From Streptomyces sp. SAI-127 (GTDB lineage Bacteria > Actinomycetota > Actinomycetes > Streptomycetales > Streptomycetaceae), in the NCBI RefSeq assembly GCF_029894425.1, contig NZ_JARXYJ010000001.1:5394001-5458000 (forward strand): DNA of 64,000 nt, in the 5' to 3' direction. The notes under the pieces were generated by a model that was given only the letters and a program-made list of their open reading frames with translations, did not search any database and was not told where the DNA came from. This document shows, in pieces, positions 1-64,000 of the stretch (position 1 is the first letter of the stretch; the number at the start of each line of letters is the position of its first letter). The position numbers and the translations under genes are program-made.

Positions 1-78
1 CCTGCGGGTGGGGGCCTGTACTACCCCCTTGAGCCCCGCACTTGGGCCCGGCTCCCGGATTCGCTAGGGTCTCTGGGC

Positions 79-282
79 ATGGCTGAGAACCAGGTCCCCC
101 AGGGCAACCACGACCCCGCCGGCAGCACCCAGATGTTCCGCGCGTTCGTCGACGAGGGCCCGCAGGGCCGCCGGCAGCAGACCGCTCCCGCCGCTTCGGG
201 CGGCCCGCGGATCGGCCTCATCATCGGCGTGGTGGTCGCAGTGGCGATCGTCGCGGCGGTGGCTTGGCTGGCGCTGAAGTAG
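79..282 (+). CDS. Small single-pass membrane protein, hypothetical
   Basis: 67 residues: a polar N-terminal part (about 1-45) and one C-terminal hydrophobic helix (about 46-66) ending in a lysine, which suggests a tail-anchored topology. No catalytic motif is visible and I do not recognise a named family. There is no ribosome-binding site before the ATG; a TAGGGT hexamer at 65-70 lies 8 nt upstream, consistent with a leaderless message. It stands alone, with a long non-coding repeat element downstream. Function unknown. Confidence 0.65.
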   Translation: MAENQVPQGNHDPAGSTQMFRAFVDEGPQGRRQQTAPAASGGPRIGLIIGVVVAVAIVAAVAWLALK

Positions 283-340
283 CGGGTTGCCTCCGGCGGT
301 TGGGCGGGTTTGCTGCGGGTTTGGTGGGGGCGGGCGTTGT

Positions 341-643
341 GCGCAGTTCCCCGCGCCCCTGGGTGCCTGCGGCGGCCCGTTTCGGCTTCGGTGGGGGCGG
401 GTGTAGCGCGTGGGGTTCGGTGGGTGGGTCGGGGCCGGGGTGGGGGGGTGTCCGTCCTCGGTCCGGCGGTTGCTGGTGCTTGGGCGGTGCTCGGTATCGG
501 ACGCCGGCCGCTGCGGGCGGACACCCCCCACCCCGTCCCCTTCCCGCCGTACGCGGCTACCGGCCCGCTGGGGCGCGCGAGGTGGTGATCGGTCCGTCGT
601 GGCGTGGGTGGCTGCAACTCCCCAGGGGCGCGGGGAACTGCGC
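341..643. repeat. MITE-like element, copy A, with 20-bp terminal inverted repeats
   Basis: The 20-mer GCGCAGTTCCCCGCGCCCCT at 341-360 is matched by its exact reverse complement at 624-643. The interior is strongly similar to copy B at 5997-6325, including the block around 505-560 (TGCGGGCGGACACCCC and flanks). The similarity extends a little beyond both ends. The interior codes for nothing convincing; open frames here are GC-driven. It fills most of the gene gap between 283 and 788; nothing else is seen there. Confidence 0.75.
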
Positions 644-788
644 GACCGGCCACGACGCGCCCGCAGCCGCCCGACGACATGGTGAGGCACCCTCATAGGC
701 GCCCCGCCCGCACCGACCCGGCACCTCCACAGGCGCCCGGACCACGACCTGACCGGGTGCCCCCTCAGGCGCACCCGGTTCGTTCAGG

Positions 789-1682
789 TCAGTCCGAGAT
801 GAGGCCCTCGCGCAGCTGTGCCAGCGTGCGGGTCAGCAGGCGCGAGACGTGCATCTGGGAGATGCCGACCTCCTCGCCGATCTGTGACTGCGTCATGTTG
901 GCGAAGAAGCGCAGCATGATGATCTGCCGCTCACGGGGCGGGAGTTTGGCCAGCAGCGGCTTCAGGGACTCCCGGTACTCGACGCCCTCCAGAGCCGTGT
1001 CCTCGTAGCCGAGGCGGTCCGCGAGGGAGCCCTCGCCGCCGTCGTCCTCCGGGGCCGGGGAGTCCAGCGAGGAGGCGGTGTAGGCGTTGCCGACCGCGAG
1101 GCCGTCGACGACGTCCTCCTCGGACACGCCCAGCACGGAGGCGAGTTCGGCCACCGTCGGGGAGCGGTCCAGCTTCTGGGAGAGGTCGTCGCTGGCCTTG
1201 GTGAGGGCCAGCCGCAGCTCCTGGAGGCGGCGCGGGACGCGCACCGACCACGAGGTGTCGCGGAAGAACCGCTTGATCTCACCGACGACGGTCGGCATCG
1301 CGAACGTCGGGAACTCCACGCCGCGTTCGCAGTCGAAGCGGTCGATCGCCTTGATGAGGCCGATGGTGCCGACCTGGACGATGTCCTCCATCGGCTCGTT
1401 GCGCGAGCGGAAGCGGGCCGCCGCGTAGCGCACCAGCGGGAGGTTGAGTTCGATGAGGGTGTCCCGGACGTAGGCACGCTCCGGGCTGTTCTCGTCGAGT
1501 GCGGCGAGCCGCAGGAAGAGGGAGCGGGACAGGGTGCGGGTGTCGATGGCTCCGGACACCGTCGGGGGAGTCGGGAGGACCGGGGCCGGTGCGGCCTCGA
1601 CGGCCGTGATGTCGTCGAGCACTGGCTCGGCCTCGCTCTTCATGAGCGTAAGCACCTTCGAGCTGCCCTGATCTGCGGACAT
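789..1682 (-). CDS. sigN: SigB/SigF-family RNA polymerase sigma factor (SigN-like)
   Basis: 297 residues. Region 2 runs from about 80 to 145 (core and -10 recognition; [15 protein letters not shown] at about 103-117, then [11 protein letters not shown]), and the region 4 helix-turn-helix is at about 262-287 ([18 protein letters not shown]). This is the group 3 stress/sporulation type that recognises GTT-N16-GGTA promoters. The first 45 residues are a non-conserved, Ala/Pro-rich tail. The ATG has an AGGGGG ribosome-binding site 5-10 nt upstream. It is tandem and same-strand with a close paralogue (1996-2853); the pair order matches S. coelicolor sigN-sigF from memory. A SigB-type promoter (1749-1776) upstream suggests control by itself or a sibling sigma. 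Membership of the family is certain; the N versus F assignment rests on synteny. Confidence 0.9.
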
Positions 1683-1748
1683 GCCACCCCCTTTGGGTCG
1701 CGGGACGGTCGTGGCGAACGCCCCGTGGTGGAACGTCAGCCTTCACCT

Positions 1749-1776
1749 GAATACCGGAGCCGAAGCCTCGGCAAAC
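1749..1776 (-). promoter_or_regulatory. Candidate SigB/SigF-type promoter upstream of sigN
   Basis: On the minus strand GTTTG (1776-1772), a 16-nt spacer and GGTATT (1755-1750) match the GNNT-N14-16-GGGTAY pattern of Streptomyces SigB-like promoters. It lies about 70 nt upstream of the sigN ATG. It fits autoregulation or cross-regulation among the SigB/F/N family; no transcript evidence is available here. Confidence 0.5.
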
Positions 1777-1817
1777 GCGCTTCCCGCAGAATGTCACATG
1801 TCGGCAACACGCTGTAG

Positions 1818-1835
1818 TGACATGTCGACATGTGA
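1818..1835. promoter_or_regulatory. Palindromic operator-like site between sigF and sigN
   Basis: TGACATGTCGACATGTGA contains a perfect 14-bp palindrome (ACATGTCGACATGT). A related half site, TCACATGTCGGC, lies at 1794-1805, 24 bp away. The pair sits just upstream of the candidate sigN promoter, in the 313-nt gap 1683-1995, which otherwise holds no gene. The binding protein is unknown. Confidence 0.4.
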
Positions 1836-1995
1836 GACCCGAATACGCCCTGGATAAAGGGGGTCTGACGGTTTTTCGGCACAGAAGTGTCGGGAACGGC
1901 GCTGGTGAGCGATTCGCTCGCGCCGGTTACGCCTCGATACTGCTTGCGAACTGCGGTGTTCCGGAACGTGCGACCGTGCGCCCCTTATGCATCGG

Positions 1996-2853
1996 CTAAG
2001 CGTCGATCCGATTGGCGGATCGCAGCCGCTGGAAGCTACGCGCGAGTAGCCTCGAAACGTGCATCTGCGAGACGCCGAGTTCCGCGCTGATTTGCGACTG
2101 GGTGAGATTGCTGTAGTAGCGCAGCAGCAGGATTCGCTGTTCCCGTTCCGGGAGTTGGACGAGCAGATGGCGGACCAGGTCGCGGTGCTCCACGCCGTCC
2201 AGCGCCGGGTCCTCGTAGCCGAGCCGGTCGAGCAGGCCCGGCAGTCCGTCGCCCTCCTGGGCCGCCTCGAGCGAGGTGGCGTGGTACGACCGTCCGGCCT
2301 CGATGCAGGACAGCACCTCGTCCTCGGTGATGCGCAGCCGCTCGGCGATCTCGGAGGTCGTCGGGGTCCGGCCGAAGGCGGTCGTCAGGTCCTCCGTCGC
2401 GCCGTTGACCTGCACCCACAGCTCGTGCAGCCGGCGCGGGACGTGGACCGTACGGACGTTGTCGCGGAAGTACCGCTTGATCTCGCCGACGACGGTCGGC
2501 ATCGCGAAGGTCGGGAACTGCACGCCCCGGTCCGGGTCGAAGCGGTCGATCGCGTTGATGAGCCCGATGGTGCCGACCTGGATCACGTCCTCCATCGGCT
2601 CGTTCCGGGAGCGGAAGCGGGCGGCCGCGTAGCGCACGAGCGGGAGGTTGGCCTCGATGAGGGCCGCCCGCACCCGGCTGTGCTCCGGCGTGCCCGGCTG
2701 AAGCCCCTTCAACTGGCCGAAGAGCACCTGGGTGAGCGCCCGGGTGTCGGCGCCGCGGCTACGTGGAGCGGCCTCCTGGGGTGCCTCCTGGGGAGGCGCG
2801 GTACTGGCCGACACGGTCAACGCCACCTCTTCGTTGATCAACCCATCCGTCAA
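1996..2853 (-). CDS. sigF: SigB/SigF-family RNA polymerase sigma factor (SigF-like)
   Basis: 285 residues, closely similar to the neighbouring sigma factor through regions 2-4: [16 protein letters not shown] near 74-89, [11 protein letters not shown] near 121-131, and a region 4 HTH near 248-272 ([18 protein letters not shown]). The differences sit in the N-terminal 40 residues and in region 3. In Streptomyces SigF acts late in spore maturation. As delimited it starts at TTG 2853; GTG or TTG codons a few residues downstream (the VALTVSAS stretch) are alternatives, so the first about 12 residues are uncertain. The ~100 nt upstream holds no obvious SigB-type promoter. Confidence 0.88.
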
Positions 2854-2951
2854 AAGCGGTCATAGCATCACAAGACATGTGCACTGTGTGCAAGCACCGC
2901 ATACGTTGGGTTACGCCGTGTTGAGGGGCATGTCGGGGTGAAGGCGCAGAA

Positions 2952-2981
2952 AAGCCTCCCGCTGTTTCCGGCGGGAGGCTT
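2952..2981 (-). terminator. Intrinsic terminator after the Dabb gene
   Basis: GCCTCCCGC (2954-2962) pairs with GCGGGAGGC (2971-2979), extended by AA/TT pairs. Read leftwards the hairpin ends in TTTT. It closes the leftward unit that begins at 3485 and insulates sigF from it. Confidence 0.75.
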
Positions 2982-2995
2982 CGGAGCGCTCGGGC

Positions 2996-3289
2996 TCAGT
3001 ACGCGTAGTCCGCGATCACCCAGCTGGCGAACTCCTTCCACAGCGCCACGCCCGCCTGGTGCTCCGGGTGCTCGACGTACGTCCGCAGCGCGGTCGCGTC
3101 CTCGAAGCCGGAGTTGATGGCGAAGTCGTAGGCGATGGGCCGGTCGCTGAGATTCCAGCCCAGCTCCCAGAAGCGGATCTCGGGGATCTTGCCCTCCAGG
3201 GCGCGGAAGGCCTCGACTCCCGCCACCACGCGCGGGTCGTCGCGCTCGACGCCCTCGTCGAGCTTGAAGAGGACGAGATGGCGGATCAT
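2996..3289 (-). CDS. Dabb-family (stress-responsive A/B barrel) protein
   Basis: 97 residues matching the dimeric ferredoxin-like A/B-barrel family: N-terminal MIRHLVLFKL strand, a central WELGWNLSDRP segment, the SGFEDATALRTYVEHPEH helix and a terminal WVIADY. Length is normal for the family. Known members include plant olivetolic acid cyclase relatives and many bacterial proteins of unknown substrate, so no reaction can be assigned. A GGGAG site precedes the ATG by 4 nt. It lies 19 nt after the small membrane protein gene and is probably co-transcribed with it. Confidence 0.85.
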   Translation of the reverse strand: MIRHLVLFKLDEGVERDDPRVVAGVEAFRALEGKIPEIRFWELGWNLSDRPIAYDFAINSGFEDATALRTYVEHPEHQAGVALWKEFASWVIADYAY

Positions 3290-3308
3290 GGGCGCTCCCT
3301 CGGGTCTG

Positions 3309-3485
3309 TCAGTGCGCCCCGTCGGCCAGCCAGGTGAAGAAGTCGCCGACGGCCTTGGCGGCGTCCGATATGCCCTCGAACCCTATCTGCACGTAGTCGG
3401 CGGCCTTGGCCGGGTCCGTGATGATCACATACAGCACGAAGACCACGAGCACATAGACGGCGATCTTCTTTCCGTTCACCGCCAC
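3309..3485 (-). CDS. Small membrane protein, hypothetical
   Basis: 58 residues from GTG 3485, chosen because GGGGAGG lies 5 nt upstream; an open frame continues to 3557 without a better signal. One hydrophobic segment (about 8-22, IAVYVLVVFVLYVII) is followed by an amphipathic region ending in FFTWLADGAH. I do not recognise a named family, though the gene looks conserved in composition and layout for Streptomyces. It is the first gene of a short unit with the Dabb gene. Confidence 0.6.
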   Translation of the reverse strand: MAVNGKKIAVYVLVVFVLYVIITDPAKAADYVQIGFEGISDAAKAVGDFFTWLADGAH

Positions 3486-3558
3486 CGCGGCCTCCCCCGC
3501 TTCTGGTGAGTCTGTTCCTTCTGGGGCGCGAGTGTAACCGGGGTGATCAGTACGCACG

Positions 3559-3586
3559 AAGGGCCCCGTCTCTCGACGAGGCCCTT
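3559..3586 (-). terminator. Intrinsic terminator after tRNA-Ser(CGA)
   Basis: AAGGGCC (3559-3565) pairs with GGCCCTT (3580-3586), with an inner CGTC/GACG stem and a TCTC loop. It lies 7 nt past the 3' end of the leftward tRNA. Confidence 0.7.
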
Positions 3587-3592
3587 CTCAAG

Positions 3593-3677
3593 CGGTAGCG
3601 GAGGGATTTGAACCCTCGGTGACTTGCGCCACACTCGCTTTCGAGGCGAGCTCCTTCGGCCGCTCGGACACGCTACC
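3593..3677 (-). tRNA. tRNA-Ser(CGA)
   Basis: 85 nt, class II. Acceptor GGTAGCG/CGCTACC with G73; anticodon stem CTCGC/GCGAG with loop CTCGAAA gives anticodon CGA (reads UCG). The long variable arm and TTCAAAT T loop are normal. CCA is not encoded. Confidence 0.95.
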
Positions 3678-3722
3678 GAGGGAGACCTTACAGCAAGGTG
3701 GGGCGTGCTTTGAAATCAGAAT

Positions 3723-4148
3723 TCAGCGCTCGCGGAAGAACTCCGTGAGGAGTCCGGCGCACTCCTCCGCGAGGACACCTTCGATGACTTCGGGCCGGTG
3801 GTTGAGGCGCCGGTCGCGGACGACGTCCCACAGTGAACCGGCCGCGCCCGCCTTCTCGTCCCGGGCGCCGTAGACCACCCGGTCCACCCGGGACTGGACG
3901 ATCGCGCCCGCGCACATCGTGCAGGGCTCCAGCGTGACGACAAGCGTGCAGCCGGCCAGCCGCCACTCGCCGAGCTCCGCCGCCGCCCTCCTGATGGCGA
4001 GGACCTCCGCGTGCGCGGTCGGGTCGCCGCCGGCCTCGCGTTCGTTGTGGCCGGCCGCGAGCACGGTCGTACCGTCCGGAGACAGTACGACGGCGCCCAC
4101 CGGCACATCCGCGCCTGCCTTGCCGGCCTCCTCCAGGGCGAGCCGCAT
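3723..4148 (-). CDS. tadA: tRNA-specific adenosine deaminase TadA
   Basis: Deaminates A34 to inosine in tRNA-Arg(ACG). 141 residues as delimited; zinc and catalytic residues are visible in HAEV (His46, Glu48) and PCTMC (Cys76, Cys79), followed by the usual VVYGARDEKAGAAGSL segment. The start is uncertain: ATG 4148 has no good ribosome-binding site, while the frame continues upstream with ADPLRDRWRAA, which resembles the N-terminal helix of other TadAs, as far as a CTG overlapping the stop of the upstream gene. The 48-nt gap may therefore really be coupling with a non-ATG start. The upstream gene is its usual actinobacterial companion. Confidence 0.93.
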   Translation of the reverse strand: MRLALEEAGKAGADVPVGAVVLSPDGTTVLAAGHNEREAGGDPTAHAEVLAIRRAAAELGEWRLAGCTLVVTLEPCTMCAGAIVQSRVDRVVYGARDEKAGAAGSLWDVVRDRRLNHRPEVIEGVLAEECAGLLTEFFRER

Positions 4149-4195
4149 CGCGGCCCGCCAGCGGTCGCGCAGCGGGTCTGCCGCGGTGGTTCCGG

Positions 4196-4729
4196 TCAGC
4201 GGACGGTCTCCAGGACCTCCGAGGCGCCCAGGGACTCGGCGATCTCGTTGACGGCGTCCTCCGACAGGGACTTCAGCTGCTTCTCGCTGACCCCCAGGTC
4301 GTCGAGGACCTGGGCATCCCCGACCGGGCCGTGAGGCACGATTTCTCCGGAGACGCCCGCCTCGGCGGCGGTGTCGTCGTCGTCCTCGTCCTCACCGTCC
4401 TCGGTGCCGTCGAGGTCGAGGGCGTCGAGGTCCGGGTCGTCGTCGGGCTCCCTTCCGAGCAGTTCGTCGGTGAGCAGGATCTCGCCGTACGAGCTGCGGG
4501 CAGCGGCGGCGGCGTCCGAGACATAGATGCGAGGATCCTCCTCGCCGTCGATGCGGACGACGCCGAACCAAGCGTCTTCCTGCTCGATCAGTACGAGCAC
4601 CGTGTCGTCCTCGGCCGCGGCTTCACGGGCGAGGTCGGCCAGATCCGACAGGGTCTCCACATCGTCGAGCTCTGTGTCGCTCGCTTCCCACCCGTCTTCG
4701 GTGCGCGCGAGCAGTGCGGCGAAGTACAC
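4196..4729 (-). CDS. TadA-associated acidic protein
   Basis: 177 residues from GTG 4729, chosen because GGGAG lies about 8 nt upstream; ATG 4750 is in frame but lacks a site. It begins YFAALLARTEDGWEA and contains a very acidic tract (about 105-130, D/E runs). Its C-terminal helix resembles an adaptor. This pattern matches the 'putative tRNA adenosine deaminase-associated protein' family recognised in actinobacteria only by its place beside tadA. Biochemical role unknown; association with TadA is inferred from adjacency. Confidence 0.82.
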   Translation of the reverse strand: MYFAALLARTEDGWEASDTELDDVETLSDLADLAREAAAEDDTVLVLIEQEDAWFGVVRIDGEEDPRIYVSDAAAAARSSYGEILLTDELLGREPDDDPDLDALDLDGTEDGEDEDDDDTAAEAGVSGEIVPHGPVGDAQVLDDLGVSEKQLKSLSEDAVNEIAESLGASEVLETVR

Positions 4730-5039
4730 CGTGACTCTCCCACTGGTCATAGGCGTGCCGGTTGGGGGTCCCCCCGGCGGAGGTTGCGGGCGGGGAGAGC
4801 TCGGCTCCGAGCCCCGCCCACTCGGAATCGTGGCAGAAACAAGGCGTTCAGGGGACGTCTTCGGCACCCTGTGTCCGGTGGTTTTGATCGCACGTGCGTC
4901 GGCACGTCGGTGAAGGACCACCAGCGCACTCGTCGCCGCCACGAGCGGGATCGTACGCGGCTTTCCCAAGGGCCCACGCACGGCCACCTGTTCAGCGCAC
5001 CATCGGTGCGCCGCCGGGCTCGCGGGCGCGTGATCTTCC
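4730..5039. other. Non-coding gap, nothing recognised
   Basis: About 310 nt of GC-rich sequence between the TadA-associated gene and the next minus-strand gene. No convincing gene, strong hairpin or repeat is seen; it presumably carries the promoter of the tadA unit. Confidence 0.4.
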
Positions 5040-5228
5040 TTACCAGCGGAAAGTCCGCATACGCATCGCGTGTCGCAGTCGGGCAACCTTCGCCCGGCGC
5101 GGCTGCACCCGGTCGCGCAGTTCTCGGGCCTCCGCGAGATCGCGCAGGAACTGCGCGCGACGGCGTCGGCGCTCGGCGTCGGTCTCGGTCTCGTGTGACG
5201 ACGGTTCGTGCTCAGGCAGGTCAGGCAT
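5040..5228 (-). CDS. Small basic hypothetical protein
   Basis: 62 residues: an acidic start (MPDLPEHE), then a strongly basic helical body ([19 protein letters not shown], then [23 protein letters not shown]). Its composition suggests nucleic-acid or ribosome contact, but no named domain is recognised. It is divergent from upp with a 97-nt spacer. A TAA stop ends the frame. It is probably a real Streptomyces gene, because the coding pattern is strong and the C-terminus is distinctive. Confidence 0.65.
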
Positions 5229-5312
5229 CGGTTCACCACCCCAGTCCGTCCCTCCCACTTTCCCCCGGTCGGGCGGTTTGACGCCAGCGCGAGGGGGGGT
5301 GGTGGACCCGGC

Positions 5313-5318
5313 TACTGT
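5313..5318 (+). promoter_or_regulatory. -10 element for a probable leaderless upp transcript
   Basis: TACTGT ends 7 nt before the ATG of upp and no ribosome-binding site is present between them, so transcription would start at or next to the A of the start codon. No clear -35 hexamer is seen. Confidence 0.45.
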
Positions 5319-5325
5319 TGTGGAC

Positions 5326-5961
5326 ATGCGTCTCCACGTCGTCGACCATCCGCTGGTCGCACACAAACTCACCGCGCTGCGCGACCAGCGCACCGACTCC
5401 GCGACCTTCCGTCGTCTCGCCGACGAGCTGGTCACCCTGCTCGCCTACGAGGCCACGCGCGACGTGCGCACCGAGGCGGTCGACATCCGCACGCCGGTCG
5501 CCCCCACGACCGGTGTGAAGCTGTCGTATCCGCGCCCGCTGGTGGTGCCGATCCTCCGTGCCGGGCTCGGCATGCTGGACGGCATGGTCCGGCTGCTGCC
5601 GACCGCCGAGGTGGGTTTCCTCGGCATGATCCGCAACGAGGAGACGCTGCAGGCCACCACGTACGCCGCGCGCATGCCGGAGGACCTCTCCGGGCGGCAG
5701 GTGTACGTCCTCGACCCGATGCTCGCGACCGGTGGCACCCTGGTCGCCGCGATCCGTGAGCTGATCAAGCGGGGCGCGGACGATGTGACGGCGGTGGTCC
5801 TGCTGGCCGCCCCGGAGGGCGTGGAGATCATGGAGCGCGAGCTGGCGGGCACTCCGGTCACGGTGGTCACGGCCGCGGTCGACGACCACCTCAACGAGCA
5901 CGGCTACATCGTCCCGGGCCTCGGCGACGCGGGAGACCGCCTGTACGGCGCGGCCGAGTAG
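5326..5961 (+). CDS. upp: Uracil phosphoribosyltransferase
   Basis: Salvages uracil: uracil + PRPP to UMP + PPi, in the cytosol. 211 residues, normal length. The PRPP-binding loop DPMLATGGT is at 130-138, and the uracil-binding C-terminal region [13 protein letters not shown] is intact. Substrate-binding RAGLGM is at 79-84. It is monocistronic, divergent from the 62-residue gene and followed by repeat element B. Confidence 0.97.
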
Positions 5962-5996
5962 GGGGTGCCTGCGGGTTCGGTGGGGGCGGGCGTTGT

Positions 5997-6325
5997 GCGC
6001 AGTTCCCCGCGCCCCTGAATGCCTGCGGCGGCCCGTTTCGGCCTCGGTGGGGGCTGGTGTAGCGCCTGCGGTCCGGTGGGTGGGTCGGGGCCGGGGTGGG
6101 GGGTATCCGTCCTCGGTCCGGCGGCTCGGTCCCTTGAACAGGGCTCGGTAACGGACGCCGGCCGCTGCGGGCGGACACCCCCCACCCCGTCCCCTTGCCG
6201 CCGTACGCGGCCAACGGCCCGTCGGGGCGGGCGAGGTGGCGAACGGCCCGTCGTGGTGCGGGGGTGGGGATCGGTCCGTCGTGGTGCGGGTGACTGCAAC
6301 TCCCCAGGGGCGCGGGGAACTGCGC
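5997..6325. repeat. MITE-like element, copy B, with 20-bp terminal inverted repeats
   Basis: The 20-mer GCGCAGTTCCCCGCGCCCCT (5997-6016) is inverted exactly at 6306-6325. The interior is strongly similar to copy A. A further partial duplicate of the right end (CGCGGGGAACTGCGCGACCA and following) occurs at about 6411-6445. The whole gap 5962-6499 between upp and the next gene is this element and its decayed flank; no gene is seen. Confidence 0.75.
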
Positions 6326-6499
6326 GACCAGCCCCCACCGGCCCGCAGACGCGCAAGGACCCGGCGTGGCACCCCCACAGGCGCCCGGCCCAAGCCCAGC
6401 GCAGCTGCCCGCGGGGAACTGCGCGACCAGCCCCCACCGGCCCGCACCCGCCCTACGACATCAGGTGGCATCCCCGTAGGCACCCAGCCCTACGTCACC

Positions 6500-7135
6500 T
6501 CAGCAGCTCTTCTTCGACGCCGTCGGCTCGGGTGCGCTCAGCGCGGCCAGGGCCTTGTCCGCTGCCACCTTGCTGGTCAGGTTCTTGAAGGCCGTCCCGA
6601 TGATCAGGTCGACCTCGGCGCCCTTGCGGGTGTCCGTGCGGGTCTCGGCGGAGGCCAGCTGCGTCGCGAGGACCGGCAGTGAGGTCTTGAGCGCGGACGA
6701 CGGACCGAGCAGTACCCCCGTGCCCTTGACCTTCTTGTCGTAGGTCGCCGTCGCGTTGCCCACGTCGCCGATCTTGAAGCCCCGCTTCTTCAGTTCGTCC
6801 GCCGTCTTCTTGGCGAGCCCACCGCGAGCCGTGGCGTTCAGGACGTTGACGGTGATCTGGCCCGGCTTGGGGAGAGGGGCCACGGAGGCGGAGGGGGACG
6901 CGCCGGCCTTCGTCGTGCAGTCCCCCTTGGAGCCGACCGCGGAGGCCTCGTCCCCACCGCCCGTGAACACGTCGATGAGCTGGAGCGTGCCCCAGCCGAC
7001 CAGGCTCAGCGCGGCGACGGAGGCCACCACGCCGAGCACGAGCCTGCCGCGCCGCCGGGGCCGACGCATCCGGGGGTACTTGTCGCCCGTGATCCGGTAC
7101 TTACGGCCCATGCCGGGGGGCGTCAGCATGCTCAT
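6500..7135 (-). CDS. LytR C-terminal domain membrane protein
   Basis: 211 residues from ATG 7135. A basic cytosolic N-terminus (about 1-30) is followed by one membrane helix (31-54), a linker containing Cys and an extracytoplasmic LytR_C domain (about 90-200; QITVNVLNATARGGLAKKTADELKKRGF). LytR_C occurs alone or behind LCP ligase domains in actinobacteria and is thought to act at the cell wall; no catalytic LCP domain is present here. A GTG at 7189 is in frame but unsupported. The next gene upstream on the same strand is 7235-7531. Confidence 0.85.
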   Translation of the reverse strand: MSMLTPPGMGRKYRITGDKYPRMRRPRRRGRLVLGVVASVAALSLVGWGTLQLIDVFTGGGDEASAVGSKGDCTTKAGASPSASVAPLPKPGQITVNVLNATARGGLAKKTADELKKRGFKIGDVGNATATYDKKVKGTGVLLGPSSALKTSLPVLATQLASAETRTDTRKGAEVDLIIGTAFKNLTSKVAADKALAALSAPEPTASKKSC

Positions 7136-7234
7136 GGGCGCAGCGTAGTGCGCCAGGACGGCAATGCCTACTAGATGATCATTGACCACGGTGCAGGTGA
7201 ACCCGAAAGGGTCAAACCTTCACGGCGCGGTCAC

Positions 7235-7531
7235 TCAGTCCAGTTCGAGCACACGCGCGTGCAGCACCTGTCGCTGCTGGAGCGCCGCCCGCACCGCGCG
7301 GTGCAGCCCGTCCTCCAGGTACAGGTCACCCTGCCATTTCACGACGTGCGCGAACAGGTCGCCGTAGAACGTCGAGTCCTCGGCGAGCAGGGTCTCCAGA
7401 TCGAGCTGGCCCTTGGTCGTCACCAGCTGATCGAGGCGGACCGGGCGCGGTGCGACGTCCGCCCACTGCCGGGTGCTTTCCCGGCCGTGGTCGGGGTACG
7501 GCCGGCCGTTTCCGATGCGCTTGAAGATCAC
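7235..7531 (-). CDS. Conserved small protein, ParB/sulfiredoxin-like fold or VapB-type name
   Basis: 98 residues. The C-terminal half ([29 protein letters not shown]) has the shape of a ParB/Srx-like motif, in which DGxHR is the core. From memory, database names for this Streptomyces family include 'VapB-family antitoxin', but no toxin gene is adjacent, so I do not adopt it. ATG 7531 begins MIFKRIGNGRPYPDHG. It lies 99 nt upstream of the LytR_C gene on the same strand and may be co-transcribed. Function unknown. Confidence 0.75.
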   Translation of the reverse strand: MIFKRIGNGRPYPDHGRESTRQWADVAPRPVRLDQLVTTKGQLDLETLLAEDSTFYGDLFAHVVKWQGDLYLEDGLHRAVRAALQQRQVLHARVLELD

Positions 7532-7635
7532 ACGGAAAGCCTACCGGTCAAGACCTTCCGGGCGCAGCCATGGCGACCGAGTGCGGTGCTGGAAAAAAGC
7601 CACGAAAGGGCTCGTAACGGGAGCAGGGGTTGGGG

Positions 7636-8106
7636 ATGAGTGAGCGAAAGACCCCTCCGGAGGGCGTCACGGGGGCCGCCGCGGGAACCGCCGACCGGTC
7701 CATGCCGGAGGCACAGTCCGGCTCCTCCGCCCAGCCCCGGGAGGCCCTGAAGATCGCCTCCGGCTACGCCTTCACCGGGTCCGCCCTCGATCTGGGCGCG
7801 CTCATGTGGGGACGGCGTCTGTCTGCCGGACGCGCAGGTCAGGATCCCGCTGCCGTTGCTCAACCGGCGGGCGATGTCCCGGGGATCTCCGAACCGGGTG
7901 TGCGCAACGAGAAGGTGCAGGCCAGGGCCGCGGAAGTGCATCAGACGTGGGCCGCCACCGGGTGTCCCGCCGAGTTCCACGCCCTCGGCGGCATCGGTCA
8001 CGGCACTCCCGTGCGGGCCACCGTCACCAGTTTCGGGCCGGTGCTGCTGTCCAAGGTGCTCCAGCGTCAGGGCCGTCGTGGCAGTACGGCCCGGAGGAGG
8101 CGGTAG
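7636..8106 (+). pseudogene. Remnant of a HerA-like (DUF853) P-loop ATPase gene
   Basis: The first 60 codons (REALKIASGYAFTGSALDLGALMW) and a later block (GDVPGISEPG ... AEFHALGGIGHGTPVRATVT, then SFGPVLLSKVLQ) match the DUF853/HerA-like ATPase family. An extra G at 7810 shifts the frame: read in the +1 frame, 7811-7867 gives DGVCLPDAQVRIPLPLLNR as expected. At about 7867-7870 roughly 36 codons are missing, including the Walker A GATGTGKT stretch, and the frame returns. After LLSKVLQ (about 8064) the remaining about 350 residues of the family are gone. The open frame is therefore a chimera of decay, not a functional ATPase. Confidence 0.85.
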
Positions 8107-8125
8107 CCCCGCCTCCTCCGGAGGA

Positions 8126-8245
8126 TCAGCCGCGCTTCTCCGCTCTCAACGGCGGCTGCTTCTTCGTGCTCTGCGGTTTCGGCGCACTGCGTGCGGCCTC
8201 CGCGCGCAGCAGGGCGCGCAGGATCGCGTACGGGTCCTTGGACAT
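8126..8245 (-). CDS. 39-residue hypothetical protein
   Basis: MSKDPYAILRALLRAEAARS, then a Lys/Pro/Arg-rich tail. An AAGGA site sits 8 nt before ATG 8245. It follows the 8296-8613 gene by 50 nt on the same strand, so the two likely share a transcript. Short amphipathic helix, no known domain. It looks like a genuine small Streptomyces gene because of the good start signal, but the evidence is limited. Confidence 0.55.
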   Translation of the reverse strand: MSKDPYAILRALLRAEAARSAPKPQSTKKQPPLRAEKRG

Positions 8246-8295
8246 GACGGTGTTCCTTGCGTGAGTGCTGAGCAGGCCTGGGGAAGCGGGCTCTG

Positions 8296-8613
8296 TCAGC
8301 AGCGCAGGACCACGGAACGCAGGGCGCGCGGCACGTACGGCGGCCGCGGCGACACCGGCACGGGGCGGTACGCCGGCACGCCGGGAGCCGTCTCCGGTCG
8401 CGGAGCGGGGCGCAGAGGTACGGCCGTTCGGTGGACGGCCCGGGCCGGTGACCGCACAGGGGTGTCGAGGACGTCGTACTCGACGAGCTCCCCGGCCGGT
8501 ACGGGCGGCATCGCATGCGCCTGGAAATGCGCCCCGGGAACCAGCAGCGCGAGCAGCAGCACGAGCGTCCGCAGCCAGTCATGGCTGCACGGGGCACGTC
8601 GTACGGAACTCAC
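8296..8613 (-). CDS. Small secreted or membrane-anchored protein, hypothetical
   Basis: 105 residues from GTG 8613, with GGGGAG about 10 nt upstream. A twin-Arg-containing basic start and hydrophobic core (WLRTLVLLLALLVPGAHFQAHA, about 13-34) resemble a signal peptide with possible cleavage after AHA. The rest is Pro/Arg-rich without cysteines except near the C-terminus. No family recognised. It forms a probable two-gene unit with the 39-residue gene. Confidence 0.55.
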   Translation of the reverse strand: MSSVRRAPCSHDWLRTLVLLLALLVPGAHFQAHAMPPVPAGELVEYDVLDTPVRSPARAVHRTAVPLRPAPRPETAPGVPAYRPVPVSPRPPYVPRALRSVVLRC

Positions 8614-8737
8614 ACAGGTCGTCTCCCCGCCCGGCGCACGTGATTCATCACTTCGGCCGCGCGATTCACCCGGTCGCAGCAGTGCGCCCGTCGGTGGTGC
8701 GGAAGGTGACGCTCGCCGGTTCCCGTCCGGCGAGGCT

Positions 8738-8996
8738 GTGGCCGTCGGGAGGGCGGTGGTGTGGTGAGGGCGTGGCGGATCTCGGGCGTGGCTCGTCAGC
8801 GGTCGCGGGGCTCACCGGGTCGCGGCAGCACGCACACCGAGTTCGGCCATGAGCTTGTCCGATCGAGGTGGCTTGCCCGTCGATCGTGCGGCGGGGTTGT
8901 GGCCGTCGGTGGGGCGAGGGCGTGGCGGATGTCGGGGGTGGCGCCAGCGGGCGCCGTCCGTGGGTCTGACTCGTCAGAGGTCGCGGCAGCACGCAT
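8738..8996. repeat. Degenerate direct repeat in non-coding DNA
   Basis: Two diverged copies of about 100 nt: copy 1 about 8738-8836, copy 2 about 8899-8996. Shared blocks include GAGGGCGTGGCGGAT (8766 and 8916) and GTCGCGGCAGCACGCA (8819 and 8980). The two anchor blocks are offset by 150 and 161 nt, so copies differ by small insertions. The full gap 8614-9202 shows no credible gene on either strand. Confidence 0.5.
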
Positions 8997-9202
8997 GCCG
9001 GTGATGGGGCGGCTGGGTGGCACCCATCGGTTCCCGGCCGGCGGGTGTGGCTCGTGATTCGGCTGCCCGGCGGCAGTGGCGGTGTGCCGAGGACCTGGGT
9101 GGCACTCGCCGGTCGCCTTCAGCCGTGGGATTCACCGGACCGGGGCATGACCGTGGAACACGCGTGTCGACAGCCGGGGCGGTCGCAGAGGTGGCGTCGC
9201 GG

Positions 9203-9853
9203 TCACAGCGTGCGCGGCACCTCTCGGGCCCGGGTGCGGATGGTGAGCGCGGTGATGATCTCGACGACGCCGACGACGACCAGCCAGATGCCGCCCACCA
9301 GGGTGAGCACGGCGACCGATTCGAAGGGGGAGTCGATCAGCACGATCCCGGCGGCGAAGGTGAGGACGCCGAGGAGGATCTGCCAGCCGCGGGCCGGCAT
9401 CGACCGGTCGGACGCGGCGGCCAGGGTCTGGGTGATGCCGCGGATCAGCCAGCCGATGCCGATCCACAGGGCGAGCAGCAGGATCGACCGCATCGGGCCG
9501 CGCAGACAGAACAGGCCCAGCAGGATCGACAGAGCGCCGCTGATGAAGGCCAGGACGCGCAGGGCCGTCGTTCTGTGGGTGCCGAAGGCCGCGACCAGCT
9601 GGAAGACACCGCTGATCAGGAGGTAGACGCCGAAGAGGACACCGGCCACGAGCAGGGAGGCGTCGGGCCAGACCAGGACCAGAACGCCGAGGATCAGGGA
9701 GGCGGCGCCGGTGAGCAGGACGACCTGCCAGGCGGCCTGGGCGAGGGTGTGCAAGGGCCCCTCGAGGGGCGGTTCGGGCGCGTGCGGCGAGACGCCCGGC
9801 GGGCGGCCCGCGTGGACCTTGCGGTCGTTGAAGCGGTCGTCGAACTCGGTCAT
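9203..9853 (-). CDS. HdeD-family (DUF308) integral membrane protein
   Basis: 216 residues: a polar 40-residue N-terminus, then six hydrophobic helices arranged as three pairs with the family's repeated glycine-rich turns (LILGVLVLVWPDASLLVAG, SILLGLFCLRGP, WILLGV-type and AAGIVLIDSPFESVAVL). HdeD relatives are implicated in acid or stress resistance in enterobacteria; the role in Streptomyces is unknown. ATG 9853 is used. Monocistronic as far as seen. Confidence 0.85.
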   Translation of the reverse strand: MTEFDDRFNDRKVHAGRPPGVSPHAPEPPLEGPLHTLAQAAWQVVLLTGAASLILGVLVLVWPDASLLVAGVLFGVYLLISGVFQLVAAFGTHRTTALRVLAFISGALSILLGLFCLRGPMRSILLLALWIGIGWLIRGITQTLAAASDRSMPARGWQILLGVLTFAAGIVLIDSPFESVAVLTLVGGIWLVVVGVVEIITALTIRTRAREVPRTL

Positions 9854-9957
9854 GGTCCATGCTGGGACCGCCGGACACCGCACTGCCACCGGGGCGGGCC
9901 ACCCGGCTGACCGCGCTCCGCGTCGACTCCCTCTCGGCCAGATCCGCCGGACCGGCC

Positions 9958-10545
9958 CTAGGACTTCTTGGCCGCCTTCGCCGCCGCCTTCATCTCCTGC
10001 TTGTGCGCGCGGACCTTGGTCAGTGACTCGGGGCCGGTGATGTCGGCGACGGACCGGAAGGACTTCGGCTCGCCGTACGCGCCCGCGGCCTCGCGCCAGC
10101 CCTTCGGCTGAACGCCGAGCTGCTTGCCCAGCAACGCCAGGAAGATCTGTGCCTTCTGCTTCCCGAACCCCGGCAGCTCCTCCAGCCGGCGCAGCAGTTC
10201 GCGGCCGTCGGCCACGCCCTTCCAGACCAGCTCGGCCCGACCGTCGTAGTGCTCGACCAGGTACTGGCACAACTGCTGGATCCGCTTGGCCATCGAGCCG
10301 GGGTAGCGGTGCACGGCCGGCTTCTCGGAGAGCAGCGCGGCGAAGGCCTCCGGTTCCTGTGCGGCGATCTCGTGGGCGTCGAGGTCGTTCGCGCCGAGGC
10401 GGTCCGCGATGGTGCGGGGGCCCTTGAACGCCCACTCCATCGGGACCTGCTGGTCCAGCAGCATCCCGACCAGCGCGGCGAGCGGGGAGCGGCCGAGGAG
10501 CTCGTCGGCCTCGGGGTCCTGGGAGAGGTGAAGGGTGACGTCCAT
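9958..10545 (-). CDS. HhH-GPD base-excision-repair family protein
   Basis: 195 residues from ATG 10545 (GGGGGC directly upstream; ATG 10557 is an alternative). The N-terminal helical region MEWAFKGPRTIADRLG and the helix-hairpin-helix LEELPGFGKQKAQIFLALLG (about 120-140) place it in an actinobacterial HhH-GPD subfamily of uncharacterised DNA glycosylase-like proteins. A Lys/Ala-rich tail ends the protein. The canonical catalytic Lys/Asp pair cannot be assigned from sequence alone, so glycosylase activity is inferred. Confidence 0.82.
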   Translation of the reverse strand: MDVTLHLSQDPEADELLGRSPLAALVGMLLDQQVPMEWAFKGPRTIADRLGANDLDAHEIAAQEPEAFAALLSEKPAVHRYPGSMAKRIQQLCQYLVEHYDGRAELVWKGVADGRELLRRLEELPGFGKQKAQIFLALLGKQLGVQPKGWREAAGAYGEPKSFRSVADITGPESLTKVRAHKQEMKAAAKAAKKS

Positions 10546-10578
10546 GCCCCCGATCATGCCTGCGCCGACGGCTCGCCT

Positions 10579-11316
10579 CTACCGGGAGCCGGCGGACTGC
10601 TCCCTCCAGTAGCCGAGCGCGTTCACCCGATCTTTGGCGACACCGAGATCCTTGCGGACGTACGACGACAGCGCCCTGGTCGTCGCCGTGTCGCAGGCGA
10701 TCCACACATACGCGTCCGGGTGGCTCTTCAGCAGACCGGGCAGGTCCGCCTTCACCTGGGCGACCAGATGCGCGCCGGAGTCGAGGCGGAGGACCCGGCG
10801 GACCTCGTGGCGGGACGGGTCGGTGCGGAAGGGGAGGCCGTCGTCGCCGCCCTCGAACCAGACGGTCGCGGGGGAGGAGTCCAGGGCGCCGAGGAGGGAG
10901 TTGAGGGCGGGCAGGGAGGCCGGGTCGCCGATGGCGAAGACATGGGTGGGCTCGGGGTCGGGGCGCTCGAAGCCGGTTCCGTGGACGGTGGCCTCGACGG
11001 TGTCGCCGGGCTTCGCCGTCCGGGCCCAGTCGCTGGCCACGCCGTCGTGCAGCGCGAACTCCAGGCTGAAGGTGCCTGCCGCGGGGTCCGGGTCCACCAG
11101 GGTGTAGGCGCGCTGGTGCGGTTTGCCCGCCGCGGCGAACCACAGGCGCACCCACATCGTCGGGTGGACGCCGGTGACGGCAAGCATCCCGCCGTCGGTG
11201 AGGTGCACCCGCCGGTACGCGCCGGTGACGTCCTCGGCGCCGGTCACGGTGAACGTGAAGTCCTTCGCGCGCAGCAGCCTCAGGACCGCTCCCTCCCAGC
11301 CGTGCCCCTGCCCCAT
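10579..11316 (-). CDS. Siderophore-interacting protein (FAD/NAD(P)H ferric-siderophore reductase)
   Basis: 245 residues from ATG 11316. N-terminal FAD-binding barrel (about 20-125) with RAYT at 69-72 and a C-terminal SIP domain (about 130-245; VFAIGDPASLPALNSLL, AYVWIACDTATTRALSSYVRKDLG, ending GYWREQ), which identifies the ViuB/SIP family. It reduces Fe(III)-siderophore in the cytosol to release iron. An iron box (11358-11376) lies just upstream and is shared with the divergent acylase operon, so iron repression is expected. Confidence 0.93.
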   Translation of the reverse strand: MGQGHGWEGAVLRLLRAKDFTFTVTGAEDVTGAYRRVHLTDGGMLAVTGVHPTMWVRLWFAAAGKPHQRAYTLVDPDPAAGTFSLEFALHDGVASDWARTAKPGDTVEATVHGTGFERPDPEPTHVFAIGDPASLPALNSLLGALDSSPATVWFEGGDDGLPFRTDPSRHEVRRVLRLDSGAHLVAQVKADLPGLLKSHPDAYVWIACDTATTRALSSYVRKDLGVAKDRVNALGYWREQSAGSR

Positions 11317-11357
11317 GACCTTTTCACCCCTCACGTACGATTCCCTCACCAGTAAAC

Positions 11358-11376
11358 TTAGGTAAGCCTAACTTAA
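11358..11376. promoter_or_regulatory. Iron box (DtxR/DmdR1-type operator)
   Basis: TTAGGTAAGCCTAACTTAA matches the DtxR-type palindrome TTAGGTTAGCCTAACCTAA at 17 of 19 positions. It sits between the divergent SIP gene (start 11316) and the acylase gene (start 11395), close enough to both starts to repress both when iron is sufficient. Confidence 0.85.
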
Positions 11377-11394
11377 AGGGAAGCGGGTTCGAGG

Positions 11395-13503
11395 GTGAGT
11401 ATCGAGATCTACCGCGACGCCTGGGGGATACCCCATCTCCGCGCGGGCAGCGCACATGAACTCGCCCGCGCCCAGGGCCGGGTCACCGCCCGCGACCGTG
11501 CCTGGCAGCTGGAGGTGGAACGGCATCGCGCGCAGGGCACCTCGGCCGCCTTCCTCGGTGCCGGGGCCCTGTCCTGGGACACCCTCGCGAGACGGGCCCG
11601 CCTGGACGACACGGCGAGACGCTGCTTCCAGGCGCTGGAGAGACGGGACCCGGAGACGGCCGACTGGGTGCGGGCGTACGTCGACGGCGTGAACGAGGAG
11701 CTGCCGGGCACGCGGGCCCCGGAGCTCGCCCGCGTCGGCCTCGCCCCCGGGCGCTGGGAGCCCTGGACCCCGCTCGGCGTCTGGCTCGCCACCCACATCC
11801 TGTTCGCCGGCTTCCCGGCCAAGCTCTGGCGGGACGAGGCGCTACGGCACCTGGGCCCGGACGCGGTCGGGCTGTTCGCCGCCGACGGCCCGGGCACCTC
11901 CGGCAGCAACGGCTGGCTGGTCGCCGGCGCCCGCACCACCACCGGCCATGCCGTCCTCGCGGGCGACCCGCACCGCTACATCGAGGATCCCGGCGTCTAC
12001 CAGCAGATCCGGCTCGCCTGCCCCGAGTTCGACGTCGTCGGCCTCGCCGTTCCCGGCGTCCCCGGCATCGCCCACTTCGGCCACACCGGCACGGTCGCCT
12101 GGTCCATCACCAACGCCATGGCCGACTACCAGGACCTGTACCGGGAGCGACTGCGCCGCACGGGGGCCGGGGTGGAGGCCCTCGGCCCGGACGGCGTCTG
12201 GCACCGCGCCGCCCGGCACACCGAGACGGTCGAGGTGGCGGGCGAGGCCCCGGTCGAGATCGAGGTGATCGAGACCGGGCGGGGGCCGGTGATCGCGGGG
12301 GGTCCGGAAGGGCTGGACGGGGGAGTGCCGGACGAGGAGCGGACGGGCTTCCCGGGGACGCCCGTGGCCCTCTCCCTCCGCTACCCGCCCCGGGTCACCG
12401 AGGACCTCGGTTTCAGTGCCCTGCTCCCTCTGCTCCGGGCCCGCCGTACCGCCGACGTGGACCAGGCGTTCGACCTGTGGGCCGAGCCCGTGAACGTCGT
12501 CCAGGCCGCCGACACCGAGGGCGGGCTGCTGCACCGGGTCGCCGGAAGAGTCCCCGTGCGCGCGGAGGCCAACCGGCTGCACCCCGTCCCCGCCTGGGAG
12601 CCCGGGCACGACTGGCAGGGCTGGCACGACTCTCCCCGCGCCGGTCTCACCGACGGCATCGCCGTGATGGCCAACCAGCGCGGCCCCGCCACCCCGCTCG
12701 GCGTGGAGTTCGCCCCGCCCCACCGGGCGGACCGCATCACCGCCCTGCTGCGGGAGAAGGAGCAGTGGTCGGCCGCCGACATGCCCCGGATCCACATGGA
12801 CACCCATCTCGCCTCGGCGCAGCCCCTGTTGGATCACATCGAGGCCCTGGACGGACTGAGCCCCGAGGCCGTGACCACGAGGGAAACGATTCTCCGCTGG
12901 GATCGCCGCATGGTCGCGAGCAGCCGGGAGGCCGCCCTCTACGCCGCCGTACGCAGCGCGGTCGTACGACGGCTCGCCGCCCACCCCGCGTTCGCGGCCC
13001 TGACCGCCCCGCCCGCCTACCCGGACGTCCTCCTCCCCTGGCTCGGCCTCGTCCCCCGCATCGCCTTCGCGCTCGAACACCTCCTGCGCGCCGAGGAGTT
13101 GTACGGCATCGACCGCGCCGGGACCGTGCGGGCCGCCGTGGAGGAAGTGGCCGCCGAACCGCCGCGGGGCACCTGGGGCGACACCCATCGCCTCGCCCCC
13201 TGGCGGGCGCTTCCCGATGACGAGCGCGAGGCCGCCGCCCTCTCCGCCGCCCTCTCCGGCGACCACGACTGCGTGCTGTGCACCTCCGCGGTCCCCGGAC
13301 TCACCGACCTCGCCGCCCGTGGCCCGGCCGCCCGATACATCTGGGACCTGGCCCGCCGCGAGGACAGTCTCTGGGTGGTCCCGCTGGGCGCCTCCGGCGT
13401 GCCCGGTTCACCCCATCACCGCGACCAACTCCCCCTGTGGCTCAAGGGAGATCTCGTCCCGGTCGACACCGACTGGCAGCACCTGACGAAGGAAGACCGA
13501 TGA
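11395..13503 (+). CDS. Penicillin acylase-family Ntn hydrolase
   Basis: 702 residues from GTG 11395. S45 family: an N-terminal alpha part, then the autocatalytic junction GTSGSNGW with the nucleophile Ser171, and a beta part with the family's GIAHFGHTGTVAWSITNAMADYQDLY stretch. Such enzymes cleave or transfer acyl groups from amides (beta-lactams, homoserine lactones, pyoverdine precursor). There is no obvious signal peptide, unlike periplasmic acylases. The iron box upstream and the translationally coupled siderophore-type acetyltransferase downstream suggest a substrate in hydroxamate siderophore metabolism; from memory a similar pair has been called desG/desH. Confidence 0.9.
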   Translation: MSIEIYRDAWGIPHLRAGSAHELARAQGRVTARDRAWQLEVERHRAQGTSAAFLGAGALSWDTLARRARLDDTARRCFQALERRDPETADWVRAYVDGVNEELPGTRAPELARVGLAPGRWEPWTPLGVWLATHILFAGFPAKLWRDEALRHLGPDAVGLFAADGPGTSGSNGWLVAGARTTTGHAVLAGDPHRYIEDPGVYQQIRLACPEFDVVGLAVPGVPGIAHFGHTGTVAWSITNAMADYQDLYRERLRRTGAGVEALGPDGVWHRAARHTETVEVAGEAPVEIEVIETGRGPVIAGGPEGLDGGVPDEERTGFPGTPVALSLRYPPRVTEDLGFSALLPLLRARRTADVDQAFDLWAEPVNVVQAADTEGGLLHRVAGRVPVRAEANRLHPVPAWEPGHDWQGWHDSPRAGLTDGIAVMANQRGPATPLGVEFAPPHRADRITALLREKEQWSAADMPRIHMDTHLASAQPLLDHIEALDGLSPEAVTTRETILRWDRRMVASSREAALYAAVRSAVVRRLAAHPAFAALTAPPAYPDVLLPWLGLVPRIAFALEHLLRAEELYGIDRAGTVRAAVEEVAAEPPRGTWGDTHRLAPWRALPDDEREAAALSAALSGDHDCVLCTSAVPGLTDLAARGPAARYIWDLARREDSLWVVPLGASGVPGSPHHRDQLPLWLKGDLVPVDTDWQHLTKEDR

Positions 13504-14120
13504 GACCGATGTCCGAGACCCCCACCCGTGAGGCGGTCCACACCCAGCCAGTGGACGGCTTCGGCACCGTCCGCGTCCTGCGCCTCGACCCGCACGCCGA
13601 CGCCGCGACGGTCCACGCCTGGGTGCGCGAGGAACGGGCCGCGTTCTGGGGCATGAACGGCCTCACCGAGGAGCAGGTGGCCGAGATCTACGCCCACTTG
13701 GACACTCTCGACACCCACCACGCCTATCTGCTGGAGAAGGACGGCGAACCGGTCGGACTCCTGCAGACCTACGAGCCGGAGGCGGACCGGGTCAGCGAGT
13801 GCTACCCCGTGGAACCCGGTGACATCGGCGTCCACCTGCTGCTTCCGCCCCCCGGCCCGCACGGCACGCGCTCCGGCTGGTCGTCGGCGCTGCTGTCGGC
13901 CGTGGCCTCGTACGTGCTGCTGGGCCTGGACAAACGGCGGGTCGTGGTCGACCCCGACGTGCGCAACGAGAAGGCCGTCGCCCGTTTCCTGAAGCAGGGT
14001 TTCGTGGCCGGACCCGCGGTCGTGCTGCCGGAGATCGACCTCCCGGACGTGTACCTGCCCGAGAAGCACGCCCAACTGGCGTTCCTGGCAAGGGAGGTAG
14101 CCTTTCCGGGTGACGCCTGA
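13500..14120 (+). CDS. GNAT acetyltransferase of the siderophore type (IucB/AlcB/DesC-like)
   Basis: 206 residues; start ATG 13500 overlaps the acylase stop (ATGA) with GGAAG 6 nt upstream. Features of the N6-hydroxylysine acyltransferase subfamily are visible: the N-terminal LRLDPHADAATVHAWVREERAAFWGM region, HHAYLLEKDGEPVGLLQTYEP, GDIGVHLLLPP, and the terminal RRVVVDPDVRNEKAVARFLKQGF acetyl-CoA region. Such enzymes acylate hydroxylated diamines in hydroxamate siderophores. No hydroxylase or NIS synthetase lies nearby, so it would act in trans on another locus or modify a finished product. Confidence 0.88.
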   Translation: MRPMSETPTREAVHTQPVDGFGTVRVLRLDPHADAATVHAWVREERAAFWGMNGLTEEQVAEIYAHLDTLDTHHAYLLEKDGEPVGLLQTYEPEADRVSECYPVEPGDIGVHLLLPPPGPHGTRSGWSSALLSAVASYVLLGLDKRRVVVDPDVRNEKAVARFLKQGFVAGPAVVLPEIDLPDVYLPEKHAQLAFLAREVAFPGDA

Positions 14121-14577
14121 CGACCTCGTCGCCCACTACGGCATGGAACCGATCCCCCGCGAGGGCGGGCTGTTCCGGCAGACCTGGGCGGGCGAGGAGC
14201 GGGCCGACGGCAGGCCGCACGGCACGGCGATCGTCGCCCTCCTCACCGCCGACGACTACTCCGCCCTGCACCGCCTGCCCAGCGACGAGATCTGGCACCA
14301 CTACCTCGGCGACCCGCTGGACCTCCTGCTCCTCGCCCCGGACGGCACGGCGACGACCGCCGTCGTGGGCCCGGACATACGCGGCGGCCAGCACCCCCAG
14401 CTGACCGTGCCCGCGGGCACCTGGATGGGGGCAAGGACCCGCGGCGCGTGGACCTTCTTCGGCTGCACCATGGCGCCCGGCTTCACCTACGAGGACTACG
14501 AGCACGGGAACGCGGCCGAACTGACGGCGCGTTATCCGTCCGAGGCCGCGCGCATCGCGGGACTGTGCCGCCCATGA
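14110..14577 (+). CDS. Cupin-fold DUF985 protein
   Basis: 155 residues from GTG 14110, overlapping the previous gene by 11 nt. LVAHYGMEPIPREGGLFRQTW, then LHRLPSDEIWHHYLGDPLDLLLL, PQLTVPAGTWMGAR, and GCTMAPGFTYEDYEHG match the DUF985 cupin family. Histidines of the WHHY segment could bind metal. Enzymatic role unknown. It sits between an acetyltransferase and an SDR in a chain of overlapping starts, so all four are probably one operon. Confidence 0.87.
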   Translation: MTPDDLVAHYGMEPIPREGGLFRQTWAGEERADGRPHGTAIVALLTADDYSALHRLPSDEIWHHYLGDPLDLLLLAPDGTATTAVVGPDIRGGQHPQLTVPAGTWMGARTRGAWTFFGCTMAPGFTYEDYEHGNAAELTARYPSEAARIAGLCRP

Positions 14578-15326
14578 GACTCCTGGAAGGTCAGGTCGCC
14601 CTGGTCACGGGCGCGAGCGGCGGCATCGGGCGGGGGATCGCGCTGCGGTTCGCCGAGGAGGGCGCGGCGGTCGCGGTCCATTGCCGTACGGCGGTGGCGG
14701 CGGCCCGTGAAGTGGCGTCCCGGATCGAGGACTCGGGCGCCCGGGCCGTCGTACTGGAAGCGGATCTGCGGGACGAGGACGAGTGCCACCGGCTGGTCCG
14801 GGAGGCCGCAGCGTGGGGCGGCCGGCTGACCGCCCTGGTCAACAACGCGGGCGTGCAGCCCACTCAGCCCCTGCCCGGGATGACGGCGGCGGACTGGCGC
14901 GCGGTCGTGGAGACCAACCTGACCGGTGTCTTCGCGTGCACCCAGGCGGCGGCCGAGGTCATGGGGCCGGGCGGCTGCGTGACCCACATCGCGTCCATCG
15001 AGGCGCGTCACCCCGCGCCCGAGCACGCCCACTACTCCGCCTCCAAGGCCGCGATCGTGACGCACGCGCGGTCGGCGGCCCTGGAGTACGGGCCGCGGGG
15101 CATCCGCGTGAACACGGTCTCGCCCGGGCTGATCGACCGGGCGGGGCTGGCGGAGGCCTGGCCGGAGGGGGTGCAGCGGTGGGGGCGGAAAGCGCCTCTG
15201 GGGCGGCTCGGGCGGCCCGAGGACGTGGCCGACGCGTGCGTGTTCCTGGCCTCAGCGCTCGCGTCCTGGGTCACCGGGCACGACCTGGTGGTGGACGGCG
15301 GGGTGTCCGCCCGGCCCACGTGGTGA
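14574..15326 (+). CDS. Short-chain dehydrogenase/reductase
   Basis: 250 residues; ATG overlaps the DUF985 stop (ATGA). Rossmann motif TGASGGIG (about 13-20), NNAG near 88-91, catalytic Ser in HIAS and YSASK (Tyr-x3-Lys), and a C-terminal VTGHDLVVDGG. NAD(P)-dependent oxidation or reduction of an unknown alcohol/ketone. It is the last gene of the iron-boxed unit; whether it serves siderophore metabolism is unknown. Confidence 0.92.
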   Translation: MRLLEGQVALVTGASGGIGRGIALRFAEEGAAVAVHCRTAVAAAREVASRIEDSGARAVVLEADLRDEDECHRLVREAAAWGGRLTALVNNAGVQPTQPLPGMTAADWRAVVETNLTGVFACTQAAAEVMGPGGCVTHIASIEARHPAPEHAHYSASKAAIVTHARSAALEYGPRGIRVNTVSPGLIDRAGLAEAWPEGVQRWGRKAPLGRLGRPEDVADACVFLASALASWVTGHDLVVDGGVSARPTW

Positions 15327-15389
15327 GCGCTCGGGGGTTCGCGTCCGTACCTATCGGGAAGACCGCGAGCCCAGGTACGGAGTAGTGAC

Positions 15390-17219
15390 GTGAGGTGTGA
15401 GCGTGCAGGCAGCAGCACAGGCCGGCGAAGGCGAGGACTTCAAGGGCTGGTGCTGCTGGGCACCGTGCTGGTCCTGCTCCTCTTCGGCGGTGCGGGAGCG
15501 GCGTCGGCCCACGCGGCCCTCCGGACCACCGATCCCGAGGACGGAAGCGTCCTCAAGTCCGCCCCCCGGGACATCACCCTGACCTTCACCGAGTCCGTCG
15601 GCCTCCTCGACGACTCCTTCCGGGTGCTCGACCCCGACGGCAAGCGCCTGAAGGTCACGGACGCCGGACACGGGGCGGGCGGCTCGGACACGGCCAGTGT
15701 CTCGCTGCCCGCAAAGCTCGCCCAGGGCACCTACACGGTGGCCTGGCGGGTGGTCTCGGCCGACAGCCACCCGGTCTCCGGCGCCTTCACCTTCTCGGTC
15801 GGCAAACCCTCCCCCGCCACCGTGGTCATGGACACCGGCCCGACCGAGGACCCGGCCACGGAGAGCCTCTTCAACATGGGCCGCTACCTGGCCTACCTCG
15901 CCGCCGCCCTGCTCATCGGCACGGCCGTCTTCCTCCTCGCCTGCCGCCCGCCGGAGCCGTCCCGGCTGCGCCGGCTCCTGTGGGCGGGCTGGGGCACCCT
16001 GCTCGGATCGACCGTGTTCCTGCTGGTGCTCCGGGCGCCGTACGAGTCGGGGGCGGGCCCGGCCTCCGCCTTCTCGCTGAAGGCCTTCGAGCGCACCCTG
16101 ACCACCCGCCCGGGCGAGGCGCTCCTGGTCCGGCTGGCGCTGCTGCTCGTCGGGTACTTCTTCGTCGTACGACTGCTGCGGCTCGGGGAGTCGAGGCTGC
16201 CCCGCGCCTGGCAGGCGGCGGGCGGCGCGCTCGCCGTGGGTCTCGCGCTGACCTGGGCCGCCGCCGAGCACGCGTCCGCCGGGATCCAGGTGCCGGTGGC
16301 GATGACGTCCGCGGTGCTGCACGTCCTCGCGATGGCGGTCTGGCTGGGCGGCCTCGCGGCCCTGCTCACCACGCTGTACCGGGCGTCGTCGCAGATCCCG
16401 GCCGCCGTGGTCGCCCGTTTCTCCCGGCTGGCCTTCGCCTCCGTGACCGTCCTCGTCGCCACCGGCGTCTACCAGTCCTGGCGCGGCCTCGGCTCCTGGG
16501 AAGCGGTCACCGGCACGACGTACGGTCATCTGCTCGTCTTCAAGCTGCTCGCCGTGGCGCTGCTGCTGGGGGCGGCGAGGCTGTCGCGGCAGTGGACGGG
16601 ACGGCTCGTGACGGCCGGGGCGCAGGTCGAGTCGGAGTCCGTCGTACGGGAGCGGGTGCCGGAGCCGGTGGGGGGACCGCCGGCCGCCGCCGACGCGGAG
16701 CGGGAGCCCGCCGCCCCCGGGGGAGACTCCCCGGCGTACCGGCGCGGCCTGCGCCGTTCCGTCCTCGCCGAAGTGGCCGTCGGTGTCGTGGTTTTGGTGC
16801 TCAGCACCGTGCTGAGCGGCACGCTGCCCGGCCGGGCGGAGGCCGAGGCGGCCGAGGCGGGCCCGGCCACGGGAGGACTGCCCGCCGCGTCCCTGACCGA
16901 CGTCCCCTTCTCCGTGGGGGGTGCCACGGGCAGGGTGCAGATCACCCTCGACCCGGGCCGCACCGGCGACAACTCCGTCCAGGCCATCGTCTACGCGGCC
17001 GACGGAGGCCTCGCCACGGTCCCCGAACTCCGGCTGTCCTTCACCCTCCCGGCCCAGGAGATCGGCCCGATCGACGCCGAACTCAAGGACAAGGGCGGCT
17101 ACTGGGGCACGAACGACCTCACCCTGCCCCTCGCGGGCGACTGGCAGATGAAGACGACGATCAGGGTCTCCGACGTCGACCAGGTCAGCGTGACGAAGAC
17201 GGTGAGGATCGTGGGCTGA
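15390..17219 (+). CDS. CopC-CopD fusion copper resistance/transport protein
   Basis: 609 residues. Signal peptide 1-40 with cleavage leaving His41 as mature N-terminus (ASA-HAAL), the typical CopC copper ligand; CopC domain 41-138 with the second ligand region VSADSHPVSG. CopD-like membrane region about 150-390 with eight or so helices and conserved histidines (AAEHASAG, SAVLHVLAMAVWLGGL). After a 50-residue charged linker a further helix (about 455-475) precedes an extracellular YtkA-like domain at the C-terminus. Probably delivers copper across the membrane. Its 3' end overlaps the convergent DUF72 gene by 35 nt. Confidence 0.93.
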   Translation: MRCERAGSSTGRRRRGLQGLVLLGTVLVLLLFGGAGAASAHAALRTTDPEDGSVLKSAPRDITLTFTESVGLLDDSFRVLDPDGKRLKVTDAGHGAGGSDTASVSLPAKLAQGTYTVAWRVVSADSHPVSGAFTFSVGKPSPATVVMDTGPTEDPATESLFNMGRYLAYLAAALLIGTAVFLLACRPPEPSRLRRLLWAGWGTLLGSTVFLLVLRAPYESGAGPASAFSLKAFERTLTTRPGEALLVRLALLLVGYFFVVRLLRLGESRLPRAWQAAGGALAVGLALTWAAAEHASAGIQVPVAMTSAVLHVLAMAVWLGGLAALLTTLYRASSQIPAAVVARFSRLAFASVTVLVATGVYQSWRGLGSWEAVTGTTYGHLLVFKLLAVALLLGAARLSRQWTGRLVTAGAQVESESVVRERVPEPVGGPPAAADAEREPAAPGGDSPAYRRGLRRSVLAEVAVGVVVLVLSTVLSGTLPGRAEAEAAEAGPATGGLPAASLTDVPFSVGGATGRVQITLDPGRTGDNSVQAIVYAADGGLATVPELRLSFTLPAQEIGPIDAELKDKGGYWGTNDLTLPLAGDWQMKTTIRVSDVDQVSVTKTVRIVG

Positions 17220-18027
17220 GCAGGCCGGTCATGGTCTCGGCGGCCTGTACGGCGGCTGCTCCGCAGCAGTTGTTGAACAGGACGTGGAGCTCGTCCACCT
17301 GCTCCGCCAGGGCGTGCAACCGCGGTAACCACTCGGTGAGTTCGGCGCGCTCGTAGTCGTACCGGAAACGCTCCTCCTTGCTGCCGCGCCCCCAGGAGGC
17401 ACTGCGTCCGTGGAAGCGCACGACGGACAGCCGGGACGCGGTGACGGGGGTGACCGGCGGCAGGGAGGTGGGCAGCCGCTGGCTCATGTCCACGGCCACG
17501 GCGGCGAAGCCGTACGTGCTCAGCAGCGCACAGGTGAGGTCCCGCTGCCGCTCCCCCCACCAGGACGGATGCCGGAACTCCACATGCACGGGCCATCCGG
17601 CGGTCCGCGCGGCGGTCTCCTCCAGGAACCGCTCGGCCCGCCCTCCGGGCCGAAACCACGGCGGGAACTGGAACAGCACCGAACCGAGCCGCCCGGCCTC
17701 CCGCAACGGCTCGATCCCGGCGGCGAACCGCGCCCACACCTCGTCAGGAGCCACGTCCGCGAGGGCGGCCTGCTTCACCGGATGCCCCGTGAGCGGTGCG
17801 TACGCCTTCACGTCGAACACGAACCCCGCAGGCGTGCGCTCCACCCACAGACGGCTGTTGCGCTCGCTGGGCAGGGCGTAGAACGTGCCGTCCACCTCCA
17901 CCACCGGGAATCGCTCGGTGTAGTACCGCAACCGCCCCTCGGCGTCGCGCCGGCCGGGCGGGTACCAACCGCTGCGGACGAGCGCGGGATCGGTCCAGGA
18001 GCAGGTGCCGACGAGGATGCTGGTCAT
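17185..18027 (-). CDS. DUF72 family protein
   Basis: 280 residues from ATG 18027. TSILVGTCSWTDPALVRSGWYPPG, RFPVVEVDGTFYALP, FQFPPWF, HVEFRHPSWW and VVRFHGR are the conserved DUF72 blocks of a TIM-barrel-like family distantly related to nucleases/isomerases; activity unknown. Divergent from the SDR at 18058 with only 30 nt between starts, and tail-to-tail overlapping copCD. Confidence 0.9.
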   Translation of the reverse strand: MTSILVGTCSWTDPALVRSGWYPPGRRDAEGRLRYYTERFPVVEVDGTFYALPSERNSRLWVERTPAGFVFDVKAYAPLTGHPVKQAALADVAPDEVWARFAAGIEPLREAGRLGSVLFQFPPWFRPGGRAERFLEETAARTAGWPVHVEFRHPSWWGERQRDLTCALLSTYGFAAVAVDMSQRLPTSLPPVTPVTASRLSVVRFHGRSASWGRGSKEERFRYDYERAELTEWLPRLHALAEQVDELHVLFNNCCGAAAVQAAETMTGLLSPRSSPSSSR

Positions 18028-18057
18028 GGGGAGTGGGTACCGACTTAGGGTTCGGCC

Positions 18058-18837
18058 ATGACTTCCCAGGCGTATCTCTCCGAACTGTTCTCGCTGGACG
18101 GCCGTGTGGCGCTGGTGACGGGCGGGAGTTCGGGCATCGGCAGGGCGATCGCGGGGGCGTTGGCGCGGGCGGGCGCGAGCGTGGTGATCGTGGCCCGCAG
18201 GGAGCTGGAACTGACCGCGGCGGTCGAGGAGTTGACGGCCGACGGCTGCCGAGCCGCCTGGGTGAGCGGCGACTTGAGTACGAGGGAGGGCGTGCGTACG
18301 GCGGCGGAGGCGGCCGCCGGTGTGTTCGGTGAGCCGGACATCCTGGTCAACTCCGCGGGGATCAACCTGCGTCCACCGATGGCCGAGCTCACCGACGACG
18401 TGTGGGACACCACCCTGGCGGTCAACCTGGAGGCCCCCTATCTCCTGGGCCAGCGCTTCGGCCCCGGCATGGCCGAGCGCGGCTTCGGCCGGATCATCCA
18501 CATCACCTCCCAGCAGGCCCACCGCGCTTTCGTCCAGAGCGGCGCCTACGGCGTCTCCAAGGGCGGCCTGGAGTCCCTGGCCCGCTCCCAGGCCGAGGCC
18601 TGGTCCCCGCACGGCGTCACCTGCAACACCCTCGTCCCCGGCTTCGTACTGACCCCCCTCAACGCCCGCCTCGCCACCGACCCGGACAAGGTCACGTCCC
18701 TGGCCGCCCGCACCATGACCGGCCGCAACGGCCTCCCCGAGGACTTCGCGGGCGCGGCGGTCTTCCTGGCGAGCGGGGCCTCGGGCTATGTCACGGGGCA
18801 GTCGATCTTTGTGGACGGAGGGTTGTCGGTGCACTGA
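18058..18837 (+). CDS. Short-chain dehydrogenase/reductase
   Basis: 259 residues. TGGSSGIG (about 21-28), NSAG (about 99-102), catalytic Ser in HITS, YGVSK (Tyr-x3-Lys) and C-terminal VTGQSIFVDGG are intact. Similar to gluconate 5-dehydrogenase/3-oxoacyl reductase types, but the substrate cannot be read from sequence. TAGGGT (18046-18051) lies 6 nt before the ATG without a ribosome-binding site, so the transcript is probably leaderless. Confidence 0.92.
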   Translation: MTSQAYLSELFSLDGRVALVTGGSSGIGRAIAGALARAGASVVIVARRELELTAAVEELTADGCRAAWVSGDLSTREGVRTAAEAAAGVFGEPDILVNSAGINLRPPMAELTDDVWDTTLAVNLEAPYLLGQRFGPGMAERGFGRIIHITSQQAHRAFVQSGAYGVSKGGLESLARSQAEAWSPHGVTCNTLVPGFVLTPLNARLATDPDKVTSLAARTMTGRNGLPEDFAGAAVFLASGASGYVTGQSIFVDGGLSVH

Positions 18838-18992
18838 TCTCGCACGGTCCAGGATCACCAGGTGCTCAGGTCGATTTCGATGTCGCGGTCACACTCTCTT
18901 GCTCTGCGGTGTGAGAGCGGCGCAACGGAATGTCCCACGCGGTCTAACAGACAGGAAACCGGCCGCTACGGCAGGCGGACTAGCTTCGTGAC

Positions 18993-21125
18993 ATGAGGGT
19001 GCGGATGCCCGTACGGCCGCTGCGCGGCAGGCTTGCCGCGATCGGCAAGGGCGGATTCGGCAAGGGTGGTTCAGTGGGCCGCCACGGGGGCCGAACGACT
19101 CCCGGGCGACGGCCGATGCCTGGCTGGCGCAGCATCAGGGGGCGGGTGGCGGTGGTCATCACGGTCCCGATCTGCTTGCTGCTGGCGGTGGCCGGTCTCG
19201 CCGTGCAGGGCCGCGCCGAGGCCCTCGGCGATGCCCGGACGACCCGTGCCGAGGTCGGCCTCAGCCTGCGCATCCAGGCCCTGGTGCACCAGCTGCAGCG
19301 CGAACGCGGCCTGACCAACGGCCTCTTGGGCGGTGAGAAGGAGTTCCGCCCATCGCTTTCCGTTACGCGCAAGCGCGTTGACACGGCACTGAGCGGAATG
19401 CGCGGCGAAGGCGCCGTCGAGGACGTCGTCCAGCGGCACCTGCGGCGTCTCGCCGACGTCCGAGCCGCCGCCGACAGAGGCACCGCCGGCCAGGCCGCGA
19501 CCCTCACCTTCTACACCAGCGCCGTCAACGCCCTGAACGCCGTCGATCCGGTGGCGGAGACCGCGACCGGCGCCGACCGTCAACTGCGCGACGGGCTGGC
19601 CGCGTTGCGCGAGCTGGCCGCCGCCAAGGAGTCCGTCGCCCTCGAACGCGGGCTCCTCAACGGTGTGTTCGCCCAAGACGCCTTCCACGGCCGTGCGTAC
19701 ATCGACTTCACCGAGGTGCGCGCCACCCGCGTCGCCGCCCTCACCCGCTTCCGGCAGGTTGCCACCGCACCTCAGCGCGCGGCACTGGAGAAAGCCTTCG
19801 CGACCGAGGACGCCGAACGCGCCACCGCCTACGAGGAACAGGCGGAAGGCGGCGCCGACGGCTCCCCGCTGCGCGCCGACGCCCGCACCTGGTGGGACGC
19901 GATGACCGTACTCGTCGACGATCTGTACGCCGTCCAGCAGTCGGTCGGTGACGACGTACGGGACCGGGCCGACCGGCTCAGCCACGACGCCGAACTGGCC
20001 CTCGCCGCCTATCTCGTCACGGGCACGCTCATCGCCGCCCTGGTCGCGGGCCTCGCCGCTGTCGCCTCCCGGTCGCTCACGCGCCCGCTCCGTGGACTCG
20101 CCGAGACCGCTCACGACGTGGCGCGCCGCCGACTGCCCGCAGCCGTCGCCCGTATCCAGCAGTCCCCGCAGGACTCCGCTCAGCTCCTGACGCCGGAGGA
20201 CGCGCAGGACACCCCCGATGCACGGCTGCTGGGCGGTGCGGCCGAGATCGCCGAGGTCGCGGCGTCCCTGCAGCAGGTGGAACACACGGCCCTCCAGCTG
20301 GCTGCCCAGCAGGCCGGCCTGCGTCGCAACACCACCGAATCGCTCGCCAATCTCGGCCGCCGGAACCAGAGTCTCGTACGTCGCCAACTCGGCCTCATCA
20401 CCCGCCTGGAACGGCAGGAACTCGACCCGGACGCCCTCGCCGAGCTCTTCGAACTCGACCACCTCGCCACCCGTATGCGGCGCAACGCCGAAAGCCTGCT
20501 GGTCCTGGCCGGGCAGAATCCGCCAAGGCCCACGGCAGCACCCGCCGACGGTCTGGAGGTCGTCCAGTCCGCAGTCGCCGAGGTGGAGCAGTACCGTCGA
20601 GTTCTGATCGCGACCGTGGAGCCGGTGCGGGTGCGTGGGCACGCCGTCGCGGATGTCGCCCACCTCCTCGCCGAACTCATCGAGAACGGGCTGAACTTCT
20701 CGCCACCGGCCGAGCTGGTCGAGGTGCACGGCTGGTACGACGCCAAGGACGACACGTACAGCATCGCCGTCGTCGACCACGGCATCGGCATGTCCGAAGC
20801 CGACAAGGCACGTGCGGGCGCCCTCTTCTCCGGCTCCGACTCCGACGAGGAGGCCCTCGTTGCCGCACCCACCCGGTTCCTCGGCCACCTCGTCGTCGGC
20901 CGACTCGCCCACCGCCTCGGTGAAGGCGCTCAAGTCCACCTCTTCGACACTCCTGGCGGCGGCCTGTCCGCCCTCCTTGTCCTCCCCGGGCGCCTGCTCG
21001 CCCCCGTGGAGGACCCCTCCACCTCACCCCCACCCGCCAGGCCCGCTGTCTCCTCCCTGCTCAACGGCTTCCGAGCAGGTGTCGCCCGCGCCGAAGCCAG
21101 AAACCCCCAAGGAGCGTCATCGTGA
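18993..21125 (+). CDS. Nitrate/nitrite-sensor-type histidine kinase-like protein, conservon CvnA-like
   Basis: 710 residues. Membrane helix about 51-72; extracellular NIT-type sensor about 80-330 (LVHQLQRERGLTNGLL is typical); second helix about 335-360; HAMP; a dimerisation segment with NLGRRNQSLVRRQLGLITRLE and LDHLATRMRRNAESLLVLAG; HATPase with LLAELIENGLNFSPP (N box) and VVDHGIGM (G1). Such CvnA proteins work with a roadblock protein, a DUF742 protein and a small GTPase. Here only the roadblock partner follows. A TAGCTT hexamer 6 nt before the ATG suggests a leaderless mRNA. Confidence 0.9.
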   Translation: MRVRMPVRPLRGRLAAIGKGGFGKGGSVGRHGGRTTPGRRPMPGWRSIRGRVAVVITVPICLLLAVAGLAVQGRAEALGDARTTRAEVGLSLRIQALVHQLQRERGLTNGLLGGEKEFRPSLSVTRKRVDTALSGMRGEGAVEDVVQRHLRRLADVRAAADRGTAGQAATLTFYTSAVNALNAVDPVAETATGADRQLRDGLAALRELAAAKESVALERGLLNGVFAQDAFHGRAYIDFTEVRATRVAALTRFRQVATAPQRAALEKAFATEDAERATAYEEQAEGGADGSPLRADARTWWDAMTVLVDDLYAVQQSVGDDVRDRADRLSHDAELALAAYLVTGTLIAALVAGLAAVASRSLTRPLRGLAETAHDVARRRLPAAVARIQQSPQDSAQLLTPEDAQDTPDARLLGGAAEIAEVAASLQQVEHTALQLAAQQAGLRRNTTESLANLGRRNQSLVRRQLGLITRLERQELDPDALAELFELDHLATRMRRNAESLLVLAGQNPPRPTAAPADGLEVVQSAVAEVEQYRRVLIATVEPVRVRGHAVADVAHLLAELIENGLNFSPPAELVEVHGWYDAKDDTYSIAVVDHGIGMSEADKARAGALFSGSDSDEEALVAAPTRFLGHLVVGRLAHRLGEGAQVHLFDTPGGGLSALLVLPGRLLAPVEDPSTSPPPARPAVSSLLNGFRAGVARAEARNPQGASS

Positions 21126-21532
21126 CCACCGCCGTCCAGAGTTTCGGCTGGCTCGTCTCGGAGTTCGTGCGCACCGCCGACGGCGTCACCGACGCCGTCG
21201 CTGTCTCCTCCGACGGCCTGCTCATGGCCGCCTCGGACGGCCTCGGCCGAGATCGCGCCGACCACTTGGCCGCCGTCGTCTCCGGCATCACCAGCCTCGC
21301 CCAGAACGCGGCGACGACACACGGCTTCCACGGCATGAAGCTCGTCATGATCGAAATGCTCGGGGGCTTCCTCATGGTCGGTCGTATCCGCGACGGCAGC
21401 TGCCTCGGCGTCCTCGCCGCCGAAGGGTGCGACGTGGGCCTCGTCGGCTACGAAATGGCCGTCCTCGCCGACCGCGCCGGCGAGCTGCTCACCCCGCAGT
21501 TGGTACGCGAACTGCACTCCGCGCCCAGGTGA
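21122..21532 (+). CDS. Roadblock/LC7 domain protein, conservon CvnB-like
   Basis: 136 residues from GTG 21122, overlapping the kinase stop (GTGA). FGWLVSEFVRTADGVTDAVAVSSDGLLMAASDGL is the hallmark of the actinobacterial roadblock family, which regulates Ras-like GTPases. In conservons it is followed by DUF742 and GTPase genes; none is present here and the next gene is convergent, so its GTPase partner must be elsewhere or lost. Confidence 0.92.
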   Translation: MTTAVQSFGWLVSEFVRTADGVTDAVAVSSDGLLMAASDGLGRDRADHLAAVVSGITSLAQNAATTHGFHGMKLVMIEMLGGFLMVGRIRDGSCLGVLAAEGCDVGLVGYEMAVLADRAGELLTPQLVRELHSAPR

Positions 21533-21599
21533 GCAGGGCGGACGGCACTGGACGGGGGTGAAGGCACCCAGAACTGCAATCAGCGGGGCCGGTCCCGGC

Positions 21600-23021
21600 T
21601 CACGCTCTCCGCCAGGCGCCGAGCAGTTCCTCGGGGCCGTACACCGCCTGGAGCCCGGAGCAGCTGATCCCGTTGCGGGAGACCGCCACGAGCGGTACGG
21701 GCTCGTCGGTGACGGCCGCCCGGTGCTTCTGCAGCGCGGCCAGGTCGTGGCTGTCGAACGCGGAGGTCTCCAGCCACTTGACCGAGCCGAGGAAGAGCAA
21801 CTCCTTGGCCACCGGCTGCCGGTCGGCGCCCACCAGGTCGATTTCGACGTCGTTGCTGCGGGTCCAGTACCCGCCGATGGCCGGGGCGGCGGGCAGGAGC
21901 CCGTCCGGCAGGAGACGGGCGAGGGATTCCCGGACCAACGGTTCGATCGCCCGGCCCCGCCAGCTGGTCCACTGCTCCTTGATCCGGGCCAGAGTGAGAT
22001 CTCCCCGCATCCGCTCGATCTCCGCCATGTGGGGATCCAGGAACGCGAGCCAGAACCGCAGGTAAGGGTCGGCCACCCGGTAGCGGCGTTCCTTCGACGG
22101 CCGTGTCGAGAGCGGCAGCTCGGCTGCCACCACCCGTTTCTCGGTCAGGACATCCGTGGCTCGAGTGAGAGTGGTGTGGGCGATGCCGCCTGCGGCGCGC
22201 GCGATGTTGGTGAACGTTCGCTCCCCGCTTCCGATGGCCCGCAGCACTTCCCGGCTCATCGCCTGCGGTGGGAACTCAGCGGCCAGTGAGCGCTCGGCGG
22301 AGACCAGCAGCGCCGAGATCGGGTTGTCCAGCGAGTCGCGGAGGAACTCCCAGACATCCGCTCCGGCCCGCCACTCCGCGCAGATCAGCGGGAGACCGCC
22401 CGTGACGAGGGCGGCGTCGAAGGCGGCCGCCGGCGACAGGTCGAGCATCTCGCCGATGTCGGCCGGGTTCAGCGGCCCCACGACCATTTCCCGGCCGCGC
22501 TGATGGAAGGGGCGGTCGTAGCTGTTCAGCGCCTCCATCATCGACAGGTCGGATCCGACCAGGAGGAGGAGTACCGGCTTACGGCCGAGCAGCCGGTCCC
22601 ATGCCCGCTGGAGCATGCCCTCGAAGGCGTCGATGCGGTCCATGAGATACGGAATCTCGTCTATGACGACCACGCTCGGGCTGTCGTCGGGCAGGATCTC
22701 CGCGAGCAGCCTGAATGCCGCATTCCACTGCTCCGGGGTCTCCTCCGCAAACAGTTCCCGCTCTGGCAGCGTGGACCTGGCGACGGCGTCGAGCAACTCC
22801 GTCAGTTCGTCCTCCGCCGTGCCGCCCGCAGCAGTGAAGAAAAGGTATGGCGTCTCGGTGCGCCGGAGGAACTCCTCGACGAGGCTGGACTTGCCGACCC
22901 GCCGCCTTCCTCGCATGAGGATGCACTGGCCCGGCTTCGCCGACCCGACGGCATCGCGAACCGCCCGCAAGGCGTTGCCGAGCACGTTCAGCTCGCGGTC
23001 CCGCCCGATGAAACGACGCAT
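21600..23021 (-). CDS. AAA ATPase with C-terminal DUF234 (nuclease-like) domain
   Basis: 473 residues. GRDRELNVL start, Walker A GRRRVGKSS (38-46), Walker B VVVIDEIPYL (about 116-125), a winged-helix region near 265-305 (TFTNIARAAGGIAHTTLTRATDVL) and a C-terminal DUF234 segment with the nuclease-like pattern EIDLVGADRQPVAKELLFLGSVKW. Such ATPases are widespread, mobile accessory genes in bacteria and archaea with unclear roles. It follows the kinase/roadblock pair convergently. Three phased repeats sit directly upstream of its start. Confidence 0.88.
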   Translation of the reverse strand: MRRFIGRDRELNVLGNALRAVRDAVGSAKPGQCILMRGRRRVGKSSLVEEFLRRTETPYLFFTAAGGTAEDELTELLDAVARSTLPERELFAEETPEQWNAAFRLLAEILPDDSPSVVVIDEIPYLMDRIDAFEGMLQRAWDRLLGRKPVLLLLVGSDLSMMEALNSYDRPFHQRGREMVVGPLNPADIGEMLDLSPAAAFDAALVTGGLPLICAEWRAGADVWEFLRDSLDNPISALLVSAERSLAAEFPPQAMSREVLRAIGSGERTFTNIARAAGGIAHTTLTRATDVLTEKRVVAAELPLSTRPSKERRYRVADPYLRFWLAFLDPHMAEIERMRGDLTLARIKEQWTSWRGRAIEPLVRESLARLLPDGLLPAAPAIGGYWTRSNDVEIDLVGADRQPVAKELLFLGSVKWLETSAFDSHDLAALQKHRAAVTDEPVPLVAVSRNGISCSGLQAVYGPEELLGAWRRA

Positions 23022-23039
23022 GGCAAGCTTCCCGTAGAA

Positions 23040-23079
23040 GATGGTATCGATAGAGATACTATCTCGGTCGATACTATCT
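23040..23079 (-). promoter_or_regulatory. Three 15-bp-phased repeats upstream of the DUF234 ATPase gene
   Basis: GATGGTATCG (23040), GATACTATCT (23055) and GATACTATCT (23070) recur at exactly 15-bp steps, starting 19 nt before the ATPase ATG. The run is AT-rich against its surroundings. It resembles a multi-site operator or promoter overlap; no known factor is recognised. Confidence 0.5.
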
Positions 23080-23085
23080 TCCCTC

Positions 23086-25518
23086 TCATTCGGGCACGCT
23101 CATGACGCTGTGGACGCGGGAAAGGGTGAAGACCCGTTCAGCGTCCCTGAGGTGGCACCAGGCTTCGAGGTAGGGCGGGTCGAGCATGAGGCGGCTCAGG
23201 GTACGCACGGTCCGACTGCCGGAGGCGGCGACGTACTCGACGGTGATGGCCCGACCGGTGTCGATGGCGTGGGCGAGCTGGCGGACATCGCCGTACGGCA
23301 GGTGCTTCGCCCACCCTGCGACGATCTCCTCGGTGTCCGTGGCGAAGGGCACTCCTCCGTCGAACGGCGCCGGATCGGAAATCGTGGGCGGGGCGGCCAG
23401 CAGCTGGGCCGCCAGGGTGTTGCAGTCGATGGCGGCGGACGCCTTCGCCGCGCGCGTGGCAGCGATCCGGCCCTTGTCCTTCGCGTTGGTGCCTCGGGGA
23501 GGCGGAACGGGAGCGGTGCCCCGCCGAGGCCGGGCCTTTTCGACGCGTACCGTGCCCTCGGCCGTCTCGGCGACAGGGGCGTATCCCTCGGCCCGGAGCG
23601 CGGCGACAGTCGTGTCGAGCGGGCTGCGGCTGATCAGCACCGTCGGCGCCAGCTGCCGTAGCCCGAGCTTGGCGAGCTTGCGGTGGGCAGCGAGTTCCGC
23701 CAGGAGTGCGGGCTCGTCGCCGTGGAGGATGCACGCGGCGGGGGCGATGCGTACACGCCCGTGGCCGCGCGCGGTGTCGGCGATCAGATACGACAGCGGC
23801 TGCGGCAGAGGCCCGGAGGCGACAGCGGTCAGGTCGGCTTCGATGCCCTCGGGGACACGGCCGGCGTCCAGGGCCCGGCGGATGCTGCCGGCACTGAACC
23901 GCCACACCGATGCCGTGCCGCTGGTTTCCCGGTCGGCGACGGAGTCCAGGAGCGCGGCCAGCCGCGCGGACGGTGTGCCGGTGACAACGGCAGTGAGGTC
24001 GGCGCCGATCCGGGCCGCCGCGGTGGCCGGGGGCAGCAGCCGACGACACTCGACGCTCAGTCCCTCGGTGTCGCCGCTCCGCAGGTGGATGCCAAGGGCG
24101 GACAGGGCGCGAGCGAGTACGCCGAAGAGCTCGGCCTCACGGATCACAGTGGCGAACGGCGTTCCGTCCTGGGGCAAGGTATCGGCGAGCGGGCTGTGCC
24201 AGGCGATCAGGGGGCCCAGCTCCGATGCGACCCTCACACCCTGCCCTGCCGGGAGCTGTGCGGCTGCGTCCAACAACCCGTGGCGGGCCTGCACGCAGCC
24301 GTTGCAGGGCGGTGCTCCCGCAAGAGCGGGAAGCGCCTTGTTGTCCTCGTCGCGCACCCGGGTGGGAGTGAGCGGCAGATTCCGCCATGCCTGCAGCAGT
24401 ACGGCGAACTGCTCCGGGGGCTCGTCTTCCGCCCAGGCGTCGTACGCCTCGGCGGGCGCCACACGATTGCCGTCCCGACCCAGCAGCCCGGCGGCGTACG
24501 CGGTCTCCAGGGTGAGGCGCACGACGGCGTCGTCGGCCTGGGCGGCCTTGCCGATCCGGGCCAGTTCACGCGCACCGATCCCGCCGGACTTCACCCGGGC
24601 CGGCGCGGCCGCCGAGCAGGCCGACAGGACGGAGACGGCACGGGCGAGGAACGCCGTGGCGGCGGCCGAGGCCTCGCGGTCGACCTCTGTCGGTGTGACG
24701 GACACCAGCCGCGGGGCGGGCGGGACGGGTTGGAACGGGGCGTGCCGGCCGGGTCCGCGCAGCGCGAGCGCCACCTCGGCAGGCATACGGGCCGGACCGT
24801 AGCGGTGACGGTCCTGGATCAGGAGTCCCCGTTCCAGCGCCCACCGGGCGCCCGGTTCGAGGCCGGGGCTCGAATGCCCGACCATGATGAACTGCGCGGC
24901 CTCCCCCGGCGCAGCCTCCGCTCGGCGTTCGAGCAGTTCCCGGGCCGCCGCAGGAGCCTTGGCGATCACCACAGCGATCTGCCCCGGGTCGCTGTGGTGT
25001 TCCAGCAGTGTGGCCAGTCGCTGCGGCTTGGTGCCCGGCGGCTTGACGCCCAGTGCCGCCAGCATTCCGCGCAGCTCCTCGGAGGTCGTGCCCGCGAGTA
25101 GTTCCTCCAGCGGGGCATCCAGCCCCAGGGGCTTGTCCCACGCATGCCGCAGCGGTCCGGCCATGCAGAGCTTCCCCGTGCCGTCCGGCCAGACCAGAGC
25201 ATGGTCGGCCAGCGCCTCCAGCACCGCCTCCAGTTCGCGGGTGGGTTCGTCGTCCGCCGCTCCCAGCAGTCCCGCCAGGGCATCGCGCGATGCGGGCGCA
25301 CCCAGGGCAGCCAGCGCCTCGGCCACCTGGAGGTGCGGCAGTGCCAACCGCGGCAGGACCAGGGCCACCGATCCCGGGCGCTGAAGACGGTCCGCCAGTT
25401 CCCCCACCGAGCGCGGCTCCGGAGGGGACACGGCGTCCTTCCGCGCCCCGAGTACGCGTGCCAGACGCGAGGCGTCGAGGCTGCCCAGCCATGTCGCCAG
25501 CGTTGATCGGGACTTCAT
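23086..25518 (-). CDS. Helicase-associated (XPB N-terminal-like)/WYL-type protein
   Basis: 810 residues from ATG 25518 (GAGGTG 8 nt upstream). N-terminal half: SLATWLG-type start, repeated helical winged-helix-like units. Middle/C-terminal half: SYLIADTARGHGRVRIAPAACILHGDEPALLAEL and LAPTVLISRSPLDTTVAALRAEGYAP, which match the helicase-conserved C-terminal/XPB-like domain found in actinobacterial proteins. The last 80 residues (ITVEYVAASGSRTVRTLSRLMLDPPYLEAWCHLRDAERVFTL) are a WYL-like ligand-binding fold. There is no P-loop, so it is not a helicase by itself. Likely a DNA-associated regulator; exact role unknown. Confidence 0.87.
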   Translation of the reverse strand: MKSRSTLATWLGSLDASRLARVLGARKDAVSPPEPRSVGELADRLQRPGSVALVLPRLALPHLQVAEALAALGAPASRDALAGLLGAADDEPTRELEAVLEALADHALVWPDGTGKLCMAGPLRHAWDKPLGLDAPLEELLAGTTSEELRGMLAALGVKPPGTKPQRLATLLEHHSDPGQIAVVIAKAPAAARELLERRAEAAPGEAAQFIMVGHSSPGLEPGARWALERGLLIQDRHRYGPARMPAEVALALRGPGRHAPFQPVPPAPRLVSVTPTEVDREASAAATAFLARAVSVLSACSAAAPARVKSGGIGARELARIGKAAQADDAVVRLTLETAYAAGLLGRDGNRVAPAEAYDAWAEDEPPEQFAVLLQAWRNLPLTPTRVRDEDNKALPALAGAPPCNGCVQARHGLLDAAAQLPAGQGVRVASELGPLIAWHSPLADTLPQDGTPFATVIREAELFGVLARALSALGIHLRSGDTEGLSVECRRLLPPATAAARIGADLTAVVTGTPSARLAALLDSVADRETSGTASVWRFSAGSIRRALDAGRVPEGIEADLTAVASGPLPQPLSYLIADTARGHGRVRIAPAACILHGDEPALLAELAAHRKLAKLGLRQLAPTVLISRSPLDTTVAALRAEGYAPVAETAEGTVRVEKARPRRGTAPVPPPRGTNAKDKGRIAATRAAKASAAIDCNTLAAQLLAAPPTISDPAPFDGGVPFATDTEEIVAGWAKHLPYGDVRQLAHAIDTGRAITVEYVAASGSRTVRTLSRLMLDPPYLEAWCHLRDAERVFTLSRVHSVMSVPE

Positions 25519-25696
25519 GCGGGGTGCACCTCGTCGGACCAGGGAGCGTCGCAGCGGCGCGGGAGCCCCGGCGCCGGATTCAAGGATGGCGTATCCCCAT
25601 GATCCGCGGATGCCACATGAGGGCAGGCATCCCCTTGCCCCCGCAACGCCCCCTGTGGACGAAAAACCAGGACAACGAGGGCCGACAAGCACGACG

Positions 25697-25726
25697 AAGG
25701 GCCCCACCGCGAACGGTGGGGCCCTT
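25697..25726 (-). terminator. Intrinsic terminator after tRNA-Ser(GGA)
   Basis: AAGGGCCCCACCG (25697-25709) pairs with CGGTGGGGCCCTT (25714-25726) across a CGAA loop; 26 nt past the tRNA 3' end. Confidence 0.85.
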
Positions 25727-25752
25727 CGACATCGTGCCCGGTGAGGCACTGG

Positions 25753-25837
25753 CGGAGGATACGAGATTCGAACTCGTGAGGGTGTGAACCCAACACGCTT
25801 TCCAAGCGTGCGCCCTAGGCCTCTAGGCGAATCCTCC
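25753..25837 (-). tRNA. tRNA-Ser(GGA)
   Basis: 85 nt class II tRNA. Acceptor GGAGGAT/ATCCTCC, G73; anticodon stem CACGC/GCGTG with loop TTGGAAA gives GGA (reads UCC/UCU). Long variable arm and normal TTCGAAT T loop. Confidence 0.95.
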
Positions 25838-25900
25838 GCCGCAAACAATACAAGACGTTGAGGAGTGCTCGCGAACTCGTTCCCACCCGCTGCCATCGGG

Positions 25901-25906
25901 TACTGT
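25901..25906 (+). promoter_or_regulatory. -10 element of the SRP RNA gene
   Basis: TACTGT ends 7 nt before G25914, the first base of the closing helix of the SRP RNA, so it is correctly placed to be its -10 element. Confidence 0.5.
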
Positions 25907-25910
25907 TTGG

Positions 25911-26002
25911 GCAGCCCCTCACGCGGCGCTATCTGACTGAACTCCCCCAGGGCCGGAAGGCAGCAAGGGTAGGTCGGCTCTGGCGGGTGCGTGGGGGGCG
26001 CT
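25911..26002 (+). ncRNA. ffs: Bacterial small signal recognition particle RNA
   Basis: The closing helix GCCCCTCACGC (25914-25924) pairs with GCGTGGGGGGC (25989-25999). Between them is the conserved Ffh-binding hairpin with the GGCCGGAAGGCAGCAAGGGTAGG signature (about 25951-25973). It binds Ffh to target nascent membrane proteins. Its place immediately upstream of dnaX is the usual Streptomyces arrangement. The ends are good to a few nucleotides. Confidence 0.93.
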
Positions 26003-26065
26003 TGCGTTCCCGGCGGAGCGCACGCGCGGGCCCGGCTGTCAGTGGGCGCCTATAACCTCGTATGC

Positions 26066-28573
26066 GTGTCGTCTCTCGCGTTGTACCGCCGCTATCGCCC
26101 GGAGTCCTTCGCCGAGGTCATCGGGCAGGAGCATGTCACCGACCCGCTGCAGCAGGCGCTGCGGAACAACCGGGTCAATCACGCGTACCTGTTCAGCGGT
26201 CCGCGCGGATGCGGCAAGACGACCAGCGCACGCATCCTCGCCAGGTGCCTGAACTGCGCAAAGGGGCCCACGCCCACCCCTTGCGGTGAGTGCCAGTCCT
26301 GCCAGGACCTCGCCCGCAACGGCCCCGGTTCCATCGACGTCATCGAGATCGACGCCGCCTCCCACGGTGGTGTGGACGACGCCCGTGAGCTGCGCGAGAA
26401 GGCCTTCTTCGGGCCCGCGAGCAGCCGCTACAAGATCTACATCATCGACGAGGCCCACATGGTCACGTCGGCAGGGTTCAACGCGCTGCTGAAGGTCGTC
26501 GAGGAGCCCCCGGAGCACCTCAAGTTCATCTTCGCCACCACGGAGCCCGAGAAGGTCATCGGGACGATCCGGTCGCGCACCCATCACTACCCCTTCCGGC
26601 TCGTCCCGCCCGGCACCCTGCGGGACTACCTCGGCGAGGTGTGCGGCAAGGAGGACATCCCCGTCGAGGACGGCGTCCTGCCCCTCGTCGTGCGGGCAGG
26701 CCAGGGCTCCGTGCGTGACTCCATGTCCGTCATGGACCAGCTGCTCGCCGGGGCCAAGGAGGAGGGTGTGACGTATGCCATGGCCACGTCCCTCCTCGGC
26801 TACACCGACGGCTCCCTCCTCGACTCCGTCGTCGAGGCCTTCGCCACCGGTGACGGCGCCGCCGCCTTCGAGGTCGTCGACCGCGTCATCGAAGGTGGCA
26901 ACGACCCGCGCCGCTTCGTCACCGACCTGCTGGAGCGGCTGAGGGACCTGGTCATCCTCGCCGCCGTTCCCGACGCCGCCGAGAAGGGCCTCATCGACGC
27001 CCCCGCCGACGTCATCGAACGCATGCAGGCCCAGGCCGGCACCTTCGGCCCGGCCGAGCTCAGCCGCGCCGCCGACCTCGTCAACGAAGGCCTGACCGAG
27101 ATGCGCGGCGCCAACTCGCCCCGCCTCCAGCTGGAACTCATCTGCGCGCGCGTTCTGCTCCCCGCCGCCTATGGGGACGAGCGCTCGGTGATGGCCCGCC
27201 TCGACCGCATCGAGCGGGGCGTGAACTTCTCGTCCGGCGGCGCCCCCGCGATGGGGTACGTGCCGGGGCCGGAAGCCCACGGCGGCGCGGCCCTTGGTGC
27301 CCCGGGCGTCCAGGGCATGCCCGGTGCCTCGGGTGCCTCGACGGCCGCCGTCCCGCCACCGGCACAGGTCCCGCCCGGTGGCGGCCCGGCCGCGGCGCGT
27401 GCGGCGGTCCGGGCTTCGGGCGCGGGCACACCCGGCGGCGGAGGCTTCGGCAACGGCACCCCGGGGGGCGGCATGCCGGGCGCCGGAGCACAGGAAGTCG
27501 GCGCCCCAGGTGGCGGTGCTCCGGCCGGATCAGGCGGCACGGGCGGATTCCCCGGCGCTACGGCCGACTCGGCGCCGCCCGCCGACCGGGCCCCTGACTC
27601 GCCCGCGGGCCCCGCCCACGGTTCGTCTCCCGACGTCCACACCGGCGAGCCCCACACCGGCCCGGCGCACGGTGTACCCACGGCCCAGTCCCCTGGCGCA
27701 CCCTCCGGCCAACCCGCCACCGCCCACGCGGACCAGCCCGCGTCGGGTTCCGCTCCCGCCCCCGGAGCCTGGCCCGCCGCCGCCCCGGTCGGCGGCGGCC
27801 GACGTCCCGGTGGCTGGCCCACCGCGGCCCCGGCGGGCGGTGGCGGCCAACCCCAGGCGCCCGCATCACACCGGCCCGCGCCCCCGCCGGCACCGGCCCA
27901 GCCCGCCCCCGCGGCCCCCGCACCCGGACCGGGCGCCTACGCCCCGCCGACCGGCGGCCCCGACCCCCGCCAGCTCTGGCCCAACATCCTGGAAGCCGTC
28001 AAGAACCGCCGCCGCTTCACATGGATCCTGCTCAGCCAGAACGCCCACGTGGCCGGCTTCGACGGCACCACCCTCCAGCTCGGCTTCGTCAACGGCGGCG
28101 CCCGCGACAACTTCGCGAGCAGCGGCAGCGAAGAGGTGCTGCGGCAGGCGCTGGCCGAGCAGTTCAGCGTGCAGTGGAAGATCGAGGCGGTCGTCGACCC
28201 GTCGGGCGGCGGAGGGGCGCCCCCGGCATCCGGCGGCTTCAACGGCGGCGGTGGCGGGGGCTACGGCGGAGGCGGCACCACCGGCGGCTACGGCACCGGA
28301 GGCACGGCGGGCTACGGCACCCAGGCCCCTCAGGCCCCGGCCCCGTCCTCCCACCAGCCGACGCCCGCCCCGGCGGCCCGGCCCACGCCGACGTCGGCCC
28401 CCGTACCGGCCCCTGCCCCGCAGCGGTCGGCGCCGGAACCTCCGCCGGTCTCCATCGAGGACGACATCCCCGAGGACGACGACCCCGATCTCAACGAGGC
28501 CGCCCTCTCGGGTCGCGAACTGATCGTGCGGGAGCTCGGGGCGACCGTGGTGGAGGAGATCACCAACGAATAA
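26066..28573 (+). CDS. dnaX: DNA polymerase III subunits gamma/tau
   Basis: 835 residues from GTG 26066. Clamp-loader ATPase: RPESFAEVIGQEHV, Walker A GPRGCGKT (45-52), zinc module Cys64/73/76/79, IIDEAHM, SRTHHYPF arm. Domain III runs to about 395. Then comes a very long Gly/Pro/Ala-rich linker (about 400-635) and a tau-like C-terminal fold (FTWILLSQNAHVAGFDGTTLQLGF), followed by a second Gly/Pro linker and an acidic end. No ribosome-binding site; TATAAC (26051-26056) lies 9 nt upstream. Whether gamma is made by frameshifting cannot be decided; no obvious slippery A-run is present. Confidence 0.96.
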   Translation: MSSLALYRRYRPESFAEVIGQEHVTDPLQQALRNNRVNHAYLFSGPRGCGKTTSARILARCLNCAKGPTPTPCGECQSCQDLARNGPGSIDVIEIDAASHGGVDDARELREKAFFGPASSRYKIYIIDEAHMVTSAGFNALLKVVEEPPEHLKFIFATTEPEKVIGTIRSRTHHYPFRLVPPGTLRDYLGEVCGKEDIPVEDGVLPLVVRAGQGSVRDSMSVMDQLLAGAKEEGVTYAMATSLLGYTDGSLLDSVVEAFATGDGAAAFEVVDRVIEGGNDPRRFVTDLLERLRDLVILAAVPDAAEKGLIDAPADVIERMQAQAGTFGPAELSRAADLVNEGLTEMRGANSPRLQLELICARVLLPAAYGDERSVMARLDRIERGVNFSSGGAPAMGYVPGPEAHGGAALGAPGVQGMPGASGASTAAVPPPAQVPPGGGPAAARAAVRASGAGTPGGGGFGNGTPGGGMPGAGAQEVGAPGGGAPAGSGGTGGFPGATADSAPPADRAPDSPAGPAHGSSPDVHTGEPHTGPAHGVPTAQSPGAPSGQPATAHADQPASGSAPAPGAWPAAAPVGGGRRPGGWPTAAPAGGGGQPQAPASHRPAPPPAPAQPAPAAPAPGPGAYAPPTGGPDPRQLWPNILEAVKNRRRFTWILLSQNAHVAGFDGTTLQLGFVNGGARDNFASSGSEEVLRQALAEQFSVQWKIEAVVDPSGGGGAPPASGGFNGGGGGGYGGGGTTGGYGTGGTAGYGTQAPQAPAPSSHQPTPAPAARPTPTSAPVPAPAPQRSAPEPPPVSIEDDIPEDDDPDLNEAALSGRELIVRELGATVVEEITNE

Positions 28574-28667
28574 GGGGACGACACAGGGACGGGCGCGAGG
28601 GGTCATCTTGGAGGAACCTACGGCTCCCCTGCCTTCACCCCTTGGTAACCCCCCACAAAAACCCCGT

Positions 28668-28673
28668 TAGGCT
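28668..28673 (+). promoter_or_regulatory. -10 element of a probable leaderless purD transcript
   Basis: TAGGCT ends 7 nt before GTG 28681 with no ribosome-binding site between. TTGGTA at 28642-28647 could be a -35 element but the 20-nt spacer is long. Confidence 0.4.
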
Positions 28674-28680
28674 GAGCCCC

Positions 28681-29934
<1,254 letters not shown>

Positions 29935-29981
29935 GAAGCTCGAAGACCGGGGCGAAACCCCCGCTGCCGAACAACCCGACC

Positions 29982-30011
29982 GGCCCCGGATCCGTCTAAG
30001 GATTCGGGGCC
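29982..30011 (+). terminator. Intrinsic terminator after purD
   Basis: GGCCCCG-GATCC (29982-29993) pairs with GGATT-CGGGGCC (30000-30011) with one G-T pair and a GTCTAA loop. Confidence 0.65.
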
Positions 30012-30236
30012 TGATCTTTGCTGTACGTCATCCACCTCTCCCCAAAGCCATTCCATCGGGTGACCGGGGCTCCATACAGCTGACGGGGGCCCGGGGCCCA
30101 ACTAGGGTGCGGCGCAAGCGGTCCGGCACTTGGCCCACCGGCATTGCGATGTCTGTGGCGGGTGCCACAGTGGGGGAGTGAGCAACGCCAGGACAGCTGG
30201 GCATTCAGGACGGCAGGGAGGGCGTGAGGTCCGGTC

Positions 30237-32666
30237 ATGACCGGTATCGGTGTGGAGGCAGGCGCGCAGGCCGCGCGCTCCCGGGCCCTCGCCGTGCTGC
30301 GCATCCGCAGCCGTGCGCTGGCCGTGGCGCTGCTGCCCGCGGCGGTGGCCGTGGTGCTGCTCGCCGGAGGTTCCACCAGTCATCTCGTGGGCGGGTTCTG
30401 GGACACCGCCCGCGTGGTCATGACCGTTCTCGGGATCGTGGTGCTGCTCGCCGCCGGAGCCGTGGCCCTGGTGGTCGCCCGCGCCCGCCCCGCCGTCAGC
30501 CCCACCGTCGCGATCGCCGAGGAGTCCGCGCCCGACCTGTACCGCATGGTGCGCGACCTCGCCGACCGCCTGGACGTCCCCGCCCCCTCCGCGATAGCGC
30601 TCACCCCGGACTGCGACAGCTGGCTGGAGGACCGCACCCACCCCGCCCACGGCCCGCCCCCGCGGGAGGGCCGGGACGACGAGATCGCGGGCGTCCGCAA
30701 CTCCCACCGCCGTGTCCCGGCCGCACCGGTGCTGGTCATCGGCTCGCCGTTCCTGTGGTGGATGCGCGTCGGCGAACTGCGCGCGGTCCTCGCCCCGGTC
30801 GTCGCCGGTACGGGCCCTTCGGCCCACCCCGACATAGCGGCGGCCCGCCGCTTCGTGCGGGGTCTGGACGCGGCCGTGGCCGTCGGCTCCGGCGCGGGCC
30901 GTTGCCCGCTCACCCGTGTGATGTGCGCGGGTGTCGCCTGGGTGGCCCGCCTCCTCCTGCGTAGCTGCCGGGAGCACGCGACCCAGATGGAGCGCGGGGT
31001 CGCGGCCGCGGCCGCCGAGCGTGCACAGGCTGTGGACTACGGCCTCAGGATCGTGGCCCAGGAACAGGTGGGCCTGGCGTACGCGGGCTGGGACCGGCTG
31101 CTGACCCGGGTCGCGCTGCCCGCCTGGCGGATGGGCCGCTGGCCCTCCCGCCTGGACGCGGGTGTGGTGGCCGCCCTCACCGAGCTGTCCCGCCGTGACC
31201 GCCTGGCCGAGGGTTTCGCCTCCCGCCTGGGTGAGCGCCCCGCCTGCGACCTGCTCGAAGAGCCCGGCGCGGTCGACGAGGCCGCCTCCCTTCTCGCCGC
31301 CCGCCTCTTCCACGGCGGGCCCGCGGAGACCGGGCAGGACTGGTCCCCGGTGGACTGGCAGGAGTACCCGGAAGAGGTCGTGGACCGAAAGTGGCGCCTG
31401 GACGCGGCCCGCCTCCACCGAGTCCTCGACGCCAAGGGCGTGAGCCGCACCCCGGGAACCGCCCCGCCGGAATCCCACGGCCCCACCCTCTCCCGAGTCC
31501 TGGCCCACCTGTCGGCTCCCCAGCAGGCAGCCGACCGACCCGCCACCTCGACACCCACGTACTCGCCCACCCCCACCGCAGACCTCGTCCCGCCTGCGCC
31601 GGCCGACGGCGCGGTGGCGGCCGGTGGACCGACCTCGGACGACGCCGGCCCCGTCCAGCACGGGCCGGCACGGGCGGACGAGGACGATCTCGCGCCCGCC
31701 GGGACCGCGGCTGCGCCGTCGGCCGACGGCGCGGTGGCGGCCGGTGGACCGACCTCGGACGACGCCGGCCCCGTCCAGCACGGGCCGGCACGGGCGGACG
31801 CGGACGATCTCGCGCCCACCGGGACCGCGGCACCTCTGCACGACGCCGCTCCCACAGACCTCCCGCCGCCGGCCGACAGCGTGGCGATGGACGCTGGACC
31901 CGCCTCCCCGGACGACGCCGGAGCCACACAGCACGAATCGGCTCAGGCGGACGCACTCGCGACCGCCGCCGCCCCTGCACCCATCCAGCACGACCAGGCT
32001 CCCGCCACCCCCGTACCGGCTCCACCGGACGGCGCCATGGCGGCGGCCCCGGACCGCGCCCCGGCCTCGGATGACGCCCTAGCGGCTGCACAGCACGCCC
32101 CGGCCCCGGCTGACGCCCTCGCCGCCGCACCCCACGACCCGCCCCCGCCGGACAATCCCGCAGCAACCGACCGCGAGACCGCCCCCCAGGGACCACCCGC
32201 AGCCGATGACGAATGTGGCGAGGGTGGCGAATGTGACAAGGGCGGCGAGTGTGGCGCGCGTGCCGTGGAGAGAAGCGCAGAGGGCGAAGCCGAGACACTC
32301 GCCGCGGCGCTCACCGCCGAGCTCGCCCGTGAGGAAGCCGCCGCCCCCCAGTCCCGCACCACGCCCGACACCACCCTCTGGGATGACACCGTCCTCCCCC
32401 TCTTCCCGCTCCAGCCACCCCGCAGCGCCCGAGAACTCCTCACCGACCACGTCACCGCGATGGTCTGCTGCGCCGCGATCGACACCGCCGGCGCCGCCCC
32501 GGGCCTGGACTGGCTCGACGGCCCGTCCCTCCTCATCAACGGCGAACGCGCCGCGGACCTCGCCCCCCGCGTCCTCAGCCTCGTGGAGGACGGCGACCCG
32601 GCCCCTCTGCGCGCCTGGCTGGTCAAGTCGGGGATACGCCCCGAGAAGCCGGTCCGCCTCGTCTGA
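30237..32666 (+). CDS. Degenerate M48-peptidase-like membrane protein with long disordered region
   Basis: 809 residues. Two membrane helices (about 29-47 and 60-82), then a domain aligned by eye with actinobacterial M48 proteases: DLYRMVRDLADRLDVPAPSAIALTP, LVIGSPFLWWMRVGELRAVLAPVVAG. Active M48 enzymes have HELGH where this has PVVAG, so the zinc site is lost. Residues about 425-690 are Ala/Pro/Asp-rich and disordered, and include two nearly identical 40-residue repeats. A conserved globular end (RELLTDHVTAMVCCAAIDTAGAAPGLDWLDGPSLLINGERAADLAPRVL) follows. Function unknown; a pseudo-protease scaffold is my inference. ATG has GAGG 7 nt upstream. Confidence 0.78.
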   Translation: MTGIGVEAGAQAARSRALAVLRIRSRALAVALLPAAVAVVLLAGGSTSHLVGGFWDTARVVMTVLGIVVLLAAGAVALVVARARPAVSPTVAIAEESAPDLYRMVRDLADRLDVPAPSAIALTPDCDSWLEDRTHPAHGPPPREGRDDEIAGVRNSHRRVPAAPVLVIGSPFLWWMRVGELRAVLAPVVAGTGPSAHPDIAAARRFVRGLDAAVAVGSGAGRCPLTRVMCAGVAWVARLLLRSCREHATQMERGVAAAAAERAQAVDYGLRIVAQEQVGLAYAGWDRLLTRVALPAWRMGRWPSRLDAGVVAALTELSRRDRLAEGFASRLGERPACDLLEEPGAVDEAASLLAARLFHGGPAETGQDWSPVDWQEYPEEVVDRKWRLDAARLHRVLDAKGVSRTPGTAPPESHGPTLSRVLAHLSAPQQAADRPATSTPTYSPTPTADLVPPAPADGAVAAGGPTSDDAGPVQHGPARADEDDLAPAGTAAAPSADGAVAAGGPTSDDAGPVQHGPARADADDLAPTGTAAPLHDAAPTDLPPPADSVAMDAGPASPDDAGATQHESAQADALATAAAPAPIQHDQAPATPVPAPPDGAMAAAPDRAPASDDALAAAQHAPAPADALAAAPHDPPPPDNPAATDRETAPQGPPAADDECGEGGECDKGGECGARAVERSAEGEAETLAAALTAELAREEAAAPQSRTTPDTTLWDDTVLPLFPLQPPRSARELLTDHVTAMVCCAAIDTAGAAPGLDWLDGPSLLINGERAADLAPRVLSLVEDGDPAPLRAWLVKSGIRPEKPVRLV
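31600..31839 (+). repeat. Two tandem 120-nt repeats inside the M48-like gene
   Basis: Copies at 31600-31719 and 31720-31839 are nearly identical, beginning CGGCCGACGGCGCGGTGGCG. The period is exactly 40 codons, so copy number can change without frameshift. A weaker third copy begins near 31870. Confidence 0.9.
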
Positions 32667-32832
32667 CGGATCCGGAGTACCCTCTTCCACTTTCGGCCAA
32701 TTCGCAACGAATAGTGACAGCCTGAGTGCGGAATGTGATGTGCTGAGACCGATCGCGCACATGGCAAGGGCTTGTGCCGGCGCAAAGCACCGCGCAGGAC
32801 GAACAACGGGGGCACGAGGGAGGGGAGCGACC

Positions 32833-34341
32833 ATGGGCCCAGGACCGGAGCACATCCGCCGCTGGGAGTCGGGAGCACTCGCGCACGCCGTGACGGACCC
32901 CTTCGGCCAGGGCCCCGTCCCCTGGCTGCGCGGCAGTGAGACGTACTTCGACGACACCGGCCAGGTGGTCCCGTGGTACGTCGAGACGGACCCCGCCCAC
33001 ACCCCCAAGGAGGGCGCCCCGCGCATCCCCTCCCCCCGCACCGCCCCCGGCGGCGGCCCCCGCTCGGCCGACGACGTCCGCCGTCAGATCAAGGGCTTCA
33101 CCTCGACCGGCGCGGTGGCCCCCGGCGAGGCCGTCGACTTCCACATCACCGTCGACCCGCCGCAGGAGTTCGGCGTCGACATCTACCGCATCGGCCACTA
33201 CGGCGGCGACGGCGCGGCGAAGATCACCACCAGCCCCCGCCTCTCCGGCATCGTCCAGCCCTCACCGCTGACCGCGGACCGCACGGTCTCCTGTCACCAC
33301 TGGTGGCTGTCCTGGCGGCTGCAGATCCCGTCCTACTGGAGCGTCGGCGCGTATGTCGCCGTCCTCACGACCGCCGACGGCTACCGCTCCCACATCCCCT
33401 TCACGGTCCGCGAGAACCATCCCGCGGACTTACTGCTCCTCCTGCCCGACGTCACCTGGCAGGCGTACAACCTCTATCCCGAGGACGGCCGCACCGGCGC
33501 CAGCCTCTACCACGCCTGGGACGAACAGGGCCGGCTCCTCGGCGAGGCCGACGCAGCGACCACGGTCTCCTTCGACCGGCCGTACGCGGGCGCGGGCCTG
33601 CCGATGCACGTCGGCCACGCCTACGACTTCATCCGCTTCGCCGAGCGCTACGGCTACGACCTCGCCTACGCAGACGCCCGCGACCTGCACGCCGGCCGGC
33701 TCGACCCCACCCGGTACCGGGGCCTGGTCTTCCCCGGCCACGACGAGTACTGGTCGACGGCCATGCGCCGCACGGTCGAGCGAGCCCGCGACAGCGGCAC
33801 CTCTCTCGTCTTCCTGTCCGCCAACACCATGTACTGGCAGGTCGAGTTGGGCCCCTCGCCGTCCGGTGTCCCGGACCGTCTGCTGACCTGCCGCAAACGC
33901 AGGGGCCCGGGCAAACCGGCGCTCTGGCGCGAAGTCGACCGCCCCGAACAGCAGTTGGTCGGCATCCAGTACGCGGGAAGGGTGCCCGAGCCCCACCCCC
34001 TGATCGTCCGCAACGCCGAGCACTGGCTGTGGGAGGCGACCGGTGCGCAGGAGGGCGACGAACTCCCCGGCATGGTCGCGGGCGAGGCCGACCGCTACTT
34101 CCCGCGCACCCCGCTGCCGGAGCACGACGACCGCATCCTGCTCGCCCACTCGCCGTACGCCGACAGCGAGGGCGCCCTCCGCCACCAGGAGACGTCCCTC
34201 TACCGCGCCCCCTCCGGCGCCCTGGTCTTCGCCGCCGGCACCTTCGCCTGGTCCCCGGCACTGGACCGCCCGGGCCACGTCGACACCCGCGTCCAGCGCG
34301 CCACCGCCAACCTCCTGGACCGCATCTGCAAGCGTGACTGA
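32833..34341 (+). CDS. N,N-dimethylformamidase beta-subunit-like protein
   Basis: 502 residues from ATG 32833 (GGGGAG 6 nt upstream). Contains an N-terminal beta-sandwich (FTSTGAVAPGEAVDFHITVDPPQEFGVDIYRIGHYGG) and a C-terminal domain with YAGAGLPMHVGHAYDFIRFAERYGYDLAYADARDL and FPGHDEYWSTAMRRTVERARDSGTSLVFLSANTMYWQVE, characteristic of the family named after DMFase beta. The enzyme's alpha subunit is absent, so the formamide substrate is not implied. A 166-nt, relatively AT-rich leader precedes it. Substrate unknown. Confidence 0.85.
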   Translation: MGPGPEHIRRWESGALAHAVTDPFGQGPVPWLRGSETYFDDTGQVVPWYVETDPAHTPKEGAPRIPSPRTAPGGGPRSADDVRRQIKGFTSTGAVAPGEAVDFHITVDPPQEFGVDIYRIGHYGGDGAAKITTSPRLSGIVQPSPLTADRTVSCHHWWLSWRLQIPSYWSVGAYVAVLTTADGYRSHIPFTVRENHPADLLLLLPDVTWQAYNLYPEDGRTGASLYHAWDEQGRLLGEADAATTVSFDRPYAGAGLPMHVGHAYDFIRFAERYGYDLAYADARDLHAGRLDPTRYRGLVFPGHDEYWSTAMRRTVERARDSGTSLVFLSANTMYWQVELGPSPSGVPDRLLTCRKRRGPGKPALWREVDRPEQQLVGIQYAGRVPEPHPLIVRNAEHWLWEATGAQEGDELPGMVAGEADRYFPRTPLPEHDDRILLAHSPYADSEGALRHQETSLYRAPSGALVFAAGTFAWSPALDRPGHVDTRVQRATANLLDRICKRD

Positions 34342-34446
34342 GTTCACCCAGCAGCACACCCACCGCTCCCTCAGCGCACCCCAAGTCCAAGGTCAGCGCC
34401 CCGTACGGGACAATCGACCCGTTGGACATACTCACGGGGAGGAACC

Positions 34447-35346
34447 GTGTCCGGATTCGTAGAAAAGCCCGAGCCGCTCCAGGTTCCGGGCCTGGTGCAC
34501 CTGCACACCGGCAAGGTGCGCGAGCTGTACCAGAACGAGGCGGGCGACCTCGTGATGGTCGCCAGTGACCGCATCTCCGCCTTCGACTGGGTGCTGCCGA
34601 CCGAGATCCCCGACAAGGGCCGCGTCCTCACCCAGCTGTCTCTGTGGTGGTTCGACCAGATCGCCGACCTGCTGCCGAACCACGTCCTGAGTACGGCCGT
34701 ACCGGAAGGCGCCCCCGCCGACTGGGCGGGCCGCACCATGGTCTGCAAGTCGCTCCAGATGGTCCCCGTGGAAGCCGTCGCCCGCGGCTATCTCACCGGC
34801 TCCGGACTGCTGGAGTACAACGAGTCCCGGACGGTCTGCGGCCTCGCCCTCCCCGAGGGCCTGGTCGACGGCAGCGAGCTCCCCGCCCCGATCTTCACCC
34901 CGGCCACCAAGGCCGCCGTCGGCGAGCACGACGAGAACGTCTCCTACGAGGAGGTCGCCCGCCAGGTCGGCGCCGACACCGCGGCCCAGCTGCGCCAGGC
35001 GACCCTCGGGGTGTACTCACGGGGCCGGGACATCGCCCGCGACCGCGGGATCATCCTCGCGGACACCAAGTTCGAGTTCGGCTTCGACGGGGAGACCCTG
35101 GTCGTCGCGGACGAGGTCCTCACGCCGGACTCCTCCCGCTTCTGGCCGGCCGATCAGTGGGAGCCGGGGCACGCGCAGCCGTCGTACGACAAGCAGTTCG
35201 TGCGCGACTGGCTGACCTCGGCGGAGTCCGGCTGGGACAGGAAGAGCGAGCGGCCCCCGCCGCCGCTGCCGCAGGAGGTCGTGGACCGTACCCGCGCCAA
35301 GTACATCGAGGCGTACGAGCGTCTGACGGGCATGAGCTGGTCGTAA
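34447..35346 (+). CDS. purC: SAICAR synthetase
   Basis: CAIR + aspartate + ATP to SAICAR. 299 residues (the long, actinobacterial/fungal-like form). Visible motifs: HTGKVRELYQNEAGDLVMVASDRISAFDWVLPTEIPDKG, EAVARGYLTGSG, and ILADTKFEFGFDGETLVVADEVLTPDSSRFWP. GTG start with GGGGAGG upstream. Monocistronic, closed by a bidirectional terminator shared with the opposing tRNA-Gly. Confidence 0.97.
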   Translation: MSGFVEKPEPLQVPGLVHLHTGKVRELYQNEAGDLVMVASDRISAFDWVLPTEIPDKGRVLTQLSLWWFDQIADLLPNHVLSTAVPEGAPADWAGRTMVCKSLQMVPVEAVARGYLTGSGLLEYNESRTVCGLALPEGLVDGSELPAPIFTPATKAAVGEHDENVSYEEVARQVGADTAAQLRQATLGVYSRGRDIARDRGIILADTKFEFGFDGETLVVADEVLTPDSSRFWPADQWEPGHAQPSYDKQFVRDWLTSAESGWDRKSERPPPPLPQEVVDRTRAKYIEAYERLTGMSWS

Positions 35347-35358
35347 CGTCGTAACGGA

Positions 35359-35388
35359 AAAGCCCCCCGGTGAATACCGGGGGGCTTT
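35359..35388. terminator. Bidirectional terminator between purC and tRNA-Gly(GCC)
   Basis: AAAGCCCCCCGGT pairs with ACCGGGGGGCTTT across a GAAT loop, with A/T runs on both sides, so it can stop purC transcripts and leftward tRNA transcripts. Confidence 0.9.
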
Positions 35389-35397
35389 CGCCAACAG

Positions 35398-35470
35398 AGC
35401 GAACGACGAGGTTCGAACTCGCGACCTCAACCTTGGCAAGGTTGCGCTCTACCAACTGAGCTACGTTCGC
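35398..35470 (-). tRNA. tRNA-Gly(GCC), first copy
   Basis: 73 nt. Acceptor GCGAACG/CGTTCGC, U73; D loop with GG (AGTTGGTA); anticodon stem CAACC/GGTTG, loop TTGCCAA gives GCC. T arm CGAG-TTCGAAC normal. Confidence 0.95.
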
Positions 35471-35492
35471 ATGCGCCGTGGCGCGAGAACCA

Positions 35493-36101
35493 CTATACCC
35501 AACCTCGCTCGCGTGCGAGGCGCACGGCCGTGTGACGGTTCTCGGCCCCCAGCTTGGAGACGGCCGACGACAGATAGTTCCGTACGGTCCCCTGCGACAG
35601 CGCGGCCCGTTCGGCGATCTCCGCGACGGGCGCCCCGTCGGCGGCGAGTTCCAGTACCTCGGCCTCCCGCGCGGTGAGGGGGGAGTCCCCGGCGGAGATC
35701 GCGTCGGCGGCCAATTCGGGGTCGACGTAACGGTTTCCCTCGTGCACCGTGCGGATGATCTCCGCGAGCCGCTGCGCGCTCACGGTCTTGGGAACGAACC
35801 CCCGCACACCGGCCTCCAGCGCCCGCTTGAGATGCCCGGGCCGCCCGTGACTGGTGACGATCAGCACCTTGCACGAGGGCAGCTCGGTCCGCAGGGATGT
35901 GGCGACCTTCACACCGTCCGCGCCGGGCATCTGGAGATCGAGTACGGCCACGTCGGGCTCGTGCGCCCGCGCCATCGCCAGCGCTTCGGGACCGGTCGCC
36001 GCCTCCGCGACGATCGCGAGGTCGTCCTCCAGGGACAGCAGCGCGGCAAGCGCGCCCCGAATCAAATGCTCGTCATCAGCGAGCAACACCCGCACGCTCA
36101 C
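35493..36101 (-). CDS. NarL/LuxR-family response regulator
   Basis: 202 residues from GTG 36101. Receiver domain with acidic pocket VLLADDE (about 5-11), phospho-acceptor in VAVLDLQMP (Asp about 55), LIVTSHG and GFVPK (Lys about 104); LuxR HTH near 140-200 (LTAREAEVLELAADGAPVAEIAERAALSQGTVRNYLS). Partner of the kinase upstream, which lies behind 320 nt of tandem repeats. It probably regulates the linked ABC exporter, as DesR- or YvfU-type systems do. The start codon itself lies at the edge of the repeat array. Confidence 0.93.
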   Translation of the reverse strand: MSVRVLLADDEHLIRGALAALLSLEDDLAIVAEAATGPEALAMARAHEPDVAVLDLQMPGADGVKVATSLRTELPSCKVLIVTSHGRPGHLKRALEAGVRGFVPKTVSAQRLAEIIRTVHEGNRYVDPELAADAISAGDSPLTAREAEVLELAADGAPVAEIAERAALSQGTVRNYLSSAVSKLGAENRHTAVRLARERGWV

Positions 36102-36421
36102 GAGCCCATCCCCTCGAACAGCACGCGCACGGTCACGAGCGCGCCCACCCCGTCGAACACGCGCCCACCCCCGCCGACACCACACGTACGGTCACGAACC
36201 CATCCCCCCGACACCACCTGCACGGTCACGAGGCCATCCCCTCGAACAGCACGCGCACGGTCACGAGCGCGCCCACCCCCTCGAACACGCGCCCACCCCC
36301 GCCGACACCACACGCACGGTCACGAGACGACCTCCGGAACACCACGTGCACGGTCACGGACCACCCCCTCCCACACCACCCGCGCGATCAAGAACCCATC
36401 CCTCCGACGCCACGCGCCCCA
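36102..36421 (-). repeat. Tandem array derived from the response regulator's start region
   Basis: Between the kinase stop and the regulator start the minus strand repeats units of the form CTCGTGACCGTGCGCGTGCT followed by GTTCGAGGGGATGGG. ACGGTCACG (plus strand) occurs six times exactly. A larger duplication of about 128 bp is visible (anchors at 36106 and 36234). The units resemble the regulator's own GGGATGGGCTC-GTGAGCGTGCGGGTG start. Copies toward 36421 are most decayed. No independent gene is seen in the 320 nt. Confidence 0.85.
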
Positions 36422-37636
36422 TCACAAGCCCCCCTCCATCGCCCCCAGCGGCACCTCCGCCACCAGCCGGAACACGCCCCCGCGGACAGGTCCCGCCTCC
36501 AGCGTCCCCGCCACGGCCGCGAGTCGCTCACGCAGTCCGGCGAGCCCGGACCCGCCGGTGCCCGGTGAGCGCGACGCCCCGTCGTTCTCCACGGTCAGCA
36601 CCACCCGCTCCCCCTCGCTCCGCAGAGCCACCACGCACAGCTTGGCGTCCCCGTGCCGCAGGACGTTCGTGGTGGCCTCCCGTACCACCCAGCCGAGCGC
36701 CGACTGCACCTCGGCGGGCAGCCCGTTCGGCTCCCCGGTGACCGTGCAGGTGATGCCCGCGGCGGTCAGCACCCCTTGCGCTCCCGTGAGTTCGATCCCG
36801 AGATCGGCCTCCCGGTAGCCCCGTACGACATCCCGCACCTCGCGCTGCGTCTCGTGTGCGATCCGCTGCACCTCGGTCATCTGGTCCACGGCCTCGTCCC
36901 GCCCCCGGCGCGCCAGCTGCACGGCCAGTTCGCTCTTCAACGCGATCACGGCCAGGTTCCGCCCCATCACGTCGTGCAGGTCCCGCCCGAACCGCAGCCG
37001 TTCCTCGGCGACGGCGAGCCGCGCGCGGGTCTCCCGGGCCGTGTCGAGTTCGTAGACGGCGTTCAGGAGCCAGACGGAGAAGACGGAGGTGAAGGCGAGG
37101 AAGCCGGCGGCAACCAGCACCACCATCCCGGTGACCAGTGACTCCGGGACGCCGTAACCCAGGGGAAAGCCACCGAGCGCGGCGCCCGCGGCGATGCCGC
37201 CCACGAGCGCGAGCACCCGCCGTCGCCTGCGGACGCCGAGCGCGCCGATCCCGGCCGCGAAGGTCAGCACGCCCACGAAGACCGAGACCGCCGCCCTGTC
37301 GAGACCGTCGTCGTCCGGACCCCGCTCGGCGATGCCGATCACCGCGACGGAGATGACCACGGTGACCGCCCCGAGCACCCACAGCATCCGCACCGGCTGC
37401 TCGCGCCGCCCACGCGTCCAGTCCAGCGCCCGCGACGCGGTCACCGCACACACCACGGCATGCGCGCACACCAGCAGCACCAGCCAGACCGCGAGCTGCC
37501 CCGTCACCTTCCCGAAGACCGGCAGTCCGACCGAGGCGACGTAGATCAGCGCGAAGAAGTGGAACGACCAGCGCGTGTACGTCTCCACCTTCGCCGGCGT
37601 GCTCTTGCGCCGCCACCAGCCCCCTGCCTCGCGCAT
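36422..37636 (-). CDS. HisKA_3-type sensor histidine kinase
   Basis: 404 residues from ATG 37636 (GGGGAG close upstream). About four to five membrane helices in residues 25-180 with little extracellular sequence; HisKA_3 with the phospho-acceptor in RFGRDLHDVMGRNLAVIALKSELA (His about 217); HATPase with WVVREATTNVLRHGDAKLC and GSGLAGLRERLAAVAGTLEAG. This is the DesK-like architecture that senses membrane or drug stress. It follows the ABC permease by 14 nt in the same operon. Confidence 0.93.
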   Translation of the reverse strand: MREAGGWWRRKSTPAKVETYTRWSFHFFALIYVASVGLPVFGKVTGQLAVWLVLLVCAHAVVCAVTASRALDWTRGRREQPVRMLWVLGAVTVVISVAVIGIAERGPDDDGLDRAAVSVFVGVLTFAAGIGALGVRRRRRVLALVGGIAAGAALGGFPLGYGVPESLVTGMVVLVAAGFLAFTSVFSVWLLNAVYELDTARETRARLAVAEERLRFGRDLHDVMGRNLAVIALKSELAVQLARRGRDEAVDQMTEVQRIAHETQREVRDVVRGYREADLGIELTGAQGVLTAAGITCTVTGEPNGLPAEVQSALGWVVREATTNVLRHGDAKLCVVALRSEGERVVLTVENDGASRSPGTGGSGLAGLRERLAAVAGTLEAGPVRGGVFRLVAEVPLGAMEGGL

Positions 37637-37650
37637 GCTCTCCCCGTACG

Positions 37651-38424
37651 TCAGCGCCTCGGCTCCCACCGGAACCACCGCTGTACAGCAAACACGGCCA
37701 GCACGGTCCAGGCCACCGCGGTCCCGATGGCGCCCAGGGCCTCGTACGCCGAGAGCGTGCCCGCCCAGCCGCCGCGGACCAGGGTGATCACGGGCGACAG
37801 CGGCAGCAGTTCGCACACCGACGCGAACCTGTCGGGCAGCATTTCCAGGGGTACGGTGACGCCCGAGAGGACCATCGAGATGATCACGAACGGCAGCGTG
37901 GTGACCTGCGCGCTCTCCACGGTCCGGGTCACGGCCGCCGTCACGGCCGCGAGCGCGGCGCACATCACCAGACCCAGCAGCAGTCCCAGGGCGGCGAGAT
38001 GGGGCGCGTGCGGAGCGGGCACGTCGAGCAGGGCCGTGCTCGCGGCCACCAGCACCAGGGACTGCGTGAGCCCGGTCGCGCCGATCGGCAGCGCGGTGCC
38101 GCAGAGGATCTCGACGTCCCGCAGCTCCCCGGTGCGCAGCCGCTTCAGCACCAGTTCCTCGCGCCGGGAGGTGTAGATCGCGACGAGGGCGCCGTACACA
38201 CCGAACAACAGGGCGAAGCCGACCGCGGCCGGCAGCAGGACCAGGCCGACGCTCAGCCCGGCCTCCTCGACGTCCATGTCGTCCACGACGGACCGCAGGC
38301 TGAACGGTAGCGCGAGCGGCACCAGCACGGCCGCGACGAGCGTGGCCTTGCTGCGTCCGAGCAGCGTGAACTCGGCGCGGGCGAGGGCGCCCAGCCTGCT
38401 GGTGGGAGTGGTGACCGTGCTCAT
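37651..38424 (-). CDS. ABC-2 type transporter permease
   Basis: 257 residues with six predicted membrane helices; LARAEFTLLGRSKATLVAAVLVPLALPF, then SRREELVLKRLRTGELRDVEILCGTALP and VLSGVTVPLEMLPDRFASVCELLPLSPV are typical of bacteriocin/drug-export ABC-2 permeases. Its ATG overlaps the stop of the ATPase gene (ATGA), so the two are translationally coupled and form a half-transporter pair. Substrate unknown. Confidence 0.93.
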   Translation of the reverse strand: MSTVTTPTSRLGALARAEFTLLGRSKATLVAAVLVPLALPFSLRSVVDDMDVEEAGLSVGLVLLPAAVGFALLFGVYGALVAIYTSRREELVLKRLRTGELRDVEILCGTALPIGATGLTQSLVLVAASTALLDVPAPHAPHLAALGLLLGLVMCAALAAVTAAVTRTVESAQVTTLPFVIISMVLSGVTVPLEMLPDRFASVCELLPLSPVITLVRGGWAGTLSAYEALGAIGTAVAWTVLAVFAVQRWFRWEPRR

Positions 38425-39359
38425 ACCGACACCTCCTCACGCGCCGCGATCCCCAGGAACGCCTCCTCCAGCGAGGCCGACCGCACATCGAGCCGCCGCA
38501 GTTCGACCCCGGCCCTTCCGGCCCACACCAGCAGTTCGGTGGCCGTCCGCTGCAGCTCCCGCGTCCGAAGCCGTACGAGCCCGCCGTCGATCTCGTGTCC
38601 GCACACCCCCAGCTCCCCGAGCGGTGGCAGGTCTCCCACGAAGTACCCCTCCGGCAACTCGAACGAGATCCGCGCCGGCTGCGCGGCGGTCACCTCGGCA
38701 GGTGTCCCCGTGGCCGCGATCCGCCCCTCGTGGAGGATGGCCAGCCGGTCGGCGAGATCCTCGGCCTCCTCCAGGTAGTGCGTGGTGAGCAGCACGGTCG
38801 TGCCACGGTCCCGCAGCGCCCGCACCAACTCCCAGGTGTCCCGGCGCCCTTCGGCGTCGAGTCCGGTCGTCGGCTCGTCGAGGAACAGCACCTCGGGGTC
38901 GCCGAGCAGCGCGAGCGCCAGGTCGAGGCGCCGCCGCTCGCCTCCGGACAACTGCTTGACCCGTACGCCGGTCCGCCGCGCGAGCCCGACGAGTTCCAGC
39001 ACCTCGAGCGGCGGCCGGGCCCCGCTGACGCAGCCCGCCCACATCCGCGCGGTCTCGTCGACGGTCAGCTCGGACGGGAAGCCGCCCTCCTGGAGCATCA
39101 CCCCGGTACGCGGGCGCACGGCGGCCCGCTCGGCGTACGGATCATGGCCCAGGACGCGGATCCGCCCGTCGGTCGGCGGGGCGAGCCCCTCGAGGAGTTC
39201 GACGGTGGACGTCTTGCCGGCGCCGTTGGTGCCGAGCAGGGCGAAGACCTCTCCGCGGTCCACGGTGAAGCTGATTCCCCGCACGGCCTCGAACCCGCCC
39301 CCGTACACACGCCGTAGGCCGGTGACCTCAATCACGTGTTCGTGTTCGTCGGTGTTCAT
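38421..39359 (-). CDS. ABC transporter ATP-binding protein
   Basis: 312 residues. Walker A GTNGAGKT (about 43-50), signature LSGGERRRLDLALALLG (about 138-154), Walker B EVLFLDEPTTGLD (about 155-170), H-loop TTHYLEEAE. The C-terminal extension matches DrrA-type drug exporters. It is the first gene of the ATPase-permease-kinase-regulator operon; palindromic sites precede it (39388-39429). Confidence 0.95.
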   Translation of the reverse strand: MNTDEHEHVIEVTGLRRVYGGGFEAVRGISFTVDRGEVFALLGTNGAGKTSTVELLEGLAPPTDGRIRVLGHDPYAERAAVRPRTGVMLQEGGFPSELTVDETARMWAGCVSGARPPLEVLELVGLARRTGVRVKQLSGGERRRLDLALALLGDPEVLFLDEPTTGLDAEGRRDTWELVRALRDRGTTVLLTTHYLEEAEDLADRLAILHEGRIAATGTPAEVTAAQPARISFELPEGYFVGDLPPLGELGVCGHEIDGGLVRLRTRELQRTATELLVWAGRAGVELRRLDVRSASLEEAFLGIAAREEVSV

Positions 39360-39387
39360 GAAGCCAGCGTCCCGGCGGACCGGATGC

Positions 39388-39429
39388 GACAGCAGTGCGG
39401 GCTGTCACCACTCCGTATGACAAATGTCA
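39388..39429 (-). promoter_or_regulatory. Two inverted repeats upstream of the ABC/two-component operon
   Basis: GACAGC-N7-GCTGTC (39388-39406) and TGACAAATGTCA (39418-39429) lie 28-70 nt upstream of the first start codon. They share the TGACA/TGTCA half-site and are good candidates for binding of the operon's own response regulator. Not proven. Confidence 0.5.
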
Positions 39430-39451
39430 GACGGTGCACCGGGCCATGAAA

Positions 39452-39482
39452 AAAGACCCCGGTCGCGATGACCGGGGTCTTC
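39452..39482 (-). terminator. Intrinsic terminator after tRNA-Gly(GCC), second copy
   Basis: AGACCCCGGT (39454-39463) pairs with ACCGGGGTCT (39471-39480); read leftwards it is followed by a T-rich run (TTTTTT). Confidence 0.85.
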
Positions 39483-39489
39483 TTCGTGG

Positions 39490-39562
39490 AGCGGACGACC
39501 AGGTTCGAACTGGCGACCTCAACCTTGGCAAGGTTGCGCTCTACCAACTGAGCTACGTCCGC
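39490..39562 (-). tRNA. tRNA-Gly(GCC), second copy
   Basis: 73 nt, acceptor GCGGACG/CGTCCGC, U73; anticodon arm identical to the first copy (loop TTGCCAA, GCC). Differs from the first copy in acceptor and T stems. Canonical D loop GG and T loop TTCGAAC. Confidence 0.95.
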
Positions 39563-39642
39563 ATTGCCTCCGACCGGCTCTCACCGATCGGCGCGGGCAC
39601 CATCCTACCCGATCCACCAGAGTGGTCCGGACGGCGATGCAG

Positions 39643-39714
39643 AGCGGGTGACAGGAATTGCACACTGCGCCTTCCCCCTGGAAGGGGGATGTTCTACTAC
39701 TGAACTACACCCGC
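39643..39714 (-). tRNA. tRNA-Gly(UCC) with aberrant T and D arms
   Basis: 72 nt. Acceptor GCGGGTG/CACCCGC, U73; anticodon stem TCCCC/GGGGA with loop CTTCCAG gives UCC. The D loop is AGTAGTA (A at position 18 instead of G). The T region reads CAGTG-TGCAATT-CCTGT: TGC replaces TTC and the normal five-pair T stem cannot form (only 53-61 and a G-T pair match); a shifted four-pair stem GCAG/CTGT is possible. The two GCC tRNAs in the window are canonical by comparison. Either an unusual decoder of GGA or a specialised glycyl-tRNA. Confidence 0.85.
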
Positions 39715-39838
39715 GTGTACTCCGTGAGCTGGGCCTTTTCGGCCTCGCCCCTCGGCGTGCTCCAGACTCTAGCTGACCAGGTGGGGTGCAACGCAAGTCG
39801 GTTGGCCCGAGGGGCGGGTGACCCGGCGTCGACGGGCG

Positions 39839-40156
39839 CTACCGCGCCTCGGCGAACGCCTCGTAGACCTTCTTGGGGATCCGTCCGCGGGCGGGGACGT
39901 CCATCTTGTTGGCCTGGGCCCAGGCCCGGACGGCCGCCGGGTCGGGAGCGACCTCGGTCTGCCGGTACGCCTTGCCGGACCTGGACCGCTTGCGGCCGGC
40001 CTCCACGTAGGGCTCGAGTGCCTTACGCAGTTTCTTGGCATTGGCTTGATTCAGGTCGATCTCGTACGACTTGCCGTCGAGTCCGAAGGCGATCGTTTCC
40101 GCCGCTTCCGAGCCGTCGATGTCGTCAAAGAGAGTGACCACGACCTTCTGCGCCAC
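39839..40156 (-). CDS. Lsr2-family nucleoid-associated protein (paralogue)
   Basis: 105 residues from GTG 40156. N-terminal dimerisation domain (AQKVVVTLFDDIDGSEAAETIAFGLDGKSYEIDL), then the C-terminal DNA-binding domain with AVRAWAQANKMDVPARGRIPKKVYEAF; the RGR core that inserts into the minor groove of AT-rich DNA is present. Streptomyces carry two Lsr2 proteins; location beside purS suggests the second, LsrL-type one. It would silence AT-rich foreign DNA. The divergent AT-rich intergenic region is a likely target of its own. Confidence 0.94.
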   Translation of the reverse strand: MAQKVVVTLFDDIDGSEAAETIAFGLDGKSYEIDLNQANAKKLRKALEPYVEAGRKRSRSGKAYRQTEVAPDPAAVRAWAQANKMDVPARGRIPKKVYEAFAEAR

Positions 40157-40425
40157 GAATATCGGTCCCTTCGTGCGGCACGTTGTCAATTCATTTGTAC
40201 AGTGCCCGACAATGCATTGTGAAGCTCGACTAAATCCTTCCGCGTGTCCGAGCGCAATAGGTATCGGGTGTCGATCTGAGATCTTTCCGGGAAATTTTCA
40301 CGGACGTCCGCCCCGGTGCTGGGCCGTGATGGCCGTCACGTAGTTTCCTACAACTCAACGCGCGTAGAAATTTTGTGCGGGTAGTCTGAAGGAACCTGCT
40401 CAGCACCACACCACCGGGAGTGCCA
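40157..40425. promoter_or_regulatory. AT-rich divergent promoter region of lsr2-like and purS
   Basis: 269 nt clearly richer in A/T than the rest of the window (for example AAATTTTCACGG and GTAGAAATTTTG). It contains a perfect palindrome CAATGCATTG (40210-40219). It must hold both promoters and is the kind of DNA Lsr2 binds. Individual -35/-10 elements are not certain. Confidence 0.5.
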
Positions 40426-40689
40426 GTGGCACGCGTCGTAGTCGACGTCATGCTCAAGCCGGAGATCCTCGACCCCCAGGGCCAGGCGGTGCAGCGTGCA
40501 CTGCCGCGACTGGGTTTCGACGGCATCTCGGACGTACGTCAGGGAAAGCGATTCGAACTGGAAGTTGACGGACCGGTCGACGAGGCCGCGCTCGCCCGCA
40601 TCCACGATCTTGCGGAATCCTTCCTCGCCAACACCGTGATCGAGGACTTCACCGTCAAGGTGGAGGAAGTCGCGGAGGCCGCGAAGTGA
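40426..40689 (+). CDS. purS: Phosphoribosylformylglycinamidine synthase subunit PurS
   Basis: 87 residues from GTG 40426, preferred over GTG 40420 because GGGAG lies 5 nt upstream. [48 protein letters not shown] is the full PurS fold. PurS bridges PurQ and small-type PurL in the FGAM synthase complex (FGAR + Gln + ATP to FGAM). First gene of purSQL, overlapping purQ. Confidence 0.96.
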
Positions 40690-41366
40690 CCGCTCGTATT
40701 GGCGTCGTCACTTTCCCCGGCAGCCTCGACGACCGGGACACCCAGCGCGCGATCCGCCTCGCGGGCGCCGAACCGGTCGCGCTCTGGCACAAGGACAAGG
40801 ACCTCCACCAGGTCGACGCCGTGGTGCTGTGCGGCGGTTTCTCCTACGGCGACTATCTGCGCGCGGGTGCCATCGCGCGCTTCTCGCCGGTGATGGAGCC
40901 CCTCATCGAGCAGGCGAAGGCCGGCCTCCCGGTCCTCGGCATCTGCAACGGCTTCCAGATCCTCACCGAGGCCCACCTCCTCCCGGGCGGGATGCTCGGC
41001 AACGACCACCTCCACTTCATCTGCCGCGACCAGAAACTGCGGGTGGAGAACGCGGACACCGCCTGGACGACCGACTACTCGGCCGGCCAGGAGATCAACA
41101 TCCCGCTGAAGAACATGGACGGCCGGTACGTCGCCGACGAGTACACGCTCGACAAGCTGGAGGCCGAGGGCCGGGTCGCGTTCCGCTACCTCGACTTCAA
41201 CCCGAACGGCTCGCTGCGGGACATCGCCGGCATCACCAACGAGGCGGGCAATGTCGTAGGTCTGATGCCGCACCCGGAGCACGCCGTGGAGCCGCTCATC
41301 GGCACCGGCCGCACCGACGGCCTCCCCTTCTTCACCTCGATCCTCAAGAAGCTGGTCAACGCATGA
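40686..41366 (+). CDS. purQ: FGAM synthase glutaminase subunit PurQ
   Basis: 226 residues from GTG 40686, overlapping purS (GTGA). Class I amidotransferase: [18 protein letters not shown], nucleophile Cys in [11 protein letters not shown], His/Glu of the triad in [12 protein letters not shown]. Supplies ammonia from glutamine to PurL. Overlaps purL by ATGA. Confidence 0.97.
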
Positions 41367-43621
41367 GCCGGACGCCTCTGGACACGGTCGAGCACGCGGC
41401 CGCGACCCCCGACGTCGAGCTGCCCTGGGCCGAACTCGGCCTGAAGAAGGACGAGTACGAGCGGGTCGTGGAGATCCTCGGCCGTCGGCCCACCGGCGCC
41501 GAGCTCGCCATGTACTCGGTCATGTGGTCCGAGCACTGCAGCTACAAGTCCTCCAAGGTCCACCTCCGCCAGTTCGGCGAGAAGGCCCCGCAGAGCGATG
41601 CGCTGCTCGTCGGCATCGGTGAGAACGCGGGCGTCGTGGACGTCGGCCAGGGTTACGCGGTCACCTTCAAGGTCGAGTCGCACAACCACCCCTCGTACGT
41701 CGAGCCCTACCAGGGCGCGGCCACGGGTGTCGGCGGCATCGTCCGCGACATCATCGCGATGGGTGCGCGGCCGGTGGCCGTGGTCGACCCCCTGCGCTTC
41801 GGCGCTGCCGACCACCCGGACACCAAGCGCGTGCTCCCCGGTGTCGTCGCCGGCATCGGCGGCTACGGCAACTGCCTGGGCCTGCCGAACATCGGCGGCG
41901 AGGTCGTCTTCGACGCCTGCTATCAGGGCAACCCGCTGGTCAACGCCGGTGCCATCGGCGTGATGCGGCACGAGGACATCCACCTCGCGAAGGCCTCCGG
42001 CGCGGGCAACAAGGTCATCCTGTACGGGGCCCGCACGGGCGGTGACGGTATCGGCGGCGCGTCGATCCTGGCCTCGGAGACCTTCGACGACGCCAAGCCG
42101 TCGAAGCGTCCGGCCGTGCAGGTCGGCGACCCCTTCCAGGAGAAGCTCCTCATCGAGTGCACCCTGGAGGCGTTCCAGGAGAAGCTGGTCGTCGGCATCC
42201 AGGACCTCGGCGCGGCCGGTCTGTCCTGTGCCACCTCCGAGCTCGCCTCCAACGGCTCGGGCGGCATGCGCGTCACCCTGGACGACGTACCCCTGCGCGA
42301 TTCGACGCTCTCGCCCGAGGAAATCCTCATGAGCGAGTCGCAGGAACGCATGTGCGCGGTCGTCGAGCCGGAGAAGGTCGACCGGTTCCTGGAGATCTGC
42401 GACAAGTGGGACGTCATCGCCACCGTCATCGGTGAGGTCACCGACGGCGACCGCCTGGAGATCTACTGGCACGGCGGCAAGATCGTCGACGTCGACCCGC
42501 GCACGGTCGCGCACGACGGCCCGGTCTACGAGCGCCCGTACGCCCGCCCGTCCTGGCAGGACGAGCTCCAGGCGGACGACGCGAACAAGCTGCCGCGGCC
42601 GGCTTCGAGTGAGGAACTGAAGGACCAGGTCCTGAAGCTGGTGTCCTCTCCGAACCAGGCCTCCAAGAAGTGGATCACCTCGCAGTACGACCACTTCGTG
42701 CAGGGCAACACGGTGCTGGCCCAGCCGGAGGACTCGGGCATGATCCGCATCGACGAGGAGACCGGCCTCGGCGTCGCCATCGCGACGGACGGCAACGGCC
42801 GCTACGCGAAGCTGGATCCCTACGCGGGCGCCCAGCTGGCTCTGTCGGAGGCGTACCGCAATGTCGCCACGACGGGAGCCAAGCCGCTCGCGGTGTCGGA
42901 CTGCCTGAACTTCGGCTCGCCCGAAGACCCGGCGGTGATGTGGCAGTTCGCAGAGGCCATCCGTGGACTGGCCGACGCCTGCCAGCAGTTGGGCACCCCG
43001 GTGACCGGCGGCAACGTCTCCCTCTACAACCAGACGGGCGAGGTCGCCATCCACCCGACCCCCGTGGTCGCGGTCCTGGGTGTCATCGACGACGTCGCCC
43101 GCCGTACGCCGGTCGCCTTCCAGGAGGAGGGCCAGCTGATCTACCTCCTCGGCGACACGCGTGAGGAGTTCGGCGGCTCGGCCTGGTCGCAGGTCGTCCA
43201 CGACCACCTGGGCGGGCTGCCCCCGCAGGTGGACCTGGAGCGCGAGCGGCTGCTCGCCGAGATCCTGATCTCCGCCTCCCGCGACGGCATGATCGACTCC
43301 GCGCACGACCTCTCCGACGGCGGCCTGATCCAGGCGGTCGTGGAGTCGGCGCTGCTCGGCGGCAAGGGCGCGCGTCTGGTCGTACCGGACGGGCTGGACG
43401 CCTTCACCCTCCTCTTCTCCGAGTCCGCGGGCCGCGCGGTCGTCGCCGTACCGCGCTCGGAGGAACTCCGCTTCAACGACATGTGTGGTGCGCGGGGCCT
43501 GCCGGTCACGCGTATCGGTGTCGTGGACGGGGACACCGTCGAGCTCCAGGGCGAGTTCGAACTGACCCTGGAGGAGCTGCGCCGGGCGCACGAGGACACG
43601 ATCCCGGCCCTGCTCAAGTAG
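41363..43621 (+). CDS. purL: FGAM synthase ATPase subunit PurL (small type)
   Basis: 752 residues, usual size of the small Pur[74 protein letters not shown] and [16 protein letters not shown] are the two pseudo-repeated AIRS-like halves. ATP-dependent amination of FGAR with PurQ-derived ammonia. A strong terminator follows 19 nt after the stop. Confidence 0.97.
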
Positions 43622-43639
43622 GCCGAGGCCGTACGCCCC

Positions 43640-43678
43640 CGAAGGCCCCGCCCGTCGTTGTGACGGACGGGGCCTTCG
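43640..43678 (+). terminator. Intrinsic terminator after purSQL
   Basis: CGAAGGCCCCG-C-CCGTC pairs with GACGG-A-CGGGGCCTTCG, loop GTTGT. Confidence 0.85.
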
Positions 43679-43726
43679 CGGGGCTTCCCTCCTTGTCCGA
43701 CTCCCGCGCCGACTAGGCTCACCGCC

Positions 43727-44524
43727 ATGCCCACGGCCAGGAAGCGCGCCCGCGCCTACGACCCCGCCAAGATCCGCACGGCCGTTCAGGCCCAGCTCGG
43801 GAACGTACGGGAGGCCGTACGGACCCTGACCCCCGAGCAACTGGCGCTGCGGACGCGGCTGGGTGAGTGGACCGTACGGGAGCTGGTCGCGCACATCGGG
43901 ATGGCGGTCACGGCCGTCCACCGGGCCCTGGACCGGCCCGCGCCCGCGCGTCAGGACGCCGTGCTGCTCGACTGGCCGTTCGCCACCTCCGCCAGCTCCG
44001 CCGCCATCGCCGACTTCACCCGGGGCCTGGCCGAGCAGCACCCCGACCTCGACGCCTACCTCACCGACGTCGACCGGACCCTGACCGAGCTGCTGGACAC
44101 CCACCCGGGCACCCGGCTCCTGGAGACCAACGCCGGCGCGCTGCCCCTCGCCGACTACCTGGTCACCCGCACCGTCGAACTCGTCGTCCACACCGACGAC
44201 CTGAGCGCCGCCGTCGCCGGCCTCGACATCCCCTACGACCGTCAGGCCCTCGCCGCCTGCACGCGCCTCCTCGCCGACGCCCTCGCCGCGAAGGCGCCCG
44301 GCGGTTCGACCGAGGTGCGGGTGCCGCCGTACGCCGTCGTGCAATGCGTCGAGGGGCCGAAGCACACCCGCGGCACCCCGCCGAACGTCGTCGAGACCGA
44401 CCCGCTGACCTGGATCCGGCTCGCCACCGGGCGGCTGACCTGGAAGGACGCACTCGACGCGGCCCAGGTAAGCGCGAGCGGGGAACGGGCGGACCTGGGC
44501 GGACTGCTGCCGGTCATGAGCTGA
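43727..44524 (+). CDS. Maleylpyruvate isomerase-family (DinB-like) mycothiol-dependent protein
   Basis: 265 residues. N-terminal MDMPI/DinB-like bundle (about 15-165) with metal-ligand His56 in WTVRELVAHIGM and further ligands in RTVELVVHTDDL. The C-terminal about 90 residues (RVPPYAVVQCVEGPKHTRGTPPNVVETDPLTWIRLATGRLTWKDAL) are an SCP2-like sterol-carrier-type fold. Such proteins use the actinobacterial thiol mycothiol; substrate unknown. TAGGCT (43714-43719) sits 7 nt before the ATG with no ribosome-binding site: probable leaderless mRNA. Confidence 0.9.
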   Translation: MPTARKRARAYDPAKIRTAVQAQLGNVREAVRTLTPEQLALRTRLGEWTVRELVAHIGMAVTAVHRALDRPAPARQDAVLLDWPFATSASSAAIADFTRGLAEQHPDLDAYLTDVDRTLTELLDTHPGTRLLETNAGALPLADYLVTRTVELVVHTDDLSAAVAGLDIPYDRQALAACTRLLADALAAKAPGGSTEVRVPPYAVVQCVEGPKHTRGTPPNVVETDPLTWIRLATGRLTWKDALDAAQVSASGERADLGGLLPVMS

Positions 44525-44615
44525 GCGCACGGACGCGCCGACATACTGTCGGCGAACATGACAACAGACTGATAACGGCACCGAACCCACCGCCCGCCTC
44601 ATGCGTCAAAGAGTC

Positions 44616-45410
44616 ATGAAGCGGACGACATACGCCAAGTACGCGGCCGCAGCCCTGGCCGGGACCACCGTCCTGGCCGCCTGTGGCACGGAGACCGTGG
44701 GGACCAGGACCGACGACGTCTCCACGATCGCGGACACCTCCTGGGTGCCCCAGAAGGTCACCGTCGACGGCAAGGACTACGTCCTGCCCGAGAAGGGTGC
44801 TCCCAGGAACGCTCACATCACGTTCAAGCCCGGCGCCGCCGAACCGGAGGTCGACGGCGGCAAGTCCGGGGGTTCCGTGGGCTGCAACAGCATCGGCGCC
44901 GATGTGGACATCCAGGGCGACACCGTGAAGGTCTCCGACCTCGTCAGGACACTCATGGGCTGCCAAGGAGCGGTGGGGACTTTCGAGGAGAAGTTCGTCG
45001 GCGTCTTCGACAACGACCTCAAGGCCGAGCTGGAGGGGCGGTCAGGTGCCAGGACCCTCACGCTGACCAGCCCGCAGAACGACACCATCACCCTGCGCGA
45101 GAAGAAGGCCCCCGCCCTCAAGGGCACTCGCTGGTCCCTCGGCGAGAACGCCTACCTCACCCTCACCAAGAACAACACCGTCACCGGCAGCCTCGGCTGC
45201 AACACCTTCAACGGCAGGGCCACCGTCAAGGACGGCACCATCGCGTTCGGGCGCCTCGCGACCACACGCATGATGTGCTCGGGCCCGGTGATGAAGGCCG
45301 AGCGCGAACTCGCCGAAATCCTCTCCGGCAAGGTCTCCTACCAGCAGGAACTTGATTCCCTGAAGATCACGGGCGCCTCCGGCGAGAGCGTTACGGCCCA
45401 CGCGGAGTAA
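44616..45410 (+). CDS. META-domain lipoprotein
   Basis: 264 residues from ATG 44616 (ATG 44601 also in frame). Signal peptide with lipobox LAAC, Cys23, so a membrane-anchored lipoprotein outside the cytosol. Two META/HslJ-like repeats follow, marked by GCNSIGADV and GCNTFNGRA and paired cysteines (MGCQGAVG, MMCSGPVM). HslJ relatives are linked to novobiocin or heat response in E. coli; role here unknown. Confidence 0.9.
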   Translation: MKRTTYAKYAAAALAGTTVLAACGTETVGTRTDDVSTIADTSWVPQKVTVDGKDYVLPEKGAPRNAHITFKPGAAEPEVDGGKSGGSVGCNSIGADVDIQGDTVKVSDLVRTLMGCQGAVGTFEEKFVGVFDNDLKAELEGRSGARTLTLTSPQNDTITLREKKAPALKGTRWSLGENAYLTLTKNNTVTGSLGCNTFNGRATVKDGTIAFGRLATTRMMCSGPVMKAERELAEILSGKVSYQQELDSLKITGASGESVTAHAE

Positions 45411-45454
45411 GAAAGCCCACTCTCCGCGAATTCGGACCAGTGGTCGATCTCGCC

Positions 45455-45460
45455 TACACT
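45455..45460 (+). promoter_or_regulatory. -10 element of a probable leaderless purF transcript
   Basis: TACACT ends 7 nt before GTG 45468; only CGGAGCC lies between, too close to serve as a ribosome-binding site. Transcription would begin at the start codon. Confidence 0.5.
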
Positions 45461-45467
45461 CGGAGCC

Positions 45468-46994
45468 GTGCCACGTGGTGACGGACGACTCAACCACGAC
45501 CTGCTCCCCGGTGAGAAGGGCCCCCAGGACGCTTGCGGCGTCTTCGGTGTCTGGGCTCCGGGCGAAGAGGTCGCCAAGCTCTCCTACTTCGGGCTCTACG
45601 CCCTCCAGCATCGGGGCCAGGAATCCGCGGGAATCGCGGTCAGTAACGGCTCCCAGATCCTCGTCTTCAAGGACATGGGCCTCGTTTCCCAGGTCTTCGA
45701 CGAGACCTCGCTCGGTTCGCTCCAGGGTCATATCGCGGTCGGTCACGCCCGCTACTCGACCACCGGTGCCTCCGTGTGGGAGAACGCCCAGCCGACGTTC
45801 CGTGCCACCGCGCACGGCTCCATCGCGCTCGGCCACAACGGCAACCTGGTCAACACGGCGCAGCTCGCCGAGATGGTCGCCGACCTGCCCAAGCAGGAGG
45901 GCCGCAGCCCGCGTGTGGCCGCCACCAACGACACCGACCTGCTCACCGCGCTCCTCGCGGCCCAGGTCGACGCGGACGGCAAGCCGCTGACCATCGAGGA
46001 GGCCGCTCCCGTGGTCCTCCCCCAGGTCCAGGGCGCCTTCTCGCTCGTCTTCATGAACGAGCACACCCTCTACGCCGCCCGCGACCCGCAGGGCATCCGC
46101 CCGCTGGTCCTCGGCCGCCTGGAGCGCGGCTGGGTCGTCGCCTCCGAGTCCGCCGCCCTCGACATCTGCGGCGCGAGCTACGTCCGCGAGATCGAGCCGG
46201 GCGAGTTCGTCGCCATCGACGAGAACGGCCTGCGCACCTCCCGATTCGCGGAAGCGAAGCCCAAGGGCTGTGTCTTCGAGTACGTCTATCTGGCGCGCCC
46301 CGACACCGACATCGCGGGCCGGAACGTGTACCTCTCCCGCGTGGAGATGGGCCGCAAGCTCGCCAAGGAAGCGCCCGTCGAGGCCGACCTGGTCATAGCG
46401 ACCCCGGAATCCGGCACCCCGGCGGCCATCGGCTACGCGGAAGCCTCCGGCATCCCCTTCGGTGCGGGCCTGGTGAAGAACGCCTACGTCGGCCGTACGT
46501 TCATCCAGCCCTCCCAGACCATTCGCCAGCTCGGCATCCGCCTGAAGCTGAACCCGCTCAAGGAAGTCATCAAGGGCAAGCGTCTGGTCGTCGTCGACGA
46601 CTCGATCGTCCGCGGCAACACCCAGCGCGCCCTGGTCCGCATGCTCCGCGAGGCGGGCGCCGCCGAGGTCCACATCCGGATCTCCTCGCCCCCCGTGAAG
46701 TGGCCCTGCTTCTTCGGCATCGACTTCGCCACCCGCGCCGAGCTCATCGCCAACGGCATGACCATCGACGAGATCGGCACCTCACTCGGCGCCGACTCCC
46801 TGGCGTACATCTCCATCGACGGCATGATCGAGGCGACCACCATCGCCAAGCCGAACCTCTGCCGCGCCTGCTTCGACGGCGAGTACCCGATGGAGCTCCC
46901 GGACCCCGAGCTGCTCGGCAAGCAGCTCCTGGAGACCGAGCTGGCCGCAGGGCCCGCCGCCACGGCCGCGGCCGACGCGATCCGTCGCCCGTAG
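45468..46994 (+). CDS. purF: Amidophosphoribosyltransferase
   Basis: First committed step of purine synthesis: PRPP + glutamine to phosphoribosylamine. 508 residues. Catalytic Cys23 follows a 22-residue propeptide (DACGVFGVW), as in the B. subtilis-type enzyme. Class II glutaminase, then the PRPP loop VVVDDSIVRGNT; cysteines of an Fe-S cluster are suggested by WPCFFGID and LCRACFDGEYP. Start GTG 45468. Followed by purM after 45 nt, probably co-transcribed. Confidence 0.97.
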   Translation: MPRGDGRLNHDLLPGEKGPQDACGVFGVWAPGEEVAKLSYFGLYALQHRGQESAGIAVSNGSQILVFKDMGLVSQVFDETSLGSLQGHIAVGHARYSTTGASVWENAQPTFRATAHGSIALGHNGNLVNTAQLAEMVADLPKQEGRSPRVAATNDTDLLTALLAAQVDADGKPLTIEEAAPVVLPQVQGAFSLVFMNEHTLYAARDPQGIRPLVLGRLERGWVVASESAALDICGASYVREIEPGEFVAIDENGLRTSRFAEAKPKGCVFEYVYLARPDTDIAGRNVYLSRVEMGRKLAKEAPVEADLVIATPESGTPAAIGYAEASGIPFGAGLVKNAYVGRTFIQPSQTIRQLGIRLKLNPLKEVIKGKRLVVVDDSIVRGNTQRALVRMLREAGAAEVHIRISSPPVKWPCFFGIDFATRAELIANGMTIDEIGTSLGADSLAYISIDGMIEATTIAKPNLCRACFDGEYPMELPDPELLGKQLLETELAAGPAATAAADAIRRP

Positions 46995-47039
46995 GCAGCC
47001 CGTCATACCTGCCGTACGACACGAAAGTTCTCACTAGCC

Positions 47040-48104
47040 ATGTCTGAGACAACTGGTGCCAGCTACGCAGCCGCGGGCGTCGACATCGAGGCGGGCGACC
47101 GCGCCGTAGAACTGATGAAGGAGTGGGTGAAGAAGACCCAGCGACCCGAGGTCCTCGGCGGCCTCGGCGGTTTCGCCGGACTCTTCGACGCCTCCGCCCT
47201 CAAGCGCTTCGAGCGTCCCCTGCTCGCCTCCGCCACCGACGGCGTCGGCACCAAGGTCGACATCGCGCGCCAGCTGGGCGTCTACGACACCATCGGCCAC
47301 GACCTGGTCGCGATGGTCATGGACGACATCGTGGTGTGCGGTGCCGAGCCGCTGTTCATGACCGACTACATCTGTGTCGGCAAGGTCCACCCCGAGCGCG
47401 TCGCCGCGATCGTCAAGGGCATCGCCGAGGGCTGTGTGCTCGCCGGCTGCGCCCTGGTGGGCGGCGAGACGGCCGAGCACCCGGGTCTGCTCGGCCCGGA
47501 CGACTTCGACGTCGCCGGCGCCGGTACGGGCGTCGTGGAGGCCGACCGGCTGCTCGGCGCGGATCGCATCCGTAAGGGTGACGCGGTCATCGCCATGGCG
47601 GCCTCGGGTCTTCACTCGAACGGGTACTCGCTCGTGCGGCATGTGCTCCTGAACCAGGCGGGCCTCGCCCTGGACGCCCGGATCGACGAGCTCGGCCGCA
47701 CGCTCGGTGAGGAACTCCTGGAGCCCACCAAGATCTACTCCCTGGACTGCCTGGCCCTGATCCGCACGGCCGAGGTGCACGCCTTCTCGCACGTCACCGG
47801 CGGCGGTCTGGCGGCCAACCTGGCCCGTGTGATCCCCGACGGCCTGCACGCCGTCGTGGACCGCACCAGCTGGACACCGGGCCCGATCTTCGACCTCGTC
47901 GGCAGGACGGGTCAGGTCGAGCGCCTGGAGCTGGAGAAGACCCTGAACATGGGCGTCGGCATGATCGCGATCGTGCCCGAGGAGTCGGCGGACGTCGCCC
48001 TGGCCACCCTGGCCGACCGCGGGGTCGAGTCATGGGTCGCGGGCGAGATCACGGACCGCGGTGACCACACCACGGGCGCCGAACTCGTCGGTGACTACGC
48101 CTAG
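47040..48104 (+). CDS. purM: Phosphoribosylformylglycinamidine cyclo-ligase (AIR synthetase)
   Basis: FGAM + ATP to AIR. 354 residues. ASYAAAGVDIEAGDRAVELMK, LLASATDGVGTKVDIA, DDIVVCGAEPLFMTDYI, GGETAEHPG, ASGLHSNGYSLVR and FSHVTGGGLAANLARVIP are all present. With purF it forms a two-gene unit closed by a bidirectional terminator. Confidence 0.97.
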   Translation: MSETTGASYAAAGVDIEAGDRAVELMKEWVKKTQRPEVLGGLGGFAGLFDASALKRFERPLLASATDGVGTKVDIARQLGVYDTIGHDLVAMVMDDIVVCGAEPLFMTDYICVGKVHPERVAAIVKGIAEGCVLAGCALVGGETAEHPGLLGPDDFDVAGAGTGVVEADRLLGADRIRKGDAVIAMAASGLHSNGYSLVRHVLLNQAGLALDARIDELGRTLGEELLEPTKIYSLDCLALIRTAEVHAFSHVTGGGLAANLARVIPDGLHAVVDRTSWTPGPIFDLVGRTGQVERLELEKTLNMGVGMIAIVPEESADVALATLADRGVESWVAGEITDRGDHTTGAELVGDYA

Positions 48105-48123
48105 GAACTGACAGGCAGCGCAA

Positions 48124-48161
48124 AACCCGGTCCGGTGGTGTGGACCACCCCGGACCGGGTT
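48124..48161. terminator. Bidirectional terminator between purM and the DUF3073 gene
   Basis: AACCCGGTCCGG pairs with CCGGACCGGGTT around a GTGGT-rich loop; placed between convergent genes. Confidence 0.8.
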
Positions 48162-48177
48162 ACGCACAGCTGGGTCG

Positions 48178-48426
48178 TCAAGCTCCGCGGCGTTGAGACG
48201 CAGGACCGGACTCGTCGTCCTCGTCCTCGTCATCGTTGTAGAGATCCGCGTACTGGGCGTACGGGTCGTCTTCCTCGTCGTCCTCGAACGGCTCGCCATT
48301 CGGCGGCTGACTCGAAGTCGAAGCGCCCAGCTCATTGGCCAGACGCGAGAGGTCAGTCCCGCCGCTGCTGTACTTCAGCTGGCGGGCGACCTTCGTCTGC
48401 TTGGCCTTTGCCCGGCCGCGCCCCAT
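48178..48426 (-). CDS. DUF3073 protein
   Basis: 82 residues from ATG 48426. Begins MGRGRAKAKQTKVARQLKYSS, a basic conserved actinobacterial start, then an acidic, probably disordered tail rich in Asp/Glu (FEDDEEDDPYAQYADLYNDDEDEDD). Charge segregation suggests an RNA- or protein-binding accessory factor; function unknown. It stands alone on its strand between purM and vdh. Confidence 0.88.
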   Translation of the reverse strand: MGRGRAKAKQTKVARQLKYSSGGTDLSRLANELGASTSSQPPNGEPFEDDEEDDPYAQYADLYNDDEDEDDESGPASQRRGA

Positions 48427-48707
48427 GGCTCGACCCCCTCGAATACGGGGCTCGGTGGCCCCAGAGTCTTGACACGCGTTCATGATCTAGAACGGGCTCT
48501 CCGCAGAGAGACCGGTCCGTAGGGCTTCCACGGTACCTGAGCCCACGCCCATACGGTACGTCGCCCGCAGCACGTGGCCTTGCCCAGAACCCTCGGGGAG
48601 CCCCGTCCCCGCTGGTCAACCGCGATTTTAACCACTTCTTCGCGGCCGACCCGCCGACGAACGTGAGAGTTCTCTCTAAGTGTGCGCCGACGGGTACCGG
48701 TCAAACG

Positions 48708-49808
48708 TCAGCGCACCGGTTTCCTGGCCGCCTCGTGCATCCGCTGCTCGGCGATCCGGTCGGCCGCCGCGGCCGGCGGAATCCCGTCCTCCTTCGCACG
48801 TGCGAAGATCGCCAGAGTGGTGTCGAAGATCTTCGCGGCCTTCGCCCGGCACCGGTCGAAGTCGAACCCGTGCAGTTCGTCGGCGACCTGGATGACCCCG
48901 CCGGCGTTCACCACGTAATCCGGCGCGTAGAGGATCCCGCGGTCGGCGAGGTCCTTCTCCACGCCCGGGTGCTCGAGCTGGTTGTTGGCGGCGCCGCAGA
49001 CGATCCTCGCGGTCAGCGCCGGCACGGAGACGTCGTTCAGGGCTCCGCCGAGCGCGCAGGGGGCGTAGATGTCGAGACCCTCGGTGCGGATCAGCGTGTC
49101 GGTGTCGGCCACGGGGCAGACGGAGGGGTGCCGGCCGGCGATCCGCTCCACGGCCTCCTGGCGTACGTCCGTGATCAGGACCTCGGCGCCCTCCTCGAGG
49201 AGGTGCTCCACCAGGTGGTGCCCGACCTTGCCGACGCCCGCGACGCCGATCCTGCGGTCGCGCAGCGAGGGATCGCCCCACAGGTGCTGTGCGCTGGCCC
49301 GCATGCCCTGGTAGACGCCGAAGGCGGTGAGGACGGAGGAGTCGCCGGCACCGCCGCTCTCGGGGGAGCGGCCGGTGGTCCAGCGGCACTCGCGTGCGAC
49401 GACGTCCATGTCGGCGACGTAGGTGCCGACGTCGCACGCGGTGACGTAGCGGCCGCCGAGCGAGGCCACGAAGCGGCCGTAGGCGAGAAGCAGTTCCTCG
49501 CTCTTGTCGCGCTCAGGGTCGCCGATGATCACGGCCTTGCCGCCGCCGTGGTCGAGCCCGGCCATGGCGTTCTTGTACGACATTCCGCGCGCGAGGTTCA
49601 GCGCGTCGGCGACGGCCTCCTGCTCGCTCGCGTACGGGTAGAAGCGCGTCCCGCCGAGGGCGGGGCCGAGCGCGGTGGAGTGGAGGGCGATGACGGCCTT
49701 GAGGCCGCTCTTGCGGTCCTGGCAGAGCACGACCTGCTCATGACCGCCCTGGTCCGAGTGGAACAGGGTGTGCAGCACGTCGGCAGCGGCGCCGGTTACG
49801 TCGGTCAC
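48708..49808 (-). CDS. vdh: Valine (branched-chain amino acid) dehydrogenase
   Basis: 366 residues from GTG 49808 (CAGGAG 9 nt upstream). Glu/Leu/Phe/Val dehydrogenase family: [10 protein letters not shown], catalytic Lys in [20 protein letters not shown], Rossmann [15 protein letters not shown], and [24 protein letters not shown]-dependent oxidative deamination of valine/leucine/isoleucine feeds short branched acyl-CoA starters for fatty acid and polyketide synthesis in Streptomyces. Val specificity is assigned by synteny rather than by residues. Confidence 0.93.
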
Positions 49809-50030
49809 TGTGGTGACTCCTGGGTAAATTGCGGCGATGGGACGCAGGCGCCCATAGGGGTGGCGGGGCCTGTGAGCACGAGATTAGGGCTTGTGACGGC
49901 CCATGACCGTGCAGTGCTCAGGATCACCTTCTCCCGGGGGACGGGCGTGCGACGATTTGCATAGTTTTCCCGCGCGTTTGTGTGCGGGTTTCGCAGGTTT
50001 TCCCGGCAGGCGTCGGGGGAGAGAGCAGGC

Positions 50031-50873
50031 GTGCCCAAGGTGTCCTCGGTGATCGTCCCGTACGCGACCTATCTGCGCGTGTACGAACCGCTGGCCGCCT
50101 TCCCCGAGCCCGAGCGCAGTCACTGGGCCCGATACGCCCGCCGCCCGGACCGTCCGTCGTACCAGGACGAACTGCGTCGCTCCCTGGCCGACTTGCTGCC
50201 CACCCCGCCGGTCCCGGTGCCGGTGCACGAGAGCAGCGACGCCTTCGTGCTCGACGTGGACGGCGTGGTGTGCGTGTGCCCGTGGCGCACGCGGCTGCGC
50301 GGCTGGCTGGCCCTGGAGGAGCTCGGGGAGGAGCTGCCGGGGCCGGTCCTGGACGCCGTGCTGCCCGAGGTCGTACGCCGCCAGACGGCCCAGGACTACG
50401 AGCGCTGGCTCGCCCGGAACCCGGACGCCCGGCCCTGGATCCGGACCGCGACCTGGCAGGTGCCGCTGAACTGGTTCGTGCTCGTCTCCGACGAGGAGCG
50501 GCGCTTCGACAAGGGTTCCGGCGAGATCCCGCCGATGCTGCGCTACCGGACGCCCATGGTGCAGGCCCGGCGGCGCGTGGCGCGGGCTCTGAGGGCCCTC
50601 AAGGACGCTATCGACGAAGGACCGCTCATCGACGGTCTGATCGACGTGGGGCGCTGGCTGGAGGAGTTCCACCCGCGCTCGCTGGTCGAGCTCGACTACG
50701 GCGGTCTGGTGCATGTGCTGCCGCCGGGCGAGCTGGAGGACGACCACTCGGCGGCGGACGTGGCCGAGGGCATCGAGGCCCTCAGGCACGGCGACGGGGC
50801 CGCGGCGGGCGAGGCCTACGGGCGGCTCGTGGAGCGCTGGCGGGGCATCAGGGACCGGCGCTCGGCGAACTGA
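50031..50873 (+). CDS. Conserved hypothetical protein upstream of bldC
   Basis: 280 residues from GTG 50031 (GGGGAGAG about 8-15 nt upstream). Soluble and acidic, no membrane helix. Recognisable segments: YATYLRVYEPLAAFPEPERSHWARYA, then WLALEELGEELPGPVLDAVLPEVVRRQ, WQVPLNWFVLVSDEERRF, TPMVQARRRVARALRALKDAI and a C-terminal LVELDYGGLVHVLPPGELEDDHSAADVAEGIEAL. No named domain known to me. Position before bldC appears conserved in Streptomyces. Confidence 0.82.
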   Translation: MPKVSSVIVPYATYLRVYEPLAAFPEPERSHWARYARRPDRPSYQDELRRSLADLLPTPPVPVPVHESSDAFVLDVDGVVCVCPWRTRLRGWLALEELGEELPGPVLDAVLPEVVRRQTAQDYERWLARNPDARPWIRTATWQVPLNWFVLVSDEERRFDKGSGEIPPMLRYRTPMVQARRRVARALRALKDAIDEGPLIDGLIDVGRWLEEFHPRSLVELDYGGLVHVLPPGELEDDHSAADVAEGIEALRHGDGAAAGEAYGRLVERWRGIRDRRSAN

Positions 50874-51386
50874 ATGTGCGCCATGTCACGAACAGGCGTT
50901 TGACCTGACGCCCGTTTTGGGGTTTCGTCCTCGCTCAAGGTGTCAGCTTCCCCTGAAGTCTCACCGACAAGGGACGTAGGTCCCGATCCGGGCGTACACC
51001 TCACGGAGTGTCAAGCGTGACGGACCGCACGTACCCGGCTCTTGCATCTCTTGCCCCTCCTCATGCCAAAATAGGACAAGGGGCCCGGGGGAGGTTCCGC
51101 TTTGGGGGGTCTGGTGACTCCTGATCGCTCTGTGACTGATCGTCACAGTGGCGTGACTGTCCGCTATGGCATGGTCCATCGGCTTCCGTCGCCGATGAAC
51201 ACCTGGGGGGCAATTCCATCGGTTTGGCCGACGCGGCTGGACGGATGGTGTAGTTGTAGTGCCGAGGACAAGCCGTTCGTCCTATAACCGACTCGACCCG
51301 CATCCGCCATTTCGGGCAACGCGGGTCAAGGTGCAGAATTTAGAGGAAAGAACCGAGAACGATCGGTTCTCCCGAGGAGGCCGCTC
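50874..51386. promoter_or_regulatory. Long non-coding region upstream of bldC with palindromes
   Basis: 513 nt without a gene. It holds a perfect 19-bp palindrome CTGTGACTGATCGTCACAG (51130-51148), a TATAAC hexamer at 51283-51288 that could be a bldC -10 element, and in the leader an inverted repeat AGAACCGA/TCGGTTCT (51349-51370) just before the GAGGAGG ribosome-binding site. The size suits a heavily regulated developmental gene. Confidence 0.6.
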
Positions 51387-51593
51387 ATGACCGCTCGCAC
51401 CCCTGATGCCGAGCCGCTGCTGACCCCGGCTGAGGTCGCCACGATGTTCCGCGTGGACCCGAAGACGGTCACGCGGTGGGCGAAGGCCGGCAAGCTCACG
51501 TCGATCCGTACGCTCGGCGGGCACCGCCGTTACCGCGAGGCCGAGGTCCGCGCTCTGCTCGCGGGCATCCCGCAGCAGCGCAGCGAGGCCTGA
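51387..51593 (+). CDS. bldC: Developmental regulator BldC
   Basis: 68 residues, the exact size of BldC. A single MerR-like winged HTH: LLTPAEVATMFRVDPKTVTRWAKAGKLTSIRTLGGHRRYREAEVRALLAGI. BldC binds head-to-tail along AT-rich direct repeats and delays entry to development in Streptomyces. ATG 51387 has a strong GAGGAGG 6 nt upstream. Monocistronic, ended by a U-rich terminator. Confidence 0.98.
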   Translation: MTARTPDAEPLLTPAEVATMFRVDPKTVTRWAKAGKLTSIRTLGGHRRYREAEVRALLAGIPQQRSEA

Positions 51594-51706
51594 ACAACTG
51601 AATAACGGGCAAACCGGCTGGCCCCCCAGTTGGCCGCGCCGCCCGAACCCTGGCTCCAAGCGACGCGGGTCCTGCCCCAACAGGGCCCATTCTCAACCTC
51701 GTCGTC

Positions 51707-51746
51707 GATCGCGCTGGACTCCGCCGAGTCCAGCGCGATCTTTTTT
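51707..51746 (+). terminator. Strong intrinsic terminator after bldC
   Basis: GATCGCGCTGGACTC pairs with GAGTCCAGCGCGATC across a CGCC loop and is followed by six T residues. It lies about 115 nt beyond the bldC stop. Confidence 0.95.
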
Positions 51747-51849
51747 GTGTGCGGAGGGTGGGCGACCGGCAGCCCTGTGAGCGGCCTTGTCGGAGTCTGG
51801 GGAGGGGTGTCGGATCTCCTGTGAGGGGCCCCTGGCGGGCGTGCGAACA

Positions 51850-51917
51850 GGAGTGCAATTGCACATATTAAATTGACCTGTTGTAGGGGAGGGGTAAGTT
51901 CCACAGTTTTGAAAACT
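51850..51917. promoter_or_regulatory. AT-rich palindromic island without an assigned gene
   Basis: Within the gap 51594-52033 lie a perfect palindrome GTGCAATTGCAC (51853-51864), the run ATATTAAATTGACC (51865-51878) and the palindrome AGTTTTGAAAACT (51905-51917). TTGACC (51873-51878) with TAAGTT 16 nt later could be a rightward promoter, but no plus-strand gene follows. Possible small RNA promoter. Confidence 0.4.
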
Positions 51918-52033
51918 CATGCGGTGACTCCCGTCACATGCCAGAGTCCTTGTTGCCTCTGGCTCCTGTGCGCTAAAGGAGGCACGCGTCCCGGACTCCC
52001 GTCGGTGGGGCGGGGGTTGGGATCCGTCGACGA

Positions 52034-52231
52034 TCACGCCGGGGAGGGGCTTTCGTCCTCCACGGCCTCGTCCGGGGCCGGGGCCGTGACGGTCGGTGGA
52101 GCGGAGTCCATCGCCAGCCGCAACAGGCGGTGGCAGATCGGGCAGTGGCGGGTCAGATGCCGGTACGACGACGCGGCCGCCAGGTGTGCGCGCAGCAGTG
52201 CCCGCGTCTCGTGCCTGGCCGTTGCCGCCAT
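52034..52231 (-). CDS. Small CxxC protein, DUF6274-like
   Basis: 65 residues. MAATARHETRALLRAHLAAASSYRHLTRHCPICHRLLRLAMD contains a CPIC motif with flanking histidines that could bind zinc; the rest is an Ala/Pro/Glu tail. From memory Streptomyces carry such a gene (DUF6274) next to bldC. Function unknown. No ribosome-binding site is obvious, but the pattern is too specific for chance. Confidence 0.65.
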   Translation of the reverse strand: MAATARHETRALLRAHLAAASSYRHLTRHCPICHRLLRLAMDSAPPTVTAPAPDEAVEDESPSPA

Positions 52232-52773
52232 ACGCCACCTCCGGGCTCCGCTGGGGACAGGGGCCTGGTTTCTGGGTACCGGTGCGACGCGACGCCGTCA
52301 AGATGGCGTGGACGCCGCCAGCCCCTCACGGCGCGCGGCAGTGACAACCCTGGGGGCTGCCGCCCCCAGCCCCGCTTCGACCTGAACGGTCTCGTCCTCA
52401 AACGCCGGACGGGCTGAGACTGCCTGAACGCGCCCGTACTTCGCCGGACGGTCTGGGATGGCCTGGACCGGCCGTACACACACGAATAAGGCCCGCTCCC
52501 CGTTCTCGGGTTGCGGGCCTGACTTCCAACTGCGGTCCTGACGGGATTTGCTGTGTCTGATTGCGGCTGCGCCGCGGGCGCGGCCTCCGCCTTGACAGGG
52601 TGGCGCGGTGTGGGTGCCGTGGGTATGAAGAAGGCCCGCTCCCCGTTCCCGGGTTGCGGGCCTGACTTCCAACTGCGGTCCTGACGGGATTTGCTGTGGC
52701 TGATTGCGGCTGCGCCGCGGGCACGGCCTCCACCTTGACAGGGTGGCGCGGTGTGGGTGCCGTGGGTATGAAG

Positions 52774-52807
52774 AAGGCCCGCTCCCCGTTCCCGGGTTGC
52801 GGGCCTG
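52774..52807 (-). terminator. Terminator hairpin after tRNA-Asp (unit 3)
   Basis: GGCCCGC (52776-52782) pairs with GCGGGCC (52799-52805), with an internal CCCG/CGGG option. It lies 12 nt past the tRNA 3' end; identical hairpins occur in the two upstream repeat units. Confidence 0.6.
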
Positions 52808-52818
52808 ACTTCCAATTG

Positions 52819-52893
52819 CGGTCCTGACGGGATTTGAACCCGCGGCCTCCACCTTGACAGGGTGGCGAGCACTCCAAACTGCTCCACAGGACC
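52819..52893 (-). tRNA. tRNA-Asp(GTC), first copy
   Basis: 75 nt. Acceptor GGTCCTG/CAGGACC, G73; anticodon stem CCACC/GGTGG with loop CTGTCAA gives GTC. D loop GTTTGGAG and T loop TTCAAAT normal. Identical to the copy at 57183-57257. Confidence 0.95.
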
Positions 52894-52987
52894 AGGTTTC
52901 GCGGCGCTTACTGCTGCGTTGCGCTGCGAGAAGGACTGTACAGGAGCAGGGACGTCCTGGTCGAACTCACCCTGTGTGCGGGGGCCG

Positions 52988-55900
52988 TCACGGCGCGAGC
53001 GTGTCGATCGTCTTCACGATCCGCTTGTCGGAGATCGGGTACGCCGTGCCGAGCGCGTGGGCGAAATAGCTGACCCGCAGCTCCTCGATCATCCAGCGGA
53101 CGTCCAGAACCTGCTGAGGCACGGGCCTGCCCTGCGGAAGCTGCTCCAGGAGCCAGGCGTACTCGTCCTGCATCTCGTGGACCTTCTCCATACGGGTCGT
53201 GTCCCGCTGGACGTTCGTCGGCATCTGCTGGAGACGGCGGTCCGCCGCGACCAGGTAACGCATCAGGTCGGGCAGCCGGCGCAATCCCGTCGCCGTCACG
53301 AACCCCGGCTTCACCAACGCGTCCAGCTGCGCCCGCACGTCCGCCAGGTTCGCCAGCAGCGCCGGGCTCCGTACGCCCTTCAGGCGCCGCTCACAGGCCT
53401 GCCAGGCGGCGAGCACCTGCTGCACCTGCCCGACCGTACGGACCGTGGTGTCGACGATCTCGGCGCGCACCTTGTCGTACAGCTTCCGGTACGACTCCTC
53501 GTCCCACGCCGGGCCCCCGAAGTCCCCGATCAGCTTGTCCGCCGCAGCGGTGGCGCAGTCGTCGAACAGCGCCTGGATCGAGCCGTGCGGATTCGACGAC
53601 AGGGCGAGCTTCTGGGGGTTCGTCAGCTTCTCGGACGCGAACTTCGCCGGACTCACCGGGATGTTGCGCACGATCAGCCGCCGCGTGCCCTTCCACATCG
53701 CCTCGGCCTGCTCCGCCTCCGTGTCGAAGAGCCGGACCGAGACGGTGTCGCCGTCGTCCACCAGCGCCGGGTACGCCTTCACCGGCTGGCCCGCGCGACG
53801 GGTCTCGAAGACGCGCGTGAGCGTGCCGATCGTCCAGTCCGTCAGGCCCTTGCGCTCCAAGGACTCGCCGCCCTCGCGGGACGCGGTCGCGGCCGCCGCC
53901 TGGGACAGGGCCTGGCGCGCCTTCGGCCTGAGCTTCAGCCGCAACGCCTCCAGGTCCTTGTCCTCGGCCAGATTCCGGCGCCGCTCGTCGACGATCCGGA
54001 AGGTGATCCGCAGATGCTCCGGGACCCGCGTCCAGTCGAAGTCCTCCGCGTCGAAGGGCACGCCGACCATGCGCTTCAGCTCGCGGGCCATCGTGACCGT
54101 CAAAGGCTCCTGGAGGGGGACGGCCGTATCCAGGAACCGCCGCGCGAAGTTCGGCGCCGGCACGTAGTTGCGGCGGATCGGCTTGGGCAGGGAACGGATC
54201 AGCTCCGTCACCAGCTCCTCCCGCAGACCCGGGATCTGCCAGTCGAAGCCCTCGTCCGTCACCTGGTTCAGGACCTGGAGCGGGATGTGGACCGTGACAC
54301 CGTCCGCGTCCGCGCCCGGCTCGAACTGGTACGTCACCCGGAACTTCAAGGGCCCCTGCCGCCACGAGTCGGGGTAGTCGGCCTTCGTGACCGCCTCCGC
54401 CGACTCCCGGATGAGCATCGCGCGCTCGAAGTCGAGGTAGTCCTCCTGCTCGTGGCGCTTGCGCTTCCACCACGAGTCGAAGTGCGCCCCGGACACCACG
54501 TGTTCGGGCACCCGCTGGTCGTAGAAGTCGAACAGCGTGTCGTCGTCGACCACGATGTCCCGGCGCCGCGCCCGGTGCTCCAACTCCTCGACCTCACTGA
54601 GGAGTTTGCGGTTGTCGGCGAAGAACTTGTGGTGGGTGCGCCAGTCGCCCTCGACCAGGGCGTTGCGGATGAAGAGCTCACGGCTCGACTCCGGGTCGAT
54701 ACGGCCGTAGTTCACCTTCCGCTGGGCGACGATCGGCACGCCGTACAGCGTGACCTTCTCGTACGCCATCACCGCGGCCTGGTCCTTCTCCCAGTGCGGT
54801 TCGGAGTACGTCCGCTTCAGCAGGTGCTCGGCGAGCGGCTCGACCCACTCCGGCTCGATCTTCGCGTTGACGCGCGCCCAGAGACGTGAGGTCTCCACCA
54901 GCTCCGCCGACATGACGAACCGCGGCTGCTTCTTGAAGAGCGCCGAGCCCGGGAAGATCGCGAACTTGGCGCTCCGGGCACCGAGATACTCGTTCTTGTT
55001 GCCGTCCTTCACGTCCTTCATGCCGATGTGCGAGAGCAGACCGGCGAGGAGGGAGACGTGGACGCTCTGGTCGGGCGCGTCGTCCTCGTTGAGATGGATG
55101 CCCATCTGCTTGGCGACCGTGCGCAGTTGGGAGTAGATGTCCTGCCACTCGCGGATGCGCAGGAAGTTCAGGTACTCCTGCTTGCACATCCGGCGGAAGG
55201 ACGACGAGCCGCGCTCCTTCTGCTGCTCGCGGACATAGCGCCACAGGTTGAGGTAGGCGAGGAAGTCGCTGGTCTCGTCCTTGAAGCGGGCGTGCTGCTG
55301 GTCGGCCTGGGTCTGCTTGTCGGCCGGGCGTTCGCGCGGGTCCTGGATGGAGAGCGCGGCGGCTATGACCATGACCTCGCGGACACAGCCGTTCTTGTCG
55401 GCCTCCAGGACCATACGGGCCAGGCGGGGATCGACGGGCAGCTGGGCGAGCTTGCGGCCGGTGTCGGTCAGCCGCTTGCGCACGTCCTTCTGCGCCGGGT
55501 CCAACGCGCCCAGTTCCTGGAGGAGTTGGACGCCGTCGCGGATATTGCGGTGGTCCGGCGGGTCGATGAACGGGAACTTCTCGATGTCGCCGAGGCCGGC
55601 CGCGGTCATCTGGAGGATGACGGAGGCGAGGTTCGTCCGCAGGATCTCGGCGTCCGTGAACTCCGGCCTGCCGTTGAAGTCCTCTTCGCTGTACAGCCGG
55701 ATGCAGACGCCGTCCGACGTACGGCCGCAGCGGCCCTTGCGCTGGTTGGCGCTGGCCTGCGAGACCGGCTCGATGGGCAGCCGCTGGACCTTGGTGCGGT
55801 GGCTGTAGCGGCTGATCCGGGCGAAGCCGGGGTCGATCACGTACTTGATGCCCGGGACGGTGAGGGAGGTCTCGGCGACGTTCGTCGCCAGAACGATCCT

Positions 55901-56971
55901 GCGCCCGGTGTGCTGCTGGAAGACGCGGTGCTGCTCGGCGTGCGAGAGGCGGGCGTACAGGGGCAGGACCTCGGTGCCCTGCCCATTAGCGCCTCCGGCG
56001 CGGGGGTAGTTCTTCTTCACCAGCGCGTCCGCGGTGTCGCGGATCTCCCGCTCGCCGGAGAGGAAGACGAGGATGTCGCCCTTGCCCTCGCCCTGGAGTT
56101 CCTCGACAGCGTCGCAGATCGCGGTGATCTGGTCGCGGTCGGAGTCGTCCGAGTCCTCTTCCAGGAGCGGGCGGTACCGCACCTCCACCGGATACGTCCG
56201 GCCGCTGACCTCGACGATCGGGGCGTCACCGAAGTGCCGGGAGAACCGCTCGGGGTCGATGGTCGCCGAGGTGATGACGACCTTGAGGTCGGGGCGCTTC
56301 GGCAGCAGCTGGGCCAGATACCCGAGGAGGAAGTCGATGTTGAGGGACCGCTCGTGGGCCTCGTCGATGATGATCGTGTCGTAGGCGCGCAGCTCGCGGT
56401 CGGTCTGGATCTCGGCGAGCAGGATGCCGTCCGTCATCAGCTTCACGAAGGTCGCGTCCTGGTTCACCTGGTCGGTGAACCGCACCTTCCAGCCGACGGC
56501 CTCGCCGAGCGGGGTGTCCAGCTCCTCGGCGACCCGCTCGGCGACCGTGCGGGCGGCGATACGACGGGGCTGGGTGTGCCCGATCATGCCCTTCACGCCC
56601 CGGCCGAGCTCCAGGCAGATCTTCGGGATCTGGGTCGTCTTGCCGGAGCCCGTCTCACCGGCGACGATCACGACCTGGTGATCACGGATGGCGGCCGCGA
56701 TGTCGTCCTTCTTCTGGCTGACCGGGAGCTGCTCGGGATACGACACGGCGGGCACGCGCGCACGGCGCGCACTCACGCGCTCCTCGCCCTTGCCGACCTC
56801 CGCCTCGATCTCGGACAGCACGGCGGCCCGCGCCTCCGGCTTGCGGATCCTGCGCGCGCCTTCGAGCCTGCGCCCGAGCCGGTGCGCGTCGCGCAGGGAC
56901 AGCTCGGTCAGGCGGGCGGCGAGATCCCCGAAGGCGGGGGGACCGGGGGCGGGGGCAGGGTGCGTAGACAT
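52988..56971 (-). CDS. hrpA: ATP-dependent RNA helicase HrpA
   Basis: 1327 residues, the typical HrpA length. DEAH-box core: Walker A GETGSGKTTQIPK, TQPRRIAARTVAERVAEEL, DEAHERSLNIDFLLGYL, SATID, then the helicase C-terminal segment with TNVAETSLTVPGIKYVIDPG and QRKGRCGRTSDGVCIRLYSE. HA2 and OB-fold regions follow, and a long HrpA-specific C-terminal part. E. coli HrpA rescues collided ribosomes. ATG 56971. Monocistronic. Confidence 0.96.
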   Translation of the reverse strand: MSTHPAPAPGPPAFGDLAARLTELSLRDAHRLGRRLEGARRIRKPEARAAVLSEIEAEVGKGEERVSARRARVPAVSYPEQLPVSQKKDDIAAAIRDHQVVIVAGETGSGKTTQIPKICLELGRGVKGMIGHTQPRRIAARTVAERVAEELDTPLGEAVGWKVRFTDQVNQDATFVKLMTDGILLAEIQTDRELRAYDTIIIDEAHERSLNIDFLLGYLAQLLPKRPDLKVVITSATIDPERFSRHFGDAPIVEVSGRTYPVEVRYRPLLEEDSDDSDRDQITAICDAVEELQGEGKGDILVFLSGEREIRDTADALVKKNYPRAGGANGQGTEVLPLYARLSHAEQHRVFQQHTGRRIVLATNVAETSLTVPGIKYVIDPGFARISRYSHRTKVQRLPIEPVSQASANQRKGRCGRTSDGVCIRLYSEEDFNGRPEFTDAEILRTNLASVILQMTAAGLGDIEKFPFIDPPDHRNIRDGVQLLQELGALDPAQKDVRKRLTDTGRKLAQLPVDPRLARMVLEADKNGCVREVMVIAAALSIQDPRERPADKQTQADQQHARFKDETSDFLAYLNLWRYVREQQKERGSSSFRRMCKQEYLNFLRIREWQDIYSQLRTVAKQMGIHLNEDDAPDQSVHVSLLAGLLSHIGMKDVKDGNKNEYLGARSAKFAIFPGSALFKKQPRFVMSAELVETSRLWARVNAKIEPEWVEPLAEHLLKRTYSEPHWEKDQAAVMAYEKVTLYGVPIVAQRKVNYGRIDPESSRELFIRNALVEGDWRTHHKFFADNRKLLSEVEELEHRARRRDIVVDDDTLFDFYDQRVPEHVVSGAHFDSWWKRKRHEQEDYLDFERAMLIRESAEAVTKADYPDSWRQGPLKFRVTYQFEPGADADGVTVHIPLQVLNQVTDEGFDWQIPGLREELVTELIRSLPKPIRRNYVPAPNFARRFLDTAVPLQEPLTVTMARELKRMVGVPFDAEDFDWTRVPEHLRITFRIVDERRRNLAEDKDLEALRLKLRPKARQALSQAAAATASREGGESLERKGLTDWTIGTLTRVFETRRAGQPVKAYPALVDDGDTVSVRLFDTEAEQAEAMWKGTRRLIVRNIPVSPAKFASEKLTNPQKLALSSNPHGSIQALFDDCATAAADKLIGDFGGPAWDEESYRKLYDKVRAEIVDTTVRTVGQVQQVLAAWQACERRLKGVRSPALLANLADVRAQLDALVKPGFVTATGLRRLPDLMRYLVAADRRLQQMPTNVQRDTTRMEKVHEMQDEYAWLLEQLPQGRPVPQQVLDVRWMIEELRVSYFAHALGTAYPISDKRIVKTIDTLAP

Positions 56972-57051
56972 ACGCGATCCAGGATCTCATCCCCGGGAAA
57001 TTACTGGCGAACGGTTTTGTCCCGCGGCCGGCCTGTCACGACACATACAAC

Positions 57052-57079
57052 AAGACCCCGATCCGGGGATCGGGGTCTG
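57052..57079 (-). terminator. Intrinsic terminator after tRNA-Phe
   Basis: AGACCCCGATC pairs with GATCGGGGTCT around a short CGG-type loop, 6 nt past the tRNA 3' end. It closes the tRNA-Glu/Asp/Phe cluster. Confidence 0.75.
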
Positions 57080-57084
57080 TGCTG

Positions 57085-57158
57085 TGGCTGGGGCCGGGGT
57101 CGAACCGGCGACCTACCGCTTTTCAGGCGGTCGCTCGTACCAACTGAGCTACCCAGCC
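57085..57158 (-). tRNA. tRNA-Phe(GAA)
   Basis: 74 nt. Acceptor GGCTGGG/CCCAGCC, A73; anticodon stem ACCGC/GCGGT, loop CTGAAAA gives GAA. T loop TTCGACC. Confidence 0.95.
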
Positions 57159-57182
57159 GCGAGGTTTCCGAGGAAACCTCAG

Positions 57183-57257
57183 CGGTCCTGACGGGATTTG
57201 AACCCGCGGCCTCCACCTTGACAGGGTGGCGAGCACTCCAAACTGCTCCACAGGACC
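57183..57257 (-). tRNA. tRNA-Asp(GTC), second copy
   Basis: 75 nt, same sequence as the copy at 52819-52893. Lies between tRNA-Glu and tRNA-Phe in a leftward cluster. Confidence 0.95.
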
Positions 57258-57295
57258 AAGCGTTGTGCACGAACAGTGTCGCACACGGTGATGCG

Positions 57296-57368
57296 TGCCC
57301 CCAACGGGATTCGAACCCGTGCTACCGCCTTGAAAGGGCGGCGTCCTAGGCCGCTAGACGATGAGGGC
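57296..57368 (-). tRNA. tRNA-Glu(TTC)
   Basis: 73 nt. Acceptor GCCCTCA/TGGGGGC (one T-G pair), A73; anticodon stem CCGCC/GGCGG, loop CTTTCAA gives TTC. First gene of the Glu-Asp-Phe cluster. Confidence 0.95.
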
Positions 57369-57448
57369 TATCGGCCCGCCTGGGCGCTTCGCAGCGCGTC
57401 GGGGACGTGAGAAGCATATGGGATGCCGGGAGGTATCGCCAAAACGGT

Positions 57449-59032
57449 TTAGGGGCTGCCCGTGGGTGAGGTGGTGGGCGAACCCGTGGGCGAGGGGGTC
57501 GCTCCCGGCTGGTTGTCCTCCGGGAGGTGGCGGCTGACCTCCGCCGTCGTGAGGCCCAGGCCGCCGAGTTTGATCTCGTCCCAGGCCTGCAGACGGCGGG
57601 TGTCGCGGTCCATGTAGAGGATCGAGGCCTCGATGGGGTCGGGATACTTGCCCTCGACGGCCCGTAGCCCGCTGCCGCCGGTGGAGCCCTCCACCCGCAG
57701 CCGGGTGCCCTTCTTCATGACCTCCATCTCCTGGTGGTGGAGGTGGCCCGAGAGGATCATCGGGACCTCGCCGTCGACCTCGCGGGCGGCCGAGGGCTCG
57801 TGGGCGATCGCGAGGTCGACCGGGGTGCCGGCGGCCCGCTGCTCGCGCAGGGCCGCGGCCAGGCGGTCGCCCGCCGCCTCCTGGGACTCGTCGGCACCCG
57901 GGTTCGTGGAGCGGTCGGGGGTGAACTGGGGGTCGCCCATGCCCGCGAACCGCAGTCCGGCGATCGTCTCCGCCTTGCCGTTGTCCAGGACGTGGACCCG
58001 CTTCAGGCCCTCCATGTAGCGCTGGGTGGTGAGGGAGTCGTGGTTGCCGCGGACCCAGACGTACGGCGCGCCGAGGTCGGGGATCGGGTCCAGGAAGCCG
58101 TTCTCCGCCGCCGTGCCGTGGTCCATGGTGTCGCCGGAGTCGACGATCACGTTGACCTTGTACTGCTCCACCAGCGAGGCGATGATCTTCCAGCTCGCGG
58201 GGTTCAGATGGATGTCGGAGACGTGCAGGACCCGGATGGTGGTGGGGTCCGGCTGGTAGGCCGGGAGGGTGGACGTGACGTCGTAGAGCTTCGTGACGTT
58301 CGTCACCAGGCGGGCCAACTCCTTCTGGTAGACGTCGAATTCGGTGACGATGCTGCGCGCGTTGCCGACCAGCGACGGGGCGGAGGAGAGCAGTCCCGAG
58401 AACTTCGGCTCCAGGACGGATTCCGGGTTCCAGGTGGCGTACGCCGTGCCACCGCAGGCCGCCAGGAGGCTCAGGGCGAGGCCGCCGGCCGCGAGGGCCC
58501 GGCGCGGGCGGCGGTAGACCGCGAGGCCGAGGGCCGTGGCGCCCGACACCACGGCGACGACGGAGCGGACGGCCAGGTCGAGGGTGCCGTGCTCGACGTC
58601 GGTGGCGACCTCGTCCTGGAGGCCGGAGAGGCGCTCGGGGTGGTCGACGAGGGCCTGGGAGCGTTCCGGGTCGAGCTGGTCGACGTTGACGTCGAGGCGG
58701 ACCGGCGCCTGGTGGCTGTCCAGCTGGAGCGCGCCGAGCGGGGACACGTTGATCTTCGTGCCGCCGGAGAGGGACGGGCGCAGGGTCATCGTCGTGTTCA
58801 TGGGGCCGACCGGGACCCGGACATTGCCCACGATCAGCAGACCGAGCCATGCGCCCAGAAGGACGACGGCGACCAGGCCGAGTGCGCGGGTCCAGGGGTG
58901 CGGCTGGTGGACGAGTTCGACGGACGGGTGGGACCGGCGCCTGCCGTACTGGCGGGCGAGGGCTCGCGGGGGCTTGCGTAGGACGTTCAGGATGCTCCGG
59001 GCGGTCAGGACTGCGGCGGGGACGCGGGCCAT
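57449..59032 (-). CDS. Membrane-anchored metallophosphoesterase
   Basis: 527 residues from ATG 59032. Membrane helices near 48-66, 157-174 and 181-200 with an extracytoplasmic loop between the first two. Calcineurin-like phosphoesterase core at about 265-500 with all five motifs: HVSDIHLN, DSGDTMDHG, RGNHDS, LAIAHEPSAAR, SGHLHHQ. A Thr/Pro/Ser tail ends the protein. Substrate unknown (nucleotides, phospholipids or phosphoproteins). Divergent from the small zincin gene. Confidence 0.92.
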   Translation of the reverse strand: MARVPAAVLTARSILNVLRKPPRALARQYGRRRSHPSVELVHQPHPWTRALGLVAVVLLGAWLGLLIVGNVRVPVGPMNTTMTLRPSLSGGTKINVSPLGALQLDSHQAPVRLDVNVDQLDPERSQALVDHPERLSGLQDEVATDVEHGTLDLAVRSVVAVVSGATALGLAVYRRPRRALAAGGLALSLLAACGGTAYATWNPESVLEPKFSGLLSSAPSLVGNARSIVTEFDVYQKELARLVTNVTKLYDVTSTLPAYQPDPTTIRVLHVSDIHLNPASWKIIASLVEQYKVNVIVDSGDTMDHGTAAENGFLDPIPDLGAPYVWVRGNHDSLTTQRYMEGLKRVHVLDNGKAETIAGLRFAGMGDPQFTPDRSTNPGADESQEAAGDRLAAALREQRAAGTPVDLAIAHEPSAAREVDGEVPMILSGHLHHQEMEVMKKGTRLRVEGSTGGSGLRAVEGKYPDPIEASILYMDRDTRRLQAWDEIKLGGLGLTTAEVSRHLPEDNQPGATPSPTGSPTTSPTGSP

Positions 59033-59117
59033 TGGTCCCGTATGCCCAAGTCCGCTCGTGGATATGCGGGCGTACTCATGACACTCGTACGGATGGGTCG
59101 TACCGGAGAATGGGCTT

Positions 59118-59468
59118 GTGCTGGAGATGACGCGCGAGGAGTTCGAGGAACTGGTCGCCGAGGCCCTGGACCGGATTCCGCCGGAGTTGACGCGGCTGAT
59201 GGACAACGTCGCGGTGTTCGTCGAGGACGAACCGCCGACGGACGATCCCGAGCTGCTCGGGCTGTACGAGGGCACTCCACTGACCGACCGGGGCGAGTGG
59301 TACGCCGGGGTGCTGCCGGACCGCATCACGATCTACCGGGGGCCGACGCTGCGGATGTGTGATTCCCGGGAGGACGTCGTCGCGGAGACCGAGGTGACGG
59401 TCGTGCACGAGATCGCCCATCACTTCGGGATCGACGACGCGCGGCTGCACGCACTCGGATACGGCTGA
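59118..59468 (+). CDS. Minimal metallopeptidase (zincin, DUF1025-like)
   Basis: 116 residues from GTG 59118 (ATG 59127 possible). MTREEFEELVAEALDRIPPELTRLMDNVAVFVEDEP, LLGLYEGTPLTDRGEW, PDRITIYRGP and the zinc motif HEIAHHFGIDD (about 97-107) identify the small 'metallopeptidase family' protein common in actinobacteria. The extended HExxHxxGxxD is complete, so it should bind zinc; peptidase activity is not demonstrated. Confidence 0.93.
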   Translation: MLEMTREEFEELVAEALDRIPPELTRLMDNVAVFVEDEPPTDDPELLGLYEGTPLTDRGEWYAGVLPDRITIYRGPTLRMCDSREDVVAETEVTVVHEIAHHFGIDDARLHALGYG

Positions 59469-59558
59469 GTCCGTTTCGAACGGGGCGCGTGTCCTCTTGT
59501 GGGCGGCGGGAGTTGGGCAGGTTGACTTTTTGACGACCGCCCTCGGAGGTGGCTGCTC

Positions 59559-60071
59559 GTGCGCCCCTTGTACGTACCCGTCCGTCTGGCCGCCACGGTC
59601 ATGGCCGTCGCCGCCGCCGCGGGCTGCATGAGCGTGGGCGGGGACGGCGGAGACGGCAGCGCGAAGCCGTCGCACTCCGCCGGTGAGCGGGGCGGTGAGG
59701 CGCCGGACGGGGGATCCGCGGGCTCGGGCGGTTCCGTGGGACTGGGCGGGGCGGGCCCGGACGGCAAGCGCGGCAAGCACAAGGGGAAGGGCGGCGAGGA
59801 GTCGGCGTCCCCGTCGGCGTCGGCCTCGGCGAGTGCGTCGGCCTCCGCGGGGGCGAAGCCGGGGAAGTCGGCCCGGCCGGTGCCGTCGGCGCCGAGGAGC
59901 GACCCGGCACCCACCCGTACGCCCGATCCGGAGCCGCCGGCGTCCAGCGAGCCGCCCGCGTCGCCCACACCGTCGCCGCCGCCCGCCGAACCGTCGTCGT
60001 CGGCGCAGCCGGAGACGGGCCCGCAGCTGAGCCAGCGGGAGCCGGCGCCCACCGCGGGGTCGCCTGCGTGA
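59559..60071 (+). CDS. Low-complexity lipoprotein
   Basis: 170 residues from GTG 59559 (GAGG upstream). Signal peptide with lipobox AAAGC, Cys23. The mature part is Gly/Ser/Ala then Pro/Ser-rich, with a SASASASASASAG tract and no globular domain, so it is probably a disordered surface lipoprotein. Compare with other Streptomyces Pro/Ser lipoproteins; function unknown. Confidence 0.72.
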   Translation: MRPLYVPVRLAATVMAVAAAAGCMSVGGDGGDGSAKPSHSAGERGGEAPDGGSAGSGGSVGLGGAGPDGKRGKHKGKGGEESASPSASASASASASAGAKPGKSARPVPSAPRSDPAPTRTPDPEPPASSEPPASPTPSPPPAEPSSSAQPETGPQLSQREPAPTAGSPA

Positions 60072-60123
60072 CGGACCCCGTGAAAGGCCCCGAGTGACCT
60101 CGGATACATACGAGGGGATCGGT

Positions 60124-60153
60124 TTGCCTTCGGGGGCGATGGGTGCGTATGGT
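60124..60153 (+). promoter_or_regulatory. Candidate promoter of the DEAD-box helicase gene
   Basis: TTGCCT (60124-60129), an 18-nt spacer and TATGGT (60148-60153). It would give a 5' leader of about 150 nt before ATG 60311, unusual in this window where many genes are leaderless, and compatible with helicase-type leader autoregulation. Confidence 0.4.
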
Positions 60154-60310
60154 TATAGATCGTTTGATCATTTGCCCGGCGCCAAAGCAGAAGAGCGCCG
60201 TGTGGCGCGTTCTCTCCCTTGCCGTGGCTGACCGCATAGAGGCGGTCGTATTGCGAATCACGGAGTTGACGGGCGCGTGCCGACGAGACTCCGGAAGGTT
60301 TCGCATACGC

Positions 60311-62461
60311 ATGTCCATTTCCAGTACTGATCACGTCGTCGTGCCCGAGAACGAGGGCACCGAGGGCGTCACCGAGGCCACCGCCGAAGTCACCTTCGCG
60401 AGCCTCGGTCTCCCCGAGGGCGTCGTGCGCAAGCTCGCCCAGAACGGCGTGACCACCCCCTTCCCGATCCAGGCCGCGACCATCCCGGACGCCCTGGCCG
60501 GCAAGGACATCCTCGGCCGTGGCCGCACCGGCTCCGGCAAGACCCTCTCCTTCGGTCTGCCGACCCTGGCCCGCCTCTCCGGCGGCCGCACCGAGAAGCA
60601 CAAGCCGCGCGCCGTCATCCTCACCCCGACCCGTGAGCTCGCGATGCAGGTCGCGGACGCGCTGCAGCCCTATGGCGACGTCCTCGGCCTGAAGATGAAG
60701 GTCGTCTGCGGCGGTACGTCCATGAGCAACCAGATCTACGCCCTGGAGCGCGGTGTCGACGTGCTCGTCGCCACTCCGGGCCGGCTGCGTGACCTCATCA
60801 ACCGCGGCGCCTGCTCCCTGCAGGACATCGAAGTCGCCGTCATCGACGAGGCCGACCAGATGTCCGACCTGGGCTTCCTGCCCGAGGTCACCGAGCTGCT
60901 CGACCAGGTCCCGGCCGGCGGCCAGCGGATGCTGTTCTCGGCCACGATGGAGAACGAGATCTCCACGCTGGTCAAGCGCTACCTGAGCAACCCGGTCACG
61001 CACGAGGTCGACAGCGCCCAGGGCAACGTCACGACCATGTCGCACCACATCCTGATCGTGAAGCCCAAGGACAAGGCGCCGGTCACCGCGGCCATCGCCT
61101 CCCGCAAGGGCCGCACCATCATCTTCGTCCGCACCCAGCTGGGCGCCGACCGCATCGCCGAGCAGCTGTGCGACTCCGGTGTGAAGGCCGACGCGCTGCA
61201 CGGCGGTATGACGCAGGGCGCGCGCACCCGTGTGCTGGAGGACTTCAAGAAGGGCTACGTCAACGCGCTCGTCGCGACCGACGTCGCCGCCCGTGGCATC
61301 CACGTCGACGGCATCGACCTCGTCCTGAACGTCGACCCCGCCGGTGACCACAAGGACTACCTGCACCGCGCCGGCCGTACCGCTCGCGCGGGCCGCACCG
61401 GCACGGTCGTCTCCCTGTCCCTGCCGCATCAGCGCCGGCAGATCTTCCGGCTGATGGAGGACGCGGGCGTCGACGCCGGGCGTCACATCATCAACTCCGG
61501 TACTGCCTTCGAGCCCGAGGTCGCCGAGATCACCGGCGCCCGTTCGATGACCGAGGTCCAGTCCGAGTCCGCGGCCAACGCGGCTCAGCAGGCCGAGCGC
61601 GAGGTCACCCAGCTCACCAAGGAGCTCGAGCGGGCGCAGCGGCGCGCGACCGAGCTGCGCGAGGAGGCCGACCGCCTGGTCGCCCGGGCCGCCCGCGAGC
61701 GCGGTGAGGACCCGGAGACGGCGGTCGCCGAGGCGCAGGCCGTGGTGGCCGAGGCCGCGGAGGCGGCTGAGGCCGTGGTCGCCGAGCAGCCCGCCGAGCG
61801 TCCCGCGTACGAGCAGCCGCGTCAGCGCCGTGACGAGCGGGGCAACTACGAGCGTCGTGACGACCGTCGGGACGACCGTGGTGGCCGTTCCTTCGAGCGT
61901 CGTGACGACCGTGGCGGCTTCAACCGCGACCGCCGGGACGGCGAGCGGGGCGGGTTCCGCCGTGACGACCGTGGTGGCCGTTCCTTCGAGCGCCGTGACG
62001 ACCGTCCCTCGGGTGGCGGCTTCAACCGCGACCGCCGTGACGACCGCCCCACCGGCGGTGGTTTCAACCGTGACCGTCGTGACGAGCGTCCCTCGGGCGG
62101 CTTCCGTCGTGACGACCGCCCCTCGGGTGGCTTCAACCGCGACCGCCGTGACGACCGCCCCAGCGGCGGCTTCAACCGTGACCGTCGTGACGAGCGTCCC
62201 TCGGGCGGCTTCCGCCGTGACGACCGCCCCACCGGCGGTGGCTTCAACCGCGACCGCCGCGACGAGCGTCCGTCCACCCACCGGGGCAGCGACCGTCCCT
62301 TCAACCGTGACCGTCAGGGCGACCGCCCCACCGGCGGCGGGTTCCGCTCCGGCGGCCACGACCGCCCCTCCGGCCGTCGTGACGACCACCGCGGCACCGG
62401 CACCGGCACCGGTTCCTTCGGCCGCCGTGACGACAAGCCGCGTTGGAAGCGCAACGGCTGA
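60311..62461 (+). CDS. DEAD-box RNA helicase with long RGG/RDDR-type tail
   Basis: 716 residues from ATG 60311; an open frame extends to 60143 but without a start signal. Q motif with FPIQAATIP, Walker A GRGRTGSGKT (69-78), PTRELA, TPGRL, DEAD in VAVIDEADQM, SAT, then IIFVRTQ, ATDVAARGIHV, and HRAGRTARAG. A coiled Ala/Glu region (about 415-505) is followed by about 210 residues of repeats of the type RRDDRPSGGFNRD/RDERPSGG. RNA remodelling, ribosome biogenesis or cold adaptation is likely. Followed by a UUCG terminator. Confidence 0.95.
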   Translation: MSISSTDHVVVPENEGTEGVTEATAEVTFASLGLPEGVVRKLAQNGVTTPFPIQAATIPDALAGKDILGRGRTGSGKTLSFGLPTLARLSGGRTEKHKPRAVILTPTRELAMQVADALQPYGDVLGLKMKVVCGGTSMSNQIYALERGVDVLVATPGRLRDLINRGACSLQDIEVAVIDEADQMSDLGFLPEVTELLDQVPAGGQRMLFSATMENEISTLVKRYLSNPVTHEVDSAQGNVTTMSHHILIVKPKDKAPVTAAIASRKGRTIIFVRTQLGADRIAEQLCDSGVKADALHGGMTQGARTRVLEDFKKGYVNALVATDVAARGIHVDGIDLVLNVDPAGDHKDYLHRAGRTARAGRTGTVVSLSLPHQRRQIFRLMEDAGVDAGRHIINSGTAFEPEVAEITGARSMTEVQSESAANAAQQAEREVTQLTKELERAQRRATELREEADRLVARAARERGEDPETAVAEAQAVVAEAAEAAEAVVAEQPAERPAYEQPRQRRDERGNYERRDDRRDDRGGRSFERRDDRGGFNRDRRDGERGGFRRDDRGGRSFERRDDRPSGGGFNRDRRDDRPTGGGFNRDRRDERPSGGFRRDDRPSGGFNRDRRDDRPSGGFNRDRRDERPSGGFRRDDRPTGGGFNRDRRDERPSTHRGSDRPFNRDRQGDRPTGGGFRSGGHDRPSGRRDDHRGTGTGTGSFGRRDDKPRWKRNG
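61850..62400 (+). repeat. Tandem coding repeats in the helicase tail
   Basis: More than a dozen related units encoding RRDDR/RRDER + PSGG or PTGGG + FNRD. Blocks such as CGTGACGACCG recur throughout, so slippage or recombination could vary the length. The opposite strand shows a spurious Arg/Ser-rich frame. Confidence 0.85.
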
Positions 62462-62478
62462 CACAGCGTGAGCTGAGC

Positions 62479-62514
62479 AGGGCCCGTACGACTTCGGTCG
62501 TGCGGGCCCTTTTC
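62479..62514 (+). terminator. Intrinsic terminator with UUCG tetraloop after the helicase gene
   Basis: AGGGCCCGTACGAC pairs with GTCGTGCGGGCCCT across TTCG, followed by TTTT. Confidence 0.95.
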
Positions 62515-62644
62515 GTATCTGTATTCGACTACCGAACTCTGTGGGGCAGTTGTTAACATCCGTTGGATTGCGTGGCGGAGTGTGGCCGAGGGGGAAGACA
62601 AGGCCTGCCGCCGCGCCTTTTCTGACTTCCCTGGGGAGGGACCC

Positions 62645-64000
62645 TTGACCCGGCGTGCCCGGATCGCACTCACTCTTGCCTCGCTGGCCGCTCTGAGCGC
62701 CGGCACCCTGACGTCCGCGGGCCCGGCGGCCGCGGACACCGCCCCGACGCCGATCGCCACGGACGGCGTGTGGGGCATCGACTACGCCGCCGGCTATCTG
62801 GCGAGCGTCGAGTACCGGCCGAGCGGCCTGCAGTACGTGGTCGGCCGGCAGCTCTCACCCGACGGCTCCACCGTGCTGGAAGAGGCCACCCGCGGATACG
62901 CCGGCGACTTCGCCGACGGCACCCACCTCCAGCGGGTGCCGTGCGACGCGGGCGACTGCGTGCCACTGCGCTCCACCGGTAACCAGAGCGTCGGCTACTT
63001 CCAGGTCGACGAGTACGGGAAGGAGCGCGCCCAGGTCTGGATGACGCCGAACAACTACCACGGGACGGAACCGGCCGTCACCGGCGGCCGGTTCGTGGAC
63101 GCCACCGGCCGCTACTTCGTCTACAACGCGGCTTCCACCGGCAAGCAGTACGTCGACGCCGTCAACCGGTACCGCGACGAGGACGTCCGTCTGACCCGCC
63201 CCGTCACCGCCGCCTCCGTCTGGGGCTCGGCGCTGTGGACGCCGGGCTCGGGCAATGGCGTCGTCACCCAGTACGACCTGGAGTCGAAGAAGACCGTCAC
63301 GACCGTCTCCACCGGAGCCCCCTGCACGGTCAAGGAGCTCCAGGTCATCGGCCGCTGGATCTACTGGAACTGCGGTCCCACGGGTGCCGCGGGCGTGTAC
63401 GACCGTACGGCGAAGAAGAACATCACCGTGCCCTCCGGCCCCGCCCTCGTCGGTGACGGCTACCTGGTCCAGCACGACCGGAGCGCCGGGAAGCTCATGC
63501 TCACCGACTTCCACTCCGGTACGGCCGCCGCCGCGCGCGGGATCGCCGACCTGCCGGCCGGGAACACCGCCGACCAGCGGCGGCTGACCTGGACCGTGGA
63601 CAAGTTCGGCGGGGGCGTCGCCTACGTCGGTACGGACCGCTCGATCCGGGTAGTGCCGAGCGGGGTGCCCGCGCAGCCGCTCGCGAAGATCGAGGCGGAC
63701 CTGGACGACAGCGACTTCGACGCCGCCGGCCGCTACAGCGGCAACATGACCTGGAACAGCGTCTGGCAGCTGAACAAGCCCGCCGACTGGAACTTCACGG
63801 TGAAGGACGCCCAGGGCCGCACCGACCGCACCCTCAGGGGCAGCGGTACGGCGATCGACCTGGCCTGGGACGGAAAGACGGAGTCGGGCGCGTACGCGTA
63901 CAACGGCCCGAAGACCTGGACGCTGACCGCCACCGCGGCCGACGGCGGGGGCACGTACACGACGACCGGCAAGTTCGGGCTCACCGGCGGCCGCCAGGGC
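62645..64000 (+). CDS. Secreted beta-rich protein with FlgD-like Ig domain, partial
   Basis: 452 codons with no stop up to the window edge, so the 3' end is missing. Start TTG 62645, with GGGGAGGG 4 nt upstream, gives TRRARIALTLASLAALSAGTLTSAGPAAAD, a signal peptide with cleavage after AAA or ADT. The mature part has many short beta-like repeats (VWGSALWTPG, VIGRWIYWNC), and from about 385 a FlgD/Vpr-type Ig-like segment (WNFTVKDAQGRTDRTLRG, LAWDGKTESGAY). It resembles FG-GAP/propeller exoproteins common in Streptomyces. A relatively AT-rich promoter region precedes it. Confidence 0.85.
   Translation, partial: MTRRARIALTLASLAALSAGTLTSAGPAAADTAPTPIATDGVWGIDYAAGYLASVEYRPSGLQYVVGRQLSPDGSTVLEEATRGYAGDFADGTHLQRVPCDAGDCVPLRSTGNQSVGYFQVDEYGKERAQVWMTPNNYHGTEPAVTGGRFVDATGRYFVYNAASTGKQYVDAVNRYRDEDVRLTRPVTAASVWGSALWTPGSGNGVVTQYDLESKKTVTTVSTGAPCTVKELQVIGRWIYWNCGPTGAAGVYDRTAKKNITVPSGPALVGDGYLVQHDRSAGKLMLTDFHSGTAAAARGIADLPAGNTADQRRLTWTVDKFGGGVAYVGTDRSIRVVPSGVPAQPLAKIEADLDDSDFDAAGRYSGNMTWNSVWQLNKPADWNFTVKDAQGRTDRTLRGSGTAIDLAWDGKTESGAYAYNGPKTWTLTATAADGGGTYTTTGKFGLTGGRQG

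Follow-up and report, generated by a model that had tools for sequence, protein, structure and literature searches.

Streptomyces genomes carry an unusual tRNA-Gly(UCC), here called class I, which is a real, conserved and specialised tRNA, a variant of the kind known from staphylococci and most likely non-ribosomal and destined for FemX.

The class I gene and its surroundings

The window, a stretch of 64,000 nucleotides from Streptomyces sp. SAI-127 (the home genome), holds class I at 39643..39714 on the minus strand; the CCA 3' end is not part of the gene. A tRNA-Gly(UCC) had been proposed at this place in the original prediction, and Rfam bears this out with a tRNA match of 53.5 bits that covers all 71 model positions; an ARAGORN run made no call for the gene. 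The A in place of G18 and the GUGC at positions 53–56 had also been read correctly: the D loop is AGUAGUA, with A at position 18 and G at position 19, the T loop is UGCAAUU and the anticodon is UCC, with a C32-G38 pair in the anticodon arm. In place of the TψC loop and G18G19 of a canonical elongator, class I thus has UGC and A18. The description of the T stem as broken holds for the standard register, in which G53-C61 is the single Watson-Crick pair beside G51.U63, but not for the Rfam alignment, which gives a 4-nt variable loop and five pairs (G49.U65, C50-G64, A51-U63, G52-C62 and, after one conserved bulged U, G53-C61). As judged from the aligned sequences, a stem of five pairs interrupted by a bulged U describes this arm better than a broken one. 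The support for this form is its alignment with class II, the second GUGC tRNA-Gly described below, since neither folding nor two-sided T-stem change supports it: single-sequence folding gave no bulged T arm for any of three class I sequences, folding of the window's copy favours a GCGC/GUGC hairpin over the T arm, and no two-sided compensatory change was found in the T-stem pairs of class I.

All flanking features lie on the minus strand. Upstream, a hairpin-like leader (GCACGCCGAGGGG...) was recognised by eye at 39715..39763; the class I upstream regions compared look alike, and the leader (GCACGCCGAGGGG...GGCC) is similar across the compared genomes beyond the apparent needs of a processing leader. 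It is preceded at 39766..39800 by a promoter-like element, CGACTTGC followed 21 nt on by TAGAGT, and 136 of 199 class I copies are preceded by a TA[AG]AGTC motif, the remainder including second tandem copies and short flanks. Downstream are a canonical tRNA-Gly(GCC) at 39490..39562, called by both ARAGORN and Rfam, and, 3' of it, a terminator-like hairpin with a T run at 39448..39484, read from the sequence; a consensus scan called neither a promoter at 39766..39800 nor a terminator at 39448..39484. The anticodon-loop motif TTGCCAA occurs within about 180 nt downstream of class I in 181/199 copies. The gene upstream of class I, at 39839..40189, is lsr2 (Pfam Lsr2). Class I is therefore neighboured by lsr2 and a normal tRNA-Gly(GCC), with no ligase, Mom or DAM-GNAT gene adjoining.

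Conservation and relation to other tRNAs

BLAST found class I in all 121 sampled genomes of the genus, 100% identical in 40 of them and with 85% as the lowest best match; "genus" here is the grouping of the sampling tool, which we take as Streptomyces from named records. A covariance model (R1) built from class I and class II recovered the 72-nt class I gene in 77/77 genus genomes of an order sample, which partly overlaps the first sample, and nothing above 71.8 bits in the 13 genomes of other families included there. At 74 bits or more in a class sample, R1 matched 14/14 in-genus genomes and 0/144 others (best other score, 71.8 bits), and the 16 R1 loci inspected outside the genus proved to be canonical GTTC tRNAs. 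A pattern for GUGC tRNA-Gly(UCC) had matches in 24/24 in-genus genomes and in 16 of 222 other genomes of the class; the 16 outside loci were rejected as GUGC tRNAs, none exceeding 9 of 12 acceptor plus T-stem pairs. Neither R1 nor the pattern, which is blind to non-UCC anticodons or other 3' ends, found a GUGC tRNA-Gly(UCC) outside the genus. When named records were scanned for the T-arm/acceptor motif, at least 118 stretches were obtained; among the matches listed, 78/80 belong to Streptomyces and the other two to Actinacidiphila cocklensis and "Actinobacteria bacterium OK074". Class I was not found on plasmids, where the search returned only two records at 76% identity (Paenibacillus, Nonomuraea). 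Some genus genomes hold two to four copies.

Variation was followed in 199 distinct copies comprising 42 distinct sequences, a set selected on GTGC[AG]A that cannot count GUGC itself; among 60 copies (14 sequences) from BLAST-selected, motif-free loci, GUGC was present in all 60. Within the larger set, the T arm varies only at two T-loop positions plus, once, the bulge, A18 occurs in 199/199 copies and G19 is kept throughout. The acceptor, D and anticodon stems vary on both sides in a compensatory manner across the 42 sequences, and the 32-38 pair is always Watson-Crick (C-G in 24/42, U-A in 18/42). Every one of the 42 has U33, UCC and A37 in a normal 7-nt anticodon loop. G1-C72, C2-G71, G3-C70, C35, C36 and U73, which we take to be the glycine charging determinants, are invariant.

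These data bear on two readings of the gene as something other than a working tRNA. A decaying tRNA pseudogene might look odd in the T arm and be missed by ARAGORN, yet it would hardly persist in 121/121 genomes, 40 of them with identical copies, keep compensatory pairs and stand in two to four copies in some genomes; conservation excludes it, as constraint is not relaxed, and we lend this reading practically no credence. A regulatory RNA or decoy of tRNA-like form, for instance against tRNA-Gly-targeting toxins, would suit the unusual T arm and the alternative hairpin seen in folding, and toxins acting on tRNA-Gly (FaRel2, GNAT toxins) are known from the literature. It is nonetheless highly improbable, because the charging determinants and the acceptor stem are kept with compensation and a decoy would need these less.

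Whether class I is the sole UCC tRNA had been singled out beforehand as a decisive check on the original prediction. The home genome carries a canonical tRNA-Gly(UCC) (locus L048), and 61/61 genus genomes tested have one with at least 90% identity, which rules out class I as the only GGA decoder; the prediction thus withstood this check. The canonical Streptomyces tRNA-Gly species (UCC, CCC) resemble class I in acceptor stem type, U73 and the anticodon CC; overall identity to class I is 63% for UCC and 73% for CCC, and, unlike class I, they combine GTTC and G18G19 with a regular T stem that includes G51-C63. GTTC occurs in 69/70 ARAGORN tRNAs of the home genome, the lone exception being the class II gene, and the only tRNAs there with C32-G38, apart from class I, are class II and three tRNA-Pro(GGG).

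A translational isoacceptor whose unusual T arm is tolerated, perhaps one used in a particular growth phase, would account for the ordinary anticodon loop of 7 nt, with U33, UCC and A37 in 42/42 sequences, as well as for the promoter-like element and the tRNA-Gly(GCC) neighbour. We regard this as quite improbable, given that a canonical UCC tRNA is also present, that A18, G55 and the bulge show no reversion in 42 sequences (GTGC-selected; 14 unselected), that few other home tRNAs have C32-G38, and that the anticodon loops of class II, which has this T-arm core too, are not suited to decoding.

Two further observations concern tRNA-derived sequences in these genomes. Many short, clustered 3'-half copies (positions 46–74) of the canonical tRNA-Gly(UCC) occur in G004, G012, G025, G046 and other genus genomes, and the clusters resemble attachment sites of serially integrated elements. 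The home genome also has a second tRNA-Cys-like sequence (L012 309-399; C1:6395322-6395419) whose anticodon region contains an insert; it adjoins a normal tRNA-Cys, and ARAGORN labels it tRNA-Gly(tcc).

A candidate glycyl donor for FemX

The suggestion that this gene serves wall synthesis or other tRNA-dependent ligases instead of translation is supported in part, by conservation in 121/121 genomes, by likeness to staphylococcal-type tRNA-Gly and by the FemAB family, which is likewise present in 121/121. With somewhat better than even confidence, we propose that class I is a dedicated non-ribosomal glycyl donor, charged normally and poorly delivered to the ribosome, with FemX as its most likely user. 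We infer charging by GlyRS, weak EF-Tu binding owing to G55, A18, the bulge and A51-U63, and a non-ribosomal fate. GlyRS would recognise the usual glycine determinants; class I would lack ψ55 and the 18–55 contact, and A51-U63 and the bulge would sit where EF-Tu binds, so that the glycyl-tRNA may stay free and be taken up by FemX, which in Streptomyces adds the one glycine that makes up the peptidoglycan bridge.

The closest known parallel is the non-proteinogenic tRNA-Gly(UCC) from which staphylococci build their pentaglycine bridges; it has in common with class I the GUGC, A51-U63, UCC, C32-G38 and an altered D loop. A staphylococcal-type copy on the IMG/VR contig L397, which resembles Staphylococcus phages, shares 69% identity with class I; the pattern that found this copy required A51-U63 and GUGC, and those two are not independent likenesses. 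Like its staphylococcal counterparts, class I has GUGC, is extra to a canonical GGA-decoding tRNA-Gly and resides in a host with Fem-type ligases; the home FemX (L381:1024-2175, minus strand) has S. aureus FemX (6snr) as its nearest PDB structure. Of the two D-loop replacements typical of that group, at G18 and G19, it shows only the first (A18, G19 in 199/199 copies). In the review PMC4052509, the S. aureus wall tRNAs have UU or CU at 18–19, the altered positions 18–19 and A51-U63 are given as marks of weak EF-Tu binding, A49-U65 and A51-U63 are the weak EF-Tu pairs of the staphylococcal type, and G49-U65 is a strong pair. Class I has A51-U63 but G49.U65 for A49-U65, which on that account counts against weak EF-Tu binding. 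It further differs in its T-stem bulge, its actinobacterial host and its usually single core copy, and in that Fem use is here a proposal.

Other observations weigh against the donor reading or parts of it. The retention of U33, UCC and A37 means that class I could decode, the neighbourhood of lsr2 and a normal tRNA-Gly in place of a ligase gene speaks against FemX, and a T stem that folding does not predict speaks against a settled structure. In the class sample, FemAB scored over the cut-off in 6/6 genus genomes and 29/63 others; because no GUGC tRNA-Gly(UCC) was found in those outside genomes, Fem ligases do not generally require one. The class I tRNA goes with FemX; the presence of FemX does not imply the tRNA. 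Within the CC-licensed PMC literature, which leaves subscription journals and preprints outside its scope, we found no published account of the Streptomyces class I tRNA.

A mobile second tRNA and its possible phage relatives

Class II, the second GUGC tRNA-Gly(UCC) of the home genome (L011 301-370; C1:5652581-5652650), scores 84.7 bits with R1. Class II matches occur in 63/121 genus genomes, or 62 without G035, where the match is partial and no gene is present, with one to six matches each. On plasmids it was found at 136 places in 70 records, 68 of Streptomyces and two of Streptantibioticus, with no annotated features beneath it in the plasmid rows listed; none was found in phage records. 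The copies are solitary and, by eye, mostly have a -10-like element, a leader and a terminator-like hairpin. No recurrent neighbour emerged, as no protein family was present in more than five of 20 regions and no Pfam family in more than two of 66 proteins scanned, and six plasmid contexts compared, out of the 70 records, have nothing obvious in common. In 65 class II copies the anticodon loop is either 7 nt with a pyrimidine at position 37 (54 copies) or 6 nt (11 copies). Decoding tRNAs are known to have a purine at 37, and a pyrimidine there is absent from all other home tRNAs; class II is therefore unlikely to decode. It retains the glycine charging set and has the T-arm core GNAG(N)GUGC-A--CC in common with class I.

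Class II associates with genome size (p 4e-7) and shows no association with extra Fem genes (Mann-Whitney p 0.37), both tests counting G035 as positive despite its partial match. Nor is it tied to DAM-GNAT in Streptomyces, being present in 4/7 DAM-GNAT genomes versus 63/121 overall. That class II copy number does not track FemAB gene number would fit a different account of class I, in which the main user of the glycyl donor is not FemX but one or more other Gly-tRNA enzymes that act in specialised metabolism or modify proteins or lipids, and that class II may supply as well. Gly-tRNA-dependent enzymes in Streptomyces natural-product pathways, DhpK and BD-12 Orf11, are described in PMC12945691. 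This account is unlikely, if less so than an isoacceptor: with class I in every sampled genus genome, its user should be universal too, FemAB is the one candidate tested that is, and Mom exceeds the cut-off in 6/121 and DAM-GNAT in 7/121 genomes, both being absent from the home genome.

Among selected tRNAs, class II is 59–74% identical to five GUGC phage tRNA-Gly versus 42–49% to canonical Streptomyces tRNA-Gly. For class I the identity to the GUGC phage tRNA-Gly is 54–66%, and class I is a core chromosomal gene without an adjoining Mom or DAM-GNAT gene. An IMG/VR scan with the pattern CTTCC-N13/14-AGGTGCAANNCCT, which requires GUGC and A51-U63, gave 54 stretches, 21 of them with acceptor-like pairing. 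Two of these, L397 and L409, are staphylococcal-type, and the low-GC stretches L390, L392, L396 and L406 are probably chance matches. Nine lie on high-GC contigs. A fusion gene of a DAM-like and a GNAT-like part adjoins the tRNA in five of these stretches, and two further high-GC contigs carry this gene, as found in the DAM-GNAT search; a Mom gene adjoins the tRNA in L393, L394 and L436. Among the nearest genes scanned in L395, L401 and L423, neither Mom nor DAM-GNAT was seen. On two of these viral contigs, a tRNA-Gly-like GUGC sequence lies near a TET-associated glycosyltransferase gene (L395, near 2042) or a TROVE/Ro60-type gene (L401, near 11700).

The same association appears when the search starts from the enzymes. 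The DAM-GNAT fusion gene (PF22555 + PF22559) was found at 15 IMG/VR loci, six being contigs already known through the tRNA; at seven of the nine others a tRNA-Gly adjoins the gene. In six of these nine, ARAGORN places a tRNA-Gly, or a tRNA resembling one, at most 250 nt upstream, one of them GUGC (L450), and an acceptor scan revealed a hidden tRNA beside L457 and another 1.8 kb from L452; at L448 neither ARAGORN nor the acceptor scan showed a tRNA. Over all 15 loci, ARAGORN tRNAs are present in 12 and GUGC in seven. In Streptomyces, DAM-GNAT occurs in 7/121 genomes, and a tRNA-Gly adjoins four of eight loci, one with GUGC. Thirteen records of named phages have a DAM-GNAT match, and the four examined all show a tRNA-Gly or tRNA-Gly-like sequence, annotated as tRNA-Gly(tcc) at DAM-GNAT in Jeon and Megabear and unannotated in Soos and Clawz. 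Searched at E values up to 10, ten DAM-GNAT loci gave no Rfam tRNA, not even the annotated one of phage Jeon, so that the hidden phage tRNAs rest on the acceptor scan.

Mom genes, too, often have a tRNA-Gly right at their end, at times overlapping the Mom gene (L464-L567, L393, L394, L436 and L569-L571). For Mom, 104 IMG/VR loci were considered, a set that combines 24 with the top 80 of 478 and includes two query contigs; some of these loci are close relatives of each other. ARAGORN tRNAs are present in 36/104. In 34 cases the tRNA starts less than 180 nt from where the Mom match ends, and the remaining two are tRNA-Ala about 1 kb away. The 34 comprise 26 tRNA-Gly and eight with an anticodon that ARAGORN could not read, seven of which show TC. 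A custom detector, less sensitive than ARAGORN and with 0 hits in 82 control windows, added L464 and L465. With the query contigs left out, a tRNA-Gly lies beside Mom in 34/102 loci, none with a GUGC T loop (that of L493 is GUUC), and 68/102 are without a recognised tRNA-Gly. Named Mom phages number 280 records; of four examined, three have a tRNA-Gly or an apparent part of one, namely an annotated tRNA-Gly(ccc) at Mom in Appa and an apparent 3' part of tRNA-Gly(UCC) at the Mom end in Wyborn and Zartrosa, and none was seen at the Mom locus of phiEf11. The phage genes beside Mom and DAM-GNAT resemble class I as tRNA-Gly with odd loops, some with GUGC, but most have GUUC; the link to phages is therefore glycine, not GUGC.

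Class II and the phage neighbours have a wider reach than the class I gene itself, as they raise a second question, the source of the glycyl group in Mom modification. In PMC7824862 the Mom donor is given as an acyl-CoA such as glycyl-CoA. The phage tRNA-Gly genes directly at Mom, eight of them with an anticodon that ARAGORN could not read, and those beside DAM-GNAT suggest glycyl-tRNA as donor for both modifications; a search of the CC-licensed PMC literature, with subscription journals and preprints outside its scope, found no such proposal for Mom. Tentatively, and with slightly less than even confidence, we suggest that dedicated non-ribosomal glycyl-tRNAs are widespread: in Streptomyces a core species would serve FemX, beside a second, mobile species akin to phage tRNA-Gly, and phages would carry their own, sometimes unfit for decoding, beside Mom or DAM-GNAT, with glycyl-tRNA and not glycyl-CoA donating for Mom-type adenine modification of DNA. 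To our knowledge, wall glycine kept apart by a tRNA of its own is otherwise known only from staphylococci. If the proposal for class I is true, the largest antibiotic-producing genus separates wall glycine from translational glycine by a dedicated tRNA.
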